Below are positions 1 to 64,000 of a stretch of 64,000 bases of DNA, piece by piece. The stretch lies in NCBI GenBank assembly GCA_016180815.1, contig JACPAN010000012.1, positions 1 through 64,000 of the forward strand, given 5' to 3'. This stretch comes from Elusimicrobiota bacterium. Its GTDB lineage: Bacteria; Elusimicrobiota; Elusimicrobia; JACQPE01. Numbering within the stretch: the stretch's first letter is position 1; each line of letters starts with the position of its first letter. The notes beneath the pieces are model-generated. The model was not told where the DNA came from. It saw only the letters and a program-made list of their open reading frames with translations, and did not search any database. The position numbers and the translations under genes are program-made.

Positions 1-6
1 CGCTGA

Positions 7-23
7 CGTGCCTTTCAGGCACG
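7..23. repeat. Short perfect hairpin
   Basis: Seven-base arms CGTGCCT and AGGCACG enclose a TTC loop at the left edge of the window. No T-run follows, so it is not a clear terminator. It could be the tail of an upstream gene or a small palindromic repeat. The remaining bases up to position 128 show nothing recognisable beyond an A-rich stretch before the first gene. Confidence 0.35.
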
Positions 24-128
24 CTGCGCTCCTTACGCCTAGCATCCGGTACAAATCTGGGCCTCCAAATTGATCATTAATTCCTTAACAGACCCTTAGG
101 TCCCTTAAAAAAAGAGAATAATAAGTCC

Positions 129-1631
129 GTGCTGCTTACGGGGGGGATCGTTATTGCCGTTATTTTGGCTGCCGTGGCCGTTTATGATGTTTTTTTCAGC
201 GGCGACAATGTGCTGCGCAATTTTCCGGTTGTCGGGCATTTGCGTTATCTTTTAATCGAACTCGGCCCTGAGTTAAGACAGTACATCGTCGCCGGCAACC
301 GTGAAGAGGCGCCGTTTAACCGCTCGGAGCGGGACTGGATTTACCGCTCCGCGCGCGGGCAAAATAACTATTTCGGCTTCGGGACGGATGATCAAATTTA
401 CGGCATCGGCTATCCCATCATCAAACATTCCGTTTTTCCTTACGGCGAGGTGAGTTTCACCGCCTCCATTCACGATAAACTCCATGAAATTCCTTGCGCC
501 AAAGTTCTGGGCGAGACGCATGGGCGCAGGAAAGCCTGGCGGCCAAAAAGCATCGTTAATATTTCGGCGATGAGTTTCGGCTCCCTGTCCGCCAGCGCCG
601 TGGAGGCGCTTAATAAAGGCGCGAAAGAAGCCGGCTGCTACCACAATACCGGCGAAGGGGGGCTCTCGCCTCATCATCGCCATGGCGCCGACGTCATCTA
701 CCAGATCGGCACCGGGATGTTCGGCTGCCGGGATTTGGACGGCCGTTTTTCCATGGATAAGCTGCTCGAAACCGCCAGCCACCCCGCTGTCCGGGGCATT
801 GAGATCAAGCTTTCCCAAGGCGCCAAGCCCGGCAAAGGCGGCGTGCTGCCGGGGAAAAAAGTCACGGCAGAAATCGCGGCGATTCGCGGGGTGCGCTCGG
901 GCGTCGACTGCATCAGCCCAAATTCGCATAGCCGGTTTCATAACGCCCGCGAAATGGTCGCTTTTATCGAAGAAATCGCGGGCGCGACCGGGTTTCCGGT
1001 CGGCATCAAATCCGCGGTGGGCCACGGCGATTTTTGGAAGGAGCTGGCCATGGAAATGAAAGCCACGGGCAAAGGCCCGGACTGGATCACCATCGACGGC
1101 GGGGAGGGGGGCACGGGCGCCGCGCCCTTGACGTTCGCGGATCATGTTTCTCTTCCCTTTAAAATCGGCTTTATCAGGGTGTATCAGATTTTTTTGAACG
1201 AAGGCATGGCTGATCGGGTGATTTGGATCGGCAGCGGCAAATTGGGATTTCCCGATCGCGCGGTGGTAGCCCTTTGTTTGGGAGCGGATTTAATCAATAT
1301 CGCCCGTGAGGCCATGCTGGCCATCGGCTGCATTCAAGCGCAACAATGCCATAGCGACCGTTGCCCGACCGGAGTCACCACCCATAACCCGTGGCTCGAG
1401 CGCGGGTTGGTCCCTTCGCTTCAAGCCAAGCGTTTCGCCCGTTTTTGCCAGTCCTTCAGGAATGAGCTCATGGCCTTGACCCATGCCTGCGGCTATGAGC
1501 ACCCATCGCAATTTACGGCCGAGGACGTGGAATTAAGCGCGGGTCCCAATGTTTTTAAGACGCTCAAGGAATTGTACGGTTATACGCCCAAGCGGGATTG
1601 GGAAGGCATCCCCGACTGGGTTTCGGCTTAA
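129..1631 (+). CDS. FMN-binding glutamate synthase family protein (GltB-like)
   Basis: This 500-residue protein matches the stand-alone glutamate-synthase-domain family: an FMN/Fe-S oxidoreductase without the amidotransferase domain. It starts at GTG with only a weak AG-rich Shine-Dalgarno. Residues 2-23 form a membrane-anchoring hydrophobic helix. The synthase barrel follows, with the KLSQGAKPGKGG segment near 228-238 and DGGEGGTGAAP near 323-333, which in GltS lie around FMN and the 2-oxoglutarate site. Cysteines 401, 407 and 412 (C-x5-CH-x3-CP) reproduce the GltS 3Fe-4S motif. The substrate of these membrane-anchored versions is not established, so glutamate synthesis should not be assumed. 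It stands alone; the next gene is on the other strand. Confidence 0.88.
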   Translation: MLLTGGIVIAVILAAVAVYDVFFSGDNVLRNFPVVGHLRYLLIELGPELRQYIVAGNREEAPFNRSERDWIYRSARGQNNYFGFGTDDQIYGIGYPIIKHSVFPYGEVSFTASIHDKLHEIPCAKVLGETHGRRKAWRPKSIVNISAMSFGSLSASAVEALNKGAKEAGCYHNTGEGGLSPHHRHGADVIYQIGTGMFGCRDLDGRFSMDKLLETASHPAVRGIEIKLSQGAKPGKGGVLPGKKVTAEIAAIRGVRSGVDCISPNSHSRFHNAREMVAFIEEIAGATGFPVGIKSAVGHGDFWKELAMEMKATGKGPDWITIDGGEGGTGAAPLTFADHVSLPFKIGFIRVYQIFLNEGMADRVIWIGSGKLGFPDRAVVALCLGADLINIAREAMLAIGCIQAQQCHSDRCPTGVTTHNPWLERGLVPSLQAKRFARFCQSFRNELMALTHACGYEHPSQFTAEDVELSAGPNVFKTLKELYGYTPKRDWEGIPDWVSA

Positions 1632-1652
1632 CGGACCCTAAGCTAAAAACTG

Positions 1653-1691
1653 GCCACAGTTTCCGTCGGAACCATGTGGATTGTGTCCCAC
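1653..1691. repeat. 39-bp dispersed repeat, copy 1
   Basis: This copy matches 7655-7693 at 35 of 39 positions in the same orientation. The core TTCC-GTC-GGAA forms an imperfect hairpin flanked by CAC/GTG ends. The 12-mer TAAGCTAAAAAC lies just before it (1639-1650); in copy 2 the same 12-mer lies just after (7707-7718). On the minus strand both copies can be read as a peptide containing PTETVA, but codon differences do not favour wobble positions, so coding origin is doubtful. The gap 1632-1789 holds nothing else recognisable. Confidence 0.7.
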
Positions 1692-1789
1692 GGACGATTA
1701 CACTCCGTCGAGAAATTCATTTTTGCTACGCGGCTTGCTACGCATTCGCTGCCCCAGTAATTGCACCATTGGTACAGCAGCATTTTGGT

Positions 1790-2800
1790 CTAGGACCGGT
1801 TGCGGATAAATTCCATGATTTCTTGAAGCGCTGTTTGGCTGAGTTCACCGACCAAAAGAAAATAATGACCCTCTTGCTCCCACTCAAGAACGCTGCCGGC
1901 GGAAGTGGATGTGATAAAGCCCGGGTCCTCATATTGGGTTAAGACCACTTGATGAGACCGCGGCCCGGCTTGAATCGGCCTTGGCGAGACAAAAAACGAA
2001 AGAACGCTCAATCCGTCGTTATATTGGAAATGAAGCGCTTTTTCTTCTTCTCCTAGAGGCATCAGCGTTGCCTTGGTCAAATGAAAACCGCTGGGAAAGC
2101 CATCTATCCAAGAAATCTGTCTAAAACCCTCCGGCAGTTCTCCGGGGCCGCGAACAACCGGCCTGGGCTCATCAATAATAATCTGATCTTGCGAAGCCTT
2201 GGGTGGTTCAAAAAGGCTTTCGGGCAATTCGGACTCAACATCAATCTCCGTAAAATGGACCTCCGTAACCAAAGAGCCATCGGGATTTGCTTGTTTGATT
2301 TTAAGGACAATGCCGGTCGCGGGGTCAACCCAGACCGTGCGACCGGGGCTTCCTCGATGCTGCGGCGTCAGCTCCACGATGGCGGCGTTTCTACCCATGA
2401 TTTCATCGTAGCCTTTGGCTAAAGCGTCGTAATTGGCCAGAGTCCAATTAAGCAAAGAATCATTGCCTAAACTAAGGGCCGGCCGCTTGATCAAAGTTTT
2501 GGATTCCTCTTCCCAAATCCATTCCGCCTCTTTATTTTGGATCACGACGCGGCTGACCTGGCCTTGAGGGTTTAATATTTCCTGACGCCACAAGTTAGGC
2601 GGCTTAAAATAAACCTTGGCCTCGACAGCCTGGCTTTCACTGCCAAACCAGGTAATGATGGTTCGCGTCCCCTTATAGGAGACGGATGGGGCTTTGGTAG
2701 CCAGGAGAAATAGGTTTTTAGACTCAAGTTCGCCGGCTTTTAATACGCCAGGCAATAGAACAAGCCACCCAAACACAATAGATGGGCGGAAAATTCTCAT
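1790..2800 (-). CDS. RseB/MucB-like sigma-E regulatory periplasmic protein
   Basis: The protein has 336 residues and a signal peptide (residues 1-22). The N-terminal two thirds resemble the LolA-like domain of RseB/MucB: outer-membrane-lipoprotein-like beta strands with the segments VWVDPATGIVLK and EVHFTEIDVESELPESLF. A smaller C-terminal domain contains GFHLTK and a stretch around residues 225-330. RseB homologues sit in the periplasm, bind the anti-sigma factor and shield it from proteolysis. The start codon overlaps the stop of the anti-sigma gene by ATGA, and the order sigma, anti-sigma, RseB matches the classical rpoE-rseA-rseB operon. Family assignment is by domain pattern and context; sequence similarity to enterobacterial RseB looks distant. 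Confidence 0.75.
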   Translation of the reverse strand: MRIFRPSIVFGWLVLLPGVLKAGELESKNLFLLATKAPSVSYKGTRTIITWFGSESQAVEAKVYFKPPNLWRQEILNPQGQVSRVVIQNKEAEWIWEEESKTLIKRPALSLGNDSLLNWTLANYDALAKGYDEIMGRNAAIVELTPQHRGSPGRTVWVDPATGIVLKIKQANPDGSLVTEVHFTEIDVESELPESLFEPPKASQDQIIIDEPRPVVRGPGELPEGFRQISWIDGFPSGFHLTKATLMPLGEEEKALHFQYNDGLSVLSFFVSPRPIQAGPRSHQVVLTQYEDPGFITSTSAGSVLEWEQEGHYFLLVGELSQTALQEIMEFIRNRS

Positions 2801-3261
2801 GGATTGATCACCGCTTGAAGCGAGTAATAGGGGCTTGCTGCAGCCACGGTTCTTCGCGCCAAGGTGGCGCGGCTGACGCTTCGGGTATGCTCGGCCAGAA
2901 AAAGATCAAGAGGCACCGCCTCTTTCCCGCCACGATCTTTATAAAGCCATAGGCCAAATGCAAGGACGACCCCGACAAAAGAGAAAGCGATGGCGGGTCT
3001 TAAAATGAATCTTGGCAAGATCCCGGAAGGCCTTGAAGCCAGGCGTTGCCGAGCCTCTTGGATCAATGAGCGCCTAAGATCGGGCGGCATGGCAAAAGAC
3101 GGCTCGCCTTGAAGCAAACTCTTGGCTTGACGCAAACTCTCTAGCTCTTTGGCGCAACCAAAGCATTCGCCAAGATGCGCCTCCAAAGCTTTAGTTTCAG
3201 CGCTGCCAAGATCACGGTCCAAATACGCGCAGAGCAGATTCCCGGCTTCGTTGCAATTCAT
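2797..3261 (-). CDS. Membrane anti-sigma factor with zinc-finger (zf-HC2/ZAS) domain
   Basis: This 154-residue single-pass membrane protein has an N-terminal anti-sigma domain with the ZAS zinc motif: His29, Cys33 and Cys36 (H-x3-C-x2-C), plus Cys3 and Cys11 upstream. A transmembrane helix near residues 86-107 (ILRPAIAFSFVGVVLAFGLW) and a short periplasmic tail follow. It should hold the ECF sigma factor inactive at the inner membrane. Its ATG overlaps the sigma stop (ATGA), and its own stop overlaps the RseB-like gene the same way, so the three are translationally coupled. Confidence 0.88.
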   Translation of the reverse strand: MNCNEAGNLLCAYLDRDLGSAETKALEAHLGECFGCAKELESLRQAKSLLQGEPSFAMPPDLRRSLIQEARQRLASRPSGILPRFILRPAIAFSFVGVVLAFGLWLYKDRGGKEAVPLDLFLAEHTRSVSRATLARRTVAAASPYYSLQAVINP

Positions 3262-3842
3262 GAAAGAATCCCTCCGGCGCTCGGTTGCAGAATCTCTTTG
3301 AGCATTTTCCTGGCCCTATGGATGCGCGAACGCACGGTGCCAATGGGGCAATTCAATATGCGGCTGATCTCCTCATAGGACAAATCTTCGCTGTCGCAGA
3401 GGAGAAGGGGCATTCTAAATTCCGCCGGCAGCGCCTTGAGCGCTTTTTGAACCAACGTCTGCTTTTCCCGATTCATAGCCTGCCCCAAAGGGTCAGCCTC
3501 GGGCAACGGCAAGATTTCGCCAAGCTCCCTATTGTTTCCATCTTTATGGCCGTTGAGTGAAACAGCGTGCGAATTTTCATAGCGCTTGATCCAATCAAAG
3601 TAAAGGTTTCTTAAGATGACATGGACCCAGTTTTCAAAAGGCTTTGAGGTGTCGTAGCGCTCGATGTTTTCTAAAACCCTCAAGAAAGCCTCCTGGGTCA
3701 AATCCGCGGCTAAATCCTTGTTGCCTGTTAAGCGGCATGCCAAGCTATGCACCTTGTCTCCATGTTCTTTAAGAAGCCTCTCAAAGAGCGCGAGTTTTGA
3801 ATTGTTGTTTGAAGGCTCTTTATTAAAGATACGAGTGAACAT
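3258..3842 (-). CDS. ECF-type RNA polymerase sigma factor
   Basis: The start is set at the internal ATG at 3842 because AAGGAA lies about 10 bases upstream. It yields 194 residues, the usual ECF length, whereas the longest frame would run to 3983 through the divergent promoter. Region 2 is visible (ADLTQEAFLRVLENIERYD, then ENWVHVILRNLYFDWIKR), as is region 4 (YEEISRILNCPIGTVRSRIHRARKML). There is no extra C-terminal domain. It heads the sigma/anti-sigma/RseB operon. Divergently, at 3897-3922, lies a GGAAC-N16-CGT element of the type read by ECF sigma factors, suggesting that the lipoprotein genes at 3978 onward are its targets. Confidence 0.93.
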   Translation of the reverse strand: MFTRIFNKEPSNNNSKLALFERLLKEHGDKVHSLACRLTGNKDLAADLTQEAFLRVLENIERYDTSKPFENWVHVILRNLYFDWIKRYENSHAVSLNGHKDGNNRELGEILPLPEADPLGQAMNREKQTLVQKALKALPAEFRMPLLLCDSEDLSYEEISRILNCPIGTVRSRIHRARKMLKEILQPSAGGILS

Positions 3843-3896
3843 GGTCAAAAGTTCCTTGGGCTGTTTAATGATTCTGCCACTTTTGGGAAAACCTCG

Positions 3897-3922
3897 GGAA
3901 CTTTTTTTTATCTCGTTCGTAT
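3897..3922 (+). promoter_or_regulatory. Candidate ECF-type promoter for lipoprotein operon
   Basis: A GGAAC element at 3897-3901 is followed by a 16-base spacer and CGTAT at 3918-3922, the classical architecture of ECF promoters (GGAAC, 16-17 bases, CGT). It points towards the lipoprotein gene at 3978, giving a 5' leader of about 50 bases. The sigma gene is transcribed away from it. That its cognate sigma is the adjacent one is an inference. Confidence 0.6.
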
Positions 3923-3932
3923 ATTCCATTAG

Positions 3933-3950
3933 GGCGTCAACGTTAACGCC
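3933..3950. promoter_or_regulatory. 18-bp imperfect palindrome in the intergenic region
   Basis: GGCGT and ACGCC arms surround a CAACGTTA centre that is itself nearly symmetrical. It falls just after the expected start site of the ECF-type promoter, so it could be an operator or an mRNA hairpin. It also lies in the leader of the divergent sigma operon. Confidence 0.35.
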
Positions 3951-3977
3951 TGTGGTGAGATTAATAGGGAGGAATTG

Positions 3978-4346
3978 ATGCAAAAGAATAGCGGAATTTT
4001 AGGCTTGACCGCCTTGGGTTTGATCATGCTCGCAACTTTATCCGGCTGCGGCAAGGCCAAGCAGGATGCTCTTGGCAGCCTAGATGCGGCCAAGGCCAGC
4101 ATTGCCAATGCCAGAAGCGCCGGTGCCGAGAAACTGGCTTATGGGACATTCATGGATGCTGAGTCCAGGCTTCAAAAAGCTGAGTCCCACTTTAAGGATG
4201 GAGATTATTCCTTAACCAAAAAGGAAGCTGGCAAAGCCAGCGAGATAGCTAGGCGGGCCCAATCTGATGCGGAAAGCAGGAAAAAATCTTTGGGAAGCAA
4301 AGACAAGAAAACCCAGAAAAAAACGACGGCGGCTAAAAGGAGATGA
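3978..4346 (+). CDS. Small helical outer-envelope lipoprotein (DUF4398-like)
   Basis: The chosen ATG at 3978 has AGGGAGG five bases upstream; the preceding TTG at 3975 would sit too close to it. The product has about 122 residues with a lipoprotein signal peptide ending in the lipobox LSGC. The mature part is alanine/lysine rich and helical, with the pattern A..Y..A...L..AE..F..GDYS...KEA..A of the DUF4398 family, then a very basic tail. DUF4398 proteins are envelope lipoproteins of unknown function. The gene is followed with overlap by a paralogue and then by Pal, in what looks like one operon behind the ECF-type promoter. Confidence 0.75.
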   Translation: MQKNSGILGLTALGLIMLATLSGCGKAKQDALGSLDAAKASIANARSAGAEKLAYGTFMDAESRLQKAESHFKDGDYSLTKKEAGKASEIARRAQSDAESRKKSLGSKDKKTQKKTTAAKRR

Positions 4347-4702
4347 TGATGAAGTTCATGCAACGCGGAATCATCGCGTACGGTTTCATTTCTCTGGCTT
4401 TGGCGCTGGGACCGGGCTGCGCCACCCTGAACGCAAAGAAAGAGATGAAAACCTCGGCGACCAGCAATATAGCGATGGCTGAATCCGAAATCCGCTCAGC
4501 CCGAGAGGCAAAAGCGGATCTTTACGCCTCAACGGAGTTAAGCGAGGCCGAATCACAGATTGCATCCGCCAGACAAAAACTCCAAAAAAAGGATTACTCC
4601 GCAGCTTCCAGGCTTGCCAAATCAGCTGGCCGAAGCGCCCAGGAGGCCAAGCTTAAAGCAGAGCAAAGCCAAAAGAAATCCAAAACAATCAAGAAAAAAT
4701 AG
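4343..4702 (+). CDS. Second DUF4398-like lipoprotein
   Basis: A 119-residue paralogue of the preceding protein. Three consecutive ATG codons (4343, 4346, 4349) follow AAAGGAGA, so the exact start is ambiguous by two residues. The signal peptide ends in a GPGC lipobox. The mature helix repeats the AREAKADLYAS..L.EAESQI pattern, followed by DYSAASRLAKSAG and a basic lysine-rich tail. The start overlaps the previous stop, so translation is coupled. The basic C-terminal tails of both lipoproteins may contact peptidoglycan or nucleotides of the envelope, but that is only inference. Confidence 0.72.
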   Translation: MMMKFMQRGIIAYGFISLALALGPGCATLNAKKEMKTSATSNIAMAESEIRSAREAKADLYASTELSEAESQIASARQKLQKKDYSAASRLAKSAGRSAQEAKLKAEQSQKKSKTIKKK

Positions 4703-4714
4703 CAGGAGGTTTGC

Positions 4715-5242
4715 GTGAAAGGCGTAAAACAACTATTCTATCTTTCCGCGCTTAGTCTAATGGCGACGTGGCTCGTGACATCAGGCTGCGCCAAGAAAGC
4801 GCTGGTTAAAAAAGACGCCCTGGATCAAGAAAAAGCGGCGGCGCAGTCTCAAGACGAAGAGGAAGCCTCGCTTCGGGGCAAGGAATACCGCAAAACTCCG
4901 GAGCTTGAAACGATCCATTTTGACTTTGACAAGGCCGAGCTAAGCTCCGAGGCCAGGGAAATTCTCTATAGAAACGCGGCCTGGATTAAGTCCCGGCCTG
5001 ACGCTGAAATAAAAATCGAAGGCCACTGCGATGAACGAGGAACGACGGAATACAACCTGGGTCTGGGCAGCCGCCGCGCGAAAGCGATCCGGGACTACTA
5101 CAAGTCGCTGGGCGTGCGCATGAAAAAAATGTCCACCTTGAGCTACGGGGAAGAAAAACCTGTTTGCGAAGAGCCCGAGGAATCCTGTTGGGCGCAAAAC
5201 AGGAGGGCGGAAACCCTGGTCCGTTTGCCGCCCAGAAGCTGA
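4715..5242 (+). CDS. pal: Peptidoglycan-associated lipoprotein (OmpA domain)
   Basis: The start is GTG with AGGAGG seven bases upstream. A lipoprotein signal with VTSGC lipobox is followed by a short acidic linker and a C-terminal OmpA/Pal domain: IHFDFDKAELSSEA, IEGHCDERGTTEYNLGLGSRRA and LSYGEEKPVC. The Asp and Arg residues of the GHCDERGT..YN...GSRRA segment are those that bind diaminopimelate in peptidoglycan. It tethers the outer membrane to the wall. No tolB or tolQRA genes are visible nearby, so it is separated from the usual Tol cluster and instead lies with stress-controlled lipoproteins. Two extra cysteines (in PVCEEPEESC) might form a disulfide. Confidence 0.9.
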   Translation: MKGVKQLFYLSALSLMATWLVTSGCAKKALVKKDALDQEKAAAQSQDEEEASLRGKEYRKTPELETIHFDFDKAELSSEAREILYRNAAWIKSRPDAEIKIEGHCDERGTTEYNLGLGSRRAKAIRDYYKSLGVRMKKMSTLSYGEEKPVCEEPEESCWAQNRRAETLVRLPPRS

Positions 5243-5338
5243 TTCCATGGGATTCTTTTCCTTTTCTTCTGAAGCCTCCTCGTTTTGAAAACTTTTTTTG
5301 GCGCAAACTTCTCTGACGCTTCGTAAAATAAAATTGCT

Positions 5339-7513
5339 GTGAAAAAATACTTTTTCGGATTGATTTTTTGCGCCGCTATTCTCACGATGGCCAGTTGCGC
5401 TATTAAGACAGTTAAAACGCCCGCGTCTATCGCGCCTTCATTGAAAGAAATCGCGTTAGCGCCTGGCGATCTGAAACAAACATCCCAGGCCGAAAACCCC
5501 CTTAAGGAAGAATACAAATGGCCCCCTGGTAGTTCCTGGAGTCAAAAAGGCGTGGATTTATATCAAGCGGGGAAGCTATCCCAAGCTGCCAAAATTTTTG
5601 AGGAGGCAAGCCGCGTTTCCTTCGATACCTCCGCATCCCTCAACGCCGCCGTCATTTATGGGGAATTGGGGCAAAATGAAAAAGTTCTAGCCTTGCTTGA
5701 AGACACAGCTTCCCGCTCAGCTAACAACCCTCATATTCAGGCTGCTTTTGGACGGGCCGCTTTAAGAGAAAAACGCTACGACAAGGCCCGAGGCGCATTC
5801 GAAAAAGCCCTAAGCATCCATCCCAATTATGAGCAGGCTGCCATTGGTTTAGCCAGGCTTCAATGGGAAATGGGAATCTCCTCTCAAGCCATCAAAACCT
5901 TGGAAAGCATAATCCAAGCCTCGCCGGAGAACGCCCTGGCCTGGATTTATCTAGCCCGCATTTGGGAAAAAGAAGAAAATTGGCCCAAAGCCATTGACGC
6001 TTACAAAAAAGCGTATGTGGCCGATGACGCCTCTTTGGAACTGCGCCTTTCCTTGGGAAGGATTTACCAGAAACTGGGAAATTTCAATGATGCCTGGAGG
6101 CAGCACACCTTGATCTTAAATGCCGAGCCCTATCACCGGGAGGCCCAGAGCCGGCAAAAAGCCCTGGCCAAGTTGATCACGGAGCCGCCGGAAAAAATTA
6201 TTCCGCCATTGGCTTTGAAGGAGCCACGTCCCGTTGAGCGGGCCCCAGATTATGACAAGCATCCTGTCTTAAGAATCGGGCTCGGCTCTGACGCGGGCGG
6301 CGATCCTCTCCAACTTCGCGCCATTGTTTTCCGATGTACGGGGCCCTTTGAAGTCATAGATCCCGCAACAGGCAAAAGCCTTAAAGAAGGCCCTGCGAAC
6401 GAAAAATTCCTGACCCGGCTTAATACCCAAGACTTCTTCGAGGTATCGGACGCCAATCAAGCAAGGCTCCTGCGATTTAATAGCGCTATTGCCATTCGCC
6501 CCAAGGATCCGGCGAAGGATTCCTTGATTTTTTACAACGTGCGCATGGCCCAGGGATTTTCCTGGTCCGAGGTCGGCGACAGACAATACAAAGGCAAGGT
6601 GGAAATACGAAGGCAAGGACGCGGCCTTTACCTTGTCAATGAAATTTCCCTTGAAGACTATCTCTATGGTGTTATCACGCACGAGATGCCTTCCAGTTTT
6701 CCCTTGGAAGCCTTGAAAGCCCAGGCCGTGATCGCCAGAACGCATGCCCTCTACATTGCTAAGCACCATTCCCACCGCCATCAAGGTTTTGATCTTTGCG
6801 ACGGCCAACACTGCCAAGTTTATGGAGGCATCCCAGCTGAAACCCCCCGATCAAGACAGGTTGCCCAAGAGACCCAGGGCCAAGTGCTCCGCTTTAAGGG
6901 CCGGCTGGCGCAGACCCCTTATGCCTCAAACTGCGGTGGGCACACCCAGGATTCCGGGGAGGTTTTGGGATGGGCAGATATTTCTTATCTCAAGGGAAAA
7001 CTGGACGAAGAGGTGGCTTCCGGCGGCCCCCGAATGCCCTGGCAGCTTGATCTTTGGCTAAAGAGAAAGCCGCAGGCATATTGCAACTTTGGCAAAGACG
7101 GACAAGCGGCGCGATTTCGCTGGGTTCGCGTAATACCTGCCAAGGAGATTCAAGAAATGGCCAGCCGGATTAGCCCCATTGGAGAAATTCAGAGAATTCT
7201 GGTTGTCGGCCGCAGCAAATCAGGCCATGCAAAAGAAGTATGGGTCGAAGGCAAAAGAGGCAGGGTAGAACTTAACCGGGAGCATCGCATCCGCAAAACC
7301 TTGGGCTTTGGCTCCATGCGGAGCACCCTCTTTATGGTGGAAACAGAACGGGACGAAAAAGGAAATCCAACCGAATTTATTTTTTACGGCGCAGGCTGGG
7401 GGCATGGCGTGGGGCTTTGTCAATACGGAGCCGCTGGCCGCGCCTCAAAGGGCCAAAGCTACAAGCAGATTCTCGAGCACTACTACGATCGGGCTCAGCT
7501 AGAAAAGATTTAA
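5339..7513 (+). CDS. TPR-SpoIID/LytB domain lipoprotein
   Basis: This 724-residue protein starts at GTG. The signal peptide ends with the lipobox MASC. Residues of about 60-270 form TPR-like helical repeats (for example YDKARGAFEKALSIHPNYEQA and WPKAIDAYKKAY). The C-terminal half is a SpoIID/LytB domain: ISLEDYLYGVITHEMPSSFP, LKAQAVIARTHAL, YASNCGGHTQDSGEVLGW and GAGWGHGVGLCQYGA are its hallmark segments. SpoIID-type enzymes are lytic transglycosylases that cut denuded glycan strands. A TPR fusion would recruit partners in the envelope. It follows pal by 96 bases without a clear terminator, so it may belong to the same stress-linked unit. Confidence 0.85.
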   Translation: MKKYFFGLIFCAAILTMASCAIKTVKTPASIAPSLKEIALAPGDLKQTSQAENPLKEEYKWPPGSSWSQKGVDLYQAGKLSQAAKIFEEASRVSFDTSASLNAAVIYGELGQNEKVLALLEDTASRSANNPHIQAAFGRAALREKRYDKARGAFEKALSIHPNYEQAAIGLARLQWEMGISSQAIKTLESIIQASPENALAWIYLARIWEKEENWPKAIDAYKKAYVADDASLELRLSLGRIYQKLGNFNDAWRQHTLILNAEPYHREAQSRQKALAKLITEPPEKIIPPLALKEPRPVERAPDYDKHPVLRIGLGSDAGGDPLQLRAIVFRCTGPFEVIDPATGKSLKEGPANEKFLTRLNTQDFFEVSDANQARLLRFNSAIAIRPKDPAKDSLIFYNVRMAQGFSWSEVGDRQYKGKVEIRRQGRGLYLVNEISLEDYLYGVITHEMPSSFPLEALKAQAVIARTHALYIAKHHSHRHQGFDLCDGQHCQVYGGIPAETPRSRQVAQETQGQVLRFKGRLAQTPYASNCGGHTQDSGEVLGWADISYLKGKLDEEVASGGPRMPWQLDLWLKRKPQAYCNFGKDGQAARFRWVRVIPAKEIQEMASRISPIGEIQRILVVGRSKSGHAKEVWVEGKRGRVELNREHRIRKTLGFGSMRSTLFMVETERDEKGNPTEFIFYGAGWGHGVGLCQYGAAGRASKGQSYKQILEHYYDRAQLEKI

Positions 7514-7654
7514 CGCATTCCCGCAAAATTTTAATGTGCAACAATCAAAGGTGATCCCCCGACGAAGGTGCGCAGTTCCTCCTCGACAACTTCGGGGTTT
7601 TGGAAAATGGCATGGGCATGGGTCGGTTGGCTATCGAGTGAGGTCTTGTGAGCT

Positions 7655-7693
7655 GCCACGGTTTCCGTCGGAATCATGCGGATTTTGTCCCAC
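7655..7693. repeat. 39-bp dispersed repeat, copy 2
   Basis: Direct repeat of 1653-1691 (35/39 identical) located just beyond the murI stop. Read on the minus strand, the gap 7514-7710 contains an open stretch after a TAG (LWDKIRMIPTETVAAH, then about 40 further residues to a stop near 7530). It has no obvious start codon context, so it may be a gene remnant. Nothing else is recognisable in this 197-base gap. Confidence 0.7.
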
Positions 7694-7710
7694 AGGCAGT
7701 CCGGCTTAAG

Positions 7711-8553
7711 CTAAAAACGGACCAGCCGGACGGGACCCGGAAGCGGGCCGCCCAAGAATAGGCGCGCCGCGCGCCGGAAACCTTCGGGGTCGTCGCTGAC
7801 GAAAAATCGGACTTTCGCGCCTCGGGTTTTTCCGGCAGCCGCCAAATTCATTTCCATCAGTTTTTCTTGAACGTTAAAGGCCACGGCCGTCGGTGAATCC
7901 ACGATCGGGGTGGTTCGTTTGAACAACTTGGCGATCGCGGGCTCAAGCATCGGGTAATGCGTGCAGCCTAAAACCAGGACATCCGGTTTTTTCCGGGCTA
8001 AGCCCGATAGGTAAATGCGAGCCGTTTGATCCGTTACCGGATGATTGAGCCACCCCTCTTCCACTAAAGAAACGAATAAGGAGCAGGCTTGGCCGAGCAC
8101 CGTGGCCCTGGGAGCGATTTTTTTAATTTCTTTGGCGTAAACCGAGCTGGCGATCGTTGATTTGGTGCCGATGACCGCGATGGTTCCTTTCGGGGCCAGG
8201 CGCGCGGCGGCTTGGGCCCCGGCTTTGACCACGCCGATAACCGGCGCCGGCAGTTCATTCGCCAAAGCGGCGCCGGCATGCGCGGAGGCCGTATTGCAGG
8301 CGATCACGATCATTTTGACGGCGGGTTTTTTGGGATTGGGGCCCAGGAGATAATGCGCGATTTCTTTGGAATAACGCAAAACAACGTCATGAGATTTTGT
8401 GCCGTAGGGCACGCGCGCCGTGTCGCCGAAATACACGAAGCGTTCATGGGGGAGCTCGGACATCAAGCCGCGCAGCACGGTCAGGCCGCCGATGCCCGAG
8501 TCAAAGACCCCGATCGGCAACTCTCGCAAGGAATCGGTTCGCTGTTTGATCAA
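7711..8553 (-). CDS. murI: Glutamate racemase
   Basis: This 280-residue protein converts L- to D-glutamate for peptidoglycan. The catalytic cysteines are Cys86 (IACNTASA) and Cys197 (LGCTHYPML), and the N-terminal IGVFDSGIGGLTVLR and VYFGDTARVPYG motifs are intact. The only available upstream starts are TTG codons: TTG at 8553, or alternatives 8529 and 8520, none with a strong Shine-Dalgarno, so the exact N-terminus is uncertain. It begins 11 bases after the amidase stop and is probably co-transcribed with it, a plausible wall-metabolism pair. Confidence 0.95.
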   Translation of the reverse strand: MIKQRTDSLRELPIGVFDSGIGGLTVLRGLMSELPHERFVYFGDTARVPYGTKSHDVVLRYSKEIAHYLLGPNPKKPAVKMIVIACNTASAHAGAALANELPAPVIGVVKAGAQAAARLAPKGTIAVIGTKSTIASSVYAKEIKKIAPRATVLGQACSLFVSLVEEGWLNHPVTDQTARIYLSGLARKKPDVLVLGCTHYPMLEPAIAKLFKRTTPIVDSPTAVAFNVQEKLMEMNLAAAGKTRGAKVRFFVSDDPEGFRRAARLFLGGPLPGPVRLVRF

Positions 8554-8564
8554 AGGAATGAGGG

Positions 8565-10172
8565 TTATTTACGGGGTTGCTTGAAGTAATTGATAATGCC
8601 CTCGGCCGTCGCTTGAGCGAATGTCTCCTGGAAGGCGGGGGATTCGAGCAGGCGCGCATCTTTGTCATAGGTCAAGAAACCGGATTCGATTAAAACGGCC
8701 GGAGTGCCGGCTTCACGGATGACGTGGAAATCGCCTTTCAAGATCCCGCGATTTTCGATTCTGCGCCCCAGACGCTTGCCCAGCATGGCGTTGACGGACG
8801 CGGCCAATCGTTCGGACTCCCGGATCACGGCTTTTTCCGGCTCGATTTTGATGGAGCGCCTGGGGTCGGTTTTTTCCCAGCCGGCGGCTTCGGCTCTGGC
8901 CGCCTTGGAGGAGACATTCGCCGGAATATAGATTTCAAAACCGCCTTTGTTCCTGCTTTTCGAGGCGTTGGCGTGAATCGACACGAAAATATGGGGTTTG
9001 CGTTTGCGCACGATCCCGACGCGGCTGTCGAGATCGAGGGTCCGGTCATGGTTTCGAGAGAGGATGATTTCCGCATCCGGCATTTTTCGTTTAAGCGCCG
9101 TTTCGATTTTTCGCACCATGACCAGGTTGATGTCTTTTTCCCGCGTTCCTTTTTTGTTGGTGCTGCCCGAATCTTTTCCGCCGTGGCCGGCATCGAGCAC
9201 GATCACGAATCGTTTTTTGCCCGCGTGCAACCGAGGCGAAGCGATGGCCGGCGGCGCAGGCGTTAAGGTTACCGCGGCCGGCTCTTTTTTGAGCGTCGGC
9301 GTAGCGGCACGGATTTTTGCCGGCGGGGTCGGTTTCAGCGGCGCTATTTGCACCAGCGAGGCCGCCATCAACGGCGCCGGTTTCGTGATTTTTATTTTCA
9401 GCTTGCGCCGGGGCCAAGTTTCTTCCGTGGCGTCGATTTCCCCGAAGGCGATTGCCGCATCGACCGGAAAGTGAAAAACGAGGGAATTTTCAACCGGATC
9501 AGGCAGGGCCTTCCACCGGCCGCGATACGCGGGAGCAATTTTCCCGGAGGAGTGTTGCCCCGCGGCTAGGCGGCTGTAGGGAAAATGCACGGCCAGGTAG
9601 GGTTTTTGATGAGTTTGCCCGGCCGGATGATAGGTGATTTCATAGTGGCGCAAATCCGAGGGGAGCCGGAATCTGATCCAGGTTTCCCGGGCGCGTTCCT
9701 CGATTTCCGGGGCGTCCACGTCTTGGACGAAGTACAAGCGCACTTTGTTGGCGGCCGCGGCCTCGGTTTCCATGCCCACGTAAGATTTCAACGTTTTCAA
9801 ATGAAGGACGGACAGGGGGATCAGGATTTCCTTGCCGTCGGGGCTCAGCAGAGCGGGCTTGGGCAGCGCCATGGATTTGGACCCCAACAGCGCGTTGTTG
9901 GCGTTGACGTTGAAGGTCAAGCGTTTGTGATCCTTCAGTCTTAATTCGATGGAATTGCTTTTGTTATAGCGATGAATTTTGGCGCCGAAAATTTTGGCCA
10001 CGGTGGCCGCCGGGATATAGCGCAGCCCGGCGTTCTCATATGCCCAAAAATTCATGGTGTCTTCCCGCGGCAGAATTTCAGCGGCAAAAGGGACGCGTTC
10101 CGCGCCCGCAGGGATATGCAGAGCCCGGGCGCTCACCGGTAATAATAAGGACAACAAGAGAAACCGCGCCAT
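8565..10172 (-). CDS. N-acetylmuramoyl-L-alanine amidase with copper-amine-oxidase-like N-domain
   Basis: The start is placed at ATG 10172 because a signal peptide begins there (MARFLLLSLLLPVSARA); the longer frame to 10259 adds an arginine-rich segment unlike a leader. The exported protein has about 535 residues. An N-terminal copper-amine-oxidase-like stalk domain (WAYENAGLRYIPAATVAKIFGA) is followed by an AMIN-like beta region and a proline-rich linker. The C-terminal Amidase_3 zinc hydrolase has DAGHGGKDSG, REKDINL, FVSIHANAS and the catalytic ESGFLT motif. It cleaves the amide between MurNAc and stem peptide, as in cell separation. Regulation through the AMIN-like part is inferred from homologues. 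Confidence 0.9.
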   Translation of the reverse strand: MARFLLLSLLLPVSARALHIPAGAERVPFAAEILPREDTMNFWAYENAGLRYIPAATVAKIFGAKIHRYNKSNSIELRLKDHKRLTFNVNANNALLGSKSMALPKPALLSPDGKEILIPLSVLHLKTLKSYVGMETEAAAANKVRLYFVQDVDAPEIEERARETWIRFRLPSDLRHYEITYHPAGQTHQKPYLAVHFPYSRLAAGQHSSGKIAPAYRGRWKALPDPVENSLVFHFPVDAAIAFGEIDATEETWPRRKLKIKITKPAPLMAASLVQIAPLKPTPPAKIRAATPTLKKEPAAVTLTPAPPAIASPRLHAGKKRFVIVLDAGHGGKDSGSTNKKGTREKDINLVMVRKIETALKRKMPDAEIILSRNHDRTLDLDSRVGIVRKRKPHIFVSIHANASKSRNKGGFEIYIPANVSSKAARAEAAGWEKTDPRRSIKIEPEKAVIRESERLAASVNAMLGKRLGRRIENRGILKGDFHVIREAGTPAVLIESGFLTYDKDARLLESPAFQETFAQATAEGIINYFKQPRK

Positions 10173-10265
10173 AATCAGGGACCGTAGGGTCTCTATTAGT
10201 GTACCCCTGATCGGGCTCGGGCGCCAGTGTTTTTCTCGACGGTAGACGGCCGTATTCATGTCGCC

Positions 10266-10826
10266 TTAGGGTATCAAGGAGTCCGGATGAACGAGAATCT
10301 CCCGGCTTTTTTCACATTGGCTGATCCAGCGCCCCAGCACGAAGAGGTAGTCCGAGGAACGGTTGACATAGACCAGGGTCTCCTTAGCGGGCGTCGGGGC
10401 AAGGATGGGCGCCAGGCGGCGCTCGGCCCTTCTGACAATGCTGCGGGCGTGGTGAATGTTGGCGGATAGGGCGTCGGCGCCGGGCAAGATGAAATTTTTG
10501 AGCTCCGGCAATTCGCCGTCCATGCGATCGATGGCCTGTTCGAGCTCTTTGGCCAGGTGTTGGGGCCATGGTTTCCCCATTGTGCCGCCGCGGGCCACGA
10601 CGCTGCCGAGATAAAAGAAAACTTTTTGCATGGTTTCGATGACGGTGATTTCAGCCGCATACGGGCGCCGGGTTAAACCGGCCCGGACCATGCCTAATAT
10701 GGAAATCGCTTCATCCAAGGCGCCCAAGGCTTCGATGGATGGATGGTTTTTCGCAACCCGCCCTCCGGCTAAAAGCCCGGTTTCGCCCGCGTCGCCTTTC
10801 TTCGTGTAAATTTTGTAACTACCCAT
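10266..10826 (-). CDS. PduO-type cob(I)alamin adenosyltransferase
   Basis: The start is set at ATG 10826, which overlaps the sdhB stop (TAATG); the longer frame runs back into sdhB. The 186-residue protein makes adenosylcobalamin from ATP and cob(I)alamin. Typical PduO/MMAB signatures are present: YTKKGDAGETGLLAGGR at the N-terminus (ATP-binding), LGALDEAISILG, RSIVRRAERRL and YVNRSSDYLFVLGRW. Being coupled to sdhB hints at a link to propionate/methylmalonyl-CoA metabolism feeding succinate, but no B12 mutase lies in the window. Confidence 0.92.
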   Translation of the reverse strand: MGSYKIYTKKGDAGETGLLAGGRVAKNHPSIEALGALDEAISILGMVRAGLTRRPYAAEITVIETMQKVFFYLGSVVARGGTMGKPWPQHLAKELEQAIDRMDGELPELKNFILPGADALSANIHHARSIVRRAERRLAPILAPTPAKETLVYVNRSSDYLFVLGRWISQCEKSREILVHPDSLIP

Positions 10827-11599
10827 TACCCGCCGCCGGTTTTCTTCGTTTCTTCTTGCGAACAAAATCCGGCGCGAAGTAATTCGCGGTTCAATCGGGC
10901 GATATTGCCGAGTTTGATTTCTTTGGGACAGGCGGCTTCGCACTCGGCTTCATTGGAGCAATTGCCGAAACCTTCGGCATCCATTTGACGGACCATGGCC
11001 GGCGCCCGTCGGTCACGCTCCGGCGCGCCTTGCGGCAGCAATGCCAAATGGGAAACCTTGGCTGAAACGAACAGCATGGCCGAGGCATTGGGGCAGGCGG
11101 CCACGCAGGCGCCGCAGCCGATGCAAGCGGCCGCATCCATCGCCGCTTCGGCGGTATTTTTTGGAATCAGCGTGGCGTTGGCGTCCGGGGCTTGCCCGGT
11201 GCCGACGGAGACAAAACCGCCGGCCGCCATGATGCGGTCGAACGACGAACGGTCGACCGTTAAATCTTTAACGGGGGGAAAGGCGGCGGCACGGAACGGT
11301 TCGATGGTGATGGTGGCGCCGTTTTTGAAGGAGCGCATAAAGAGCTGGCACGTGGCCGTCCCTTTCTGCGGGCCGTGCGCCCGGCCGTTGATGACCAAGC
11401 TGCACATGCCGCAGATGCCTTCGCGGCAGTCGGAATCAAAGGCGATGGGTTCTTCGCCCTTGGCCAATAGCTTCTCGTTGACCATGTCGAGCATTTCCAG
11501 AAAGGACATGTCGCCGGTCACGTTGTCGGCTTCGTAAGCCACCAGTTTGCCCGGCGCGCCGGGGGATTTTTGCCGCCAAACCCTTAACGTGAAATTCAT
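10826..11599 (-). CDS. sdhB: Succinate dehydrogenase/fumarate reductase iron-sulfur subunit
   Basis: The protein has 257 residues. The N-terminal 2Fe-2S ferredoxin domain carries CREGICGMC (Cys58, 63, 66) and a later TATCQ cysteine. The C-terminal domain holds [12 protein letters not shown] and CEAACP for the 4Fe-4S and 3Fe-4S clusters. It relays electrons from the flavoprotein to quinone at the membrane subunit. The spacing and the extended middle region match the non-classical SdhB/FrdB type paired with a single b558 subunit. Its start abuts the sdhA stop. Confidence 0.94.
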
Positions 11600-13512
11600 T
11601 AGGCGTAGTTCCTTTGGGTCAAATGAACGTCCTCGAAGGCCAAGGGTTCCTGGTGGCGCAGCGGCGTTTGGCCCACGCCTTTAAATTCCCAAGCGGCCAC
11701 ATGGCAAAAATTTTGATCGTCGCGTTTGGCTTCGCCGTCGGGCGTTTGGTATTCATCCCGGAAATGCCCGCCGCACGATTCCCGGCGCTCCAAGGCGTCG
11801 CGCGCGATGAGTTCGGCGAATTCCAGGTAGTCGGCTACCCGGCCCGCTTTTTCCAAGGTTTGGTTGAAATCGTCGCTGCCGCCCGCGATGTTGACGTTGG
11901 TCCGGAATTCCTCGCGGATTTCAGGGATTTTAGCCAGGAGTGATTTGAGGCCTTTTTCATTGCGGGACATGCCGCAATAATCCCACATGAGAGCGCCGAG
12001 TTGTTTATGAAAATCATTCGGCGTTCGTTTGCCGTTGGCGGCAAGCAGCCCTTTGGTTTTTTCTTCGACGGCGGCCGCCGTTTCCTTGAACGCCGGATGA
12101 GCGTCGGCGCGCGGCAATTTTGATGAGGCCAGGTATCCGCCCAGCGTATACGGGATGACGAAATAGCCGTCCGCCAAGCCCTGCATCAGAGCCGACGCCC
12201 CCAGACGGTTCGCGCCATGATCGGAAAAATTCGCTTCCCCCAGACAAAACAGGCCCGGGATCGTGGTCATGAGATTGTAGTCCACCCATAAGCCGCCCAT
12301 GGTGTAATGAACGGCCGGGTAAATGCGCATCGGCGTCTCATAGGGGTTCTCAGCGGTGATGTGCCGGTACATGTCGAAGAGATTGCCGTATTTTTCCCGG
12401 ATTTTATCGGTTCCGAGGCGTTTGATGGCGTCGGTAAAATCGAGGTACACCGATAAACCCGTTTCGCCCACGCCCCGCCCGTCATCGGTCATCTGCTTGG
12501 CGTTTCTTGAAGCGACGTCGCGCGGCACCAGATTGCCGAAACTGGGGTATTTGCGCTCCAGATAATAATCGCGCTCCTCTTCGGGGATGGCCGACGGGGG
12601 GCGCTTGTCCCCTTTTGTTTTGGGCACCCACACGCGCCCATCGTTGCGCAGGCTCTCGCTCATGAGGGTCAGTTTGGATTGGTGGTTTCCGGAAACCGGG
12701 ATGCAGGTCGGGTGGATTTGGGTGTAGCAGGGATTGGCGAAAAAGGCCCCGCGTTTATGCGCCCGCCAGGCGGCCGTCACATTGCAGGATAAGGCATTGG
12801 TGGAGAGGTAAAAAACATTGCCGTAGCCGCCGGTGGCCAAAATCACGGCATGGCCGGCGTATGTTTCGATTTTTCCGGTGACCAGGTTGCGCGCCACAAT
12901 GCCGCGCGCCGCACCGTCGACAATCACCAAATCGAGCATTTCCCGCCGGGGGAAAATTGTCGCCTGGCCCAACCCTGCCTGGCGCATTAAGGCGCTGTAA
13001 GCGCCCAACAGAAGCTGCTGGCCGGTTTGGCCTCGGGCATAAAACGTCCTTGAAACCTGGGCGCCGCCGAAAGAGCGGTTGGCCAGAGTCCCGCCGTATT
13101 CCCGGGCGAAGGGCACGCCTTGAGCTACGCATTGATCGATGATCGCGTTGCTGATTTGGGCCAGTCTGTAAACATTGGCCTCCCTGGACCTGAAATCCCC
13201 GCCTTTGATGGTATCGTAGAAGAGGCGCCGGACGCTGTCGCCGTCGTTGGGATAATTTTTTGCGGCGTTGATGCCGCCTTGGGCTGCGATGGAATGCGCG
13301 CGGCGCGGGCTGTCCTGTAGGCAGACGACTTTGACATTGTAGCCGAGTTCGGCGAGAGAAGCGGCTGCGCTGGCGCCGGCTAAACCCGTGCCCACCACGA
13401 CAATGTCGAATTTGCGTTTATTGGCTGGGTTGACCAGTTTTAAGTCAAAACGATGCTTGTCCCATTTTTGGTCCAGAGGGCCGGACGGAATGCGGGAGTT
13501 GAGTTCCGTCAT
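11599..13512 (-). CDS. sdhA: Succinate dehydrogenase/fumarate reductase flavoprotein subunit
   Basis: The protein has 637 residues. The FAD-binding Rossmann motif [20 protein letters not shown] lies near residues 41-60. The [12 protein letters not shown] segment contains the histidine that in SdhA binds FAD covalently. [18 protein letters not shown] and the [23 protein letters not shown] motif are conserved. It oxidises succinate to fumarate (or the reverse). Its stop overlaps the sdhB start and its start overlaps the sdhC stop, so sdhC-sdhA-sdhB is one coupled unit. Confidence 0.95.
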
Positions 13513-14156
13513 GGCATGGAACTGCCGCTAAAACGGGCCCAAAGCGGCAGGAAAGCGAACCCGCCGGCGATCACGACGGCGAAGACCAGGCCCGTGCGTT
13601 TGATGAGGGGGGTATATTTAGGATGGCTCACCCCCAAGGTTTGAAATGCGCTCCAGAAACCGTGGCTTAAGTGAAACCCCAGCAGCGCCATGGCCAGCAC
13701 ATAGAAGGCGGTGTAGAGATTGTTTTGAAAAGAGTCGATGACCAGCCGGTAAAGGCCGAATGATTTGTCGCCGAACTTAAACGTCTTAATGTGGATGATC
13801 ACAAAGGCGAGCAGAATCAAACCGGAGTAGATCATGGTGCGCGATCCCGGAGTCCGGCCGCCTTTGGCCACGCTCATAACATAAGCCGCCGGCCTGGCTT
13901 TTCGATTTTCGTATTTGACCCTAAGCGACATCACGATATGGCCCAGAAATAAAAGGGCCAGGACAAGCTCCGCCGGAATGATCAACGGGTTGCTTTCCAG
14001 GGCCTCGGCATAGCGGTTGAAGGAATTTTCTCCGGCAACGAGCAGCAGATTGCCGGCCAAGTGCGTGATGAGGAAACCGCACAGCAACAGACCGGCCGCA
14101 GCCACCAAGGTTTTTTTCCCGATGGAGGAGGAGAGAAGCCGGGTCAGCCAGCCCAT
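13509..14156 (-). CDS. sdhC: Succinate dehydrogenase cytochrome b558 subunit
   Basis: This 215-residue membrane protein has about five transmembrane helices and belongs to the single-subunit b558 anchor family (SdhC/FrdC of the Bacillus/Wolinella type). Conserved histidines for heme occur in the helices: [37 protein letters not shown] and [17 protein letters not shown]. It anchors SdhA/B and passes electrons to quinone. Absence of a separate sdhD agrees with this type, which often uses menaquinone. Confidence 0.93.
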
Positions 14157-14166
14157 GGGAGTAATC

Positions 14167-14397
14167 TTATATGTTTGTCGTCACCAACGTTTCCGTGGTT
14201 TGCACGCCGTGGATGGCGCGCACTTCGCGCACCACGAGACCGGAGAGTTTATCGAGCGTATCGGCTTCCGCCGTGATGATGGCGTCCCATCCGCCGAAGG
14301 TCAAATAAACTTCCTGCACGCCTTTGACCTGCCGGATTTGGGAAAGAACTTTTTGCTCCAAGCCTGCGGCCAGTTTGACCAGCACGAAAGCGATCAT
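14167..14397 (-). CDS. Stand-alone RAM (AsnC/Lrp ligand-binding) domain protein
   Basis: This 76-residue protein consists only of the Lrp/AsnC C-terminal RAM fold, with no DNA-binding domain. The features are FVLVKLAAGLEQKVLSQIRQ, VKGVQEVYLTFGGWDAIITA and a final strand GVQTTETLVTT. Stand-alone RAM proteins assemble into rings that bind amino acids or other small molecules; their targets are mostly unknown. It lies 13 bases after the LipM-like gene and 10 before sdhC, with the preceding sequence AGGGAGGTTCC giving a good ribosome site. Its operon position suggests a metabolic sensor, but this is inference. Confidence 0.85.
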   Translation of the reverse strand: MIAFVLVKLAAGLEQKVLSQIRQVKGVQEVYLTFGGWDAIITAEADTLDKLSGLVVREVRAIHGVQTTETLVTTNI

Positions 14398-14410
14398 GGA
14401 ACCTCCCTCG

Positions 14411-15088
14411 TTAAAGTCCAGGGCTCTGGACTTGATTGGCCCCGATGCCGGGCGCGCATCGCTGGGCAGAATATGATTCTACTTGTTTGGCCTTTTGAAG
14501 GAAAATATTTTCGGCCAGCAAAGGGCACGAGCGCAGCGTCTGAGCCAGCGTTTCTTGTTGAAGCCCGGCGATCTTGATCGTGCCCTGATAAATGAAGCAA
14601 TCGCCGGCTAAGCGCAAACCGCCGCCTAAAATTTTGCGGCCGTTGATCAGGCCGTCGTAAAGGGAGGGAGGATCATCGAAGCAGGAAGGCAGGGCCGCGG
14701 GCGGGCTTTTCGGGGGGCATTGCATGGACAGCTCAACCGGAAACCCAAGTTTGTTCAACGCCCAGGCCAAGGGTTCATGGATGGCCAAGTAAATTTCATT
14801 AATGGACCGGCGATGGGGCCGTTCGGCCGTGACGCAGACCGTCACTTCGCCTTCGGGCCGGTGAATAACCAACCCTCCTCCGGTGGGCCGTTTAACGGCC
14901 GCAATGCCGAATTGCGTCACGAGCGGATGATCGGCGGACAGACTGAAACCGATCGTGATCGAGGTTTCCTTCCATTTGTAGAGCCTGATGACCGGCTCGC
15001 TTTGGCCGCGTTTTATTTGTTCGAACAGCGCGCGGTCGGCGGCCATATTGGCGGCTGCGTATGCGGGAGGATCGCTGCGAATGATCAT
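14411..15088 (-). CDS. LipM/LplA-family octanoyltransferase or lipoate ligase
   Basis: The start is taken at ATG 15088 (about 225 residues); the longer frame reaches towards the divergent regulator. The biotin/lipoyl protein ligase fold is visible: VKRPTGGGLVIHRPEGEVTV and the lysine motif INGRKILGGGLR. The segment SCFDDPPSLYDGL has a cysteine at the place of the LipM catalytic cysteine (ACFD.PS.YE in LipM). That favours an octanoyl-ACP:protein transferase, which would supply LipA (48723), over a salvage ligase. Clients would be GcvH, PdhC and other lipoyl proteins. The C-terminus differs from LplA, as it lacks the extra LplA domain. Confidence 0.75.
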   Translation of the reverse strand: MIIRSDPPAYAAANMAADRALFEQIKRGQSEPVIRLYKWKETSITIGFSLSADHPLVTQFGIAAVKRPTGGGLVIHRPEGEVTVCVTAERPHRRSINEIYLAIHEPLAWALNKLGFPVELSMQCPPKSPPAALPSCFDDPPSLYDGLINGRKILGGGLRLAGDCFIYQGTIKIAGLQQETLAQTLRSCPLLAENIFLQKAKQVESYSAQRCAPGIGANQVQSPGL

Positions 15089-15203
15089 GACGTCTATTAT
15101 CCAACAAATACGCGATGCCTCCCCGGAAATCAAGGGCGGCTCCCCTGGCGCATCCGGGGAAAATGGGCTAATCTTGATGGTTTATATTGAAAGCGAGGGA
15201 GGC

Positions 15204-15593
15204 ATGTCCGGCAAAACAAAAGTATTGGTTATCGACGACGACGAGGGAGTCGTCAAATTCATCCAGGCCCTGCTCGATGAGAACGGCTATCAGGTGGAAA
15301 TGGCTACGCAAGCGCATGAGGGTTTGGCTGCGGTGCGGCGTTGGCAGCCGGACTTGGTCATCCTGGATGTGTATATGCCCAACCTGGACGGTCTTGATTT
15401 ATTGGCCTATTTAAAGGGAGGCCCTTCCTCCAAACCTCTGCGCATCATCATGTTGACTTCGGCGGATACCATCAAAAGCACGGAAACGGCCTTTCATTTG
15501 GGCGCCGACGCTTATTTGACCAAACCCATCAAGCCCACTCGTCTGCTGGCCAAAATTAAAGAGCTGATGGCCGGCAAGGCGGATGCTTCGTGA
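15204..15593 (+). CDS. CheY-like single-domain response regulator
   Basis: The start is at ATG 15204 with GAGGGAGG immediately upstream; the longer frame overlaps the divergent lipM-like gene. The 129-residue receiver has acidic pocket VIDDDE, phosphoacceptor Asp in LVILDVYMPNLDG, the switch threonine/serine in MLTSAD and the lysine in LTKPIKP. There is no output domain. It ends in GTGA overlap with the hybrid kinase, so it is likely a partner or phosphate sink of that kinase. Confidence 0.92.
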   Translation: MSGKTKVLVIDDDEGVVKFIQALLDENGYQVEMATQAHEGLAAVRRWQPDLVILDVYMPNLDGLDLLAYLKGGPSSKPLRIIMLTSADTIKSTETAFHLGADAYLTKPIKPTRLLAKIKELMAGKADAS

Positions 15594-18469
15594 AAATCGA
15601 TTCCGGCCGTTTTATCCCGTTTCTTAAGGAAAGCGCGGTGAACGCGGCGATCGCCGCCGTTTATGTAGCGACGGCCAAGTTGGGGTTTCTTCTGGCGATC
15701 GATCCCGGCAATGTTTGCGCCGTTTGGTTTCCATCCGGAATCGCTTTGGTGGCGTTGCTTTTTGCGGGCAATCAATTTTGGCCCGGCATTTGGCTCGGTT
15801 CGTTCATCGCGAATTCCTGGTTTTTTATCGAACACAATCCGTTCGCCTGGTCGTCGTTGTGGTTGAGTTTCTGCATTGCCACAGGCTCGACGAATCAGGC
15901 TGCGCTGGGGTCTTATCTGATCCAAAAAATAATCGGCCGGCGATCGCTGCTTGACAGGGCGCGCAGCGTTTTAATGTTCGTCGGCATTGAAGCCGCGGTC
16001 TGCACCATCGCCGCTTCGATCGGGATCGCGACCCTGGTTCATGGAGGATTCCTTCCATGGAGCCATGCTCCCTACGCCTGGCTGACGTGGTGGATCGGGG
16101 ACTTGGTCGGCGTTCTGTTGATCGCGCCTCTTTTTCTGAGCGGCCGGTATTTGACGCCGATCTCATGGGCCGGGAGCCGGGTGTTGGAAGCCGTTGTTTT
16201 GACGGCGGCCACGCTGGGTACCTCCATCGTGGTTTTCGGCGGCGTGCTGAAAGTCGGAGCGGCTTATTATCCTATCGCCTTCGTGCTGATGGCCCATATT
16301 TTTTGGGCGGCGTTTCGATTCGGCCCCTTCAGCGTTTCCTTTTGCTGTCTGTTGATCAGCGCTTGCGCTGTTGTGGGAACCATGCACGAATTGGGTCCTT
16401 TTTCTAAAGGCGAATTTCGCGAGTCGCTGCTTTTTCTTCAGGCTTTTGTCGGTTTTCTAAGCGCCATGGGTTTAAGCCTGGCCGCCGCGATCACCGAACA
16501 GAGGCAATCCGAGACACGATTGCAAACGGAGGTCGATTGGCGCCGGCGGACGCAGGAGGATTTGCAAAAAGCCAAAGAGCAGGCGGAAGAGGCCAATGAG
16601 GCTAAAAGCCGGTTTTTGGCCAAAATCAGCCATGAGTTGAGAACCCCGCTAAACGCCATTATCGGCATGGCGGATATTCTTTCCGAGACGCGGTTGGACG
16701 CCGAACAGCGCAAATTCCTGCAGACGTTGACCAAGGCCAGCGGCACGCTGATGGATCAGATCAACGATCTTCTCGATCTCGCCAAAATCGAGGCGGGCAA
16801 GATGGAGGTCCAGAAGATCGTCTTCAACCTTGAAGAGATTGTCGCCATGGTTTGCGAAATCGCGGCGATTCGGGCCAGCCGGAAACAATTGGAGTTGGTG
16901 GCTGACATCAAGCCGGATGTGCCCTGCATGCTGATCGGAGACCCGGGGTGCTTGCGGCATATCTTGCTCAATCTCGTCGGCAATGCCGTCAAATATACGG
17001 ATCGTGGCGAAGTGATCGTCACGGTGGAAAAAGACCCCGGCGGCAATAGCAACTGTTTGCGTTTTATGGTCGCGGATACCGGTTTGGGTATTCCCGCGGA
17101 CAAGCAGGATAAAATTTTCGAAGCCTTTACCCAAGCGTCAACCCTTGCGGCCGGATATCGCGGCGGCAGCGGCTTAGGACTCACCATTGCGCGTCATTTG
17201 GTCGGGCTTCTGGGAGGGCGGATTTGGTTCGAAAGCAGGGAAGGCCAGGGCAGCCGGTTCTTTTTTTCTGCGGTTTTTGAGAAACCTCAGCAGGGAGACG
17301 ACGATGCGGCGGCAGCTCCCGGTTTAGCCGGCCGCCGGCTGTTGTTGGTCGAAGATCATGCCGCAACGCAGGCCGTGATCGGAGAAATGCTCAAACCTTG
17401 CGGCGCCCAGGTGACGTCCGTTGCGGGCGCTCGAGAAGCCCTGGGCAAACTTCAAGAGGCGCAGCAGGAGGGCCGCCGCTATGACATTTTGCTCGTTGAC
17501 GGCAGTCTGCCGGATTATTCTTGGCTGCAATTCGTCGCCAAGCTTGAGGCGATGCGCGATACGGTCGGCACGACGATCATGATGCTAACCGCGCTTGATC
17601 GAGCCGCGGAGATGATGGGGTCTCAGCGCCTCAATATTCTCGCTTATGTGATTAAACCGGTCCGCAGGTCGGAACTTTGGAACGCTCTGTCGAGCGCCGG
17701 CCAAAAATTGGCGATGCCTGCCGTTGAGCCGCCGCCCGCCGTTGGTCCGGTTCCGGCGGCCTCGTCGCCTCAAATTTTATTGGCGGAGGATGCTGAAGAC
17801 AACCGGCTCGTGGTGTTGACCTACCTGAAGAATTTATCCTGCCGTATCGATATCGCCCAGGATGGCCGGGCCGCTTTAGCGATGTTTAAATCCGGAAATT
17901 ACGGCCTCATCCTCATGGATATGCAAATGCCGGAGATGGATGGTTATGAAGCCACGGTGGCGATCCGTCAATGGGAAAAAGAGCACGGCCGGCCACCGGT
18001 GCCGATCATTGCCTTGACCGCCTATGCGTTAAATGAAGAGATTCGCCGCTGTCTGGACGCCGGCTGCAACCTTCATTTGGCCAAGCCCATTAAGAAAAGC
18101 GTTCTTCTGCCGGCTGTTTTGGCGCATATCGGGTCGCCCGCGCTTTTGGCGGCCGGATCGCAAGACGATCGCGAGGGCGACGGCGTTGACGTGGAGATCA
18201 GGGATTTGATCCCTATTTTTTTGACGAATCGGCGCGCCGATATCGGTCAGATGCGTTCGGCCCTGTCCCGGAAGGATTTTTTATTGATCGAGCATACCGG
18301 GCACAAAATCAAGGGCGTTTCAGGCAGTTACGGTTTCGATTCATTGGGCCAAATCGGCGCGGCCCTGGAAAAAGCCGCAGCAGCCAAATCCGCGCAGGCC
18401 GTTGAGCGTCATCTCGTTGAAATGGAACATTGGTTTGAACGTCTTGGTCCGTTGCGGGAGAGTCATTGA
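15590..18469 (+). CDS. MASE1 hybrid sensor histidine kinase with two receivers and Hpt
   Basis: This 959-residue protein starts at GTG. The N-terminal MASE1 membrane sensor has about eight to nine helices (residues 15-300, including VWFPSGIALVALL and WWIGDLVGVLLIAP). A coiled coil (305-345) precedes HisKA with phosphorylated His348 (KISHELRTPLN). HATPase_c has N box NLVGNAVKYTD, G1 ADTGLGIP and SGLGLTIARHLV. Receiver 1 (582-705) has Asp637, but its surroundings (LVDGSLPDYSW) and its lost conserved threonine neighbourhood look divergent. Receiver 2 (728-845) is canonical with Asp777. The C-terminal Hpt has His905 in GHKIKGVSGSYGF. A complete intramolecular phosphorelay is thus present, flanked by two single-domain receivers. 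The signal is unknown. Confidence 0.93.
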   Translation: MKIDSGRFIPFLKESAVNAAIAAVYVATAKLGFLLAIDPGNVCAVWFPSGIALVALLFAGNQFWPGIWLGSFIANSWFFIEHNPFAWSSLWLSFCIATGSTNQAALGSYLIQKIIGRRSLLDRARSVLMFVGIEAAVCTIAASIGIATLVHGGFLPWSHAPYAWLTWWIGDLVGVLLIAPLFLSGRYLTPISWAGSRVLEAVVLTAATLGTSIVVFGGVLKVGAAYYPIAFVLMAHIFWAAFRFGPFSVSFCCLLISACAVVGTMHELGPFSKGEFRESLLFLQAFVGFLSAMGLSLAAAITEQRQSETRLQTEVDWRRRTQEDLQKAKEQAEEANEAKSRFLAKISHELRTPLNAIIGMADILSETRLDAEQRKFLQTLTKASGTLMDQINDLLDLAKIEAGKMEVQKIVFNLEEIVAMVCEIAAIRASRKQLELVADIKPDVPCMLIGDPGCLRHILLNLVGNAVKYTDRGEVIVTVEKDPGGNSNCLRFMVADTGLGIPADKQDKIFEAFTQASTLAAGYRGGSGLGLTIARHLVGLLGGRIWFESREGQGSRFFFSAVFEKPQQGDDDAAAAPGLAGRRLLLVEDHAATQAVIGEMLKPCGAQVTSVAGAREALGKLQEAQQEGRRYDILLVDGSLPDYSWLQFVAKLEAMRDTVGTTIMMLTALDRAAEMMGSQRLNILAYVIKPVRRSELWNALSSAGQKLAMPAVEPPPAVGPVPAASSPQILLAEDAEDNRLVVLTYLKNLSCRIDIAQDGRAALAMFKSGNYGLILMDMQMPEMDGYEATVAIRQWEKEHGRPPVPIIALTAYALNEEIRRCLDAGCNLHLAKPIKKSVLLPAVLAHIGSPALLAAGSQDDREGDGVDVEIRDLIPIFLTNRRADIGQMRSALSRKDFLLIEHTGHKIKGVSGSYGFDSLGQIGAALEKAAAAKSAQAVERHLVEMEHWFERLGPLRESH

Positions 18470-18486
18470 GGATAGGAGGAGGTTGT

Positions 18487-18870
18487 ATGGCCAAAATATT
18501 AATCGCGGACGACGATGAGGAGCAACGTTTGTGGTTTCGCCAAATTTTAGCGAGCTACGACTGCCAGGTTTTCGAAGCGGCCAGCGGTTGGGACGCGGTG
18601 GAGCTGGCGATTTTGGAGAAACCCGACTTGATTTTCCTTGATTACCGGATGCCGCAGGTCAACGGCTGGGACGCCATCCGTGTGCTTCGGATGAAAGAGG
18701 AGCTTCGATCCATCCCGGTGGTCATGATCACGGCCAAGCATTTTGACAGCTCATCCCAGGATACGATCCGCAGTGAAATCGACGGCTTCATCGAGAAGCC
18801 GCTGAGCAAGGACAAAATTTTAGAAACCATCAAAGAAGCATGCGGCGGATTAAATCCTAAAGATTTATAA
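18487..18870 (+). CDS. CheY-like response regulator
   Basis: The ATG at 18487 follows ATAGGAGGTTGT, a strong ribosome site, 17 bases after the kinase stop. The 127-residue receiver has the acidic pocket ADDDEE, phosphoacceptor Asp in LIFLDYRMPQVNG, MITAKHF and the lysine in IEKPLSK. It lacks any output domain. With the other receiver and the kinase it completes a three-gene phosphorelay whose final effector must lie elsewhere. Confidence 0.92.
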   Translation: MAKILIADDDEEQRLWFRQILASYDCQVFEAASGWDAVELAILEKPDLIFLDYRMPQVNGWDAIRVLRMKEELRSIPVVMITAKHFDSSSQDTIRSEIDGFIEKPLSKDKILETIKEACGGLNPKDL

Positions 18871-18917
18871 ACGCCGATAGCCGCTCCTGAAAGCAAACTT
18901 ATATAAGCCGAAACCGG

Positions 18918-20072
18918 CTATTCGCCGGATTCAATGCTTTTTAATACTTCCCCGGCACAAAACACCCTATTGCGCCGTTGGCCGGTAATCTCTTTAACGA
19001 ACCCTAAGCGGCTTAAATAGGCCATGTCCGCTTTTGCGGTATTAAAGGCTGCCTTAGTCAGTTCGGAACTTCTTTTAAGCGTAATGTAGGGATTTTTAAA
19101 AAGTTCATCGATAAGTATTGTCAGTCGTTTTTTGTTTTTATCTTGGGATATTTTTTTCAAGTAATCCTCATGAAGCTTAAGGAGCCGTTTAGCGCATTGA
19201 ACGGCCAGGCCGGACTGTGTCGCCACCCCATTTAAGAAATAAGCCAGCCACCCCGCCCAATCCCCGCGTTGGCTAACGGAAAGAAGCCCATCGTAATACT
19301 CACGGCGGTACTTTTCAAAAAAACCGCTCAAGTAGAGAGCTGGATGGGGAAGATGCCCACGTTCGAATAAATAAAGCGAAATTAAAAGCCTGCCCACACG
19401 CCCGTTGCCATCCAAAAAGGGATGGATAGCTTCGAATTGATAGTGCATCAAGCCGCATTTAACAAGAATAGGTAAATCATCCCGAAGATGCAAAAATTTC
19501 TCCCAATCCGAAAGACAATCGTGCATTTCTTCTGCCGGGGGCGGCACATAGGTCGCTGTTTCCAAAGCGCTGCCTGGCCGTCCAATCCAATTCTGGCTCC
19601 TGCGCAACTCCCCGGGGGTAGCTATATCGCCGCGTACGCCCCGCATTAAAACCTTATGGATTTCGCGAACCAGTCGTAAGGATAAGGGCAGGCGCTTTAA
19701 GCCTGCCATGCCCTCTTTGAGAGCATGGACGTAATTCAAGACTTCACGCACGTCTTCAATGTCCTTAGATTCGCCGGATGCCTCGTAATAAAAAAGGTCG
19801 GAAAGGGACGATCGCGTTCCTTCGATTTTGGAGCTTAGAACCGCTTCGCGCCTTACATAAGGCGCCATAATTAAGTCAGGATTAGGTAAAAACTCAATGA
19901 GGCCGCGCAAATGGCCAAGTTCCCTATCCGCCGCTGAAATGGCCGCCAAAAGTTCTCCCTTAAAGTCCGGCATTTTTTGAGGCGGCAAAGGATTGGGAGC
20001 AAAATACCAATAACCTGCAGAAGCCTTATGAAGCCGGCCGCTAGAGCTTTTCTGGAAGGCGTTTATGTCCAT
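18918..20072 (-). CDS. Fic-domain protein (adenylyltransferase)
   Basis: The start is set at ATG 20072; the frame continues to 20129 but that part overlaps palindromic regulatory DNA. The product has about 384 residues. The N-terminal part carries the inhibitory-helix motif SSKIEG (S/T-x3-E-G), as in class II Fic proteins, where the Glu blocks ATP. The catalytic motif HPFLDGNGRVGR is complete, so AMP transfer is expected. A C-terminal winged-helix-like region (residues about 320-380, ITLKRSSELTKAAFNTAKADMAYL) could bind DNA and regulate its own promoter. The gene is visibly more AT-rich than its neighbours, consistent with horizontal acquisition. No antitoxin gene adjoins it. Confidence 0.92.
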   Translation of the reverse strand: MDINAFQKSSSGRLHKASAGYWYFAPNPLPPQKMPDFKGELLAAISAADRELGHLRGLIEFLPNPDLIMAPYVRREAVLSSKIEGTRSSLSDLFYYEASGESKDIEDVREVLNYVHALKEGMAGLKRLPLSLRLVREIHKVLMRGVRGDIATPGELRRSQNWIGRPGSALETATYVPPPAEEMHDCLSDWEKFLHLRDDLPILVKCGLMHYQFEAIHPFLDGNGRVGRLLISLYLFERGHLPHPALYLSGFFEKYRREYYDGLLSVSQRGDWAGWLAYFLNGVATQSGLAVQCAKRLLKLHEDYLKKISQDKNKKRLTILIDELFKNPYITLKRSSELTKAAFNTAKADMAYLSRLGFVKEITGQRRNRVFCAGEVLKSIESGE

Positions 20073-20079
20073 AAATCTT

Positions 20080-20132
20080 TCATTGCAATGACCATTTTTA
20101 TTATTGCAAAAATAACATACTTTTTGCAATAA
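20080..20132. promoter_or_regulatory. Palindromic operator-like sites upstream of fic
   Basis: A perfect inverted repeat with 12-base arms TTATTGCAAAAA and TTTTTGCAATAA, separated by eight bases, spans 20101-20132. A second, shorter palindrome TCATTGCAATGA lies at 20080-20091, next to the fic start. All share TTGCAA. On the minus strand TTGCAA, a 17-18 base spacer and AATAAT could serve as the fic promoter, overlapping the repeat. A regulator binding here, perhaps the winged-helix part of Fic itself, is an inference. Confidence 0.6.
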
Positions 20133-20272
20133 GAAAAATCATTATTTCAAAGCGGGGTACGCCTCCGGTTGGTGTCCAAAAAGTGTCCATCTTGGGGCAA
20201 AATCGTGGGGTACGAGGGCATCGGGGAGAATGCCAAAAGTAACTTTATCGTCGGAGAGAGGTCCGTGGCGCG
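20133..20272. other. Intergenic stretch with short direct repeats
   Basis: Between fic and gcvPB lie two copies of GGGGTACG (20154-20161 and 20207-20214) enclosing a GTGTCC-AAAAA-GTGTCC direct repeat. There is no gene and no clear terminator. It may be the scar of an insertion that brought in fic. Confidence 0.35.
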
Positions 20273-21715
20273 CTATTGACGCCAGCGCAGCACCGGGCTT
20301 CTGGCTGCGGTGACTTCGTCCAAGCGGCGCACGGGAAGCTTGTGGGGCGCGGATTTGACGTGATCCGGGTTGGTCCGGGCTTCTTCCAAAATTGTTTTGA
20401 CGGCTTGAGCGAAGGCTTCCAACGTTTCCGGGGATTCGGTTTCCGTGGGCTCCACCATGATGGCTTCGGGAACGATGAGGGGGAAATAAACGGTCGGCGC
20501 GTAAAAACCGAAATCAAGCAATCGTTTGGCGATATCCAAGGTGCGAACCCCGTTGAGTTTTTTAGGGTCGACGGTGAATACGGCTTCATGCATGCAGGGC
20601 CCGTCGTCATAGGGCGTCAGGCCGGCTTCTGTTAAGAGCACCCGCAAATAGTTGGCATTTAAAATCGCTTGTTTGGAGACGTCGAAAACGCCTTCTTTGC
20701 CCAGAAGGTCGAGGTAAGCCGCGGCCCAGAGTAAATTGCCGGTGGAGCCATGGAACGAGCGGATGCGGCCGATGGATTTAGGAGCGTTGTCTTCGACGGT
20801 CAATTCCCCGTTTTTTTCCGCGATTCTGGGCACAGGCAAAAAAGGCTCAAGGTGCCGTTTAACGAGAAGAACGCCGGCTCCCGGGCCGCCGCCGCCGTGA
20901 GGAACGGAAAACGTCTTATGCAGGTTCAAATGCATCATGTCGAAACCTAAACTTCCCGGTTTGACGATGCCCATCAAGGCGTTCATATTGGCGCCGTCCA
21001 TATACATTTGCGCGCCGACGTTATGGACCAAGCGGGCCGCTTCCATGATCTGGTCTTCAAAAAGCCCCAAGGTGTTGGGCACGGTCATCATGACCAAGGC
21101 CGTGGTTTCATCCAGGTGGGCTTTCAAATCCTCGAGATTGATGCGGCCGCGCCGGTTGGATTTGATCGTAACCACTTCATAGCCGCCTAAGGCCGCCGAG
21201 GCGGGATTGGTGCCGTGGGCCGAGTCCGGGATGATGATTTTTTTGCGCTGTTTGGATTCGCCTTTATCCCTGAAATAAGCGTTGGTTATTAAAATGCCGA
21301 CCAATTCGGCGTGCGCGCCGGCGGCCGGCGCTAAGGTGATGGCATCCATGCCCGTGATCTCAAGCAGGCCGTTTTCAAAATCTTTGACCGCCCGCAACGT
21401 CCCTTGAATAGCCCAGGCGGGGGATTCCGGGTGAGCGCCCGCGAATGCCGGATGAAAGGCCAGGCGGAAACAGGCTTTAGGATTGTATTTCATGGTGCAT
21501 GAACCCAAAGGATAAAACTGGGTATCCACCGAGTAATTGAGCTGGCTGGCTTGGGTGAAATGACGCACGGCATCGAGCTCGGTCACTTCGGGAAGCTTGG
21601 GCGCTTTTGTGCGCAAAAGTCCGGAGGGAATTTTTTGCCAGGGGTGCGTGGACCCTTTGGGGAAGCGAACAGCCCGGCGGCCTTCGGTCGAGAGCTCGTA
21701 TAAAGTCGGCAACAT
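20273..21715 (-). CDS. gcvPB: Glycine dehydrogenase (decarboxylating) subunit 2
   Basis: This 480-residue C-terminal half of the split P-protein carries the PLP lysine Lys267 in HLNLHKTFSVPHGGGGPGAG. Other P-protein segments are FYPLGSCTMKYNPK, DSAHGTNPASA and GANMNALMG. It decarboxylates glycine and loads the aminomethyl group on GcvH, together with subunit 1. Its start immediately follows the subunit 1 stop. It ends the gcvT-gcvH-gcvPA-gcvPB operon. Confidence 0.96.
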   Translation of the reverse strand: MLPTLYELSTEGRRAVRFPKGSTHPWQKIPSGLLRTKAPKLPEVTELDAVRHFTQASQLNYSVDTQFYPLGSCTMKYNPKACFRLAFHPAFAGAHPESPAWAIQGTLRAVKDFENGLLEITGMDAITLAPAAGAHAELVGILITNAYFRDKGESKQRKKIIIPDSAHGTNPASAALGGYEVVTIKSNRRGRINLEDLKAHLDETTALVMMTVPNTLGLFEDQIMEAARLVHNVGAQMYMDGANMNALMGIVKPGSLGFDMMHLNLHKTFSVPHGGGGPGAGVLLVKRHLEPFLPVPRIAEKNGELTVEDNAPKSIGRIRSFHGSTGNLLWAAAYLDLLGKEGVFDVSKQAILNANYLRVLLTEAGLTPYDDGPCMHEAVFTVDPKKLNGVRTLDIAKRLLDFGFYAPTVYFPLIVPEAIMVEPTETESPETLEAFAQAVKTILEEARTNPDHVKSAPHKLPVRRLDEVTAARSPVLRWRQ

Positions 21716-23083
21716 TTAAATCGTTTCCTTTATCGGGGTTTTTATTGTTGAACGGCCCAGAAAATTAACCAATTGATCCATCATCAACGGCGTGGTCTTT
21801 TCCGTGCACGCGATCAGGATTGAGTTGCTTAATTCCGGGAAATCGCGATTTAACGGAAAACCGGCGATGAGCCCTGTCTGCGCAGACGCCGCTTCCAGGC
21901 GTTCGGGCGTCATGTTCGATTCAAAAGGAAATTCTTGGAAAAATTCTTCATGCTCGAACAGCGGACGGCCCGAATTTTTATCCGCAGCCAAGCGCCCCCA
22001 AAGCTCATGGGCTTTGGAAAACGTCAGTTCGGCCGCTTCTCTTAAACCTTCCGGGCCCAAGAGGGAGAGATAAATGGTGGCCGCCAAAGCGCAAAGCGTT
22101 TGATTCGTGCAAATATTGGACGTGGCTTTCTCGCGGCGGATATGCTGTTCGCGGGTTTGCAGCGTCAGGGTATAGCCGGTTTTGCCCTGGGCGTCGACGG
22201 TGCGTCCGCAAATGCGTCCGGGCATGCGCCGCACCAGCGCTTGCTTGACCGCAAAAAGGCCCAGATAAGGGCCGCCGTAATTCAACGGCAGTCCCAGCGG
22301 CTGGCCTTCGGCCACCGCGATATCCGCGTTATACTCGCCGGGGGGCTTGAGCAAGCCCAGCGTGATGGGGTTATTGACCACGCTGATGAAGAGGGCCTGG
22401 GTTTTTTGCCGGAGCTCGGCTAAGGCGTCCACGTCTTCCAAAATGCCCAAAAAATTCGGCTGGCCGGCCACGAACGCGAAAACACCGGGGTCTTGAAGCG
22501 CGTTCTGCAGAACGCGCAGGGCCAGCTTGCCCGTGGCCCGGTCATAAGGAATTTCCACGATCTCCACGTTGAGGTTGCGCAAATAAGTGGCCAGCGTGGC
22601 TTTGTATTGAGGATGCAGGGCGCGCGGGATTAGAACTTTCCGCGGCGTTAAGGCCAATTCTTCGCTATACCAGCGCCGCGCCAAAATCACCGCCTCAGCG
22701 AGGGCCGTGGCTCCATCGTAGAGCGAGGCATTCGCCGCGTCCATGGCGAATAACTCGCTGATCATGGTTTGAAATTCGAATAGGTAGAGCAGCGTCCCTT
22801 GGCTGGCCTCCGCCTGATACGGCGTGTAAGCGGTTAAGAATTCGCCGCGCGTCGCCAATGACCATACGGTTTGGGGGATGAAATGATCGTAGGCGCCCGC
22901 GCCTAAGAAATTGACGACGTTTTTATTTTTGGCGGCGAGCTGCGTCACATGGGCGTCAAATTCCAATTCGGTCTTGGCCCCAGGAATATTGATGGAGGGA
23001 AAAAGAAGCTCTTTGGGGATGGGGGGCAAAAGCTCCTCAAGGCTTTTAACCCCGATTTTTTTCAGCAATTTTTCTTCAGACAT
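21716..23083 (-). CDS. gcvPA: Glycine dehydrogenase (decarboxylating) subunit 1
   Basis: This 455-residue N-terminal half of the split P-protein shows LGAGAYDHFIPQTVW, TAYTPYQAEASQGTLL, the YDGATALAEAV segment and CGRTVDAQGKTGYTLTLQTREQHIRREKA in pieces. It forms a heterotetramer with GcvPB; the active-site lysine sits on the partner. The split arrangement is common in Firmicutes, Thermotoga and many deep-branching phyla. It is separated from gcvH by 48 bases containing an AT-rich stretch (AAATTTCAAATTTGAGATTTGAAATT) with self-complementary segments. Confidence 0.96.
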   Translation of the reverse strand: MSEEKLLKKIGVKSLEELLPPIPKELLFPSINIPGAKTELEFDAHVTQLAAKNKNVVNFLGAGAYDHFIPQTVWSLATRGEFLTAYTPYQAEASQGTLLYLFEFQTMISELFAMDAANASLYDGATALAEAVILARRWYSEELALTPRKVLIPRALHPQYKATLATYLRNLNVEIVEIPYDRATGKLALRVLQNALQDPGVFAFVAGQPNFLGILEDVDALAELRQKTQALFISVVNNPITLGLLKPPGEYNADIAVAEGQPLGLPLNYGGPYLGLFAVKQALVRRMPGRICGRTVDAQGKTGYTLTLQTREQHIRREKATSNICTNQTLCALAATIYLSLLGPEGLREAAELTFSKAHELWGRLAADKNSGRPLFEHEEFFQEFPFESNMTPERLEAASAQTGLIAGFPLNRDFPELSNSILIACTEKTTPLMMDQLVNFLGRSTIKTPIKETI

Positions 23084-23131
23084 CCCGTTTTTTTCCGATC
23101 TTAAATTTCAAATTTGAGATTTGAAATTCCG

Positions 23132-23521
23132 CTAGTGATGGCCTTCGGAAGTCATTTTAGCGTATGCGCTTTCATTCATCAACGAATCGAGCTGCGCCGG
23201 GTCGCTGACCTCCAGCTTAAACAGCCAGCCTTGTCCGTAGGGGTCTTTGTGCACCAGCGCCACGTCCTTGAGCGCCTGTTCATTGGTCGCCATCACCCGG
23301 CCGGCCACGGGCGCGTAAATTTCAAAAGCCGCTTTCACGGATTCGATGGTTCCGGCCACCGCGCCTTGGGCGAGTTCCTTGCCCGCTTTAGGCAGCTCCA
23401 AATAAACGATATCGCGTATTTCCTGTTGGGCGAAGTCCGAAATGCCCACCGTTGCTTCTTTGCCTTCTAAACGCACCCACTCATGGCTTTTGGCGAATTT
23501 TAAGCGGCTGGTGTCCGTCAT
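23132..23521 (-). CDS. gcvH: Glycine cleavage system H protein
   Basis: This 129-residue lipoyl carrier of the glycine cleavage system has its lipoylated lysine at Lys63 in GTIESVKAAFEIYAPVAG. The N-terminal FAKSHEWVRLEG and the C-terminal GWLFKLEVSDPAQLDSLM segments are typical. Its ribosome site AGGAGC is made by the last codons of gcvT, so the two are tightly coupled. Lipoylation would depend on the LipM-like protein and LipA encoded elsewhere in the window. Confidence 0.96.
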   Translation of the reverse strand: MTDTSRLKFAKSHEWVRLEGKEATVGISDFAQQEIRDIVYLELPKAGKELAQGAVAGTIESVKAAFEIYAPVAGRVMATNEQALKDVALVHKDPYGQGWLFKLEVSDPAQLDSLMNESAYAKMTSEGHH

Positions 23522-23524
23522 AAC

Positions 23525-24667
23525 TTAGCTCCTTTTATAGAAAGGCAAGGCAGCGACTTGCGCGTTGAGCGAGCGCTCGCCTTGTTTTAGAACAAAATCG
23601 GTTTGCCCCCAGAATTCTTTATTAAGAAACCCAAGGGCGATGGGTTTGCCCAAGGTGGGGGAAAAACTGCCGCTGGTGACGATGCCGGCCTGTTGCCCGT
23701 TCGGCGTGAGGATGGCGCATCCTTGGCGCGCCACCGGACCCGCTGTTTTTCCGGCAAATCCGAAAATTTTGCGCGAAGGGCCTTGACGCTTCATTGCTTC
23801 CAGCGCGGATTTGCCGATAAAATCGGGTTTGGACCATTTGACGACCCAGTCGTAACCGGCTTCTACCGGCGTGATGTGTTCATCGAGTTCATGACCCCAT
23901 AAAGGATACCCGGCTTCAAGCCTGAGCGTGTCCCTGGCCCCCAGGCCGCAGGCCTCAAAAGGCGCGCCCGATGAGCGGCCCAGGCGAGCGAGGCTGTCCC
24001 AGAGATCCGCGATCACGTCGTTGGGCGCGATGAACTCAAAGCCGTCTTCGCCGGTGTAACCGGTGCGCGCGATGATGACATCGCGGCCATGCCAGGGAAT
24101 CACCCCCGCTTTGAAGCGTCCGATTTTTTGGGTTTCGGATTGCCAGGCCGCGGCCAGGCCCGCCGCCGCCGGACCCTGGAGGGCCGCGATCCCGTAATTG
24201 GGGGATTCATCGGACAACTCGACTTCGAAGTCTTTTCCGTGATCCTTGATCCAAGCCCAGTCCGTTGCGATCCGGGAGGCGTTGACCACCAGCAAATTCA
24301 TGCGCTCCGAAAATTTATAGACGATCAAGTCGTCGATCACGCCGCCGGTTTTATTGCTCATGTGGGTATAGACGGCGCTCCCCAGAGGCTGGTTTTCGAT
24401 TTCATTGGTCAGCAAATAATTAAGGAAAGCGCCGGATTTCAGGCCGCCCGCGAAAATTTGGCCCATATGAGAGACGTCGAACAGGCCCGCCCCTTTTCTG
24501 ACCGCGTTGTGCTCATCAATGATGGAACGATAGGAAATCGGCATTTCATAGCCGGCGAACGGAACCATTTTGGCGCCCAAGGTTTTATGGATTTCGTAGA
24601 GAGGAGTTCGTTTCAGTTCGGCTGTTTCCACGGGAGCTAAGTTTAACAATTTTGCATCATCGTCCAT
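23525..24667 (-). CDS. gcvT: Aminomethyltransferase (T protein)
   Basis: The start is taken at ATG 24667, with an alternative ATG at 24676, because the family begins close to ELKRTPLYEIH. About 380 residues. The folate-binding signatures are VPFAGYEMPISY, GLFDVSHMGQI, TGYTGEDGFEF and LRLEAGYPLWGHELDE with the catalytic Asp region. It releases ammonia and makes methylene-tetrahydrofolate. It heads the operon gcvT-gcvH-gcvPA-gcvPB. Only a few bases separate it from a divergent gene, so there is no space for a glycine riboswitch and its promoter must lie within that neighbour. Confidence 0.95.
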   Translation of the reverse strand: MDDDAKLLNLAPVETAELKRTPLYEIHKTLGAKMVPFAGYEMPISYRSIIDEHNAVRKGAGLFDVSHMGQIFAGGLKSGAFLNYLLTNEIENQPLGSAVYTHMSNKTGGVIDDLIVYKFSERMNLLVVNASRIATDWAWIKDHGKDFEVELSDESPNYGIAALQGPAAAGLAAAWQSETQKIGRFKAGVIPWHGRDVIIARTGYTGEDGFEFIAPNDVIADLWDSLARLGRSSGAPFEACGLGARDTLRLEAGYPLWGHELDEHITPVEAGYDWVVKWSKPDFIGKSALEAMKRQGPSRKIFGFAGKTAGPVARQGCAILTPNGQQAGIVTSGSFSPTLGKPIALGFLNKEFWGQTDFVLKQGERSLNAQVAALPFYKRS

Positions 24668-24674
24668 AGAAACC

Positions 24675-25214
24675 ATGGAACATCTGTTGATCGTCGGAAC
24701 CCCGGGCGTGGGCAAAACAACGCTGATTCGCGAATGCCTTTTAAAATATCAGGACCGCGCGGGCGGTTTCATGACGATCGAGGTGAGGGATGAAAACGGA
24801 GCCCGGCGGGGTTTTGAAATCATGCGCCTGCCGGACGGCAAGAGGGGCCTTTTTGCGAGCAAGGGCATGGCCTCCGCCGTACGGCTGGATAAATATGGAC
24901 TGGATTTGGCGGTGCTCGAGGAGCTGGGCCTCGGAGCCGTCGCATCAGCCCGCCAAAACCAGGCGATCAAGTTGATCGTCATCGATGAGATCGGCGCCAT
25001 GGAAATTCAAAACGAAAACTTCCGGCGATTGGCGATGGAATGTTTAAGGGATCAAGCCAAGCCGGTTTTGGCAACGATTCGCTCCAAGAGCCGGCCGTTC
25101 ACCGACGATATTAAAAACATTGCCAACCTGCGCTTAATCGAGCTGACCCGCGCCAACTACCCCCAAGTAAAAATTGAGCTTCAAGCTTGGCTCAAAAGAA
25201 TCGTCGGGTCATAG
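24675..25214 (+). CDS. THEP1-like nucleoside-triphosphatase
   Basis: This 179-residue P-loop NTPase has Walker A GTPGVGKTT (residues 8-16) and Walker B KLIVIDEIGAME (about 100-111), the pattern of the THEP1/DUF265 family of nucleotide phosphatases with kinase fold. Biological role is unknown; THEP1 enzymes hydrolyse ATP and GTP in vitro. Its ATG lies inside CCATGG, which also contains an ATG on the opposite strand in the gcvT frame. Its 3' end overlaps the convergent unknown gene by six bases. Confidence 0.85.
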   Translation: MEHLLIVGTPGVGKTTLIRECLLKYQDRAGGFMTIEVRDENGARRGFEIMRLPDGKRGLFASKGMASAVRLDKYGLDLAVLEELGLGAVASARQNQAIKLIVIDEIGAMEIQNENFRRLAMECLRDQAKPVLATIRSKSRPFTDDIKNIANLRLIELTRANYPQVKIELQAWLKRIVGS

Positions 25215-25991
25215 CGTCAGCAGCCAACGGCTTTCGCGTTCGCCGTCGGCCAAGGATTCATAACCTAGGTCGTAGAGCGGCTTGGCTTGAATAATCGACG
25301 TTGCGCCTAAATTTAATTTGGCGCCGGGCGCGCTTTTGATGAGGTCGTTCAGCAAAGCCTTGAAATTGTTGAAAACGTTATAGGCCTTACGCTCCTTCAA
25401 ATAAGCGTAGTTAAGATCCTGGGCATCGAGGCGCAAGCGCCGCGGAGGGTCCTTTAAAAAAATATCCGCGAAATAAAGCTGTTTGGTTTGATGTTCGGTT
25501 TTTTTAACCATGGGGTTTTTGCCGCCGATGTTAATGGGCAGGCCGGTCGTCATCATCAGGCCGATGCTCATCGCCCTCTGGGCGACGGTCGGCCCTTGTT
25601 TGACCTCGGTTGTTTTGGCGGTTATTTCTTCGCAGCCGACGGCGGTGATGAGCGAGAGCGCCGTTGAATCAGCCGTGGCAAATTGGCCCGTTTTCAATAA
25701 AAAACGCCAACCCTTGGAGTCCGGGTCGATTTGAGCAATCGGTTCGGCCACGGGAAGCTGCGCTAACGAAGCCATCGGCACGATCAATCCTTCGAGCCCC
25801 GTGGTTTTAAGTTCTTGGGCGAGTTTTTTGGCCGGCTCTTCTTCCAAATCTTCGCCCACAATGCCCCGGCACTTTTTAGCCAAACGCGCCGCATCGTAGA
25901 GCGGTATGCCTTTAAAGGCGGCGATCGCTTTGGCGATGGCGGGCGGTTGAAAATGTCGGGCATCGGTGAGCAAAACGGCATAATGATCCAT
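25209..25991 (-). CDS. Conserved-looking cytosolic protein of unknown function
   Basis: This 260-residue protein has no signal peptide or membrane helix and I do not recognise the family. The N-terminal part (HYAVLLTDARHFQPPAIAKAIAA, PLYDAARLAKKCRGIVGED, EPAKKLAQELKTTGLEGLIVP) reads like an alpha/beta domain handling paired subunits such as those seen in proteins that take apart repeated signals. A later segment KKTEHQTKQLYFADIFL is followed by RRLRLDAQDLNYAYL. It is convergent with the NTPase and divergent from murC. Codon usage resembles the neighbours, so it is probably a real gene. Confidence 0.65.
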   Translation of the reverse strand: MDHYAVLLTDARHFQPPAIAKAIAAFKGIPLYDAARLAKKCRGIVGEDLEEEPAKKLAQELKTTGLEGLIVPMASLAQLPVAEPIAQIDPDSKGWRFLLKTGQFATADSTALSLITAVGCEEITAKTTEVKQGPTVAQRAMSIGLMMTTGLPINIGGKNPMVKKTEHQTKQLYFADIFLKDPPRRLRLDAQDLNYAYLKERKAYNVFNNFKALLNDLIKSAPGAKLNLGATSIIQAKPLYDLGYESLADGERESRWLLTL

Positions 25992-26080
25992 GAGCGAATC
26001 ATAGGATTTCTCGTCAGTTCATTTGGCGTTTGGCAGATTTGAGTATGGCGATTTTGAACGCTAAATCATAGGATGGGGCT

Positions 26081-27448
26081 GTGACGAAAGCCACCGTCAT
26101 CCACATGATCGGCATCGGCGGCTCGGGCATGAGCGGCCTGGCTTTCCTGCTCAAGAGAATGGGCTTTCGCGTATCGGGTTCGGACCTGAAGGCCACGAGC
26201 ATGATTGAGGAGCTTCGCAAAGCCGGCATTCCCGTGGCCGTCGGCCATCACCGGAGGAATGTTCCCAAAAAGGCGACCATGGTGGTTTATTCCTCGGCCG
26301 TGCCGCTTAAGGACAATTCTGAAATTTTGGAAGCTAGGCGGCGCAATATCGTCATGATGCGCCGGGGCAGCGTGTTGGCTCAATTATCACGATTAAAGCG
26401 GGCGGTCACGGTTTCCGGAACGCACGGCAAGACCACAACTTCGTCCATGATCGGCTGGATTTTAGAGCGCGCGGGATTAAAACCCACAGTGATCGTCGGC
26501 GGCGAGATCAGAAATATTCGCGCCAATGCTTTTTGGGGGAAAGGGGATTTTTTCGTCTTGGAAACCGATGAATCGGACGGCAGTTTTTTAGAGACCACTC
26601 CGTGGATCGCAGTGGCGACCAATGTGGATAACGATCATTTGGAGCATTATGGGTCCATGGCGCGCTTGGAAGCGGCTTTCAGGCAGCATTTGAGCCAGGT
26701 GCCTTTTCACGGCTGGGCCGTTGTTTGCCAGGACGACCCGGTGCTGTCGGAAAAAATTTTGCCGCAGCTGAAATGCCCGACCGTGACTTACGGTCTGAGC
26801 AGGAATTCGGACTGTCAGGGCGTTGACTTGGCCAAACGGGGGTTCGGGTTTTCGTTCGGCGTTTTGTGGCAGGGCAAACGCGTGGCGCGGGTGACGCTGA
26901 AAGTGCCCGGGCGCCACAATGTGTTGAACGCCCTGGCCGCTTCGGCGGCCGCGCATTTGGCCGGGGCTTCGTGGCCGTCCATCGCCATGGCTTTAGGCGA
27001 ATATAAAGGCATTCGCCGCCGCATGGAGGTTGTGGGGCATCATGGGCAAGTCCTTTTTCTTGATGATTACGGCCATCACCCCACGGAAATAGCGGCCACG
27101 CTTAAAGCCGCGCGCGAGTTTTACGCCCGCGGCCGCCTGCTCGTTTGTTTCCAGCCGCATCGCTATTCGCGCACCAAGCAGTTGGCGCGGTTGTTCGGAC
27201 CTGCGCTCAAGGGCGCGGACTTCGTCTGGGTTTGCCCGATTTATTCGGCCAGCGAAAAGCCCATTCCCGGAGTCAGCGAAAAGTTGGTTCTTGATGCTTT
27301 GAGGAAGGCGGGCGTCGCCTGCGCTTCTTATCCCGGCAGGGCGCTTGATTTGAGAAAGGATTTGCGCCACGGCGACACGTTTTTGACCGTGGGCGCCGGC
27401 GATGTTTGGAAAATCGGCGAGGACCTTGCTCGCCGGATGCACGGTTGA
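26081..27448 (+). CDS. murC: UDP-N-acetylmuramate--L-alanine ligase
   Basis: This 455-residue Mur ligase starts at GTG. The N-terminal Rossmann motif IHMIGIGGSGMSGLA (residues 7-21) and VSGSDL identify MurC. The ATP loop is GTHGKTTTS (113-121); DESDGSFL, NVDNDHLEHYG and the C-terminal DDYGHHPTEIAATL motif are intact. It adds L-alanine to UDP-MurNAc. It opens a compact division and wall cluster (murC-murB-ftsQ-ftsA-ftsZ) from which ddl, murG and ftsW are absent in this window. Confidence 0.97.
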   Translation: MTKATVIHMIGIGGSGMSGLAFLLKRMGFRVSGSDLKATSMIEELRKAGIPVAVGHHRRNVPKKATMVVYSSAVPLKDNSEILEARRRNIVMMRRGSVLAQLSRLKRAVTVSGTHGKTTTSSMIGWILERAGLKPTVIVGGEIRNIRANAFWGKGDFFVLETDESDGSFLETTPWIAVATNVDNDHLEHYGSMARLEAAFRQHLSQVPFHGWAVVCQDDPVLSEKILPQLKCPTVTYGLSRNSDCQGVDLAKRGFGFSFGVLWQGKRVARVTLKVPGRHNVLNALAASAAAHLAGASWPSIAMALGEYKGIRRRMEVVGHHGQVLFLDDYGHHPTEIAATLKAAREFYARGRLLVCFQPHRYSRTKQLARLFGPALKGADFVWVCPIYSASEKPIPGVSEKLVLDALRKAGVACASYPGRALDLRKDLRHGDTFLTVGAGDVWKIGEDLARRMHG

Positions 27449-27459
27449 CGCCGTCCATC

Positions 27460-28377
27460 ATGGGCCTCGCCGAGGAACTTAAACGCCTATTGGGCTCGCG
27501 CCTGAAAGCGAATTTCCCTCTGGCTCCGCTGACCACGTTCGGGATCGGCGGCCCGGCGGAATACTTCGCCGAGATCGAGGATAGAAGCGAATTAAAAAAA
27601 GTTGGCCGTTTGGCCAAGGAAAACGGCGCTTCCGTGACGTTATTAGGGTTCGGGTCCAATGTGTTGATTTCGGATCAAGGCCTGAGCGGGTTGGTGATCA
27701 GGCTTTCGGGCGAATTCAAAGACATTGTTTTTGACGACGACGACGGCGCGCGCGCGGGAGCGGCTTGCCGGCTTCAAAAATTCGTCACCGAGCTGGCTGA
27801 GCGCGGCTTCGAAGGCATGGAAGCCATGGTCGGGGTCCCCGGAACAGTGGGCGGCGGGCTCTTCATGAACGCCGGCACGAAGGACGGAGAAATCCGGGAC
27901 CATCTATTGAGCGTCGAGGTCTATGCTCAGGCCGTGGGAGATTTTAAAAATCAAGCGGCTTCATCCGTCGATTTCGGCTATCGCCGCTCTTCGTTTCAGG
28001 GAAGCGGGGATATTATCGTGAGCGCCTTATTTAAGTTCCCGGTTGCAAAATCCAAGGAAGACCTGCTATATAAGATAAGGAACCTTATGGAACGTCGCAA
28101 GGCCACGCAGCCGGTCGACACCAAGAATGTGGGTTCTATTTTTAAAAATCCAACCGGCGATTTTGCGGCAAGGATCATCGAGGCCGCGGGGTTGAAAGGA
28201 AAACGCGTCGGGGGCGCGGTCGTTTCACCGAGGCACGCCAATTTCATCGTCAACGAAGGCGGCGCGCGCGCCGAGGACGTCGCGGCCTTAATGCGGGTGG
28301 TCCGGGAGACGGTTGAGGAAAAATTCGGCGTCCGCCTTGAACCCGAAGTCCGCTTTCTGGGAGAATTCAAAAAGTGA
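27460..28377 (+). CDS. murB: UDP-N-acetylenolpyruvoylglucosamine reductase
   Basis: The start is set at ATG 27460, 12 bases after murC; the longer frame overlaps murC in another phase. About 305 residues. FAD-binding segments are TTFGIGGPAEYFAEI, LLGFGSNVLISD and VGVPGTVGGGLFMNAG. The catalytic region includes YRRSSFQ, QPVDTKNVGSIFKNP and the C-terminal GLEPEVRFLG-like end, typical of type II MurB. It makes UDP-MurNAc with NADPH. Its stop overlaps the ftsQ-like start (GTGA). Confidence 0.96.
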   Translation: MGLAEELKRLLGSRLKANFPLAPLTTFGIGGPAEYFAEIEDRSELKKVGRLAKENGASVTLLGFGSNVLISDQGLSGLVIRLSGEFKDIVFDDDDGARAGAACRLQKFVTELAERGFEGMEAMVGVPGTVGGGLFMNAGTKDGEIRDHLLSVEVYAQAVGDFKNQAASSVDFGYRRSSFQGSGDIIVSALFKFPVAKSKEDLLYKIRNLMERRKATQPVDTKNVGSIFKNPTGDFAARIIEAAGLKGKRVGGAVVSPRHANFIVNEGGARAEDVAALMRVVRETVEEKFGVRLEPEVRFLGEFKK

Positions 28378-29174
28378 AACCGGCGAAATTTCGTTCGCGC
28401 TCAAAATGGAAATACTGGCAATTGCGCCGCCAGCTGGGCCTCGTCAAATGGCTGCTGGTCGCGTTGATGCTGGGCGCGGGCGCGCGCTTGGGCGCCGGGA
28501 AACTTCGCGAGATGGAAATTCTTCCGGTTAAAAGTTTTGAGATCAACCGCGATCAGAACCATGACTTTCAGGCTCCTTGGGAAAAAATTCTGACCGATGA
28601 AGTGATCGGACGCTGGCAGGGCAAAAGCCGCCTGCGCTGCGCCTTGGGCGCCGGAGGGTTGGCCCGGGATCTCGGCCGGAAACATCCGTATTTGAAGGAC
28701 GTGCATGTTCATTGGTGGGAGTTGGTGTTCGGCGGCAACGCCCGTCTTGATTTTGCGTTTCGCATGCCCGTGGCCGCCGCGCGCGTCAGCGGCCGGACCG
28801 TTTGTTTGGATCGAGGCGGCTTCGCGTTCGCCTGTCCGTCGGGATTCGACGCCGGCCGCCTGATCGGCGTGGGGCCGGGTTTGGAAGGCGAAGCGTTGCG
28901 GCGCGCGCTGGCCGCGGCCGAGAGCCTTCACGACGTGCTGCTGCCTGCCGGACAAATTACGGCCATGGATTTGCGGGGACGCGGGCGCGTCCTTTTTCGT
29001 TTGGGGCCTGAGGCAGGCTTGGAATTGGCTTTGGCCGATCTTGAACCGGGCCGACTCGGCGCGATTGCGGCCAAGCTCGGCGTTTTGCTCCGTCATTTTC
29101 AAAATAATGAAGAGAAATTTAAGTATATTGATGGCGGGTTGATTAATGAGGGAAGGGTGATGGTTCATGGGTAA
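28374..29174 (+). CDS. ftsQ: FtsQ-like division protein
   Basis: This 266-residue protein starts at GTG. A basic cytoplasmic N-terminus (KPAKFRSRSKWKYWQLRRQ) precedes one transmembrane helix near residues 24-40; the rest is extracytoplasmic. The segment after the helix (VKSFEINRDQNHDF, LARDLGRKHPYLKDVHVHWW) sits where FtsQ has its POTRA domain. Similarity is weak, so the call rests on topology and on the murB-ftsQ-ftsA-ftsZ order. It overlaps both murB and ftsA. Confidence 0.7.
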   Translation: MKPAKFRSRSKWKYWQLRRQLGLVKWLLVALMLGAGARLGAGKLREMEILPVKSFEINRDQNHDFQAPWEKILTDEVIGRWQGKSRLRCALGAGGLARDLGRKHPYLKDVHVHWWELVFGGNARLDFAFRMPVAAARVSGRTVCLDRGGFAFACPSGFDAGRLIGVGPGLEGEALRRALAAAESLHDVLLPAGQITAMDLRGRGRVLFRLGPEAGLELALADLEPGRLGAIAAKLGVLLRHFQNNEEKFKYIDGGLINEGRVMVHG

Positions 29175-30456
29175 ATCCAACACGCTGTGCGCGCTTGACA
29201 TCGGCAGCTCGAAAATCATGGCCATCCTGGCCAAGCAAGATCCCGCTGAATTAAACATCACGGTTTTAGCCGGCGTCCAAGTCGCTTGCCGCGGCTTGCG
29301 CGGCGGCGTCGTGGTCAATATTCCGGAAACGGCCCGCGCCGTCGCTCAGGCCATTGAAATCTGCGAAGAAAAGGTCAAGGACGCGGATTTGGCGCCGGTC
29401 AACGAAGTGATTCTTGCGGTTCGCGGAAGCCATATTCAAAGTTTCAACAATAAAGGCGCCTTCAATATCGCCCGGACCGACAAGGAAATCACGGCCGCGG
29501 ACGTTGAAAGCGTGCTGGACATCGCCCAGGCCGTGCCCATGTCCCAGGACCGTGAAGTGCTTCATGTGGTGGCGCAGGATTTTTGGGTGGACCGGCAGAA
29601 GGGCGTTCCTAATCCCGTGGGCATGGAAGGCTCCCTTCTTGAGGCGGATGTCCATATTTTAACAGCGACGGCTTCGCATTTGAACAATGTAGCCAAGGCC
29701 GTCGGCCAAGCCGGTTTTCGAGTCAGCCGCATCGTTTACGGGCTTTACGCTTTAGGGGAAGCTGCAGTTACTCAGGAGGAGAAAGAGCAGGGCTGCTTGC
29801 TGCTGGATTTCGGCGGCCAGACGCTGGGCATCGGGGTTTATTCCGAGGGCGCTTTGCGGCATTCCAAGGAAATGTCTTTGGGTTCCGATTCCTTGACGCG
29901 AGATTTAGCTTATGCGCTGCGCACCTCCCTCGTCAATGCGGAGCGCTTGAAAGAGGAGCATGGCGCGTGCCTGACCAGCCTGATTTCTCCGGATGAGGAA
30001 GTCGAGTTTCACGCCATCGACGGGCGGGAGATTCGCCGCGTCAAAAAGAGGACCTTGGTTGAGATCATTCAGCCTCGCATCGAGGAAATTTTCGCCATGG
30101 TGGCGAAGGAGTTGGAGACTTCGGGCTGGCTTGAGGTGATTGTCCCCGGCGGCGCCATTTTGACCGGCGGCGGTTCTCAGATGCGGGGCTTGGTTGAGGC
30201 CAGCATGGAGCTTTTGGGCGTGCCTTCGCGCATCGGTTTGCCGCAATTTCAGGCGGTTACGGTGGCCGGGGAATTGACGGGCAACCCGTCCTTCGCCACG
30301 GCGCTGTCTTTGCTTCAGTTCATCCAGCAGCCGCCTCTTTGGACCGATAAGGCCGGCAGCAGGGGCCGATCGGGAATCGATTTGGGCCTGGGCGCAAAAT
30401 CGCGCAAAGGCTTGACGCGCAAATTCACCAATTTTCTCGAGGAATTATTTTCTTGA
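29167..30456 (+). CDS. ftsA: Cell division protein FtsA
   Basis: This 429-residue actin-like ATPase tethers FtsZ to the membrane. The phosphate-1 loop [14 protein letters not shown] is followed by the 1C SHS2 domain ([19 protein letters not shown]). Phosphate-2 is [14 protein letters not shown] and the adenosine motif is [17 protein letters not shown]. The C-terminal basic amphipathic end [16 protein letters not shown] matches the membrane-targeting helix. It overlaps ftsQ by eight bases and ftsZ by TTGA. Confidence 0.97.
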
Positions 30457-31661
30457 GCCAAGTCCGCATCAAGCTGACCGAAGAGTTTAAAGAGCAGCCC
30501 GCAATCATCAAAGTCATCGGCGTCGGCGGCGCCGGCGGCAACGCGGTCAATCGCATGGTTGAGGCCGGGCTGCGCCACGTCGAATTTATCGCCATCAACA
30601 CGGACGCCCAGGATTTGCGCCGCAATAAGGCGCATGTGAAAATTCAAGTAGGGGAGAAATTAAGCCGCGGCTTGGGCGTGGGCGGCAACCCGCTTCAGGG
30701 CAAAAAGGCGGCGGAGGAATCCATTGAGGCCATCCGCGAGGTGATCGCCGGCGCGGATATGGTGTTTGTCACGGCCGGCATGGGCGGGGGCACGGGCACG
30801 GGCGCCGCGCCTTTGGTGGCTAAAATCGCCAAAGAGCAGGGCTCCTTGACCGTGGGCGTGGTTTCGCGGCCGTTCGAGTATGAGGGCCGGGTCCGGGCCC
30901 AGCAGGCGGACGGAGGCATGAAGGAGATCCGCCAGCATGTGGACACCTTGCTGGTCATTCCCAATGAAAAATTGTTTTTGATTATCGATGAGAAAACGAC
31001 CACGGATCAGGCTTTTCGTATGGCCGACGACGTTTTAAGACAGGCGGTTCAAGCGATCACGGACGTCATCACAACCGCGGGCGAAATCAACGTGGATTTC
31101 GCGGATGTGCGTTCGATTATGACCAGCGCCGGGGAGGCGCTCATGGGCATCGGCGTCTGCGAAGGGCCCAATCGCGCGGTTGAAGCGGCCAAGACAGCCA
31201 TTGACTCGCCGTTGTTGGAGAATGTCATCATCGACGGAGCCCGCGGCGTGCTGGTCAATATCACGGGCAGCCGCAGCGTGCGTTTCGTTGAAATTAAGGA
31301 AGCCATGCGTTTCGTCCATTCCGTGGTGAGCCCGGAAGCGCATGTGTTTTACGGTCAAGCCTTTGACGAGAGTTTGGAGAACCGGATCAAGGTCACGGTG
31401 ATCGCCACGGGATTCCCGCAGAAAAACGGACGTCTCTCGACATTGTCCCGCGCCCATCATCTGGGCGGTTCCAGAAAAGTGCCCGTTTTATCCGAGGAAA
31501 TGCTTCAGCGAAACGGCCCGGGCGCGCGCCCGTCGCGCCATTCGTTCCCCGGGCGCGTCGCAGGGGATGGCGAGATCCCTGCGGAAATCGGCCCGCAGGC
31601 CATGGATGATTTGTTGAAGAAGCCGGCTTACCTGCGCATCACGAGCCGCCGGCTGAAATAA
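30453..31661 (+). CDS. ftsZ: Cell division protein FtsZ
   Basis: This 402-residue tubulin-like GTPase starts at TTG inside the ftsA stop (TTGA). The GTP-binding signature [10 protein letters not shown] lies at residues 111-120, preceded by [16 protein letters not shown]. The T7 synergy loop [11 protein letters not shown] is present. A linker of about 60 residues leads to the C-terminal peptide [18 protein letters not shown], the FtsA-binding tail. It builds the Z ring. The weak TTG start within ftsA suggests FtsZ level is coupled to FtsA translation. Confidence 0.98.
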
Positions 31662-31673
31662 TCGGGATCAATA

Positions 31674-32750
31674 GTGGCTCTCCTCGACGACCTTCTTAAA
31701 AAAATCGTCGAAAAGAAAGGCAGCGATCTTCATATCAAGTCCGGCCTTTCTCCGCACGTGCGCTTGGACGGCGGCATTGTGCGCTTGGACGGCTTCGCGG
31801 CGATGGATGAAGCCGCCATCAAAAAAGAAATTTATCCCTTGCTGACCGAGCGCAAGCGTGAAACGCTTGAAAAAGAGGGGACGGCTGAATTTTCGATCGA
31901 GCGAAGGGATCTAGGCGCGCGTTTCAGGGGCAGTTTTTATTTGGAGCGCGGCCTGTCGGCGGTCACGTTGAGGATGATCCCGAGCCAGATTCCGCCGTTT
32001 GAGTCCTTGCGATTGCCTCCCTCCGTTCTCAAATTAGCGGAGGAACACCGCGGTTTGATCCTGGTGACGGGTCCCACCGGCTCCGGGAAATCGACGACCT
32101 TGGCCGCCATGATCGATCATGTCAACCGGAACATGGCTGAGCACATCGTCTGCCTTGAAGACCCGATCGAATTCGTCCACACCTCGAAAAAGTCGCTGAT
32201 CAGCCAGAGAGAATTGAGCGAAGATTTCCGCGATTTTCCGGCGGCTCTGCGCTATGCGCTGCGTCAGGACCCGGATATGATCATGATCGGGGAATTGCGG
32301 GATTTGGAAACGGTTCGTTTGGCGCTTCAAGCGGCAGAGACCGGGCATTTGGTGATGTCAACCATGCACACCGTGGACGCGGTGCAGACGGTTTCGCGCA
32401 TCATTGATTTATTCCCGCCCCATGAACAGTCGCAGCTTCGCGTGCGTTTGGCCGAGCTTTTGCGCGGCGCCATCGCTTTGCGGCTCATCCGCAAGAAAGA
32501 GGGGGGGCGCCTGCCCGCGTCCGAGGTTTTGGTGGGCACGGCCTTCGTGCGCAAATTGATCGCCGACAATAAAATCTCGGAGATCCCCAAGGCCGTCGAG
32601 CAGGGCGGCCATTACGGGATGCAAAGTTTCCTGCAGAGCCTGCTCGAGGTCTACAACAACGGCTGGGCGGAGCTTGATGAATGCCGGGCCGCGGCCTCCA
32701 ATCCGGATGATTTCATGACCAGGGTGCGCGGCGTCGTCGCCGGTTCATGA
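31674..32750 (+). CDS. pilT: Type IV pilus retraction ATPase PilT
   Basis: This 358-residue secretion-superfamily ATPase starts at GTG, 12 bases after ftsZ. Walker A is GPTGSGKST (133-141); the Asp-box CLEDPIEFVH, Walker B MIGELRDLETVRLALQAAE and the His-box STMHTVDAV follow. The C-terminal AIRLI-like motif appears as GAIALRLI. It depolymerises type IV pili for twitching motility or DNA uptake. No pilin or other pilus gene is visible, so it is a detached member downstream of the division cluster. Confidence 0.94.
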   Translation: MALLDDLLKKIVEKKGSDLHIKSGLSPHVRLDGGIVRLDGFAAMDEAAIKKEIYPLLTERKRETLEKEGTAEFSIERRDLGARFRGSFYLERGLSAVTLRMIPSQIPPFESLRLPPSVLKLAEEHRGLILVTGPTGSGKSTTLAAMIDHVNRNMAEHIVCLEDPIEFVHTSKKSLISQRELSEDFRDFPAALRYALRQDPDMIMIGELRDLETVRLALQAAETGHLVMSTMHTVDAVQTVSRIIDLFPPHEQSQLRVRLAELLRGAIALRLIRKKEGGRLPASEVLVGTAFVRKLIADNKISEIPKAVEQGGHYGMQSFLQSLLEVYNNGWAELDECRAAASNPDDFMTRVRGVVAGS

Positions 32751-33952
32751 GGCTTCAAGAACTCAACATCATCGCCGGTCAACGCGTTTTGCTGCGCGTC
32801 GACTATAACGTGGCTTTAGACGCCGGCCGCGTGGCCGAACCAAAGAGGATTGACGCCACACTGCCCACGCTTAAATGGCTTTTGGAAAAAAAGGCCTCGG
32901 TCATCATCTGTTCCCACCTGGGCCGCCCCAATGGTTGGGAGCCCAAGTATTCGCTGCGTCCGGTTGTTGATGAGTTGAACCAAATTCTCCGGCGTGAGAA
33001 ATTGCCGGTCACGGCATGCTCGCTTTGGGACAAACCTTACCCGTCGCCTGAGCTTGCCGAGCGGGCGAAAACATTGCAGCCCGGCGAAATTTTGGTTTTG
33101 GAAAATCTTCGGTTTCACGCGGGCGAGGAGAAAAACGACGCTGATCTGGCTCGGGGCCTGGCTCAATTAGGCGAAGTGTTCGTTCAGGAGGCCTTCGGCG
33201 CGCTTCACCGGGCCCATGCGTCGACCGATGCTTTGCCCCGACTGATGGCCAAGCGCGCGTTCGGATTCTTGGTCGCTAAAGAGCTCGACACTTTGGGTGC
33301 TTTGTTGACCAATCCGTCCAAGCCTTTTGTGGTGCTCTTAGGCGGCGTCAAGGTTTCGGATAAAATCGGCGCCATTGAAAATTTGCTCAACCGGGGCGTG
33401 GATAAAATTTTAATCGGCGGAGCTCTGGCGTACACGTTTTTGAAATCTCAGGGGCATGAAGTGGGCAATTCGCCGGTTGAGGAAAAATGGGTGCCTCGGG
33501 TTAAAGAGCTGCTGGCCCGCCAGAACGGCTCCAGCCGCATCGTTTTAAGGAAAGACCATTGGATCGCCCAAGGCCTGGACCGGCCCCAGGGAGCCAAGGT
33601 TACGGAAAATCCCGGCGTTCCCTCAGGCTGGGAGGGTTTGGACGTCGGACCGAAAACGTTGGATGTTTTCAGCCGGGAAATTAATAACGCAAAAACTATT
33701 TTTTGGAACGGGCCGGTGGGCGTCATCGAGGTGCCGCCTTTTGACCGGGGCAGTTCGGCCTTGGCCCGGTTGATCGCCGAGCGCACGAAAGCGGGAGCGT
33801 TGACGGTTTTAGGCGGCGGCGACACCATCCACGCCGTCAGCAAGGCCGGCGTTCCAGAAGGAAGCTTTTCTCATGTGTCCACCGGCGGCGGCGCCACGCT
33901 TGAATTTTTGGAAGGGAAAACCTTGCCCGGCGTCGCGGCCATCGCCGGCTAA
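32747..33952 (+). CDS. pgk: Phosphoglycerate kinase
   Basis: This 401-residue glycolytic enzyme transfers phosphate from 1,3-bisphosphoglycerate to ADP. The N-terminal RVDYNVAL, SHLGRPNGW and VLENLRFHAGEEKND motifs, the hinge KPFVVLLGGVKVSDKIGAIE and the C-terminal GGGDTIHAVSKAG and HVSTGGGATLEFLEGK are complete. Its ATG overlaps the pilT stop by ATGA. The NVAL spelling replaces the usual NVPL, a mild oddity. Confidence 0.97.
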   Translation: MRLQELNIIAGQRVLLRVDYNVALDAGRVAEPKRIDATLPTLKWLLEKKASVIICSHLGRPNGWEPKYSLRPVVDELNQILRREKLPVTACSLWDKPYPSPELAERAKTLQPGEILVLENLRFHAGEEKNDADLARGLAQLGEVFVQEAFGALHRAHASTDALPRLMAKRAFGFLVAKELDTLGALLTNPSKPFVVLLGGVKVSDKIGAIENLLNRGVDKILIGGALAYTFLKSQGHEVGNSPVEEKWVPRVKELLARQNGSSRIVLRKDHWIAQGLDRPQGAKVTENPGVPSGWEGLDVGPKTLDVFSREINNAKTIFWNGPVGVIEVPPFDRGSSALARLIAERTKAGALTVLGGGDTIHAVSKAGVPEGSFSHVSTGGGATLEFLEGKTLPGVAAIAG

Positions 33953-33999
33953 AGCCGCAGTCCTGGCATTCGCGCCGGGACCCTGTTACCCTAAGATGA

Positions 34000-34773
34000 A
34001 TGCGAACATTCCTGTTTGCCGTTTTTTTCTTTCCGGCATTGACGGCTTGGGCCGATGAGCCGTCCGAGGATGCCGGGCGTTTAGCCCAAGATTCCGTCCG
34101 CACCTTTGAAGCCGCCTCTGAAAAACGCGGGCATTCTGAAAAGCCCGTTCCTATCGAAGCCTTGGAAAATACCGAAGATGAGTCTGCGGTTTCCCCGAGC
34201 CCCCGCAAGCCGCTGTATAGGAATGCCGGGAGCCCACCGTATCCTCAAGCCGATGACGGCGAGATGCCGTTTCCCGAAGGTTCGCCCGCTGATTTTTCAT
34301 CGAGCCATGTTTACACCTTGTGGCTGAGGTCTTGGCAGATGCCGTATCGTCTGACCGCTGATCTTTCGCAAGATGCGGCCTTGCGCGCGGCCGCTTCCGA
34401 ACCGGAATCATCCGACGGTTTCGACGGCGATCGAATCTTGAATCAACTCTCCGGAGACGGTATTCATGTCGGCGATTCGCGCACGGCGTTCGGCGATTAT
34501 TTGGGTTTTGACCTGCCCGTTCTCTCAGGCGCGCAATTGGGCTTAAGCGGCGATTGGACCATGTATCGCGTCAGCGCGGGCGCGGAGGTATCGCCTGAGA
34601 TCGGGCGACTCGGCGTTATCGGCAGCGGGCGTTTCGATGATCCGGCCAATCCCTGGTGCGCGGGCGTCAGCTACGGCTTGCGGCATATTCCCGCAATCGG
34701 CGTGCATCGGCTGGCCATCAATGCCAGCGGCTGCCGCAGTCAAGGCGGCCTGAACGTTTCCGGCGAGTTCTAA
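34000..34773 (+). CDS. Secreted protein of unknown function
   Basis: This 257-residue protein begins with a signal peptide (MRTFLFAVFFFPALTAWA). An acidic low-complexity region follows (residues 20-110). The C-terminal 110 residues alternate hydrophobic and polar residues with glycine turns (FDLPVLSGAQLGLSGDWTMYRVSAGAEVS, split here as FDLPVLSGAQ and LSGDWTMYRV), suggesting beta structure. Two cysteines near the end (residues 224 and 245) may pair. No family is recognised. It lies 47 bases after pgk on the same strand. Confidence 0.65.
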   Translation: MRTFLFAVFFFPALTAWADEPSEDAGRLAQDSVRTFEAASEKRGHSEKPVPIEALENTEDESAVSPSPRKPLYRNAGSPPYPQADDGEMPFPEGSPADFSSSHVYTLWLRSWQMPYRLTADLSQDAALRAAASEPESSDGFDGDRILNQLSGDGIHVGDSRTAFGDYLGFDLPVLSGAQLGLSGDWTMYRVSAGAEVSPEIGRLGVIGSGRFDDPANPWCAGVSYGLRHIPAIGVHRLAINASGCRSQGGLNVSGEF

Positions 34774-34850
34774 ATCATTATTTAGCCCGATCCTTTTGAT
34801 AAACTAAAAAAGAATTTTTAATCCGAAACTCTGTTAAGGAGGATATTGCC

Positions 34851-35375
34851 TTGGAGTGGACAAACCGCAGCGCGTACGTTTTGATGAAAGCAAAGCCCGG
34901 CATGGCTGAGAAAGTCTGGAAATCGTTTCAGCAATGCGACGAAGCCATCGGCGCTTGGGTCGTGACCGGCGATTGGGATGTGATCGCTTGGGTGGACGCT
35001 TACTCATGGGACGGCGTCTACGATCTGGTCGCCAAAATGAGAAAGGAAAATTGGATCGAGTCCTCGTCTTCGCATTGGGTGCATCATGGCCATAAAAACG
35101 GCAGTTGGTGGTGGGATTGGCCCGCCGGGGCCTGGGTTCTATGGCGCGACAACAAGCTAAACGGCTCATGGAAAAAGACGACGAACTGGAAATGGGCCGT
35201 CTCCTCCGCCTCCGTTCCCGGCGATTGGGATTGGGTGACCTGGGTCGGGGGGAAGAATTGGAACGAGGTTTGGAATCATGTGCTTGATTTTCAAAAGCCC
35301 GGCTGGCAGACGACGACATTGGTTCCGGTGCGTTCCTGGTGGAACAAATCTTGGGCCAAAAATTGGTGGGGGTAG
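34851..35375 (+). CDS. Tryptophan-rich tandem RAM-like protein
   Basis: This 174-residue protein contains 28 tryptophans, about 16 percent. A TTG start is chosen because TTAAGGAGGAT lies upstream at good spacing. Residues 7-78 match the Lrp/AsnC RAM pattern (AYVLMKAKPGMAEKVW, TGDWDVIAWVDA, a final strand SSHWVHH). Residues 94-161 repeat it more loosely (AWVLWRDNKLNGSW, PGDWDWVTWVGG, TTTLVPV). The bulky tryptophans sit in equivalent places of both repeats and in a WWWDW linker and a C-terminal WW-rich tail. No signal peptide or DNA-binding domain is seen. Function unknown; ligand binding through stacked indoles is a guess. Its 3' end overlaps the next gene by 98 bases. Confidence 0.8.
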   Translation: MEWTNRSAYVLMKAKPGMAEKVWKSFQQCDEAIGAWVVTGDWDVIAWVDAYSWDGVYDLVAKMRKENWIESSSSHWVHHGHKNGSWWWDWPAGAWVLWRDNKLNGSWKKTTNWKWAVSSASVPGDWDWVTWVGGKNWNEVWNHVLDFQKPGWQTTTLVPVRSWWNKSWAKNWWG

Positions 35376-37056
35376 GAACGATTTAACTCGGGTCGTTGTC
35401 GCCGCTTCGGCGGCTCTTTTCCTATGGTGGACAAGCCGCGCCATCAACGGCCTCTCCCTAACTTATGACGAGCCGGTGCAAATTGCCGGCGGCTATGCGG
35501 CCCTAAGCCGTAAGGATTATCACTTTCAGGGATTCGACCATCCGCCGTTGGCGGAAATGGTCTCCGCCGCTTGGTTGTCGATGGCCGGGCGTTCGCACCC
35601 GCTTGTTTTTGATCCGGCCGGCCGGGCTTATCTCGATCATCTGATTTACGAGGTCGCCGATCGCCTGATCTACGGCAGTTCTATCCCCCATGACCTCATT
35701 ACGGCGGCCGGCCGGTGGAGCGGCTGTCTGGTTTTTTTCCCAGTGCTCGCCGTCAGCCTGTTTATTTTCGCCGAACGTTGCCGGCCGGGCTCGGGAGTTT
35801 ACGCCGTTGGGTTGCTTTGCATCGAACCCAACCTTCTGGCCCATGCGGCTTTGGCCACCAAAGATTTCCCTTCGGCCGCGCTGCTGACGGCTTCTACGCT
35901 GTTGACGTTGATCTGGGCGGATCGTCCTTCGGCCAAGGTTTCTTTTTTATTGGGCGTCTCATCGGCCGCTTTAAGTTTGACGAAATACACGAATCTTCTT
36001 TTTTTCCCCGTAGCGTTGCTCTTGTTGTGGCTTGTCCGCAAGCGGTTGTCGACGAAACATTTTCGAGGCGCGGCGCTGGCCGCGGCGTCGTTCGCCGCCA
36101 TGTTTACGCTTGTTTATCAAGGGATTGATTGGCATTTTTATCAAGAGGGCTTGACGGCGACGCTGCGGCGGCTCGATGCCGGGCGCGGGAGCTTTTTCTT
36201 CGGCGACTATTCCCCGACGGGATGGCTGTTGTACTATCCGGCGCTGCTGCTGCTGAAAACCAATATCAGCCACTTGGTCTTGGCCGTCGCAGGCGCCGTC
36301 ATCCTCGGCCGGAATCTGTTGCGCCGGGGCGCCCTCGCGCGCGCCAAGGACAACGGGTATTTGATCGCCTGTCTTTTGATGCCCGTGGCGTTTTTTTTCG
36401 TGACGTCCGTTTCCAAGATTCAGATCGGCCATCGCTACATTCTCCCCGCGTATCCTTTCATCGTGGTATTGGCCGGGGCCGGGCTTAAGGAGTTGCTTTC
36501 GAGAACCCGCAAGATTCAGGCGGTTGCCGTTGTTCTTGTTCTGGCGGGGTTGGTTTCAACGGCGAGATGCTCTCCGTATTTTCTTTCGTATTTCAACGAA
36601 TTGGCCGGAGGTCCGTCGAAAGCCCATCGTTATTTCACCGATTCGAGCGTTGACTGGGGTCAGGGGCTGGCGGCCCTGGCGCGATGGCTGAAGGACCGGG
36701 GCGCCGGGGCTATTTATCTTTCTTATTTCGGCAGCGGCGATCCCGGCGCCTACGGCATCCGCCATGTCCCCGTCGGCGCGGTCGGCAATGTCGCCCGGAC
36801 AGCGGACGCATCGCCGGCGCTGACGGAAAAAAGGCTTTATTTGGCCGTGTCCGTCACGAATTTCCAAAGCACTTATTATTCCCGCAAAGGCGTCTTTGAT
36901 TTTTTGAGGGACCGCCGGCCCGAAGCCTTGATCGCGTATTCCATTTTGATTTATGACATCACGGACGACGGGATGTTGCGTGAGCGCGTGGCTAAGCTGT
37001 TAAATGACGTCGGCCACAAGGATGAGGCCCGGCAACTGGCCTCATTGAAGCGCTAA
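35278..37056 (+). CDS. GT-C family membrane glycosyltransferase (PMT/ArnT-like)
   Basis: This 592-residue protein has about eleven transmembrane helices. The first loop holds the catalytic acidic pair of GT-C enzymes, Asp64-Glu65 in LTYDEPVQIAGG, followed by FDHPPLAEM as in the PMT/ArnT families. A C-terminal periplasmic region contains GHRYILPAYPF and SSVDWGQGLAALARWLKD. It should transfer a sugar from a polyprenyl-phosphate carrier to a lipid or protein; the acceptor is unknown. The only starts before the catalytic loop are ATG 35278 and TTG 35284, both inside the preceding gene, so the overlap of more than 90 bases appears genuine. Confidence 0.85.
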   Translation: MCLIFKSPAGRRRHWFRCVPGGTNLGPKIGGGRNDLTRVVVAASAALFLWWTSRAINGLSLTYDEPVQIAGGYAALSRKDYHFQGFDHPPLAEMVSAAWLSMAGRSHPLVFDPAGRAYLDHLIYEVADRLIYGSSIPHDLITAAGRWSGCLVFFPVLAVSLFIFAERCRPGSGVYAVGLLCIEPNLLAHAALATKDFPSAALLTASTLLTLIWADRPSAKVSFLLGVSSAALSLTKYTNLLFFPVALLLLWLVRKRLSTKHFRGAALAAASFAAMFTLVYQGIDWHFYQEGLTATLRRLDAGRGSFFFGDYSPTGWLLYYPALLLLKTNISHLVLAVAGAVILGRNLLRRGALARAKDNGYLIACLLMPVAFFFVTSVSKIQIGHRYILPAYPFIVVLAGAGLKELLSRTRKIQAVAVVLVLAGLVSTARCSPYFLSYFNELAGGPSKAHRYFTDSSVDWGQGLAALARWLKDRGAGAIYLSYFGSGDPGAYGIRHVPVGAVGNVARTADASPALTEKRLYLAVSVTNFQSTYYSRKGVFDFLRDRRPEALIAYSILIYDITDDGMLRERVAKLLNDVGHKDEARQLASLKR

Positions 37057-37218
37057 ATGAATCGTTCAACGCCCCACCCACGGGGATTCCGTCAGCCGAG
37101 CCCGATACGCGGAATAAATTCTGGACCCCCTCTACCAAGAAGTATCAAGTTGAGTCTTGACCCCAAGGACGTTCCACCAATATGTTTTAGAGTTCTGGGT
37201 TGGTAGAATCTTTCCTGT
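37057..37218. other. Intergenic boundary of the defence island
   Basis: The 162 bases between the glycosyltransferase and hsdM contain no gene. A possible promoter for the hsd operon is TTGACC at 37157-37162, an 18-base spacer and TATGTT at 37181-37186. No copy of the tRNA-Thr 3' end is present, so there is no visible attachment-site duplication. Confidence 0.35.
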
Positions 37219-38832
37219 ATGGCTCGCGCTAAATTTAAGGAAAAAACGGATTCAAATGGCGCCGGTTTAAGCTTTGAACCGGCTCTTTGGGCGGCGGCGG
37301 ATAAGCTTCGCGGCCATATGGACGCCGCTGAATACAAACACGTTGTCCTGGGCCTCATTTTTCTCAAATATATTTCCGATGCTTTTGATGAGCGGCATCA
37401 ATTTTTAATCAAAGAGAAAGAAGCCCATGTCCGAGACGGAAACAAGGGCTTTGGAAACCCCGAAGACCCGGACGAATACCGGGCCGAAAATATTTTCTGG
37501 GTACCCAAAACGGCCCGCTGGCGTCACATTCAAGACAGCGCCAAGCAACCCGTCATCGGCAAGCTGATAGATGACGCCATGGTGGCCATCGAAAAAGACA
37601 ACCGGTCTCTTAAAGGCGTTTTGCCCAAAAGTTACGCGCGCCCCGAGCTCGATAAGCGCCTATTGGGCGAAGTAATCGATCTTATCGGCAAAATCGGCAT
37701 GGGCTATCAAGAAAATCGTTCCAAAGATATTTTGGGCCGGGTTTATGAATATTTTCTTTCTCGATTCGCCAGCGCCGAGGGCAAAAAAGGCGGGCAATTC
37801 TATACCCCTCAATCGGTGGTCAAAATTTTAGTTGAGATGATCACTCCGTACAAAGGCCGGGTTTACGACCCCTGCTGTGGCTCCGGCGGCATGTTTGTGC
37901 AAAGCGAAAAATTTGTCGAAGCTCACGGGGGCGGGCTGAAAGACATCTCCGTCTTTGGACAGGAGTCCAACCCCACCACCTGGAAGCTGGCCAAAATGAA
38001 TTTGGCTATTCGCGGCATTGAAGCGAATCTAGGAGTGGAGAATGCGGACAGCTTTCATCGGGACCAGCATCCTGATCTGAAAGCTGATTTTATTCTCGCC
38101 AATCCGCCCTTTAACATGAGCGATTGGGGCGGGGAGCGCCTGCGCGATGATGTGCGCTGGAAATTCGGCGCTCCCCCGGTCAACAACGCCAACTTCGCCT
38201 GGGTTCAGCATTTCATTCACCATCTGGCCCCCGGGGGCCTGGCCGGATTCGTTTTGGCGAATGGAAGCATGTCCTCCAACACTTCAGGGGAGGGCGAAAT
38301 TCGCAAAAAAATAATCGAGGCCGACTTGGTGGACTGCATGATCGCCCTGCCCGGCCAGCTTTTTTACTCCACCGCCATTCCGGTCTGCCTCTGGTTTATC
38401 GCGCGCGATAAGAAAAACGGAAAATTCCGCGACCGGCGCGGCCAAACTCTTTTCATTGACGCCCGCAAAATGGGTTTTTTGGTGGATCGCGTTCACCGCG
38501 ATCTCAAGGATGAAGAAATCGCCCAAATAGCCGGCGTCTACCACGCCTGGCGCGGCAATGCCCGTCATTCCCGCGAAGGCGGGAATCCAGGCCAATATAA
38601 AGACGTCCCCGGCTTTTGCAAAAGCGCCGCGTTGGAGGAAATCAAAAAGCACGATTATGTGCTCACCCCCGGCCGCTATGTCGGCGCGGAGGAAGCCGAA
38701 GATGACGGCGAACCCTTTGAACAAAAGATGAAACGCTTAACCGCCGAACTCAAAGGCCAATTCGCCGAATCCGCCAAATTGGAATCAGCCATAAAAGAAA
38801 ATTTAAAAAAATTGGGGTATGGCCATGATTGA
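37219..38832 (+). CDS. hsdM: Type I restriction-modification DNA methyltransferase subunit
   Basis: This 537-residue HsdM has an N-terminal helical domain (residues 20-170), then the adenine-specific methylase fold. AdoMet motif I is DPCCGSGGM (217-225) and catalytic motif IV is NPPF (295-298). [17 protein letters not shown] and [10 protein letters not shown] are further hallmarks. Residues around 449-457 (RHSREGGNP) are encoded by an inserted palindromic repeat at 38561-38590 that keeps the frame. The C-terminal coiled region would contact HsdS. It is the first gene of a six-gene run and overlaps the HEPN gene by 14 bases. Two copies with HsdS form the modification enzyme. Confidence 0.96.
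38567..38586. repeat. REP-like palindrome inserted in hsdM
   Basis: ATTCCCGC-GAAG-GCGGGAAT is a perfect inverted repeat within a longer CGTCATTCCCGCGAAGGCGG unit. It matches the dRS3/REP-type dispersed repeats known from Neisseria and many other bacteria, which when translated give the SREGGNP peptide. It sits in frame in the C-terminal part of hsdM. Confidence 0.8.
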
Positions 38833-39247
38833 TTACGAAAAATTTCAAAAATCTCTCAAACAGCTTGAGTTACAGTTTGAAAACTACCAAAGCCCCCACG
38901 AAGGCGGAGCTTTCAACGATTTAGACCGCCAAGCGCTCAAGGAGTCCGTTATTCAGCGATTTGAAACTTGCTACGACACTCTCTGGAAACACCTCAAGCG
39001 CCACCTGATCGAAGAACTGGGCCTGCCCGAAGCGCCGAACAGTCCTAAGCCGGTCTTCCGGCTTGCCGATGAAAACCAACTTTTAGATTCCCGGCTTGAG
39101 CAATGGCTGAAATACTCCGATATCCGCGTTGACACCGCCCATGATTACAGTGAGGAAAAAGCCGACGCTTGCCTCGAAATAATGGCGCCTTTTATAGATG
39201 ACGCCATCGGCCTTTACCAAACCCTCACCGGCAAAACATGGGAGTGA
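38819..39247 (+). CDS. HepT-like HEPN toxin (HI0074 nucleotidyltransferase-substrate-binding family)
   Basis: This 142-residue all-helical protein belongs to the HI0074/HepT HEPN family. The catalytic RNase motif RX4HXY is complete: Arg103, His108 and Tyr110 in [10 protein letters not shown]. Tyr110 is the residue type that MntA partners adenylylate to silence HepT. Conserved HI0074 elements include [17 protein letters not shown] near residues 47-62. Start at 38819, with ATG 38825 equally possible; either overlaps the hsdM stop. It is followed with a 10-base overlap by the gene whose N-terminal domain is the matching nucleotidyltransferase. The Val after Arg103 is unusual, since a polar residue is common there. 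Toxin activity is inferred from the family. Confidence 0.88.
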
Positions 39248-40809
39248 GCCCCGCCATAGACATTACTCCAGAGCAGCGTAAAACCATCCTTGCCCTTTTG
39301 CGCCAACACCTCCCCCAAGTCCTCGTCTGGGCTTACGGCTCAAGGGTGAAATGGACCGCGCGCCCCAATTCAGATTTTGATCTGGTCGCTTTCACTAAAC
39401 CGGAACACGCCGGCCAATTCAGCGCCCTCAAAGAAGCCTTCGAATCAAGCTCCCTGCCATTTCGCGTAGATTTGCTCGCCTGGAACGATCTCCCTGAAAA
39501 CTTCCACCGCAACATTAAAAAAGAATATGTCGTGTTCCAGGAGCCTGAGCGTGAGATCAAAGGCCAGGGCATGTCGGGTGACTGGCGTGAAGCATCTCTA
39601 GGGGATGTCGTGGAAATCAACCCTGATGTCGTAGATAAAGCTTGGCCCTTTACCCATATCCGCTATATCGATATATCTTCAGTCGGTGAAGGCATGATTC
39701 TTGAACCACCCGAACAGGTTCCTCTCTCGAATGCTCCAAGTCGCGCAAAGCGGATCGTGCGACAGGGAGACACCGTCCTTTCCACTGTGCGACCAAACAG
39801 ACGGTCCATGTTCTTCGTTTCAAAGCCTGAGGACGACTGGGTTGTCTCCACTGGCTTTGCAGTTCTTCGACCCAAGCCAGAAAAAATTGACCCTCGGTAC
39901 CTGTATGCTTGCGTCTTTCACAAAAGATTCACCGATTACCTTGTCTCAGTGGAGAAGGGGGCTGCCTATCCTGCAGTTTTGCCTGAGGATATCGCTGAAG
40001 TCCCAATCCCACTTCCGCCGTTAACTGAACAACGCGCCATTGCCCACATTCTGGGTACGCTGGATGACAAGATTGAGTTGAACCGGCGGATGAATGAGAC
40101 GCTGGAGGCCATGGCCCAGGCGATTTTCAAATCCTGGTTCATAGACTTCGACCCCGTCCACGCCAAATCCAAAGGCCGCGACCACGGCCTCCCCAAAGAA
40201 ATCGCCGATTTGTTCCCTGATTCTTTCCAGGACTCTGAATTGGGTAAAGTTCCGGCAGGATGGAGCGTTGGAGCCACTCAAGACCTCGCTGATGTATCCA
40301 GCGGGAAGAGGCCGGACGTCAGGTATCCCGAAGTTTCGGAAGAAGCTCGCGTGCCTCTCTGGGGTGGTAATGGACCGATGGCATTCGTGCCAGAAGCTCT
40401 GATAAATTATCCAGTTCTTCTGACTGGTCGGGTCGGGACGCTCGGGTCTGTTTTTAGAATCACCTCACCGTGTTGGCCTTCCGATAATACGCTTTTCCTG
40501 AAGGCAAACAATCTGTACGCGCTTGAATACCTATTTCTTCATTTAAAGCGCATTGACTTCAATTCTTTGAACAGGGGCTCAACTCAACCCCTCCTGACAC
40601 AAACCGATCTGAAATTACAGCCCGTTTTATTACCGCCGACAGCTATCCTCGAGAGCTTTCATTCAGTTGTGAATGAACTGTACAAAAGGATGGATTCATC
40701 TGAGCATGAATCCCACGCCCTCGCTGCTACTCGCAATGCGCTGTTGCCTAAACTTTTGTCCGGCGAAGTAAAACCTATGGGAATAGAAAAGGCTGCCGAA
40801 AGAGCGTAG
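39238..40809 (+). CDS. hsdS: MntA-like nucleotidyltransferase fused to type I HsdS specificity subunit
   Basis: This 523-residue two-part protein has residues about 8-103 as a minimal nucleotidyltransferase: GS at 34-35 (YGSRVKWTARPNSDFDLV), Asp46 and Asp48 as the DxD pair, and Asp78 in FRVDLLAW as third carboxylate. From residue 114 a full HsdS follows. TRD1 (DWREASLGDVVEINP) is closed by the central conserved region PPLTEQRAIAHILGTLDDKI and NETLEAMAQAIFKSWF. TRD2 (LGKVPAGWS) ends in HALAATRNALLPKLLSGEV. The first start is ATG 39238; GTG 39244 gives a GTGA overlap with the HEPN stop. The frame is uninterrupted across the junction. The antitoxin enzyme is therefore physically tied to the DNA-recognition subunit. 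Confidence 0.92.
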   Translation: MGVSPAIDITPEQRKTILALLRQHLPQVLVWAYGSRVKWTARPNSDFDLVAFTKPEHAGQFSALKEAFESSSLPFRVDLLAWNDLPENFHRNIKKEYVVFQEPEREIKGQGMSGDWREASLGDVVEINPDVVDKAWPFTHIRYIDISSVGEGMILEPPEQVPLSNAPSRAKRIVRQGDTVLSTVRPNRRSMFFVSKPEDDWVVSTGFAVLRPKPEKIDPRYLYACVFHKRFTDYLVSVEKGAAYPAVLPEDIAEVPIPLPPLTEQRAIAHILGTLDDKIELNRRMNETLEAMAQAIFKSWFIDFDPVHAKSKGRDHGLPKEIADLFPDSFQDSELGKVPAGWSVGATQDLADVSSGKRPDVRYPEVSEEARVPLWGGNGPMAFVPEALINYPVLLTGRVGTLGSVFRITSPCWPSDNTLFLKANNLYALEYLFLHLKRIDFNSLNRGSTQPLLTQTDLKLQPVLLPPTAILESFHSVVNELYKRMDSSEHESHALAATRNALLPKLLSGEVKPMGIEKAAERA

Positions 40810-40811
40810 TT

Positions 40812-41348
40812 ATGGATAGTATTTTTCAGGAAAGGTGGGAAAATTTTATTGAGACGCATAAACATCAAGTTCCCGAAGATATTTACCAGGAAATTCAAAA
40901 GATAAACGCACAAGTCGGAACTCCAGGAGGAGGAAAAGTCATCGTAGTGGCTCAGAAGGTGGCGTATAGGACGCTCGATACCTTTCATGCTAAGTGGCTG
41001 GAATTAGCGAAAAATGCCTGGGAACGCGGAGGCTCCAAGTTAAAAACTGAAGGTTTTTTAGCGCATCACTCATCTGCAATAAAAGAGGAAATCCTATTTT
41101 TGCGCAATGCCCCCCACAAACATACCAGCCAATATATTCCGCTGAATGACTTGGAGAAAAAAGCCGAAACTCTCGAATTGGAAGCCAAAGAGCATTTACA
41201 AAACTGGCTGGCTCAGTCTACAAAAGAAAAAGCAGAGCGCCGGTGGCAGCTGGTTTTGACGATTGTTGGGGCTATTCTCGGAGGATTGATATCCGCGCCT
41301 ATTTTTCAAGGAATTTGGCGATTGGTTAAATTTATTTTATGGAGATAA
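40812..41348 (+). CDS. C-terminally membrane-anchored protein of the defence operon
   Basis: This 178-residue protein of unknown family starts two bases after the hsdS stop. Residues 1-145 are soluble, largely helical and charged (VPEDIYQEIQKINAQVG, KKAETLELEAKEHLQNWLAQ). Residues 147-175 form one or two hydrophobic helices rich in glycine and proline breaks (LVLTIVGAILGGLISAP). Tail-anchored topology resembles membrane effectors or sensors of defence systems, but no known domain is seen. It overlaps the SIR2 gene by 10 bases, suggesting a two-gene module inserted between hsdS and hsdR. Base composition is lower in G+C than the flanking chromosome. Confidence 0.75.
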   Translation: MDSIFQERWENFIETHKHQVPEDIYQEIQKINAQVGTPGGGKVIVVAQKVAYRTLDTFHAKWLELAKNAWERGGSKLKTEGFLAHHSSAIKEEILFLRNAPHKHTSQYIPLNDLEKKAETLELEAKEHLQNWLAQSTKEKAERRWQLVLTIVGAILGGLISAPIFQGIWRLVKFILWR

Positions 41349-42400
41349 TACGTCCAGCAGTCTTCATTTTTGGTGCGGGGGCTACCCGTGGAGCGTTTGA
41401 GGATTCAAAGTTCTCGCCGCCTATCGATAGAGATTTTTTTGACATTGCTGGCCAATTGCAGGGCCACGGGACAGATTCACTGGCCAGGCAAGTATTAAAT
41501 TCTGTCTGGGATTTGTACGGAGAAACCCGAGGGATTAGTCTCGAGCGCTACTATAGAGATATCGAAACGCGGGAGGTGATTGGCCGATTTGTTAAGCCGC
41601 CTAATCAGCCGATGCGGTGGGGTAGAAGACGCATGGAGCTGGAGGAGCTGATCCGTCGTGTTTATATACACACTGCTTGTGACACAGAGGGTCCCTCCTT
41701 CAGTCCCAAGGCAAGTAGCATCCATCGAGATATTTTAAAGCACCTTACTGCTGGCGATACTATCGTCACATTCAATTATGATTTGGTGATAGAGGAATCG
41801 TTTGCTCAATCATCTCTTTGGCAACCCACGGATGGCTATGGAGTTAAGGTGCATGGAGGAACTCGGGGATGGTGTCGCAACTGGCTCAAGTCACGTAAAG
41901 AGTCTGAGGCTGAAACAATAACCGAAAGCTCCATTTCCTTGCTCAAGCTACATGGCAGTTTGAACTGGCGTCTTTATAACAACCAGCAAATTAGACTCAA
42001 AGATCGACCATATGTTGTTCGCAGAAATCGAAATAACAAGCCTGGTATAGAAAATATCGCTATTTTGCCACCAGGTTGGAAGAAAGAAGGAATCGAAAGG
42101 CAGCCATACAGCACATTTTGGCGCATGGCTGGTGGTAAACTCCAAAATTGTAAATCAATCGTCATCCTGGGTTATTCGCTTCCAGAAACGGATCTACTTG
42201 CTCAGGCATTATTTGCAGAAGTAATCCGGTCAAGAGCGGCTAGGAGTAGAAGGAATTACTTGAAGCAACTCTATCTGGCTGATCCGAGCGAAACTGTTAA
42301 AGAAAAATTTTCTCGGCTATTTTCGCCAGCACTGGGGCCACTTGGCGAATTATTTAAATACAAAGATATTCGAGAGTTTGCCAAAGATTTTAATGGTTAA
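41339..42400 (+). CDS. SIR2-family (SIR2_2-like) defence protein
   Basis: This 353-residue protein has the SIR2 NAD-binding pattern. FIFGAGATRGAF (residues 9-20) gives the glycine-rich loop and TIVTFNYDLVIE (141-152) the Asn146/Asp148 pair. LLKLHGSLNW (201-210) carries the presumed catalytic His205, and IVILGYSLPETDLL (274-287) is the distal strand. Many phage-defence systems use SIR2-like NADases that deplete NAD on infection; a deacetylase role is less likely without a zinc module. It overlaps the membrane protein gene and precedes hsdR by 21 bases. The region is visibly AT-rich (about 43 percent G+C in a sampled line), suggesting separate origin. Confidence 0.85.
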   Translation: MEIIRPAVFIFGAGATRGAFEDSKFSPPIDRDFFDIAGQLQGHGTDSLARQVLNSVWDLYGETRGISLERYYRDIETREVIGRFVKPPNQPMRWGRRRMELEELIRRVYIHTACDTEGPSFSPKASSIHRDILKHLTAGDTIVTFNYDLVIEESFAQSSLWQPTDGYGVKVHGGTRGWCRNWLKSRKESEAETITESSISLLKLHGSLNWRLYNNQQIRLKDRPYVVRRNRNNKPGIENIAILPPGWKKEGIERQPYSTFWRMAGGKLQNCKSIVILGYSLPETDLLAQALFAEVIRSRAARSRRNYLKQLYLADPSETVKEKFSRLFSPALGPLGELFKYKDIREFAKDFNG

Positions 42401-42421
42401 TCTAATTGCGTATAAATTCTG

Positions 42422-45400
42422 ATGCGCCAAAATTTTTCCGAATCCACTGCTGAAGAAGCCGCGCTGGAATGGCTGAGGGGGCTTGGGTATGAGGTGCGGT
42501 TTGGGCCGGAGATTGCGCCGGAAGAACCCAGGGCGGAGCGGACGGAGTTTGAGCAGATTGTTTTAGAGGGGCGGTTGCGGGAGGCTATTGGGAAAATTAA
42601 TTCCGAGATTCCTGAAGAGGCGCGGGAAGAGGCGGTGCGTAAGGTTTTACGCACGGAGCATCCTAGCCTTACGGAAAATAACCGGCGGTTTCATAAGTTT
42701 TTGACCGATGGCGTGCCGGTGGAATATCAGGCCGAGGGGCGCACGGTGCATGATCAGGTTTGGCTGGCCGATTTTGAGAATTTAGATAACAACGACTGGC
42801 TCGCGGTCAATCAATTCACCGTGATTGAAAACCGCCATGACCGCAGGCCGGATGTGGTGATTTTTATCAATGGCCTGCCCCTGGGCGTTATCGAGCTTAA
42901 AAATCCGGCCGATGAAAACGCCACCATCCGCAATGCCTTTAATCAACTCCAAACTTACAAGGCGCAGATCACATCGCTTTTTACTTACAACGAGGCGTTG
43001 ATTATTTCAGACGGCATTGAAGCACGGATGGGAAGCGTCACCTCCGATTGGGACCGCTTTATGCCCTGGCGCACGGTGGATGGCAAAGATTTGGCTCCTA
43101 CGGGGCTTCCCCAGCTTGAGGTTTTGCTTAAGGGCGTGTTCGATAAACGGCGATTTTTAGATATTGTCCGCCATTTCGTGGTCTTTGAGGAAACTCCAGG
43201 GGGCGTTGCCAAAAAAATCGCGGGCTACCACCAATTTCATGCCGTGGAGAAAGCGGTGGAGAGCACCTTGGCCGCCACGCGTGGGGACCGGCGGGTGGGC
43301 ATTGTCTGGCATACGCAGGGTTCGGGAAAAAGTTTGACCATGGTTTTCTACGCGGGCAAAATCGCCCAGCACCCGGAAATGAAAAATCCAACTCTGGTTG
43401 TTTTGACGGATCGCAATGATTTGGACAATCAACTTTTTGACACTTTTTCAGGTTGCGGTGAAGTCTTGCGCCAAACGCCGGTTCAGGCGGAAAACCGCGA
43501 GCGATTGCAAGAGTTGTTAAAAGTAGCCTCCGGCGGGGTGGTGTTTACCACCATCCAGAAATTTTTTCCTGAAGAAAAAGGCGATAAATTCCCTTCGCTT
43601 TCAGCGCGGCGCAATATTGTCGTCATCGCGGATGAAGCGCACCGAAGCCAGTATGATTTTATTGACGGCTTCGCCAAACACATGCGGGATGCTTTGCCCG
43701 GCGCTTCCTTTATTGGGTTTACGGCTACGCCCATCGCAAAAACGGACCGGAACACCACCGCGGTTTTTGGCAATTACATTGATGTTTATGACATTCACCG
43801 TTCCATCGAAGATAAGGCGACAGTTCCGATTTACTATGAAGCCCGTTTAGCCAAGCTGGGGCTCAAGGAAGAGGAAAAACCCAGGATCGATCCCGAATTC
43901 GAGGAAGTAACAGAGGGTGAGGAAGAGCCCGAAAGACGCAGGCTTCAAACCAAGTGGTCGCGCCTGGAGGCTTTGGTGGGCTCCAAACGGCGCATCGAGC
44001 TTGTGGCCCAAGATATTGTGAATCATTTCGAGAGACGCTTGGAGGCCATGGAGGGCAAAGGGCTCATCGTCTGCATGAGCCGCAGAATTTGCGTGCAACT
44101 TTATCAGGCTATCATGAAGTTGAGGCCCCAGTGGCACAACTCGGAGGACGATCAAGGATTTATCAAAGTGGTCATGACGGGCGCGCCGGCGGACCCTGTG
44201 GACTGGCAGGAGCATATCCGCAATAAAGAACGGCGGCGCGCTATTGGGGATACGTTTAAAAAACCCGCTTCTCCCATTAAGTTGGTCATTGTGCGGGACA
44301 TGTGGCTGACGGGTTTTGATGTGCCCTGCTTGCACACCATGTATTTAGACAAACCCATGCGGGGGCACGGGCTGATGCAGGCCATTGCCCGCGTTAACCG
44401 GGTATTCAAAGACAAGCCGGGTGGATTGGTGGTGGATTATTTGGGAATCGCCCAGGAGCTTAAGAAAGCTTTGGCGGATTATTCCAATAAAGACCGCGAG
44501 AAGGCCGGTATTGACCAAGAGGTGGCGGTCACAGCTTTGTTTGAGAAATATGAAGTGCTCAAAAGCATGTTTCATGGGTTTAATTACTCCGAATTCTTTA
44601 AAGGCGCGCCGCAGAGGCGTTTGCAGGTGATGGCCGAGTCCATGGAGCATGTGCTCAAGGTTAAGGACGGCAAGGAACGGTTTATGGCGGTTGTGACCCA
44701 GCTATCCCAGGCGTTTGCTTTGGCGGTGCCGCATGAGAAAGCGCTGGCTTTGAGGGAAGAGATCGCGTTCTTCCAAGCGATCCGGGCGGCTCTGGCTAAA
44801 AGCGCGGGCGCCGATGGGCCGGATGTGAAAAAGGACCGCCTAGAGGTCGAATCCGCTATCCAGCAAATCGTGTCCAAAGCGATTTCATCCGACGGCGTGG
44901 TGGATATTTTCAAAGCGACGGGGCTTAAAAAGCCGGATATTTCGATTTTATCTGATGAATTTTTGGAAGAAATCCGGGGGATGCCTTACAAAAACTTGGC
45001 GTTGGAACTTTTGAAAAAACTTTTAAGCCAAGAGATTAAATTGCGCGAGCGGAAATTTTTAGTTCAATCCCGTTCTTTTGCCGAAATGCTGGAAAAATCC
45101 GTCCGGGAGTATCACAACCGTACGATTGAGGCGGCGCAGGTAATCGAGGCGATGATCCGGCTGGCCAAAGAAATGCGGGAAGCGCATCGCAGAGGCGAAA
45201 AGATGGGTTTAGGCGAAGATGAACTGGCTTTCTACGACGCCCTAGAGGTCAACGATAGCGCGGTTAAAGAGTTGGGAGATAAAACCCTCCAAGCCATCGC
45301 GCGCGATCTGGTCCAAATCGTGCGGCAAAACACAACAATTGATTGGACGGTGAAGGAAAGCGTCCGGGCTAATCTACGGCGACTGATTAAGAGGCTTTTG

Positions 45401-45490
45401 AATAAGCATGGCTATCCGCCCGACAAGCAGGAGAAGGCCGTTAAAACCGTTTTGGAGCAGGCGGAGTTAATCGGCAAGGATTGGTCGTGA
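42422..45490 (+). CDS. hsdR: Type I restriction enzyme endonuclease/translocase subunit
   Basis: This 1022-residue HsdR has an N-terminal PD-(D/E)xK nuclease with Asp144, Glu158 and Lys160 ([19 protein letters not shown]). The SF2 translocase carries Walker A TQGSGKS (298-304), ADEAH at 403-407, GFTATPI and the late motifs [18 protein letters not shown] and [11 protein letters not shown]. The C-terminal 350 residues are helical, for docking to the methylase core. All catalytic motifs are intact, so the system looks active. It is the last gene of the operon, 64 bases before tRNA-Thr. Confidence 0.96.
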
Positions 45491-45554
45491 GCGGACCAAG
45501 AGGGCTGAGAAAGGGTGAAATCATGGGGCTTGTATGGGAAAATGTGGCAAGAGG

Positions 45555-45626
45555 GCCGGTGTAGCTCAATGGTAGAGCAGCGCTTTTGTAAAGCGAAGGT
45601 TGGGGGTTCGAGTCCTCTCGCCGGCT
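45555..45626 (+). tRNA. tRNA-Thr (anticodon TGT)
   Basis: The 72 bases fold into a cloverleaf: acceptor GCCGGTG with CGCCGGC, D arm GCTC/GAGC, anticodon loop TTTGTAA with anticodon TGT, and T arm GGGGG-TTCGAGT-CCTCT with two G-T wobbles. The first anticodon-stem pair is a G-A mismatch (GCGCT with AGCGA). CCA is not encoded. A T-run at 45628-45634 may end transcription. It reads codon ACA and closes the defence operon side. Confidence 0.93.
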
Positions 45627-45639
45627 ATTTTTTTAAAGT

Positions 45640-46491
45640 TTAAAGGTTGACTTCAACCTTGGCTTTGGCGCGCAATTCCTCAAGATAAGCGGGCAAAACT
45701 TGGCTTATTTTTTGCTGCAAAAGCGCGCCGCGTAAATTTTCCTTGATGTCCTTGAACTGGGCCGGCTTGGCCGGAAGTTTTTCCGTGACCTGCAGGATAT
45801 GAAAACCCATCTGGGTTTGCACCACTTCGCTGATTTCTCCGGGCTTGAGTCCAAAAACCGCTTTTTCGATTTCAGGCGTGAGCATGCCCGGCGAAAAAAG
45901 CCCGAGTTCGCCGTTTTTCTGGCCGGTGGCCTGGTCCATGGACCTGGCTTGCGCCAATTTGCCGAAATCGGCGCCGGCTTTGAGCGCGATCATCGTATCA
46001 TCCGCCGTCTGCCGGTTGGCGACAAGGATATGGCGCAGGCGGATGCGCTCGGGCGTTCCCAAGCGGTCCCGATTCGTTTCGTAAGCGTCTTTGATTTCCT
46101 TCTCAGTCACATCCAGGCCTTTGACTTTTTTCAGCAGTCCTTCGACCATTAGGCTGTCTGCGATTTGCGAGCGCAGGGCTTCCATCGTGGTGCCGGAATT
46201 CTTGAGCTGGGCCTCGAAATTCGGGCCGACCTGCTCCTTGAGCTTGGCGATGCGGGCGTTGATTTCTTTGGAGTTGGCTTTGATCTTGAGCGCTTGCGCT
46301 TCCTGGCGTAAAAGTTCGCTGTCGACAAGCTGTTGGGCGATGTTATTGCCGTGCTGCTGCCAGAGCTGGCGTTCGATCACGGCCTTATCGATTAATTTTC
46401 CGTTGACTAAAATTCCTTTGGACGCGGGCTGCGCCTGGGCGACAACCGGCGCCGCCGCCAGAGAAATTACTAACGCTCGAATGATCGACAT
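45640..46491 (-). CDS. Periplasmic peptidyl-prolyl isomerase (SurA/PpiC parvulin type)
   Basis: The ATG at 46491 is preferred because GGGAGG lies at optimal distance; a GTG six bases earlier is too close to it. The 283-residue product has a signal peptide cleaved after AQAQ. A SurA-like N-terminal chaperone region (residues 25-140) precedes one parvulin domain: RLRHILVANRQTADDTMI, ARSMDQATGQKNGELGLFSPGML and GFHILQVTEKL. It would assist outer-membrane protein folding. A 16-base perfect palindrome (46551-46566) lies in its upstream region. Confidence 0.9.
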   Translation of the reverse strand: MSIIRALVISLAAAPVVAQAQPASKGILVNGKLIDKAVIERQLWQQHGNNIAQQLVDSELLRQEAQALKIKANSKEINARIAKLKEQVGPNFEAQLKNSGTTMEALRSQIADSLMVEGLLKKVKGLDVTEKEIKDAYETNRDRLGTPERIRLRHILVANRQTADDTMIALKAGADFGKLAQARSMDQATGQKNGELGLFSPGMLTPEIEKAVFGLKPGEISEVVQTQMGFHILQVTEKLPAKPAQFKDIKENLRGALLQQKISQVLPAYLEELRAKAKVEVNL

Positions 46492-46550
46492 AAACACCCT
46501 CCCAACATTCGAATATTTATCAATCGCAGTTAAGTGTACAAGCGCAACGC

Positions 46551-46566
46551 CGCTATTTCAATAGCG
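46551..46566. promoter_or_regulatory. Palindrome between PpiC-like and efflux genes
   Basis: CGCTATT-TC-AATAGCG is a perfect seven-base inverted repeat. It lies upstream of the isomerase and just downstream of the efflux gene, both on the minus strand. No T-run follows on that strand, so an operator or a weak mRNA hairpin is as likely as a terminator. Confidence 0.35.
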
Positions 46567-46581
46567 TATTCGCGCAATATT

Positions 46582-47463
46582 TTAATTTTTACTTTTTACG
46601 ATTTCCGGCTGCAAGGTGGCATGGCTGATGCCGAAGCGTTCCTGCATGCGCCGCCCGGCCGCATCGAGGATGCCGAAACTCTTCGCAGCGGCTCCGGATT
46701 CTAAAACGAGACGGCCGGAAAGCATGTCCATGCCCGCGCCCAAGCTCCAAACATGCAAATCGTGGATGTCGTGGACGCCGTCGATCGCGCGCAGTTCCCG
46801 GCGGATTGCCTCAATATCGAGATGCGGGGGCACCCCCTCAAGAAGAATATTGAGCGAATTGAGCATCAACTTCAAGGAGCTGGCAATGATGAGCAGGCAG
46901 ACGAAACCGCTGACGATCGGATCGGCCAGGTAATTGCCGGTCCATTTCATGACGGCTGCGCCCACGAGAGCGCCGATGGAACCCAATAGATCGGAAAGGA
47001 CATGAATGTAGGCGCCCCGGACGTTGAGATTTTTTTGGGAGTCCTTTTTTAAGAGCAGGGCGCAGGCGATGTTGACGGCCAAACCGAAGAAAGCGATCAG
47101 CATCATGGGGCCGGCTTCAACGGGGGGAGGGTTGGCTAAGCGTTTAAAGGCGTTCATTAAAATCATGCCTGAAACAACCCAAAGACCCATGGCATTGACC
47201 AACCCGGCGAGAACCTCCACGCGGTGGTAGCCGTAGGTTTTAATCAGATTGGTGGATCGCCGGGCGAGAACGCTGGCGAACCAAGCGAATAAAAGAGAAA
47301 GGAAATCTCCGGCCATATGAGAGGCGTCGGCCACCAAGGCCAAACTGCCGGTCATGAAGCCGCCCGCCAGCTCGATGATGAAATAGCCGAAGGTCAGGCC
47401 GGAGGCGAAGACCAGGCTTTGGGCGGCTTGTCGGGACTGTGGGTTCTCGTGCGAGACTTCCAA
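46582..47463 (-). CDS. Cation diffusion facilitator (CzcD-like) efflux protein
   Basis: This 293-residue transporter has six transmembrane helices. The metal-site motif SLALVADASHMAGDFLSLL (helix II, HxxxD) and the second site in helix V (YIHVLSDLLGSIGALVG, H-x3-D) are both complete. A cytoplasmic C-terminal domain ends in HDLHVWSLGAGMDML. It exports Zn, Cd or Co in exchange for protons. Start is TTG right after the acyl-CoA dehydrogenase stop, with GTG as third codon alternative. Confidence 0.93.
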   Translation of the reverse strand: MEVSHENPQSRQAAQSLVFASGLTFGYFIIELAGGFMTGSLALVADASHMAGDFLSLLFAWFASVLARRSTNLIKTYGYHRVEVLAGLVNAMGLWVVSGMILMNAFKRLANPPPVEAGPMMLIAFFGLAVNIACALLLKKDSQKNLNVRGAYIHVLSDLLGSIGALVGAAVMKWTGNYLADPIVSGFVCLLIIASSLKLMLNSLNILLEGVPPHLDIEAIRRELRAIDGVHDIHDLHVWSLGAGMDMLSGRLVLESGAAAKSFGILDAAGRRMQERFGISHATLQPEIVKSKN

Positions 47464-47464
47464 A

Positions 47465-48685
47465 TTAGGGGTTGCCAGGCTTCAGGAGCAAATCCGGGTT
47501 GCTCATTAAGTGCCTGGAAATGATCATGGCCTGGATTTCGCTGGTGCCTTCGCCGATTTGATAGAGCTTGCCGTCTCTGAAAATTTTGGCCACATGATTG
47601 TCGAAGCGCGCGGCTGCTTCGCCGAAGAGGTCCAGGCAATCCGTGGCCGCCTGCATGGCCAGTTCGCCGGAGAGCAGCTTGGCCAAGGACGCGTAAAAAG
47701 CGAAGCGTTTTTTTTGGTCGATCAGGTTCGCGGCATAATGAGTCAAAAACCGCACGGCGTGCAGCCGCGCCGCATAGCGCGCCAGAATTTTTTGTTCCCC
47801 GGTCAACCCGGCGTTGGGCTTAAGCCATCGCTGCCTGAGGCTGCGCGGCTTTTGTTTGTTTTCTTGTTTTTTGATTTCCTCGATGGCCCACTCGATGGCG
47901 CCGCGCGCCATGCCCAGGGAGACCCCTGAAATCGCCACGCGTCCCGCGTCTAAAATTTTCATGGCGATTTGAAAGCCCCGGCCTTCGGCCCCCAAAAGGC
48001 TTTCCTTGGGAAGTTTTAAATCGACCAAATGAAGTTGGGCCGTATCCGAGGCGCGCAAGCCCATTTTCTTTTCGACTTTGCCCACGGTTAGGCCGGGCGC
48101 CGGTTCGGCGACGAACGCGGAAATACCTTGATCCCCGGCTCCCGCTTGCGTTACCGCAAAGATGACATAAACGCCGGCTACGCTGCCCTGCGTGGTGAAT
48201 GTTTTGGAGCCGTTTAAAACCCATCGCCCGTTTTTAAATTCGGCCCTTGTTTTGATGCTTTTGGCGTCCGATCCGGCCTCGGGTTCGGTCAAGGCCCAGG
48301 CGCCCATCATGCCTTGAGCCATTTTGGGCAGGTACTTTGTTTTCTGGGCCTCATTGCCGAACGTTAAAATGGTGTTGCCGCAAAGGGAATTGTGCGATTC
48401 CGCGGTCAAGGCCAGCGCGGAATCGATGCGGCCGAATTCCTCCAGGGCTTCGACGTAAACGCCGTGGGAAAGTCCAAGCCCGTCGTATTTTTTGGGGAAA
48501 ATCATGCCCCAGGCGCCCAAGGGCGCCAGGGCTTTGACCACGTCCCAGGGGAAATTTTCTTTGCGGTCGTACTCATTGAGTTTGGGCAGGTGTTGCTCGA
48601 GAGCCGAGCGCAGCCTCAGGATAAATTCCCGGTCTTGGGGACTGCGGGCGATTTTCGTCGCATCGGGCAGCATCTGTGTCGCCAC
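47465..48685 (-). CDS. Acyl-CoA dehydrogenase
   Basis: This 406-residue flavoprotein oxidises acyl-CoA to enoyl-CoA and passes electrons to ETF. Typical segments are [54 protein letters not shown] and the C-terminal [19 protein letters not shown], which holds the GTSEIQ motif. The start is GTG 48685, or ATG 48673. Chain-length specificity cannot be read from sequence by eye; a branched-chain role would fit the leucine pathway at the far end of the window, but the genes are not adjacent. Confidence 0.9.
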
Positions 48686-48722
48686 AAGTGTATTTTAGGA
48701 TTTAGGTAGAATCAATGAAATC

Positions 48723-49628
48723 ATGATGGCTGTGACGACGCGCGCTCCGTTTCCTCCCTGGCTTCGAGTGAAGCCGCCCTCCGGGGAAAATTATGTCCGT
48801 CTTAAGAATTTGATGGCGGAATTCAATCTCAACAGCGTTTGCGAAGAGGCGCGTTGCCCCAATGTTTCCGAATGCTGGAGCGGGGGAACCGCCACCTTTA
48901 TGGTGATGGGAGACGCCTGCACGCGCGGCTGCCGTTTTTGTTCGGTGGAAAGCCTGGCCCGGCCCGCGTCGCTCGATCCTGATGAGCCGAGCCATTTGGC
49001 TCAGGCGCTGGGGCGCATGGGTTTGAATTACGCGGTGCTGACTTCAGTTTGCCGGGATGATTTGCCGGATCAAGGCGCGGGCCATATTGCCCGGTGCATC
49101 CGCGAAGTCAAAGCCTCGGCGCCGGCTATGCTGCTTGAATTTTTGATTCCTGATTTTCGAGGGGACCGCGATTGTCTCAAGACCGTGGTTGAGGCGGGCG
49201 CCGATGTCTTGGCCCATAACCTGGAAACCGTCCGGCGCCTGACTCATCCGGTTAGGGACAGGCGGGCCGGTTATGAGCAGTCATTGGACGTTTTGAAAGC
49301 CATCAAGTCCATGGATTCAGCGATCGTCACCAAATCGTCTTTGATGCTGGGGTTGGGGGAAACCGAGGATGAACTGTTGGAATGCTTTGCCGACTTGCGC
49401 GCGACCGGCGTCGAAATTTTGACCTTGGGCCAATACCTGCGGCCCACCGGCGGCGGCCGCCATTTGCCGGTTCTGGAATATGTTCCTCCTGAGCGATTTG
49501 ACGAGTTGAAGAAAAAAGCCGAAAATATGGGCTTCCTGTACGTGGCCTCCGGTCCGTTTGTGCGATCGTCGTACAAAGCGGCGGAGTTTTTTTTGGAAGG
49601 GTATTTAAAGAAGAACAGTGCCGATTAA
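48723..49628 (+). CDS. lipA: Lipoyl synthase
   Basis: This 301-residue radical-SAM enzyme inserts two sulfurs into protein-bound octanoyl groups. Cys40, Cys45 and Cys51 (C-x4-C-x5-C) bind the auxiliary cluster that is sacrificed. Cys66, Cys70 and Cys73 (CTRGCRFC) bind the SAM cluster. The C-terminal RSSYKA serine ligand is present. ATG 48723 and 48726 are alternative starts. It heads the pyruvate dehydrogenase operon, overlapping pdhA by 11 bases, so lipoate assembly is directly matched to the E2 subunit that needs it. Confidence 0.96.
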   Translation: MMAVTTRAPFPPWLRVKPPSGENYVRLKNLMAEFNLNSVCEEARCPNVSECWSGGTATFMVMGDACTRGCRFCSVESLARPASLDPDEPSHLAQALGRMGLNYAVLTSVCRDDLPDQGAGHIARCIREVKASAPAMLLEFLIPDFRGDRDCLKTVVEAGADVLAHNLETVRRLTHPVRDRRAGYEQSLDVLKAIKSMDSAIVTKSSLMLGLGETEDELLECFADLRATGVEILTLGQYLRPTGGGRHLPVLEYVPPERFDELKKKAENMGFLYVASGPFVRSSYKAAEFFLEGYLKKNSAD

Positions 49629-50742
49629 AACATTAGCCGAATTCAAAATCGAACGCCTGGAGATACTCGGCCTTGACGGCCGGGCGGACGAGTCCTTGGC
49701 CCCGGCCATCGCCAAGGACAAGCTGCTCGACATTTACCGGATGATGGTGTTGTGCCGCGTCTTCGATGAGAAGGCTTTTAAGCTTCAGCGCCAGGGGCGC
49801 TTGGGCACCTACCCCCAGATTATCGGGCAGGAAGCCACGCAGGTGGTTCCGGCCTTTTGTCTTCAAAAAAAGGATTGGCTGATCCCCACTTATCGCGGCC
49901 AAGGCTCCTATTTTGCCCGGGGCATGCCTTTGGTTAATTCCCTCCTTTATTGGGGCGGCGATGACCGGGGGGTGAGTTTTCCCGAAGGACAAAACGACAT
50001 GATTTTTTCTATCCCGGTGGGCAGCCATTTAACCCAGGCCGCGGGGCTGGCGTTGGCCGCCAAGTTGAGGAAAGATCCCTCCGTGGTTTTGACTTATTTA
50101 GGGGACGGAGCCAGCTCCAAGGGCGATCTTCATGAGGCGCTGAATTTTTGCGGGGTTTGGAAATTACCCGCCATTTATTTGGTTGAAAATAATCAATGGG
50201 CCATCTCGGTTCCCAGAAAAATGCAGACGGCTTCTGAAACCATCGCTCAAAAAGCCATCGGGTACAAAGTGCATGGGATTCAAGTGGACGGCAATGATGT
50301 TCTGGCCGTCTACAAGGCGGTGGCGGATGCCGTCGAGCGCGGCCGCAAGGGCGACGGCGCGACCCTGATCGAGGCGGAGACTTATCGCCTCGGCGATCAT
50401 ACCACCGCGGACGACGCTTCGCGCTACCGTTCCAAAGAAGAGACCGAGGCCTGGAAAGCCAAGGACCCGGTCACGCGTTTTAAGAAATATCTTTTGAGCA
50501 AAGGCGTCTTGGACGAGGACACGGATATTCGTTTCTTCAAGGAGGCCGAGCGCCAGGTCCAGGCCGCCATCGAAGAATATGAAAATTACCCTGAGTCCAA
50601 CCCGATGGATATATTCACCAATACTTATGCGCAGAATCCACCGCACGTCGAGGAGCAGCGCCGCGAGCTTGAGGAAATCCTAAAAGTCAAAAAGGAGCGC
50701 CAAGCCCCGGTGGTGGCCCACGGGGAAGGGCGGTTTCCGTAA
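49618..50742 (+). CDS. pdhA: Pyruvate dehydrogenase E1 component alpha subunit
   Basis: This 374-residue thiamine-diphosphate enzyme subunit starts at GTG within the end of lipA. The ThDP motif runs from GDG (162-164) to VENNQWAIS with NN at 191-192. IIGQEATQV, TYRGQGSYFARGMP, VGSHLTQAAGLALA and the phosphorylation-loop-like RLGDHTTADDASRYR segment fit E1 alpha of the pyruvate or branched-chain family. A branched-chain 2-oxo acid enzyme is a real alternative: the EQNDMIF-type wording and association with leucine genes do not exclude it. Confidence 0.9.
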   Translation: MPIKTLAEFKIERLEILGLDGRADESLAPAIAKDKLLDIYRMMVLCRVFDEKAFKLQRQGRLGTYPQIIGQEATQVVPAFCLQKKDWLIPTYRGQGSYFARGMPLVNSLLYWGGDDRGVSFPEGQNDMIFSIPVGSHLTQAAGLALAAKLRKDPSVVLTYLGDGASSKGDLHEALNFCGVWKLPAIYLVENNQWAISVPRKMQTASETIAQKAIGYKVHGIQVDGNDVLAVYKAVADAVERGRKGDGATLIEAETYRLGDHTTADDASRYRSKEETEAWKAKDPVTRFKKYLLSKGVLDEDTDIRFFKEAERQVQAAIEEYENYPESNPMDIFTNTYAQNPPHVEEQRRELEEILKVKKERQAPVVAHGEGRFP

Positions 50743-51720
50743 ATGGCCGAGCTTAATCTCGTTCAAGCCATCAATCAGGGTTTGGCCCAGGCTATGGAGG
50801 CCGACGACAAAGTTGTTTTATTGGGCGAGGACGTGGGCTTAAACGGCGGGGTTTTCCGTGTGACCGAAGGGCTGCAGAAGCGTTTCGGCCCCGAGCGCGT
50901 GCTCGATACCCCGCTGGCGGAACTCGGCATCGTGGGCGCTTCGGTCGGCATGGCGGTATATGGGCTGCGGCCGGTCTGTGAAATTCAGTTTGAGGGGTTT
51001 TTGCCCGCGGTCATGGACCAGGTGATTTGTCATATGGGCCGGTTAAGAAACCGCAGCCGCGGCCGGCATACGGTGCCCATGGTCATCCGCGCTCCGCACG
51101 GCGGTTTGGTCCATGCGCCCGAGCATCATTCGGAGTCCCCGGAATCTTATTTCATGCATACGCCCGGCATCAAAGTCGTGGCGCCGGCGACGCCCAAAGA
51201 CGCCAAAGGCTTGATCATCGCGGCCATCAAAGACCCGGACCCGGTCATTTACTTTGAGCCGAAGAGAATTTACCGCGCCCTCAAAGAGGACGTTCCCGAT
51301 CAGCCTTATGAGGTGCCCATCGGCAAGGCCAGAGTGGCTAAAGAAGGCAAGGACGTCACCCTTATTTCTTGGGGAGCCATGGTGCATACCTGTCTTGAAG
51401 CCGCCAAAAAGCTTTCCGTCGAGGGCGTGGAAGCGGAGGTTATTGATTTGAGAACCATCGCGCCGCTTGATCTGGAAGCCATCTTGTCATCGGTCGCTAA
51501 AACCGGGCGCGCGGTGATCGCTCAGGAATCGCCCAAGACCTGTTCGGTGGCTTCGGAAATTTCGGCCTTGATTCATGAGCGCGCGCTTTTGAAACTCCAA
51601 GCGCCGGTCAAAAGAGTTTCAGGCTGGGATGCGCGGATGCCTTTATTTCGGCTTGAGAAATATTATGTCCCGGATGCGGATCGCGTTGTCCGTGGCGTCA
51701 AGGAGACGCTGCAATTTTAG
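50743..51720 (+). CDS. pdhB: Pyruvate dehydrogenase E1 component beta subunit
   Basis: This 325-residue partner of E1 alpha starts with ATG directly after the pdhA stop. Transketolase-like segments are VVLLGEDVGLNGGVFRVTEGL, DTPLAELGIVGASVGMA, EIQFEGFLPAVMDQ and HHSESPESYFMHTPG. The C-terminal domain contains SWGAMVHTCLEAA and EVIDLRTIAPLD. AAGGAG at 51700-51705, inside its 3' end, serves as ribosome site for pdhC. Confidence 0.94.
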   Translation: MAELNLVQAINQGLAQAMEADDKVVLLGEDVGLNGGVFRVTEGLQKRFGPERVLDTPLAELGIVGASVGMAVYGLRPVCEIQFEGFLPAVMDQVICHMGRLRNRSRGRHTVPMVIRAPHGGLVHAPEHHSESPESYFMHTPGIKVVAPATPKDAKGLIIAAIKDPDPVIYFEPKRIYRALKEDVPDQPYEVPIGKARVAKEGKDVTLISWGAMVHTCLEAAKKLSVEGVEAEVIDLRTIAPLDLEAILSSVAKTGRAVIAQESPKTCSVASEISALIHERALLKLQAPVKRVSGWDARMPLFRLEKYYVPDADRVVRGVKETLQF

Positions 51721-52904
51721 AATTCAAGCTTCCTGACGTCGGCGAGGGCCTTCATGAAGGGGAAATCGTCCAATGGTACGTTAAGGAAGGCGACGCCGTC
51801 CAATCGGAGCAGCATTTAGTCGACGTTTTAACGGACAAAGCCACGGTTGAAATCACCTGCCCTCGGGCCGGAAAAGTTCTCAAAATATTAGCCAAGCCCG
51901 GAGACAAGATCAAAGTCGGCCAGACCATCGTTGTGTTCGGCCAAGAAGGGGAGACTTATCAAGGCGCCGGCAACGGCGTTAAGGATCATGCCACGGCCGC
52001 GCCGGGCCCTGCGGCGGAGCCCTCCCGCGTGATGGCGGGCGTTTCCGGGACCGGTGAAGTGTCGGCCACCCCGGCCGTCAGAAAATTAGCCAAGGACCTG
52101 GGCGTTGATTTGGTGTTGATTCGCGGCACCGGCAGTCAGGGCCGCATCACCGAAGAAGATGTCCGCCAAGCCGCCGGCCCCAAAGTCCAGCCTCAGATGG
52201 CGACAGCCGCTTTCGGCCCTGAAGAGCGCGTGCCTTTTTTGGGCATTCGCCGTAAAACCGCGGAGCGCATGATTCACTCCAAGCGCACGGCCGCGCATGT
52301 GACTCATGTGGATGAAGCGGATATGACCGAACTTGTCGCCTTGAGGGAACAAACCAAGGCGACGGCCGAGCAGCAGGGCGTTAAGCTGACGTATCTTCCC
52401 TACATCGTCAAAGCCGTCGCGGCCGGCCTTAAGGAGTTTCCGTATTTGAACGCATCGCTTGATGAAGCGAAGCAGGAAATCGTTTTGAAGAAATACTATT
52501 CGATCGGCGTGGCCGTTGATACGGAGAAAGGCTTGTTTACGCCGGTGATGAAAGACTGCGACAAAAAAAATGTCATTCAAATCGCCAAAGAGCTCGATGC
52601 GCTGATCAAGAAAGCGAAAGCCGGGCAGCTTGAAGTCTCTGATCTTCAGGGCGGCACGTTTACCATCACCAATGTCGGCCCGATCGGCGGATTAATGGCG
52701 ACCCCCGTCATCAATTATCCCGAAGCCGCTATTTTGGGCGTGATGAAAATGGCCAAGCGTCCCGCGGTTAAGGACGGCCAGATTGCGGTCAGGGACATGA
52801 TGAACCTTTGCTTGTCGTTCGATCATCGTGTTTTAGACGGGGCTGAGGCCGCCCGGTTCATGACGGCGTTGATTAAAAAGCTCGAAGCCCCGGCGTCTCT
52901 TTAA
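51714..52904 (+). CDS. pdhC: Dihydrolipoamide acyltransferase E2 with ATT start
   Basis: The E2 reading frame continues upstream of the first conventional start (GTG 51933) through a complete lipoyl domain: EFKLPDVGEGLHEGEIV and lipoyl Lys42 in TDKATVEI. No ATG, GTG or TTG occurs in frame in this part. ATT at 51714 is placed eight bases after AAGGAG and gives the expected ILEFKLPD N-terminus, so ATT is proposed as the start (396 residues). A peripheral-subunit-binding domain (VSATPAVRKLAKDLGVDL, residues about 105-145) and the acyltransferase core follow, with His371 and Asp375 in DHRVLDG. It overlaps the pdhB stop by seven bases. A sequence error in the window is the alternative explanation. 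Confidence 0.88.
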   Translation: MLEFKLPDVGEGLHEGEIVQWYVKEGDAVQSEQHLVDVLTDKATVEITCPRAGKVLKILAKPGDKIKVGQTIVVFGQEGETYQGAGNGVKDHATAAPGPAAEPSRVMAGVSGTGEVSATPAVRKLAKDLGVDLVLIRGTGSQGRITEEDVRQAAGPKVQPQMATAAFGPEERVPFLGIRRKTAERMIHSKRTAAHVTHVDEADMTELVALREQTKATAEQQGVKLTYLPYIVKAVAAGLKEFPYLNASLDEAKQEIVLKKYYSIGVAVDTEKGLFTPVMKDCDKKNVIQIAKELDALIKKAKAGQLEVSDLQGGTFTITNVGPIGGLMATPVINYPEAAILGVMKMAKRPAVKDGQIAVRDMMNLCLSFDHRVLDGAEAARFMTALIKKLEAPASL

Positions 52905-54323
52905 GTGATTCAAACGGAAGTTTTGGTCATCGGCGCCGGTCCCGGCGGTTATGTGGGCGCGATCAGGCTCGCCCAATTAGGCAAAAAAGTCCTCCTGGCC
53001 GACAAAGACAAGCTCGGCGGGGAGTGCCTGAATTACGGCTGCATTCCCTCAAAAGCCCTGATCGCCGCCGGAAATTTAGTCCATAAAATCAAAAAAGGCA
53101 ATTTTGGGATTGAGACTCAGGGCCTCTCTGTTAATTTGGAGAAACTTCAGGCCTGGAAAGGCAATTTGATCGGCGGTTTAAATCGCGGCATTCAGGGATT
53201 ATTGAAAGGCAACGGCGTTCAACTGTTCATGGGGGAAGCGGTCTTTACCGGTCCTCGTCAAGCGACCGTTACAACAGCCCAGGGGAGCGACAAAATCGCT
53301 TTTGAAAAAGCCGTGATCGCCACAGGGTCGCGCCCAATGGAGATTCCGGGCTTTGCCGTGGACGGCAACCGCGTGATCGGCTCCAAGGAAGCGCTTGAAC
53401 TGAAAGTTTTGCCTAAGAGTCTTGTGGTGATCGGCGGCGGGGTCATCGGTCTTGAAATCGGCACTTATTACGCCAAACTGGGCGTTGCCGTGACCGTGGT
53501 TGAGCTGATGAATCAATTGTTGCCCGGCATTGATCCTGAATTTGTCATTCCCGTGGTCCGGTCGCTGGAGAAATTGGGCGTCAAAACTTATATCGAGACT
53601 CAGGCCGTTGGTTTCCAGGACAAGGGAGCGGAGGCTGCGGTTACGCTTAAAACCACTCATGGCGAGATTGAGCTGATGGCCGAGAAAATTTTGCTTTGCG
53701 TGGGCCGCAAGCCCAATAGCCAAAGCTTGGGGCTTGACGCGGCCGGCGTCAATGTCGATTCCAAGGGATTTATTCAAGTCAATGAGCAGGGTGAAACAAG
53801 CGCGCCGGGCATTTATGCGATCGGGGATGTGACGCCGGGGCCGCTGTTGGCCCATCGCTCTTCAGCCCAGGCTTTGGCCGCGGCTCAAGCGATTGCCGGC
53901 GGCCCGTTTCATTCGATCGGCGCCGTGCCCTGGGCCGTATTCACGGACCCTGAGTTGGCTGTGGTGGGATTGACCGAGCGTCAGGCCAAAGAGCAGGGGC
54001 TTTCTGTTTTGGTCGGCAAGTTTCCATTCGCGGCTTCAGGCCGCGCCCTGGCCGCGGGCGAACCGGATGGCTTCGTTAAAGTCGTGGCCGACAAGAACAG
54101 CAAAAAGGTTCTAGGGGCGGGCATCGTCGGTCCCGAAGCCTCGGATTTAATCAGCGAGGCGGCCTTGGCCGTGCGTTTGGGGGCTACGCTTGACGATGTG
54201 GCTTCAACCATTCATCCTCACCCGACGCTGCCGGAAGCCTTCCATGAAGCCTGCGAAGCGGCCTTGGGCCAAGCCATCCATATTCTGCCGCCGCGCCCAC
54301 AGCCGCAAACCATTCAATCATAA
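52905..54323 (+). CDS. lpdA: Dihydrolipoyl dehydrogenase (E3)
   Basis: This 472-residue flavoenzyme reoxidises the lipoyl arm of E2 and GcvH. GTG follows the pdhC stop directly. FAD motif VIGAGPGGYVGAIRLAQLG, redox disulfide Cys41/Cys46 in GGECLNYGCIPSKAL, NAD motif VIGGGVIGLEIGTYYAKLG and the catalytic HPHPTLPEAFHEA are complete. It ends the lipA-pdhA-pdhB-pdhC-lpdA operon. No other E3 gene is visible, so it may also serve the glycine cleavage system. Confidence 0.96.
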   Translation: MIQTEVLVIGAGPGGYVGAIRLAQLGKKVLLADKDKLGGECLNYGCIPSKALIAAGNLVHKIKKGNFGIETQGLSVNLEKLQAWKGNLIGGLNRGIQGLLKGNGVQLFMGEAVFTGPRQATVTTAQGSDKIAFEKAVIATGSRPMEIPGFAVDGNRVIGSKEALELKVLPKSLVVIGGGVIGLEIGTYYAKLGVAVTVVELMNQLLPGIDPEFVIPVVRSLEKLGVKTYIETQAVGFQDKGAEAAVTLKTTHGEIELMAEKILLCVGRKPNSQSLGLDAAGVNVDSKGFIQVNEQGETSAPGIYAIGDVTPGPLLAHRSSAQALAAAQAIAGGPFHSIGAVPWAVFTDPELAVVGLTERQAKEQGLSVLVGKFPFAASGRALAAGEPDGFVKVVADKNSKKVLGAGIVGPEASDLISEAALAVRLGATLDDVASTIHPHPTLPEAFHEACEAALGQAIHILPPRPQPQTIQS

Positions 54324-54343
54324 CAGGCATAAAAGGAGGAAAC

Positions 54344-54778
54344 ATGTGTTCTAAAGATTGCAAGAAATACGGGATCGCGGCCGGAACTTCGGTGGTTTTG
54401 GTGACGGCGATGGAGTTTGTTGTTCATCATCTCATTCTGAGTCCGACTTATCAGAAACCTGAATTCGCTTCGATTTGGAATACGCCGGAAACAATGAATT
54501 CGCGGATGCCGGCCATGCTCTTGGCTCATGCCTTGTTCGGCCTGGTCTTCGCCTGGATTTATACCAAGGGATACGAGGAGGCCAAACCTCCCTTGCCGCA
54601 AGGTTTGCGCTATGGGCTGATGGCCGGACTTTTAACCGGCGTTCATTCGGCCCTGATTAATTATTTTGTTTATCCTGTTTCTTGCGGATTAGCCTGTTCC
54701 TGGGCTGCGGCGGCCGTTGTTGAATGCTTGATCCTGGGCGCCGTTGTTTCTTTCATTTATCGCCCTCATTCGCATTGA
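54344..54778 (+). CDS. Small four-helix membrane protein
   Basis: This 144-residue protein has about four transmembrane helices (residues 10-34, 58-76, 86-106 and 112-136) and a short cysteine-containing N-terminus (MCSKDCKKYG). The ribosome site AAAAGGAGG is strong. HALFGLVFAWIYTKGYE resembles uncharacterised bacterial membrane proteins of the DUF1761-like kind, but no firm family is claimed. It starts 20 bases after lpdA and its stop overlaps the next gene (TGATG). Confidence 0.7.
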   Translation: MCSKDCKKYGIAAGTSVVLVTAMEFVVHHLILSPTYQKPEFASIWNTPETMNSRMPAMLLAHALFGLVFAWIYTKGYEEAKPPLPQGLRYGLMAGLLTGVHSALINYFVYPVSCGLACSWAAAAVVECLILGAVVSFIYRPHSH

Positions 54779-55491
54779 TGAAACGCCGGGCCGTCTCGTT
54801 ATTATTTTTGCTGATGGCGGCTTGGCCGTGTTTAGCCTGCAAAAAAGAGACGATTCAAACTGCAGCCGGACCTATCGAGACCGCGGTCAGCCGACCTAAA
54901 GGCAAAGGCCCCTTTCCTTTATTGGTGATTGCTCCGGCTAAGCAATACACCATGGAAGGAAAAATTTTCGAAGAGCTGGCTCATGGGGCGGCCGGTCTGG
55001 GTTATTACGTTGTCCGGTTTAATTGGGGGTATATTCCCAAAAAGTCGGAGCCATCCGCCGATTTATCGGCCGAGGCCAAAGAACTCGATGCTGTGATCGA
55101 GCATTTCCGCAAGGAATCCAAGGTTGACGCCGGCCGTGTTGTCTTAGCCGCGAAAAGTTTTGGGACTAAGGTCGCCATGCTGGGTCCCGAACAAAAGGCC
55201 AGGGCCTTGCTGCTGTTGACGCCCAATTGCGACGCCGAGCGGACGTTCCGTAAAACTTACCAGCCCGTTTTTGCTTCAACGAAAAAGGCGCATGTTGTTA
55301 TTTCCGTCAATGATCCCTATTGTGATATCAATCAAATTCATGAAGCGCTCAAGGATTTGGGCTCTCGCGTGACCGTACATACGTTATTCGGGGATCATAA
55401 TTTCGTTTTGAAAAGCGCGGCTTCCGATATCAATGAAAAAGCGGCTATTCAAAGCAGCTTAAACTGGCTGCGCCAAGTTCAAGATAACTGA
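54778..55491 (+). CDS. Exported alpha/beta hydrolase (KANL3/Tex30-like)
   Basis: The start at ATG 54778 overlaps the previous stop; the longer frame lies inside that gene. The 237-residue product has a signal peptide ending near PCLAC, possibly a lipoprotein signal (LACK). Nucleophile elbow AAKSFGTKVA (Ser), acidic NDPYCD and His in FGDHNFVLK give a plausible catalytic triad. The G-K-S-x-G-like elbow and lack of a large lid resemble KANL3/Tex30 hydrolases. Substrate unknown. Confidence 0.72.
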   Translation: MKRRAVSLLFLLMAAWPCLACKKETIQTAAGPIETAVSRPKGKGPFPLLVIAPAKQYTMEGKIFEELAHGAAGLGYYVVRFNWGYIPKKSEPSADLSAEAKELDAVIEHFRKESKVDAGRVVLAAKSFGTKVAMLGPEQKARALLLLTPNCDAERTFRKTYQPVFASTKKAHVVISVNDPYCDINQIHEALKDLGSRVTVHTLFGDHNFVLKSAASDINEKAAIQSSLNWLRQVQDN

Positions 55492-55529
55492 GAAAGCGGT
55501 TGATGCCGACTTGAGAGGGAAGGATTAAT

Positions 55530-56978
55530 ATGATTTTTGATCTTAGCGATAAGAAATATTTGACGCTGGTTTTGTTGCCAATTTTTTTGATTATTTTTGG
55601 CTTATCGTTGGATATTTATGGCCTTCGAGACTGCGAGTCTATTGAGCAGGAGCTTAATGCTGTAGAGTCGGCTCTTAGCGACCAGCAAACTTTTTTAATC
55701 GATCCGGAAATTAAAAATAAAGGTCCTATCCGAACGGAAATTCGAAAACTGGAAAATCGGAGGAATCGTCTCAAAAAAGAGCTTGCCGATTGCCTTGACA
55801 GCGTATCCAGCATCAAAATCGTCGGCGTCGAATTTAATCAGGCAATTCAGTATTTTCAATCCCAACTTCTTCCCATCCCCGGCTCTCCGGAGGCTGGCCC
55901 AAAGCCTGACAATTCCGTCCCTCTCATAGCAGGAAAACCGACCGGCATTCGAGTTTATATCAATACACCCCAGTCTTTGATAAACGAGTCAGCGCCTGTT
56001 TTTATTAGCGGGAAACTGCTGGTTCGCCTTCGTTCGCCGCGGGGATTAGTTGAGGAACACATGATCGAGTCTCGCAATCGGGCCCTTGCGCTGGCGGCGA
56101 ACCAGATTGATCGCGGTCGCATTGCACACACGCTTAATTTTACGATTCCATCACAGTGGAGCCGCGGTAAAATGGAGATTCAAATCAGTGCTTTCTTAAA
56201 ACGGACCGCAGATCAAGCGATTGTTTCTTCGGATGCCCTCTTGCGGTCTATCGAGTTTGAGGCGATTCATAAAGTGGACGTCGTCGAACTTAGGGTTCAG
56301 CTCGTGAACGCGCAGGGCAATGTGGTGACTCCGGCAGTGCCTGAAGGTACTATAAGGACATCCTTGAATGCGCTTGCCGCAAGATTGATGCCGGTGGCCG
56401 GTTTTAATATCAGTTCGTTGGTTTTCAGCTCTACGCAAGCGTCAGCCGCAGGATTCATTGATTTCGAAGAGCACCGCTATCGCCCCTTGGTTGGAGACGC
56501 TGTCGTCGTAGCCGTTCTTCCCAATAGCGCCAGGGAAGTAGGATGCGGTAGACCATTGCGCCGAGCCGCGGCCGTGTATTTTGGCACCAGTGATTCGACT
56601 AATGTCGCCGAGGAATTTGGCCATGCTGTTTGCGGGCTCAGGCATCCGGGAGGCATCCGCTATCCCAGATATCAGACCAACTATGCGCCGGCTTTGACGA
56701 GCGATGGGCAGTTGCCTGAAAGGGTGATCGGCGAGTTTGGTTATGACCCCATATCTGAGACAATTTTTTGGCCCAATGCCAAGGATTTTATGAATGGCCA
56801 GCGATCTTTTTCTGGTTCTAGCGGCGCATGGATTTCTCCATTTCATTACGGTATTCTTTTAGACTGCTTTAGAAACCAAGAATGGCGCTGGCCATGCAAT
56901 AGCCGCACCAATGAGCGTTGCACTGATCTTATCGAGCTTAATCCGCATGAGAACCCACGACCTGGGATATGTGACTAA
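55530..56978 (+). CDS. Membrane-anchored protein with degenerate metzincin-like motif
   Basis: This 482-residue protein has GGAAGGA ribosome site, an N-terminal membrane helix (residues 9-31, LTLVLLPIFLIIFGLSLDIY) and a coiled coil (36-85). A long extracytoplasmic part follows. Residues around 360-371 read EEFGHAVCGLRH, close to the zinc motif HExxHxxGxxH. However, the first His is replaced by Glu and there is one extra residue before the Gly, so hydrolase activity is doubtful. Several cysteines lie near the C-terminus. Codon and base use look more AT-rich than neighbours. No family is recognised. Confidence 0.68.
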   Translation: MIFDLSDKKYLTLVLLPIFLIIFGLSLDIYGLRDCESIEQELNAVESALSDQQTFLIDPEIKNKGPIRTEIRKLENRRNRLKKELADCLDSVSSIKIVGVEFNQAIQYFQSQLLPIPGSPEAGPKPDNSVPLIAGKPTGIRVYINTPQSLINESAPVFISGKLLVRLRSPRGLVEEHMIESRNRALALAANQIDRGRIAHTLNFTIPSQWSRGKMEIQISAFLKRTADQAIVSSDALLRSIEFEAIHKVDVVELRVQLVNAQGNVVTPAVPEGTIRTSLNALAARLMPVAGFNISSLVFSSTQASAAGFIDFEEHRYRPLVGDAVVVAVLPNSAREVGCGRPLRRAAAVYFGTSDSTNVAEEFGHAVCGLRHPGGIRYPRYQTNYAPALTSDGQLPERVIGEFGYDPISETIFWPNAKDFMNGQRSFSGSSGAWISPFHYGILLDCFRNQEWRWPCNSRTNERCTDLIELNPHENPRPGICD

Positions 56979-56984
56979 AATAGA

Positions 56985-57242
56985 GTGGACACATTGACTT
57001 GGCTCGGATTGACTGCGGCCGCTTGCACGACAAGCTCCTATGTCCCCCAGGTTCTCAAAAGCTGGCGCAGCAGGAAGGTCAAAGACTTGTCTTTGGGGAT
57101 GTACTCTTTGTTGACCTTCGGCATCGCGCTTTGGCTGATTTATGGCTTCCTAAAAAAAGACACGGCTTTGATCGCGGCTAATTCCATCAGTCTTTTGCTT
57201 TCTTCTTCGGTTCTCTATTTAAAAATCAGAACCCCCCAGTGA
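56985..57242 (+). CDS. SemiSWEET-type PQ-loop transporter
   Basis: This 85-residue protein of three transmembrane helices contains the PQ-loop motif SSYVPQVLKSWRSRKVKDLS and the sequence GIALWLIYGFLKKD, both typical of bacterial SemiSWEET sugar uniporters, which work as dimers. The start is GTG 56985 with little ribosome site. It overlaps the following EamA gene by GTGA. Confidence 0.88.
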   Translation: MDTLTWLGLTAAACTTSSYVPQVLKSWRSRKVKDLSLGMYSLLTFGIALWLIYGFLKKDTALIAANSISLLLSSSVLYLKIRTPQ

Positions 57243-58156
57243 TCACTCGCCGGGCCTTGTTTCTGCTTGTTTCCGCCAATGTGCTTGGGGGTTCGGCCTA
57301 TGCTTTTGCGGGTTACGCCCTAAAAGCTTTTTCACCCCTTGAGCTTGTTTTTTGGCGGACTCTGCTCGCGTCTGTTCTGTTTCTGCCGTTTTTGTTCCTT
57401 GCCCGGCCTCTGAAGTTTACGCGCGAAGAATGGGCTCGGATGGCGTTTGTGGGCGTTTTCGGGTACGCCGCTCCCTTATTAATCGGCAATATCGGCCAAA
57501 AACTCTCCTCTGCGACCAATGCTTCTTTATTAATCGGGACCGAACCCGTGGCCATTGTTTTGCTTTCAGCCGTATTTTTGCGCGAGCCGTTGACCCTGTT
57601 GAAAATAATCGCCATCGCCGGCGGCGTGACCGGGGCCGCGTTCATTGTCTGCCAGGGCATTCCCTTCGTCAACGTGTCCATCGCGCCTCATTGGCGCGGA
57701 GATTTGCTGCTTTTGCTCCATGGCATTCTTTGGGCGCTTTATTCCATTGTCGGAAAACCGGTATTGCGCCGGGTTGATCCGATGATTTTTACGGCGATCA
57801 CCACGCTTTTCGGTCTGGCGGCGATGAGCTTGATGCTGTTGCCGACCATGGGAGCGCCTCGCGTCGGTTCTTCCTCCTTTATTGCCGTCGCCAGCCTGGT
57901 TTATTTGGGGCTGGGGGTGAGCTTTCTGGGGACCATCGTATGGAACAAGGGTCTTGAGCTTGTCCCCGCTTCTCTGCTCGCCAATTTTATTTTTCTTCAG
58001 CCTTTGGTCGGCGTGATCCTGGGCGTCGGGCTTCATCGGGATCGTTTTACACTTTGGAGCGCGGCCGGCGGGGTTTTAATTCTGGCGGGCGTGTATTTTG
58101 CGGCCAAAAACAGCGAATCTTCACGCTCCCTTGATTTGAACTCATCCGGCTGTTAA
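57239..58156 (+). CDS. EamA/DMT-superfamily permease
   Basis: This 305-residue protein has ten transmembrane helices in two EamA repeats (residues about 5-140 and 155-293). Typical features are the ALKAFSPLELVFWRTLLAS first repeat and KVFLREPLTLL-like ends (SAVFLREPLTLLKI, LHRDRFTLWSAAGGVLILAG). It exports or imports small metabolites, with substrate unknown. GTG start overlaps the SemiSWEET stop. Confidence 0.88.
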   Translation: MITRRALFLLVSANVLGGSAYAFAGYALKAFSPLELVFWRTLLASVLFLPFLFLARPLKFTREEWARMAFVGVFGYAAPLLIGNIGQKLSSATNASLLIGTEPVAIVLLSAVFLREPLTLLKIIAIAGGVTGAAFIVCQGIPFVNVSIAPHWRGDLLLLLHGILWALYSIVGKPVLRRVDPMIFTAITTLFGLAAMSLMLLPTMGAPRVGSSSFIAVASLVYLGLGVSFLGTIVWNKGLELVPASLLANFIFLQPLVGVILGVGLHRDRFTLWSAAGGVLILAGVYFAAKNSESSRSLDLNSSGC

Positions 58157-58165
58157 GCTTGACTC

Positions 58166-59380
58166 ATGAAGCGAATATTTTTGTGCGCGGCGGTTTTTTT
58201 GTTGGCCGGGGGGATTTGGGCCGACCCCGGCGGAAAAGGCAAGGGGAAGGGAAAAGGCAAAGTCCCTGAGAGCAGGGAAGAGAGGCCGGAGCGTATCCCC
58301 GCCTGCGGTTCCGGGCCAGAACTGACTCAATCCCCGTTGGCCATGGGCGATTTTCTAGGCTTGGTTCCCTTGGGCAATCTCAATCCAACGGGCCATGTTT
58401 TTCCCACGGACCATATGTATTTTTATATTCGCCGTTCGGGTAGCGATCCGGCGACCGTGCCTGTGGTGGCTCCCAGTGACGGCTGGATCACCCAAGTGGC
58501 GGCTTCGGAACATGTGGGCGCGGGTTTTACGGATTATCAAATCGCCATCTCACCTTGCCGGGAATTTAAATATTACTTTGGGCACGTTTCCAATATTCCG
58601 CCGAAACTCCTTCATCGTATCGGCGACTTCGCGGCTGCGGATTGCCATAGCTATTCCACCGGAGGCGAGACTTTCAATTATTGCCGCAAAGAAGTGCGGG
58701 TCAGGATCAGGGCCGGGCAGCGTCTGGGCACGGCCGGACGGCCGGGGCAGAATGCTTTGGATATGGGCGCTTTTGATTTTCGGGTGCCGGCTTTGCCGTA
58801 TGCCAATACCGCGCGCGTTTGTCCTTCCGGCGTTCCGGCAGGCGCTTGCGAGGCGCTGCAAGTCGTTTGTCCCGTCGATTATTTTTCATCCGGAGTGGCC
58901 GATGCCTTGGAAGCGCGCTTGGGCACTTGGGACGGGTCCCTTTTGAGAACCGTTGATCCGCTTTGCGGCGAGGTTGAGCAGGATGAGCCTGATAAAGCTC
59001 AGGGCAAATGGTACGTTTCAGGCACCACGGAAATGTATCCCGAGGATCCGCATTTGGCTTTGGTTCACGACAATGTCGAACCTGAGAAAGGGGCTTTTTC
59101 CGTAGGCAATTCCCTGGCGCCGGGTCTTTCTTCCGGCGTTTATTTTTTTACGCCCACGCACAGCGGCTTGGTTAATCGCGATTTTGATGAGGTTTTATCG
59201 GACGGCGATATCTATTGTTACGATTCTTTTTCTCTTCGTTACGGCGGCCCGGCTCCGGCCATGTCCGTCATCATTCAAATGACCTCGGATACCACGCTGC
59301 AAATTGAAAAGCAAAGCGCCGCGACTTGCGGCTCAGGGCCATGGTCGTTCACCTCGGCCGCGCGCGAATTTGAACGCTGA
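58166..59380 (+). CDS. Secreted protein with M23-like fold and GK-repeat linker
   Basis: This 404-residue protein begins with a signal peptide ending at GGIWA. A basic linker GGKGKGKGKGK follows. The middle part (GHVFPTDHMYFYI, PVVAPSDGWITQVA, EFKYYFGHVSNIP, AGQRLGTAGRPG) has the order of a lysostaphin-type M23 beta-barrel, with histidine in the FGH position and HxxPTDH near the front. The usual HxxxD zinc pattern is not exact, so it may be an inactive wall-binding relative. Ten or so cysteines suggest disulfides. It converges with an epimerase gene three bases away. Confidence 0.65.
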   Translation: MKRIFLCAAVFLLAGGIWADPGGKGKGKGKGKVPESREERPERIPACGSGPELTQSPLAMGDFLGLVPLGNLNPTGHVFPTDHMYFYIRRSGSDPATVPVVAPSDGWITQVAASEHVGAGFTDYQIAISPCREFKYYFGHVSNIPPKLLHRIGDFAAADCHSYSTGGETFNYCRKEVRVRIRAGQRLGTAGRPGQNALDMGAFDFRVPALPYANTARVCPSGVPAGACEALQVVCPVDYFSSGVADALEARLGTWDGSLLRTVDPLCGEVEQDEPDKAQGKWYVSGTTEMYPEDPHLALVHDNVEPEKGAFSVGNSLAPGLSSGVYFFTPTHSGLVNRDFDEVLSDGDIYCYDSFSLRYGGPAPAMSVIIQMTSDTTLQIEKQSAATCGSGPWSFTSAAREFER

Positions 59381-59383
59381 TTT

Positions 59384-60478
59384 TTAAGCCTTGGCCAGGC
59401 GGCCCGGCTCGTCTTTGCGGGTCAGCCAATAACGATAAAGGGTTTCCAGGTAATTCTTCAGCGGCGGGCAGGCGACCCCGCTTCCATTGAGCATGGACAA
59501 CGTTTGGGCGCAATCATATTTGGCCTTGTGATTGAAATAAGTCACCATTTGCTTGGGCGCGCCCAGCCATGTTTTGACCGGTCCGATGATCATGGCTTCG
59601 AAGAGTTTGGCCGGGATGGAGAAGGGCAGGGGCGGTCTTCCGGTGATCCAAAGGCAGAGCTGACTGTAAATATCGCGGGCCAGCATGGGCTTGGGGTCTA
59701 CGATTTGGAAGGCGCCGCCGATGGCCTCTTTTTTGCGCGCCAAAGCCATGGTGGCATCCACGAGATAATCCACCGGAGCCAGATTGACCTCGGCGTCCGA
59801 AGGCCCGACCAGCGGAAGCCCGCCGGGCAGCCATTTTAATTTCCAAATCATGCGCATGCCGAAATAAGGCCCGTCGAATTTATCCGTTTCTCCCGTCTTG
59901 GAATCGCCGACAACGATTGCGGGACGGATAATGACCGCAGCCAAACCGTCGGCCATGGCTTTGCGAATTTCGATCTCAGCCAGGAACTTGGTGGATTCGT
60001 AGTTATTTTTAAAGCCCTGCCCCATATCAAGCTCGTCTTCTTTGATTAAGCCTAAACGGTCGCCGGCCACGTAGCAAGTGGAGTAATAAACCAGTTTTTC
60101 AAAATTCTTGGCGGCCCCACAAAAGGCCAGAATATTTTTCGTGCCTTTGACATTAACCTTATGCGCGAACTCGTAAGGAACGGCCAAATCGTAAATCGCG
60201 GCCAGATGCCAGACTTCGGTCGCGGAGGCGGCCAGGCGCTCGTAAACCTCGGGGGTTAAGCCTAATTTCTGGTCCGTGATATCGCCGGCCACAGCCGTGG
60301 CTTTGAGCCCGGAACGCCCTTGTCGGAGCTTATCCAAGTCCGCATTAGCCTGGTCCAAAAATTTTGGCTGGACCAGGCAGGTGACTTGGGGCGCATTTCC
60401 TTCGTTCAGCAGTCGCGCAATCAATCGCCGGCCGATAAAGCCGGGGAACCCCGTAAACACAATGTGGCGCTGGCTCAT
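59384..60478 (-). CDS. NAD(P)-dependent extended SDR (thioester-reductase-like)
   Basis: This 364-residue cytosolic protein has an N-terminal Rossmann motif VFTGFPGFIGRRL (G-x-x-G-x-x-G type). It also has GDITDQKLGL, VWHLAAIYDL, serine in YYSTCYVAGD and the catalytic YxxxK in NNYESTKFLAE. The downstream region (VRPAIVVGDSKTGETDKFDG) matches the NAD_binding_4 branch that includes fatty acyl-CoA and carboxylic acid reductase domains. The substrate is likely an acyl or sugar compound, not resolved. A hydrophobic stretch near the C-terminus (PFSIPAKLFEAMIIGP) may touch membranes. Confidence 0.85.
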   Translation of the reverse strand: MSQRHIVFTGFPGFIGRRLIARLLNEGNAPQVTCLVQPKFLDQANADLDKLRQGRSGLKATAVAGDITDQKLGLTPEVYERLAASATEVWHLAAIYDLAVPYEFAHKVNVKGTKNILAFCGAAKNFEKLVYYSTCYVAGDRLGLIKEDELDMGQGFKNNYESTKFLAEIEIRKAMADGLAAVIIRPAIVVGDSKTGETDKFDGPYFGMRMIWKLKWLPGGLPLVGPSDAEVNLAPVDYLVDATMALARKKEAIGGAFQIVDPKPMLARDIYSQLCLWITGRPPLPFSIPAKLFEAMIIGPVKTWLGAPKQMVTYFNHKAKYDCAQTLSMLNGSGVACPPLKNYLETLYRYWLTRKDEPGRLAKA

Positions 60479-60592
60479 CGGGTCTAGTTAATCAAATCCT
60501 GCGGTTGATGAAAATGACCCCCTTGAATTCGCGGTGATTTGCTGTTAATCATTAACAGGGGAAGAAATTTAGGTTGGGCGCGGAGTAATGAC

Positions 60593-61723
60593 ATGTTGAA
60601 GAAATGGTTTTGTTTAACCTGGCTGCTCATGTTGGGCGTTTCGTTGTCTCAGGCCGCTATTTCAAATATCCTGATTGATTTTGACGGCTGCCTTTATTCA
60701 AAGCGGGGGCCGGATTCGAGCGATCCAACTGATGAGGAAATTCGACAATGCCTTGATGAGATTTCATCCGACGATATAAATTCTCTATGCGCTTTGCACG
60801 GGCGCGAGGAACTGCGGGGGGAGATTGTGCGCAATTCCGTTCACGACGCAGTCTTTACCATTATGCGCGATTCTCTTGTAGGAGATGGTGGAGAAGACGT
60901 GGGCGAATGTGGCCGGTGGTTGGCGGCGCGCGCCGAAGCGGCGTCTCCGGTGCTGGCGTCGACAGGGCCGGTTTCCCTGTCTCCCGTTTGGAAAGTCCAT
61001 GACACCCTTTCCAAATTAAACGACACGATTATGCAGGCGGCGACCACCCATGCCAGGATCGAGGCTTGGTCGACCTTGGCCGGCCGCGAGGCATCGCGTC
61101 GGCGCAGGGCATTGGAGCGCGCGGAAGCGGCGTTGGCGGCTTTGCCTCCTGATGTCAGCAACAGCGAATTGGTGGCCGCTTGCCGGCCGATGCGGGCTTC
61201 AGGATCAGACGGAGTAACCTATTCCGATCGATGTTATGAACTGACAACCAGGGGCAGCCGGCTCTACAACGCCAGAGCCGCCAGAGACAGGGCGCGCACG
61301 GCGCATCAGCAATTTTCTTCCGTGCCGCGCACGTTTAGGCGTTTGGCTGATCAATCCAGCGAGCCTTATACCGATCTTCTTTGGTTGAGGCGCTGTTTTG
61401 TGGGCCATGTTCGTGGAGAGGGGGGAGCCGATGATTTTGCGCGCGTTCGCGCGCCCGAATTTTTTGATCGTTTAACGGCTGTTATTGATGGGCGCTTGGC
61501 GGATCTTCAAGCGAGGGCTTCCAATGTTGAAACCCGTGGCCGCCGCATGGGTCGGCGTCCCAATGAGGCCGAAGTGGCTGAAGCCTTGACGACCGCGGGT
61601 TCCGGGGCTGCTTATGATGAAGCGGACGATGGGATCAGAAGCGGCGAAAGCGCGGACTGCGATCAAATCATGGCGCAGGAATGGGACGGGGCTTGGTCTT
61701 CTTCTGAAGGGGAAGAGGAATAA
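60593..61723 (+). CDS. Secreted protein of unknown function with DxDG motif
   Basis: The start at ATG 60593 has GGAG upstream and begins the signal peptide (LKKWFCLTWLLMLGVSLSQA); the longer frame adds an unlikely leader. About 376 residues. Right after the signal cleavage comes NILIDFDGCLYSKRG, which looks like HAD phosphatase motif I. The rest (arginine- and alanine-rich helices, acidic end SSSEGEEE) shows no other HAD motif. Cysteines near residues 57, 66, 123 and 211 may form disulfides. Family unknown. The gap 60479-60592 before it holds nothing clear. Confidence 0.65.
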   Translation: MLKKWFCLTWLLMLGVSLSQAAISNILIDFDGCLYSKRGPDSSDPTDEEIRQCLDEISSDDINSLCALHGREELRGEIVRNSVHDAVFTIMRDSLVGDGGEDVGECGRWLAARAEAASPVLASTGPVSLSPVWKVHDTLSKLNDTIMQAATTHARIEAWSTLAGREASRRRRALERAEAALAALPPDVSNSELVAACRPMRASGSDGVTYSDRCYELTTRGSRLYNARAARDRARTAHQQFSSVPRTFRRLADQSSEPYTDLLWLRRCFVGHVRGEGGADDFARVRAPEFFDRLTAVIDGRLADLQARASNVETRGRRMGRRPNEAEVAEALTTAGSGAAYDEADDGIRSGESADCDQIMAQEWDGAWSSSEGEEE

Positions 61724-61727
61724 AACG

Positions 61728-62624
61728 TCAGGTTTTCAGGCGGCCGGCGGCCCGCGAAGTAATCGGCCGGCCAAGGTGCGGCGCCAGCGCCGCCAGCGCA
61801 GCGACTAAAGCGTTTAAATCAATGGGCACCGTGGCCCCCATTGATGATAAAGCGTAAAGCAAATCCTCGGTCGCCACATTACCCGCCGCTCCAGGAGCAT
61901 AGGGGCAGCCGCCTAATCCTCCGGCCGAAGCGTCAAAACGAACAATGCCGAACTCCTGCCAAGCGGTCAGCGCATTGGCGACGGCCATGCCGTAAGTGTC
62001 GTGAAAGTGAAGGGCGATTTTTTCTTTGGGCATGTTTTTCAGCAGAATGTTCAGCAGGCGCCTGAGCTCATCGGGGTTGGCTTTGCCGATGGTGTCGCCG
62101 ATGGAAAGTTCATCAACACCTAGAGTCAAAAGCTCTTGAGCCACCGGCCAAACCTTATCCGGCGAAATAGGGCCATCATAGGGACAATGGAAAGCCGTGG
62201 AAATATAACCGCGAACCGGAATTTTTGCGGCTTTAGCTTGGGCTAAAACCGGCTTAAAGCGTTCGATGGATTCTTTAATCGTGGCGTTGATATTTTTTTG
62301 GTTGAACGTTTCCGAGGCGGCGGTGAACACCGCGATTTTGTCCACCTTAGCGGCGAGGGCGCGCTCCATGCCTTTTTCATTGGGAACCAAGGCGCTATAG
62401 ATGACGCCTTTTTTTCTTTTGATTTTTTGAAAAATCTCTTCGGAGTCGGCCAATTGCGGGATGGCTTTAGGAGAGACGAAGGCGCCCGCCTCGATTTCCT
62501 GAACCCCGGTTTGTGACAGAGCGTCGATAAAGGCGATTTTAGCCTGAGTCGGTATGGTATTTTTTTCGTTTTGAAGGCCGTCTCTGGGGCCGACCTCGGT
62601 GATCTGAATACTTAGCGTTGCCAA
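61728..62624 (-). CDS. mvaB: Hydroxymethylglutaryl-CoA lyase
   Basis: This 298-residue TIM-barrel lyase splits HMG-CoA to acetoacetate and acetyl-CoA, the last step of leucine breakdown. EVGPRDGLQNE binds metal and substrate, HFHDTYGMAVANAL carries metal histidines, and the catalytic cysteine is in GGLGGCPYAPGAAGN. TTG start overlaps the hydratase gene by 13 bases. With the two following genes it forms a leucine/isovalerate operon. Confidence 0.95.
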   Translation of the reverse strand: MATLSIQITEVGPRDGLQNEKNTIPTQAKIAFIDALSQTGVQEIEAGAFVSPKAIPQLADSEEIFQKIKRKKGVIYSALVPNEKGMERALAAKVDKIAVFTAASETFNQKNINATIKESIERFKPVLAQAKAAKIPVRGYISTAFHCPYDGPISPDKVWPVAQELLTLGVDELSIGDTIGKANPDELRRLLNILLKNMPKEKIALHFHDTYGMAVANALTAWQEFGIVRFDASAGGLGGCPYAPGAAGNVATEDLLYALSSMGATVPIDLNALVAALAALAPHLGRPITSRAAGRLKT

Positions 62625-63400
62625 TTCGGTTTTCTCTTGTCCAAAAAAGCGGCGAACCCTTCTTTAGCTTGGGGCGTGGCTCGCACGCGAGCCAGGGTGT
62701 CGATGCAATAATTAAAACGCTGGGCGCGTTTTAAATCCGCGAAACGGCGCAAATAATCTTTGACCAACCGGGCGGTTTGCGGCGCTGTTTTTAGAATGTC
62801 GGCGATCGCGGTTTCAACCGCGGATTCCAGATTTTCAAGAGGGGCGACGGTATGGACCAGTCCCGCTTCTTTGGCTTGGGCCGCGGAAAATATTTCAGCC
62901 GTGATATAAAGCCGCCGCATTTGTCCCAAATTGACCTTGGGGGCGACGAAGGTGGACACGACCGATGGGATCAACCCGAGGCGGCCTTCGGAAAAAGAAA
63001 AACGGCTGTTTGATTCGGCGATCACCACATCGCAGGCCGCCACAATCCCTAATCCGCCGCCGAAGCAATTGCCGTGCACGCGGCCGATCACGGCGAACGG
63101 CGCTTCATCGATGGCGCGGCACATATTGGCCAGGCGAGCGGCGTCTTTTTTATTTTTGGCCCGGTTATACCCGGCGGCCCGCTTCATCCAGTTGATATCG
63201 CCGCCCGCGCAAAAATCCCGTCCGGCCCCGGCGATCACCGCGATCCTGACGCCCTCATCTTCGCCCAGTTCTTTAAAGAGACGGATGATTTCATCAAAGG
63301 TCGTTTCATCCATGGCATTGCGGACGTCCGGACGGTTGAGGGTGACGCGCGCTACAGGGCCTTGGCGTTCAATCAGAAGTTGGGAGTAGGCCGCCGCCAT
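62612..63400 (-). CDS. Enoyl-CoA hydratase (methylglutaconyl-CoA hydratase-like)
   Basis: This 262-residue crotonase-fold enzyme has oxyanion-hole segments IAVIAGAGRDFCAGGDINWM and GNCFGGGLGIVAACD, and the glutamate region RLGLIPSVVSTFV. It most likely hydrates 3-methylglutaconyl-CoA to HMG-CoA, judged from its place between the biotin carboxyltransferase and HMG-CoA lyase. Its ATG overlaps the carboxyltransferase stop by TAATG. Confidence 0.9.
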   Translation of the reverse strand: MAAAYSQLLIERQGPVARVTLNRPDVRNAMDETTFDEIIRLFKELGEDEGVRIAVIAGAGRDFCAGGDINWMKRAAGYNRAKNKKDAARLANMCRAIDEAPFAVIGRVHGNCFGGGLGIVAACDVVIAESNSRFSFSEGRLGLIPSVVSTFVAPKVNLGQMRRLYITAEIFSAAQAKEAGLVHTVAPLENLESAVETAIADILKTAPQTARLVKDYLRRFADLKRAQRFNYCIDTLARVRATPQAKEGFAAFLDKRKPNWQR

Positions 63401-64000
63401 TACATTCTAAAAACAGGGTAGCGGGCCGGGCCCTCGGGCATGGAGCGGGCGGCGATTTTCAGGCAGCGGCCCACGATTTTTCTGGTGTCCGCCGGGTCGA
63501 TAATGCCGTCATCCCAGAGCCGGGACGTGGCGTAATAGGGATGCCCCTCTTTCTCATACTGCTCTAAAACCGGTTTTTTAATGGCTTGAGCTTCCTGGGC
63601 GGACAGGGTTTTGCCTTCCCTGGCTAATTGCGCTTCCTTTATAGTAGCCATAACGCCCGCCGCTTGCTCGGCGCCCATCACGGAAATCCGCGCATTGGGC
63701 CAGGTAAACAGAAAACGCGGGTCATAGGCGCGCCCGCACATGGCGTAATTGCCGGCTCCGTTGGAGGCGCCCATGATCACCGTGATTTTAGGGACGTTGA
63801 CGGTCGAAACCGCCTGCACCATTTTGGCTCCGTGTTTGACGATGCCGCCTTGCTCCGCTTCCCGGCCCACCATGAACCCGGTGATGTTTTGCAGGAACAC
63901 GATCGGCAGCCTTCTTTGGCCGCAAAGCTCGATGAAATGCGCGCCTTTCAATGAGGACTCGGAAAACAGAACTCCCTGATTCGCGACAATGCCCACGGGC
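63400..64000 (-). CDS. Methylcrotonyl-CoA carboxylase beta subunit (C-terminal part, truncated by window)
   Basis: The C-terminal 200 residues of a carboxyltransferase run off the end of the window. [39 protein letters not shown] (split here as [11 protein letters not shown] and [13 protein letters not shown]), [23 protein letters not shown] and [12 protein letters not shown] are diagnostic of the beta subunit of methylcrotonyl-CoA or related carboxylases. Its stop overlaps the hydratase start. With its neighbours it degrades leucine. The N-terminal part and any biotin subunit lie beyond the window. Confidence 0.93.

What the first reader, a model, noticed from the sequence alone, without database searches (positions are those of the whole stretch)
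34851..35375. Protein with 28 tryptophans in 174 residues built on two RAM-like repeats
Seen: about 16 percent Trp, with GDWDVIAWV (40-48) and GDWDWVTWV (124-132) in equivalent positions of two repeats that follow the Lrp/AsnC RAM pattern, a WWWDW linker and a Trp-rich tail; a strong ribosome site supports translation. Trp is normally near 1 percent and costly. Inference: an aromatic cage for ligands or surfaces, a redox or light-related role, or a Trp-sensing protein whose own synthesis is the sensor.
Basis: partly seen in the sequence, partly recalled or inferred. Interest (0 to 1): 0.82.

Follow-up and report, generated by a model that had tools for sequence, protein, structure and literature searches.

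The report
Trp-rich fused RAM-domain protein family
A small protein that is one-sixth tryptophan turns out to be a real, selected family shared by some sediment archaea and one bacterial phylum, built from two fused copies of an amino-acid-sensing type of domain, with its tryptophans held in place across both domains of life for a function nobody has yet tested.

Summary
The ORF at 34851-35375 encodes 174 residues with 28 Trp (16.1%); the window mean is 1.4%. It is not a chance ORF: 33 intact full-length homologues occur in 10 genomes of the window's bacterial phylum (taken to be Elusimicrobiota) and 23 Thermoplasmatota. All have 12-17% Trp, 16 of 33 invariant positions are Trp, and median dN/dS is 0.14.

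The N-half is a RAM domain, the C-half a diverged copy, and there is no HTH. AlphaFold pLDDT is 92-94. Each half matches stand-alone RAM proteins; the whole chain best matches the fused barrel NirDL, but its HXYXR motif is absent in all 33.

Best reading: a single-chain RAM pseudo-dimer binding a small molecule in a Trp-walled barrel. The architecture is well supported; barrel closure and ligand binding are inferred. Trp sensing has weak circumstantial support: trpA is absent in 31/31 carriers, but many non-carriers lack Trp genes too, the gene has no constant partner, and Trp positions, not just number, are fixed. Phyla beyond these two were barely sampled.

The parts
34851..35375 (+). Coding sequence of the Trp-rich protein (174 aa, 28 Trp, TTG start)
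   Evidence: ORF; 33 intact homologues, 16 of 33 invariant positions Trp; median dN/dS 0.14
34836..34842 (+). Shine-Dalgarno sequence AAGGAGG, 8 nt before the TTG start
   Evidence: Read from the sequence; archaeal homologues also carry GGAG/GGTG-type sites upstream
34851..35096 (+). Repeat 1 (residues 1-82): RAM domain, strand-helix-strand-strand-helix-strand
   Evidence: Pfam AsnC_trans_reg in 26/26 members; PDB profile match to stand-alone RAM 2zbc, E 3.7e-8; AlphaFold model
35106..35120 (+). WWWDW segment (residues 86-90) closing repeat 1; W86, W87 and W88 invariant
   Evidence: 33-sequence alignment
35121..35324 (+). Repeat 2 (residues 91-158): diverged second RAM-like domain
   Evidence: hhalign of the two halves E 2.6e-7 versus shuffles; cross-hits in most archaeal carriers; AlphaFold models
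35325..35369 (+). Trp-rich tail (residues 159-173): strand, short helix and W163, W164, W168, W172, W173, all invariant; probably the counterpart of the WWW segment of repeat 1
   Evidence: Alignment; secondary structure of both models; the counterpart relation is inference

Best explanation
This is a soluble, single-chain pseudo-dimer made by duplication and fusion of a RAM (Lrp/AsnC ligand-binding) domain, without a DNA-binding domain (shown by sequence statistics and prediction). By analogy with its structural neighbours, the two RAM sheets should face each other and form one alpha+beta barrel (inferred; model coordinates could not be inspected). The conserved Trp occupy positions that are not Trp in the ordinary RAM proteins compared, lie on strands and helices alike, and form a Trp-rich cap at the end of each repeat. 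The most likely job is binding a small, probably aromatic or planar ligand in or beside that barrel, as a sensor, carrier or enzyme (inferred). Four Trp occupy equivalent positions in both repeats, which suggests that the single-domain ancestor was already Trp-rich before duplication (inference).
For: N-half is RAM. The two halves are homologous. pLDDT 92.2 and 94.0 for a bacterial and an archaeal member. One half fits RAM protein 2e1a with TM 0.88-0.89 (by target length) and rmsd 1.0-1.2; the whole chain best fits sirohaem decarboxylase NirDL, E about 5e-6 and TM 0.67-0.68 (by query length), in both models. Published work places sirohaem decarboxylase among the ferredoxin alpha+beta barrels with its ligand in the barrel cavity, fused in one chain in the 4CZC enzyme (PMC4835899). 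33 invariant residues, 16 Trp, plus polar invariants R6, S7, D49, H75, S118, S121, D127 and S162. Trp at equivalent positions 29/113, 42/126, 47/131 and 53/137, hypergeometric P 0.003. Purifying selection. Ordinary single RAM proteins found in the archaeal carriers and the one in this window have 0-1 Trp.
Against: Trp columns are spread over the whole protein, which also fits a purely structural role. Whole-chain matches have high rmsd (about 5-10 A), so the mutual arrangement of the two halves is less certain than the fold of each half. The P value for equivalent Trp uses the same alignment that favours Trp-Trp matches. Gene neighbourhoods give no constant partner.
Confidence: 0.5

Rival explanations
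1. A tetrapyrrole (haem or sirohaem-type) binding protein or enzyme of the fused alpha+beta barrel group, with Trp stacking on the macrocycle.
For: Whole-chain Foldseek hits to NirDL, chlorite dismutase and coproheme decarboxylase in both models. Position 57 on helix alpha2 is His in 22 and Tyr in 11 members, and His143 on the fourth helix is present in 27 of 33; published haem ligands in this group sit on such helices (PMC4835899).
Against: HXYXR of sirohaem decarboxylase is absent in 33/33. No strictly conserved His at any published ligand position; the only invariant His is H75 on strand 4. No Pfam match to the chlorite dismutase family or PF17805 among members. The sirohaem decarboxylase domain PF17805 occurs in 0 of 10 bacterial carriers and 2 of 9 archaeal carriers tested.
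Confidence: 0.2
2. A protein linked to tryptophan supply in tryptophan auxotrophs: a Trp reserve, or a signal protein that can be made only when Trp is plentiful.
For: trpA absent in 31 of 31 carriers while 14 of 14 control genomes ring. IGPS absent in 18 of 19 carriers tested, including this nearly complete genome. In three archaeal loci a TrpY-family regulator and a TrpB-like enzyme lie upstream.
Against: Many non-carriers also lack these genes: IGPS in 1/10 carriers versus 112/331 other genomes of the phylum, P 0.17; trpA 0/10 versus 5/10, P 0.03, neither corrected for kinship. A store needs Trp number, not 16 invariant positions. The archaeal genes have their own TATA-like boxes and no TGTACA box in the proximal promoter. 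The TrpB-like neighbour is seen in only 3 loci.
Confidence: 0.13
3. A regulatory subunit that joins Lrp-type or single RAM proteins into mixed oligomers and so tunes transcription without binding DNA itself.
For: A stand-alone RAM protein forms a hetero-octamer with a full-length Lrp-type protein in vitro (review PMC2995911). Carriers have ordinary single RAM proteins as well.
Against: If the halves are already paired within the chain, the usual RAM dimer surface is occupied. No conserved regulator gene nearby.
Confidence: 0.12
4. A chance or decaying ORF with a biased composition.
For: Extreme composition; one archaeal copy (L033) has two stops at Trp codons.
Against: 33 intact full-length homologues, 16 invariant Trp, low dN/dS, Shine-Dalgarno sites, high-confidence fold.
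Confidence: 0.01

Closest known systems
Stand-alone RAM (SARP) proteins, e.g. FFRP-DM1 (2e1a), STS042 (2zbc), TTHA0845 (2djw); Pfam PF01037
   Same: Same domain fold (TM 0.77-0.89 by target length for one half) and detectable sequence similarity; no DNA-binding domain
   Different: Two fused copies per chain, 12-17% Trp instead of 0-1 Trp in the single RAM proteins compared here, and an added Trp-rich segment at the end of each repeat
Sirohaem decarboxylase NirDL / AhbA-AhbB
   Same: Related to AsnC-type RAM domains; two RAM domains pair in one functional unit (one chain in NirDL); best whole-chain fold match
   Different: No HTH parts and no HXYXR motif; no PF17805 match among members
Chlorite dismutase / coproheme decarboxylase (PF06778)
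   Same: Single chain with two ferredoxin-like domains of the alpha+beta barrel superfamily
   Different: Shorter (173 versus about 240 residues in the matched chains), no conserved haem-ligand His on the third helix, no Pfam match
Lrp/AsnC transcription regulators
   Same: RAM domain (LysM and Lrp models give weak hits)
   Different: No HTH; tandem RAM

Membership tests
RAM / Lrp-AsnC ligand-binding domain (PF01037) | Sequence match to the domain | tested here: met
   26/26 members, best E 8.5e-12; the window protein alone is under the gathering score (21.7 versus 25 bits)
RAM / Lrp-AsnC ligand-binding domain (PF01037) | Ferredoxin-like fold | tested here: met
   AlphaFold pLDDT 92-94; half-chain rmsd 1.0-1.3 A to solved single RAM proteins
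Lrp/AsnC transcription regulator | N-terminal HTH DNA-binding domain | tested here: not met
   RAM starts near residue 7; no HTH in Pfam or NCBIfam scans or in the models' secondary structure
Stand-alone RAM protein (SARP) | One RAM domain per chain, pairing with a second chain | tested here: not met
   Two homologous halves in every intact homologue
Ferredoxin alpha+beta barrel superfamily, fused type | Two ferredoxin-like domains in one chain | tested here: met
Ferredoxin alpha+beta barrel superfamily, fused type | The two sheets close into one barrel | tested here: inconclusive
   Whole-chain matches to fused barrels have TM 0.46-0.68 by query length but rmsd about 5-10 A; coordinates not available for inspection
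Sirohaem decarboxylase (AhbA/B, NirDL) | Conserved HXYXR motif facing the cavity | tested here: not met
   0 of 33 members; motif described in PMC4145669
Sirohaem decarboxylase (AhbA/B, NirDL) | Sequence match to PF17805 | tested here: not met
   Not among the families matched by the 26 members at E up to 0.1
Chlorite dismutase / HemQ | Proximal His on the first helix of the C-terminal domain | tested here: not met
   No column with conserved His in residues 105-111; ligand position from PMC4835899
IsdG-type haem barrels | Haem-ligand His on helix alpha2 of a ferredoxin-like domain | tested here: inconclusive
   Residue 57 on alpha2 is His (22) or Tyr (11); not shown to sit at the ligand position
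Any of the above | Ligand binding or enzyme activity | not testable with these tools
   Needs purified protein

The most novel reading that the evidence does not exclude
A Trp-sufficiency switch: in organisms that cannot make Trp, a RAM-derived protein whose synthesis needs 21-29 Trp accumulates only when Trp is plentiful, and signals this state through its ligand-binding barrel or by joining other RAM proteins.
Probability: 0.08. Interest if true: 0.85.

Novelty: new variant of a known kind. Interest (0 to 1): 0.6.

Why it matters
A cytosolic protein family with 12-17% Trp, half of whose invariant residues are Trp, kept across an archaeon-bacterium divide and carried by organisms that appear unable to make Trp, is at odds with the usual view that Trp is avoided because of cost. 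It adds a new form to the alpha+beta barrel superfamily (fused RAM without HTH), and its strong intrinsic absorbance and fluorescence (predicted extinction coefficient 158,470 M-1 cm-1) make ligand screening direct.

Tried and rejected
Phage, plasmid and IMG/VR searches found no relative, and PHROGs gave none, so a mobile-element origin has no support. Operon logic: neighbours differ among genomes. Recurring ones are fructose-bisphosphate aldolase, an epimerase, a LeuC/LeuD-like pair, TrpY, a TrpB-like enzyme and PdxS in related archaea, and pgk in two bacteria; none is constant, so no functional partner is claimed. TrpY control of the gene: TGTACA boxes occur between trpY and the trpB-like gene but not in the 200 nt before the Trp-rich gene. 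Sirohaem decarboxylase and Cld/HemQ membership were rejected on motif and ligand residues. Single-repeat Trp-rich relatives were sought in 80 genomes of the archaeal class and none was found. A shared ligand-facing role for all Trp was rejected because the columns are spread over all elements. Literature searches found no description of the family. The one genome-contig scan used close-relative patterns only, so other phyla are not excluded. Model coordinates are not given by the tools, so no cavity analysis was possible.

Full report
Observation. The ORF at 34851-35375 (+) starts with TTG 8 nt after AAGGAGG and encodes 174 residues, 28 of them Trp. The mean of 58 non-overlapping ORFs in the window is 1.38% Trp and the next highest is 3.9%. 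The largest ORF on the other strand (34834-35319) has no support and probably follows from the CCA-rich complement of Trp codons.

Homologues. One scan of 84,980 species with close-relative patterns gave five Thermoplasmata MAGs at 46-49% identity over most of the length. Whole-genome searches gave 25 of 293 Thermoplasmatota genomes, the same 25 among the 80 genomes of one class, and 10 of 341 genomes of the window's own bacterial phylum, including the window's genome. All are single copy and about 173 residues in the matched part. Two of the 25 archaeal copies (one cut by a contig end, one with two stops) were left out of the 33-sequence set. In that set archaeal-bacterial identity is 36-53%, Trp content 12-17%, and there are 33 invariant positions, 16 of them Trp: W3, W23, W36, W47, W86-88, W95, W115, W131, W137, W163, W164, W168, W172 and W173. 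Median pairwise dN/dS is 0.14 and the tree separates the two phyla with full support. At least one transfer between the domains is the simplest account; direction is unknown. Contamination is unlikely: one archaeal copy lies on a 1.8 Mb chromosome and two bacterial copies lie beside pgk.

Architecture. Residues 7-80 match RAM in Pfam and in solved stand-alone RAM proteins. The two halves are homologous: hhalign E 2.6e-7 with score 40.6, against at most 14.6 in 40 shuffles, with cross-hits of a C-half profile to the N-half in most archaeal carriers. Trp columns coincide at 29/113, 42/126, 47/131 and 53/137, so the ancestor was probably Trp-rich before the duplication. AlphaFold gives pLDDT 92.2 and 94.0 for a bacterial and an archaeal member with nearly the same secondary structure. 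Each repeat appears as strand-helix-strand-strand-helix-strand, then an extra strand and a Trp-rich segment (WWW86-88; W168, W172, W173). Foldseek matches one half to single RAM proteins with rmsd 1.0-1.3 A and the whole chain to NirDL, chlorite dismutase and coproheme decarboxylase. Published analysis treats these as ferredoxin alpha+beta barrels formed by pairing or fusion, with sirohaem in the barrel cavity in sirohaem decarboxylase (PMC4835899).

Function. No HTH was found. The HXYXR motif (PMC4145669) is absent in all 33, and no strictly conserved His sits at a published haem-ligand position; H57/Y57 and H143 leave haem binding open. I therefore prefer a small-molecule-binding barrel with aromatic walls, ligand unknown. 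Shown: conservation, selection, repeat structure, RAM identity of the N-half, predicted fold. Inferred: barrel closure, cavity, ligand.

Trp economy. trpA is absent from all 31 carriers tested, while 14 of 14 control genomes have it. IGPS is absent from 18 of 19 carriers tested, and the hit in the other one is partial. The hosts thus appear to be Trp auxotrophs. This is not specific: IGPS is found in only 113 of 341 genomes of the bacterial phylum, and the contrast is weak. In three archaeal loci the order is trpY, trpB-like, Trp-rich gene (one locus has a further ORF between the last two), with TGTACA boxes between trpY and trpB-like, whereas the archaeal Trp-rich genes have their own TATA-like boxes without such a box nearby. 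That TGTACA is the TRP box is from memory; the paper read confirms TrpY and TRP boxes but not the letters (PMC6737238).

Verdict. A genuine family, undescribed as far as the open-access library shows: a new variant of a known kind. The strangeness, fixed Trp at 12-17% in apparent Trp auxotrophs, is real; the mechanism is open.

Noticed in passing
window 14170-14397 (-): An ordinary 76-aa stand-alone RAM protein (PF01037, E 2.5e-11) beside what look like succinate dehydrogenase genes; a likely example of the parental domain type.
   Followed up: partly
L004:5001, L006:5001, L007:1046: Three related archaeal homologues appear to start with ATA: a GGTGGTGG site lies just upstream and no ATG, GTG or TTG is in frame in the 20 codons before it.
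   Followed up: partly
L033:1236-1754 (-): One archaeal copy has a TGA and a TAG, both at conserved Trp codons (residues 42 and 141): decay or assembly error.
   Followed up: no
L049:4454-4597, L051:5910-6332, L063:3131-3267: TGTACA boxes, single or paired, lie between a TrpY-family regulator and a TrpB-like enzyme in archaea that lack trpA: possibly Trp-regulated indole salvage.
   Followed up: partly
window 32747-33952; L066:8581-9861 (-): Phosphoglycerate kinase lies upstream of the Trp-rich gene in both carriers of this bacterial family.
   Followed up: partly
window 35278-37056 (+): A membrane glycosyltransferase-like ORF (PF03901) overlaps the end of the Trp-rich gene as called; its true start is probably downstream of 35375.
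   Followed up: no
window 37219-45490 (+): Type I restriction-modification genes (HsdM and HsdR by Pfam) with extra ORFs of unknown function between them (40812-42400).
   Followed up: no
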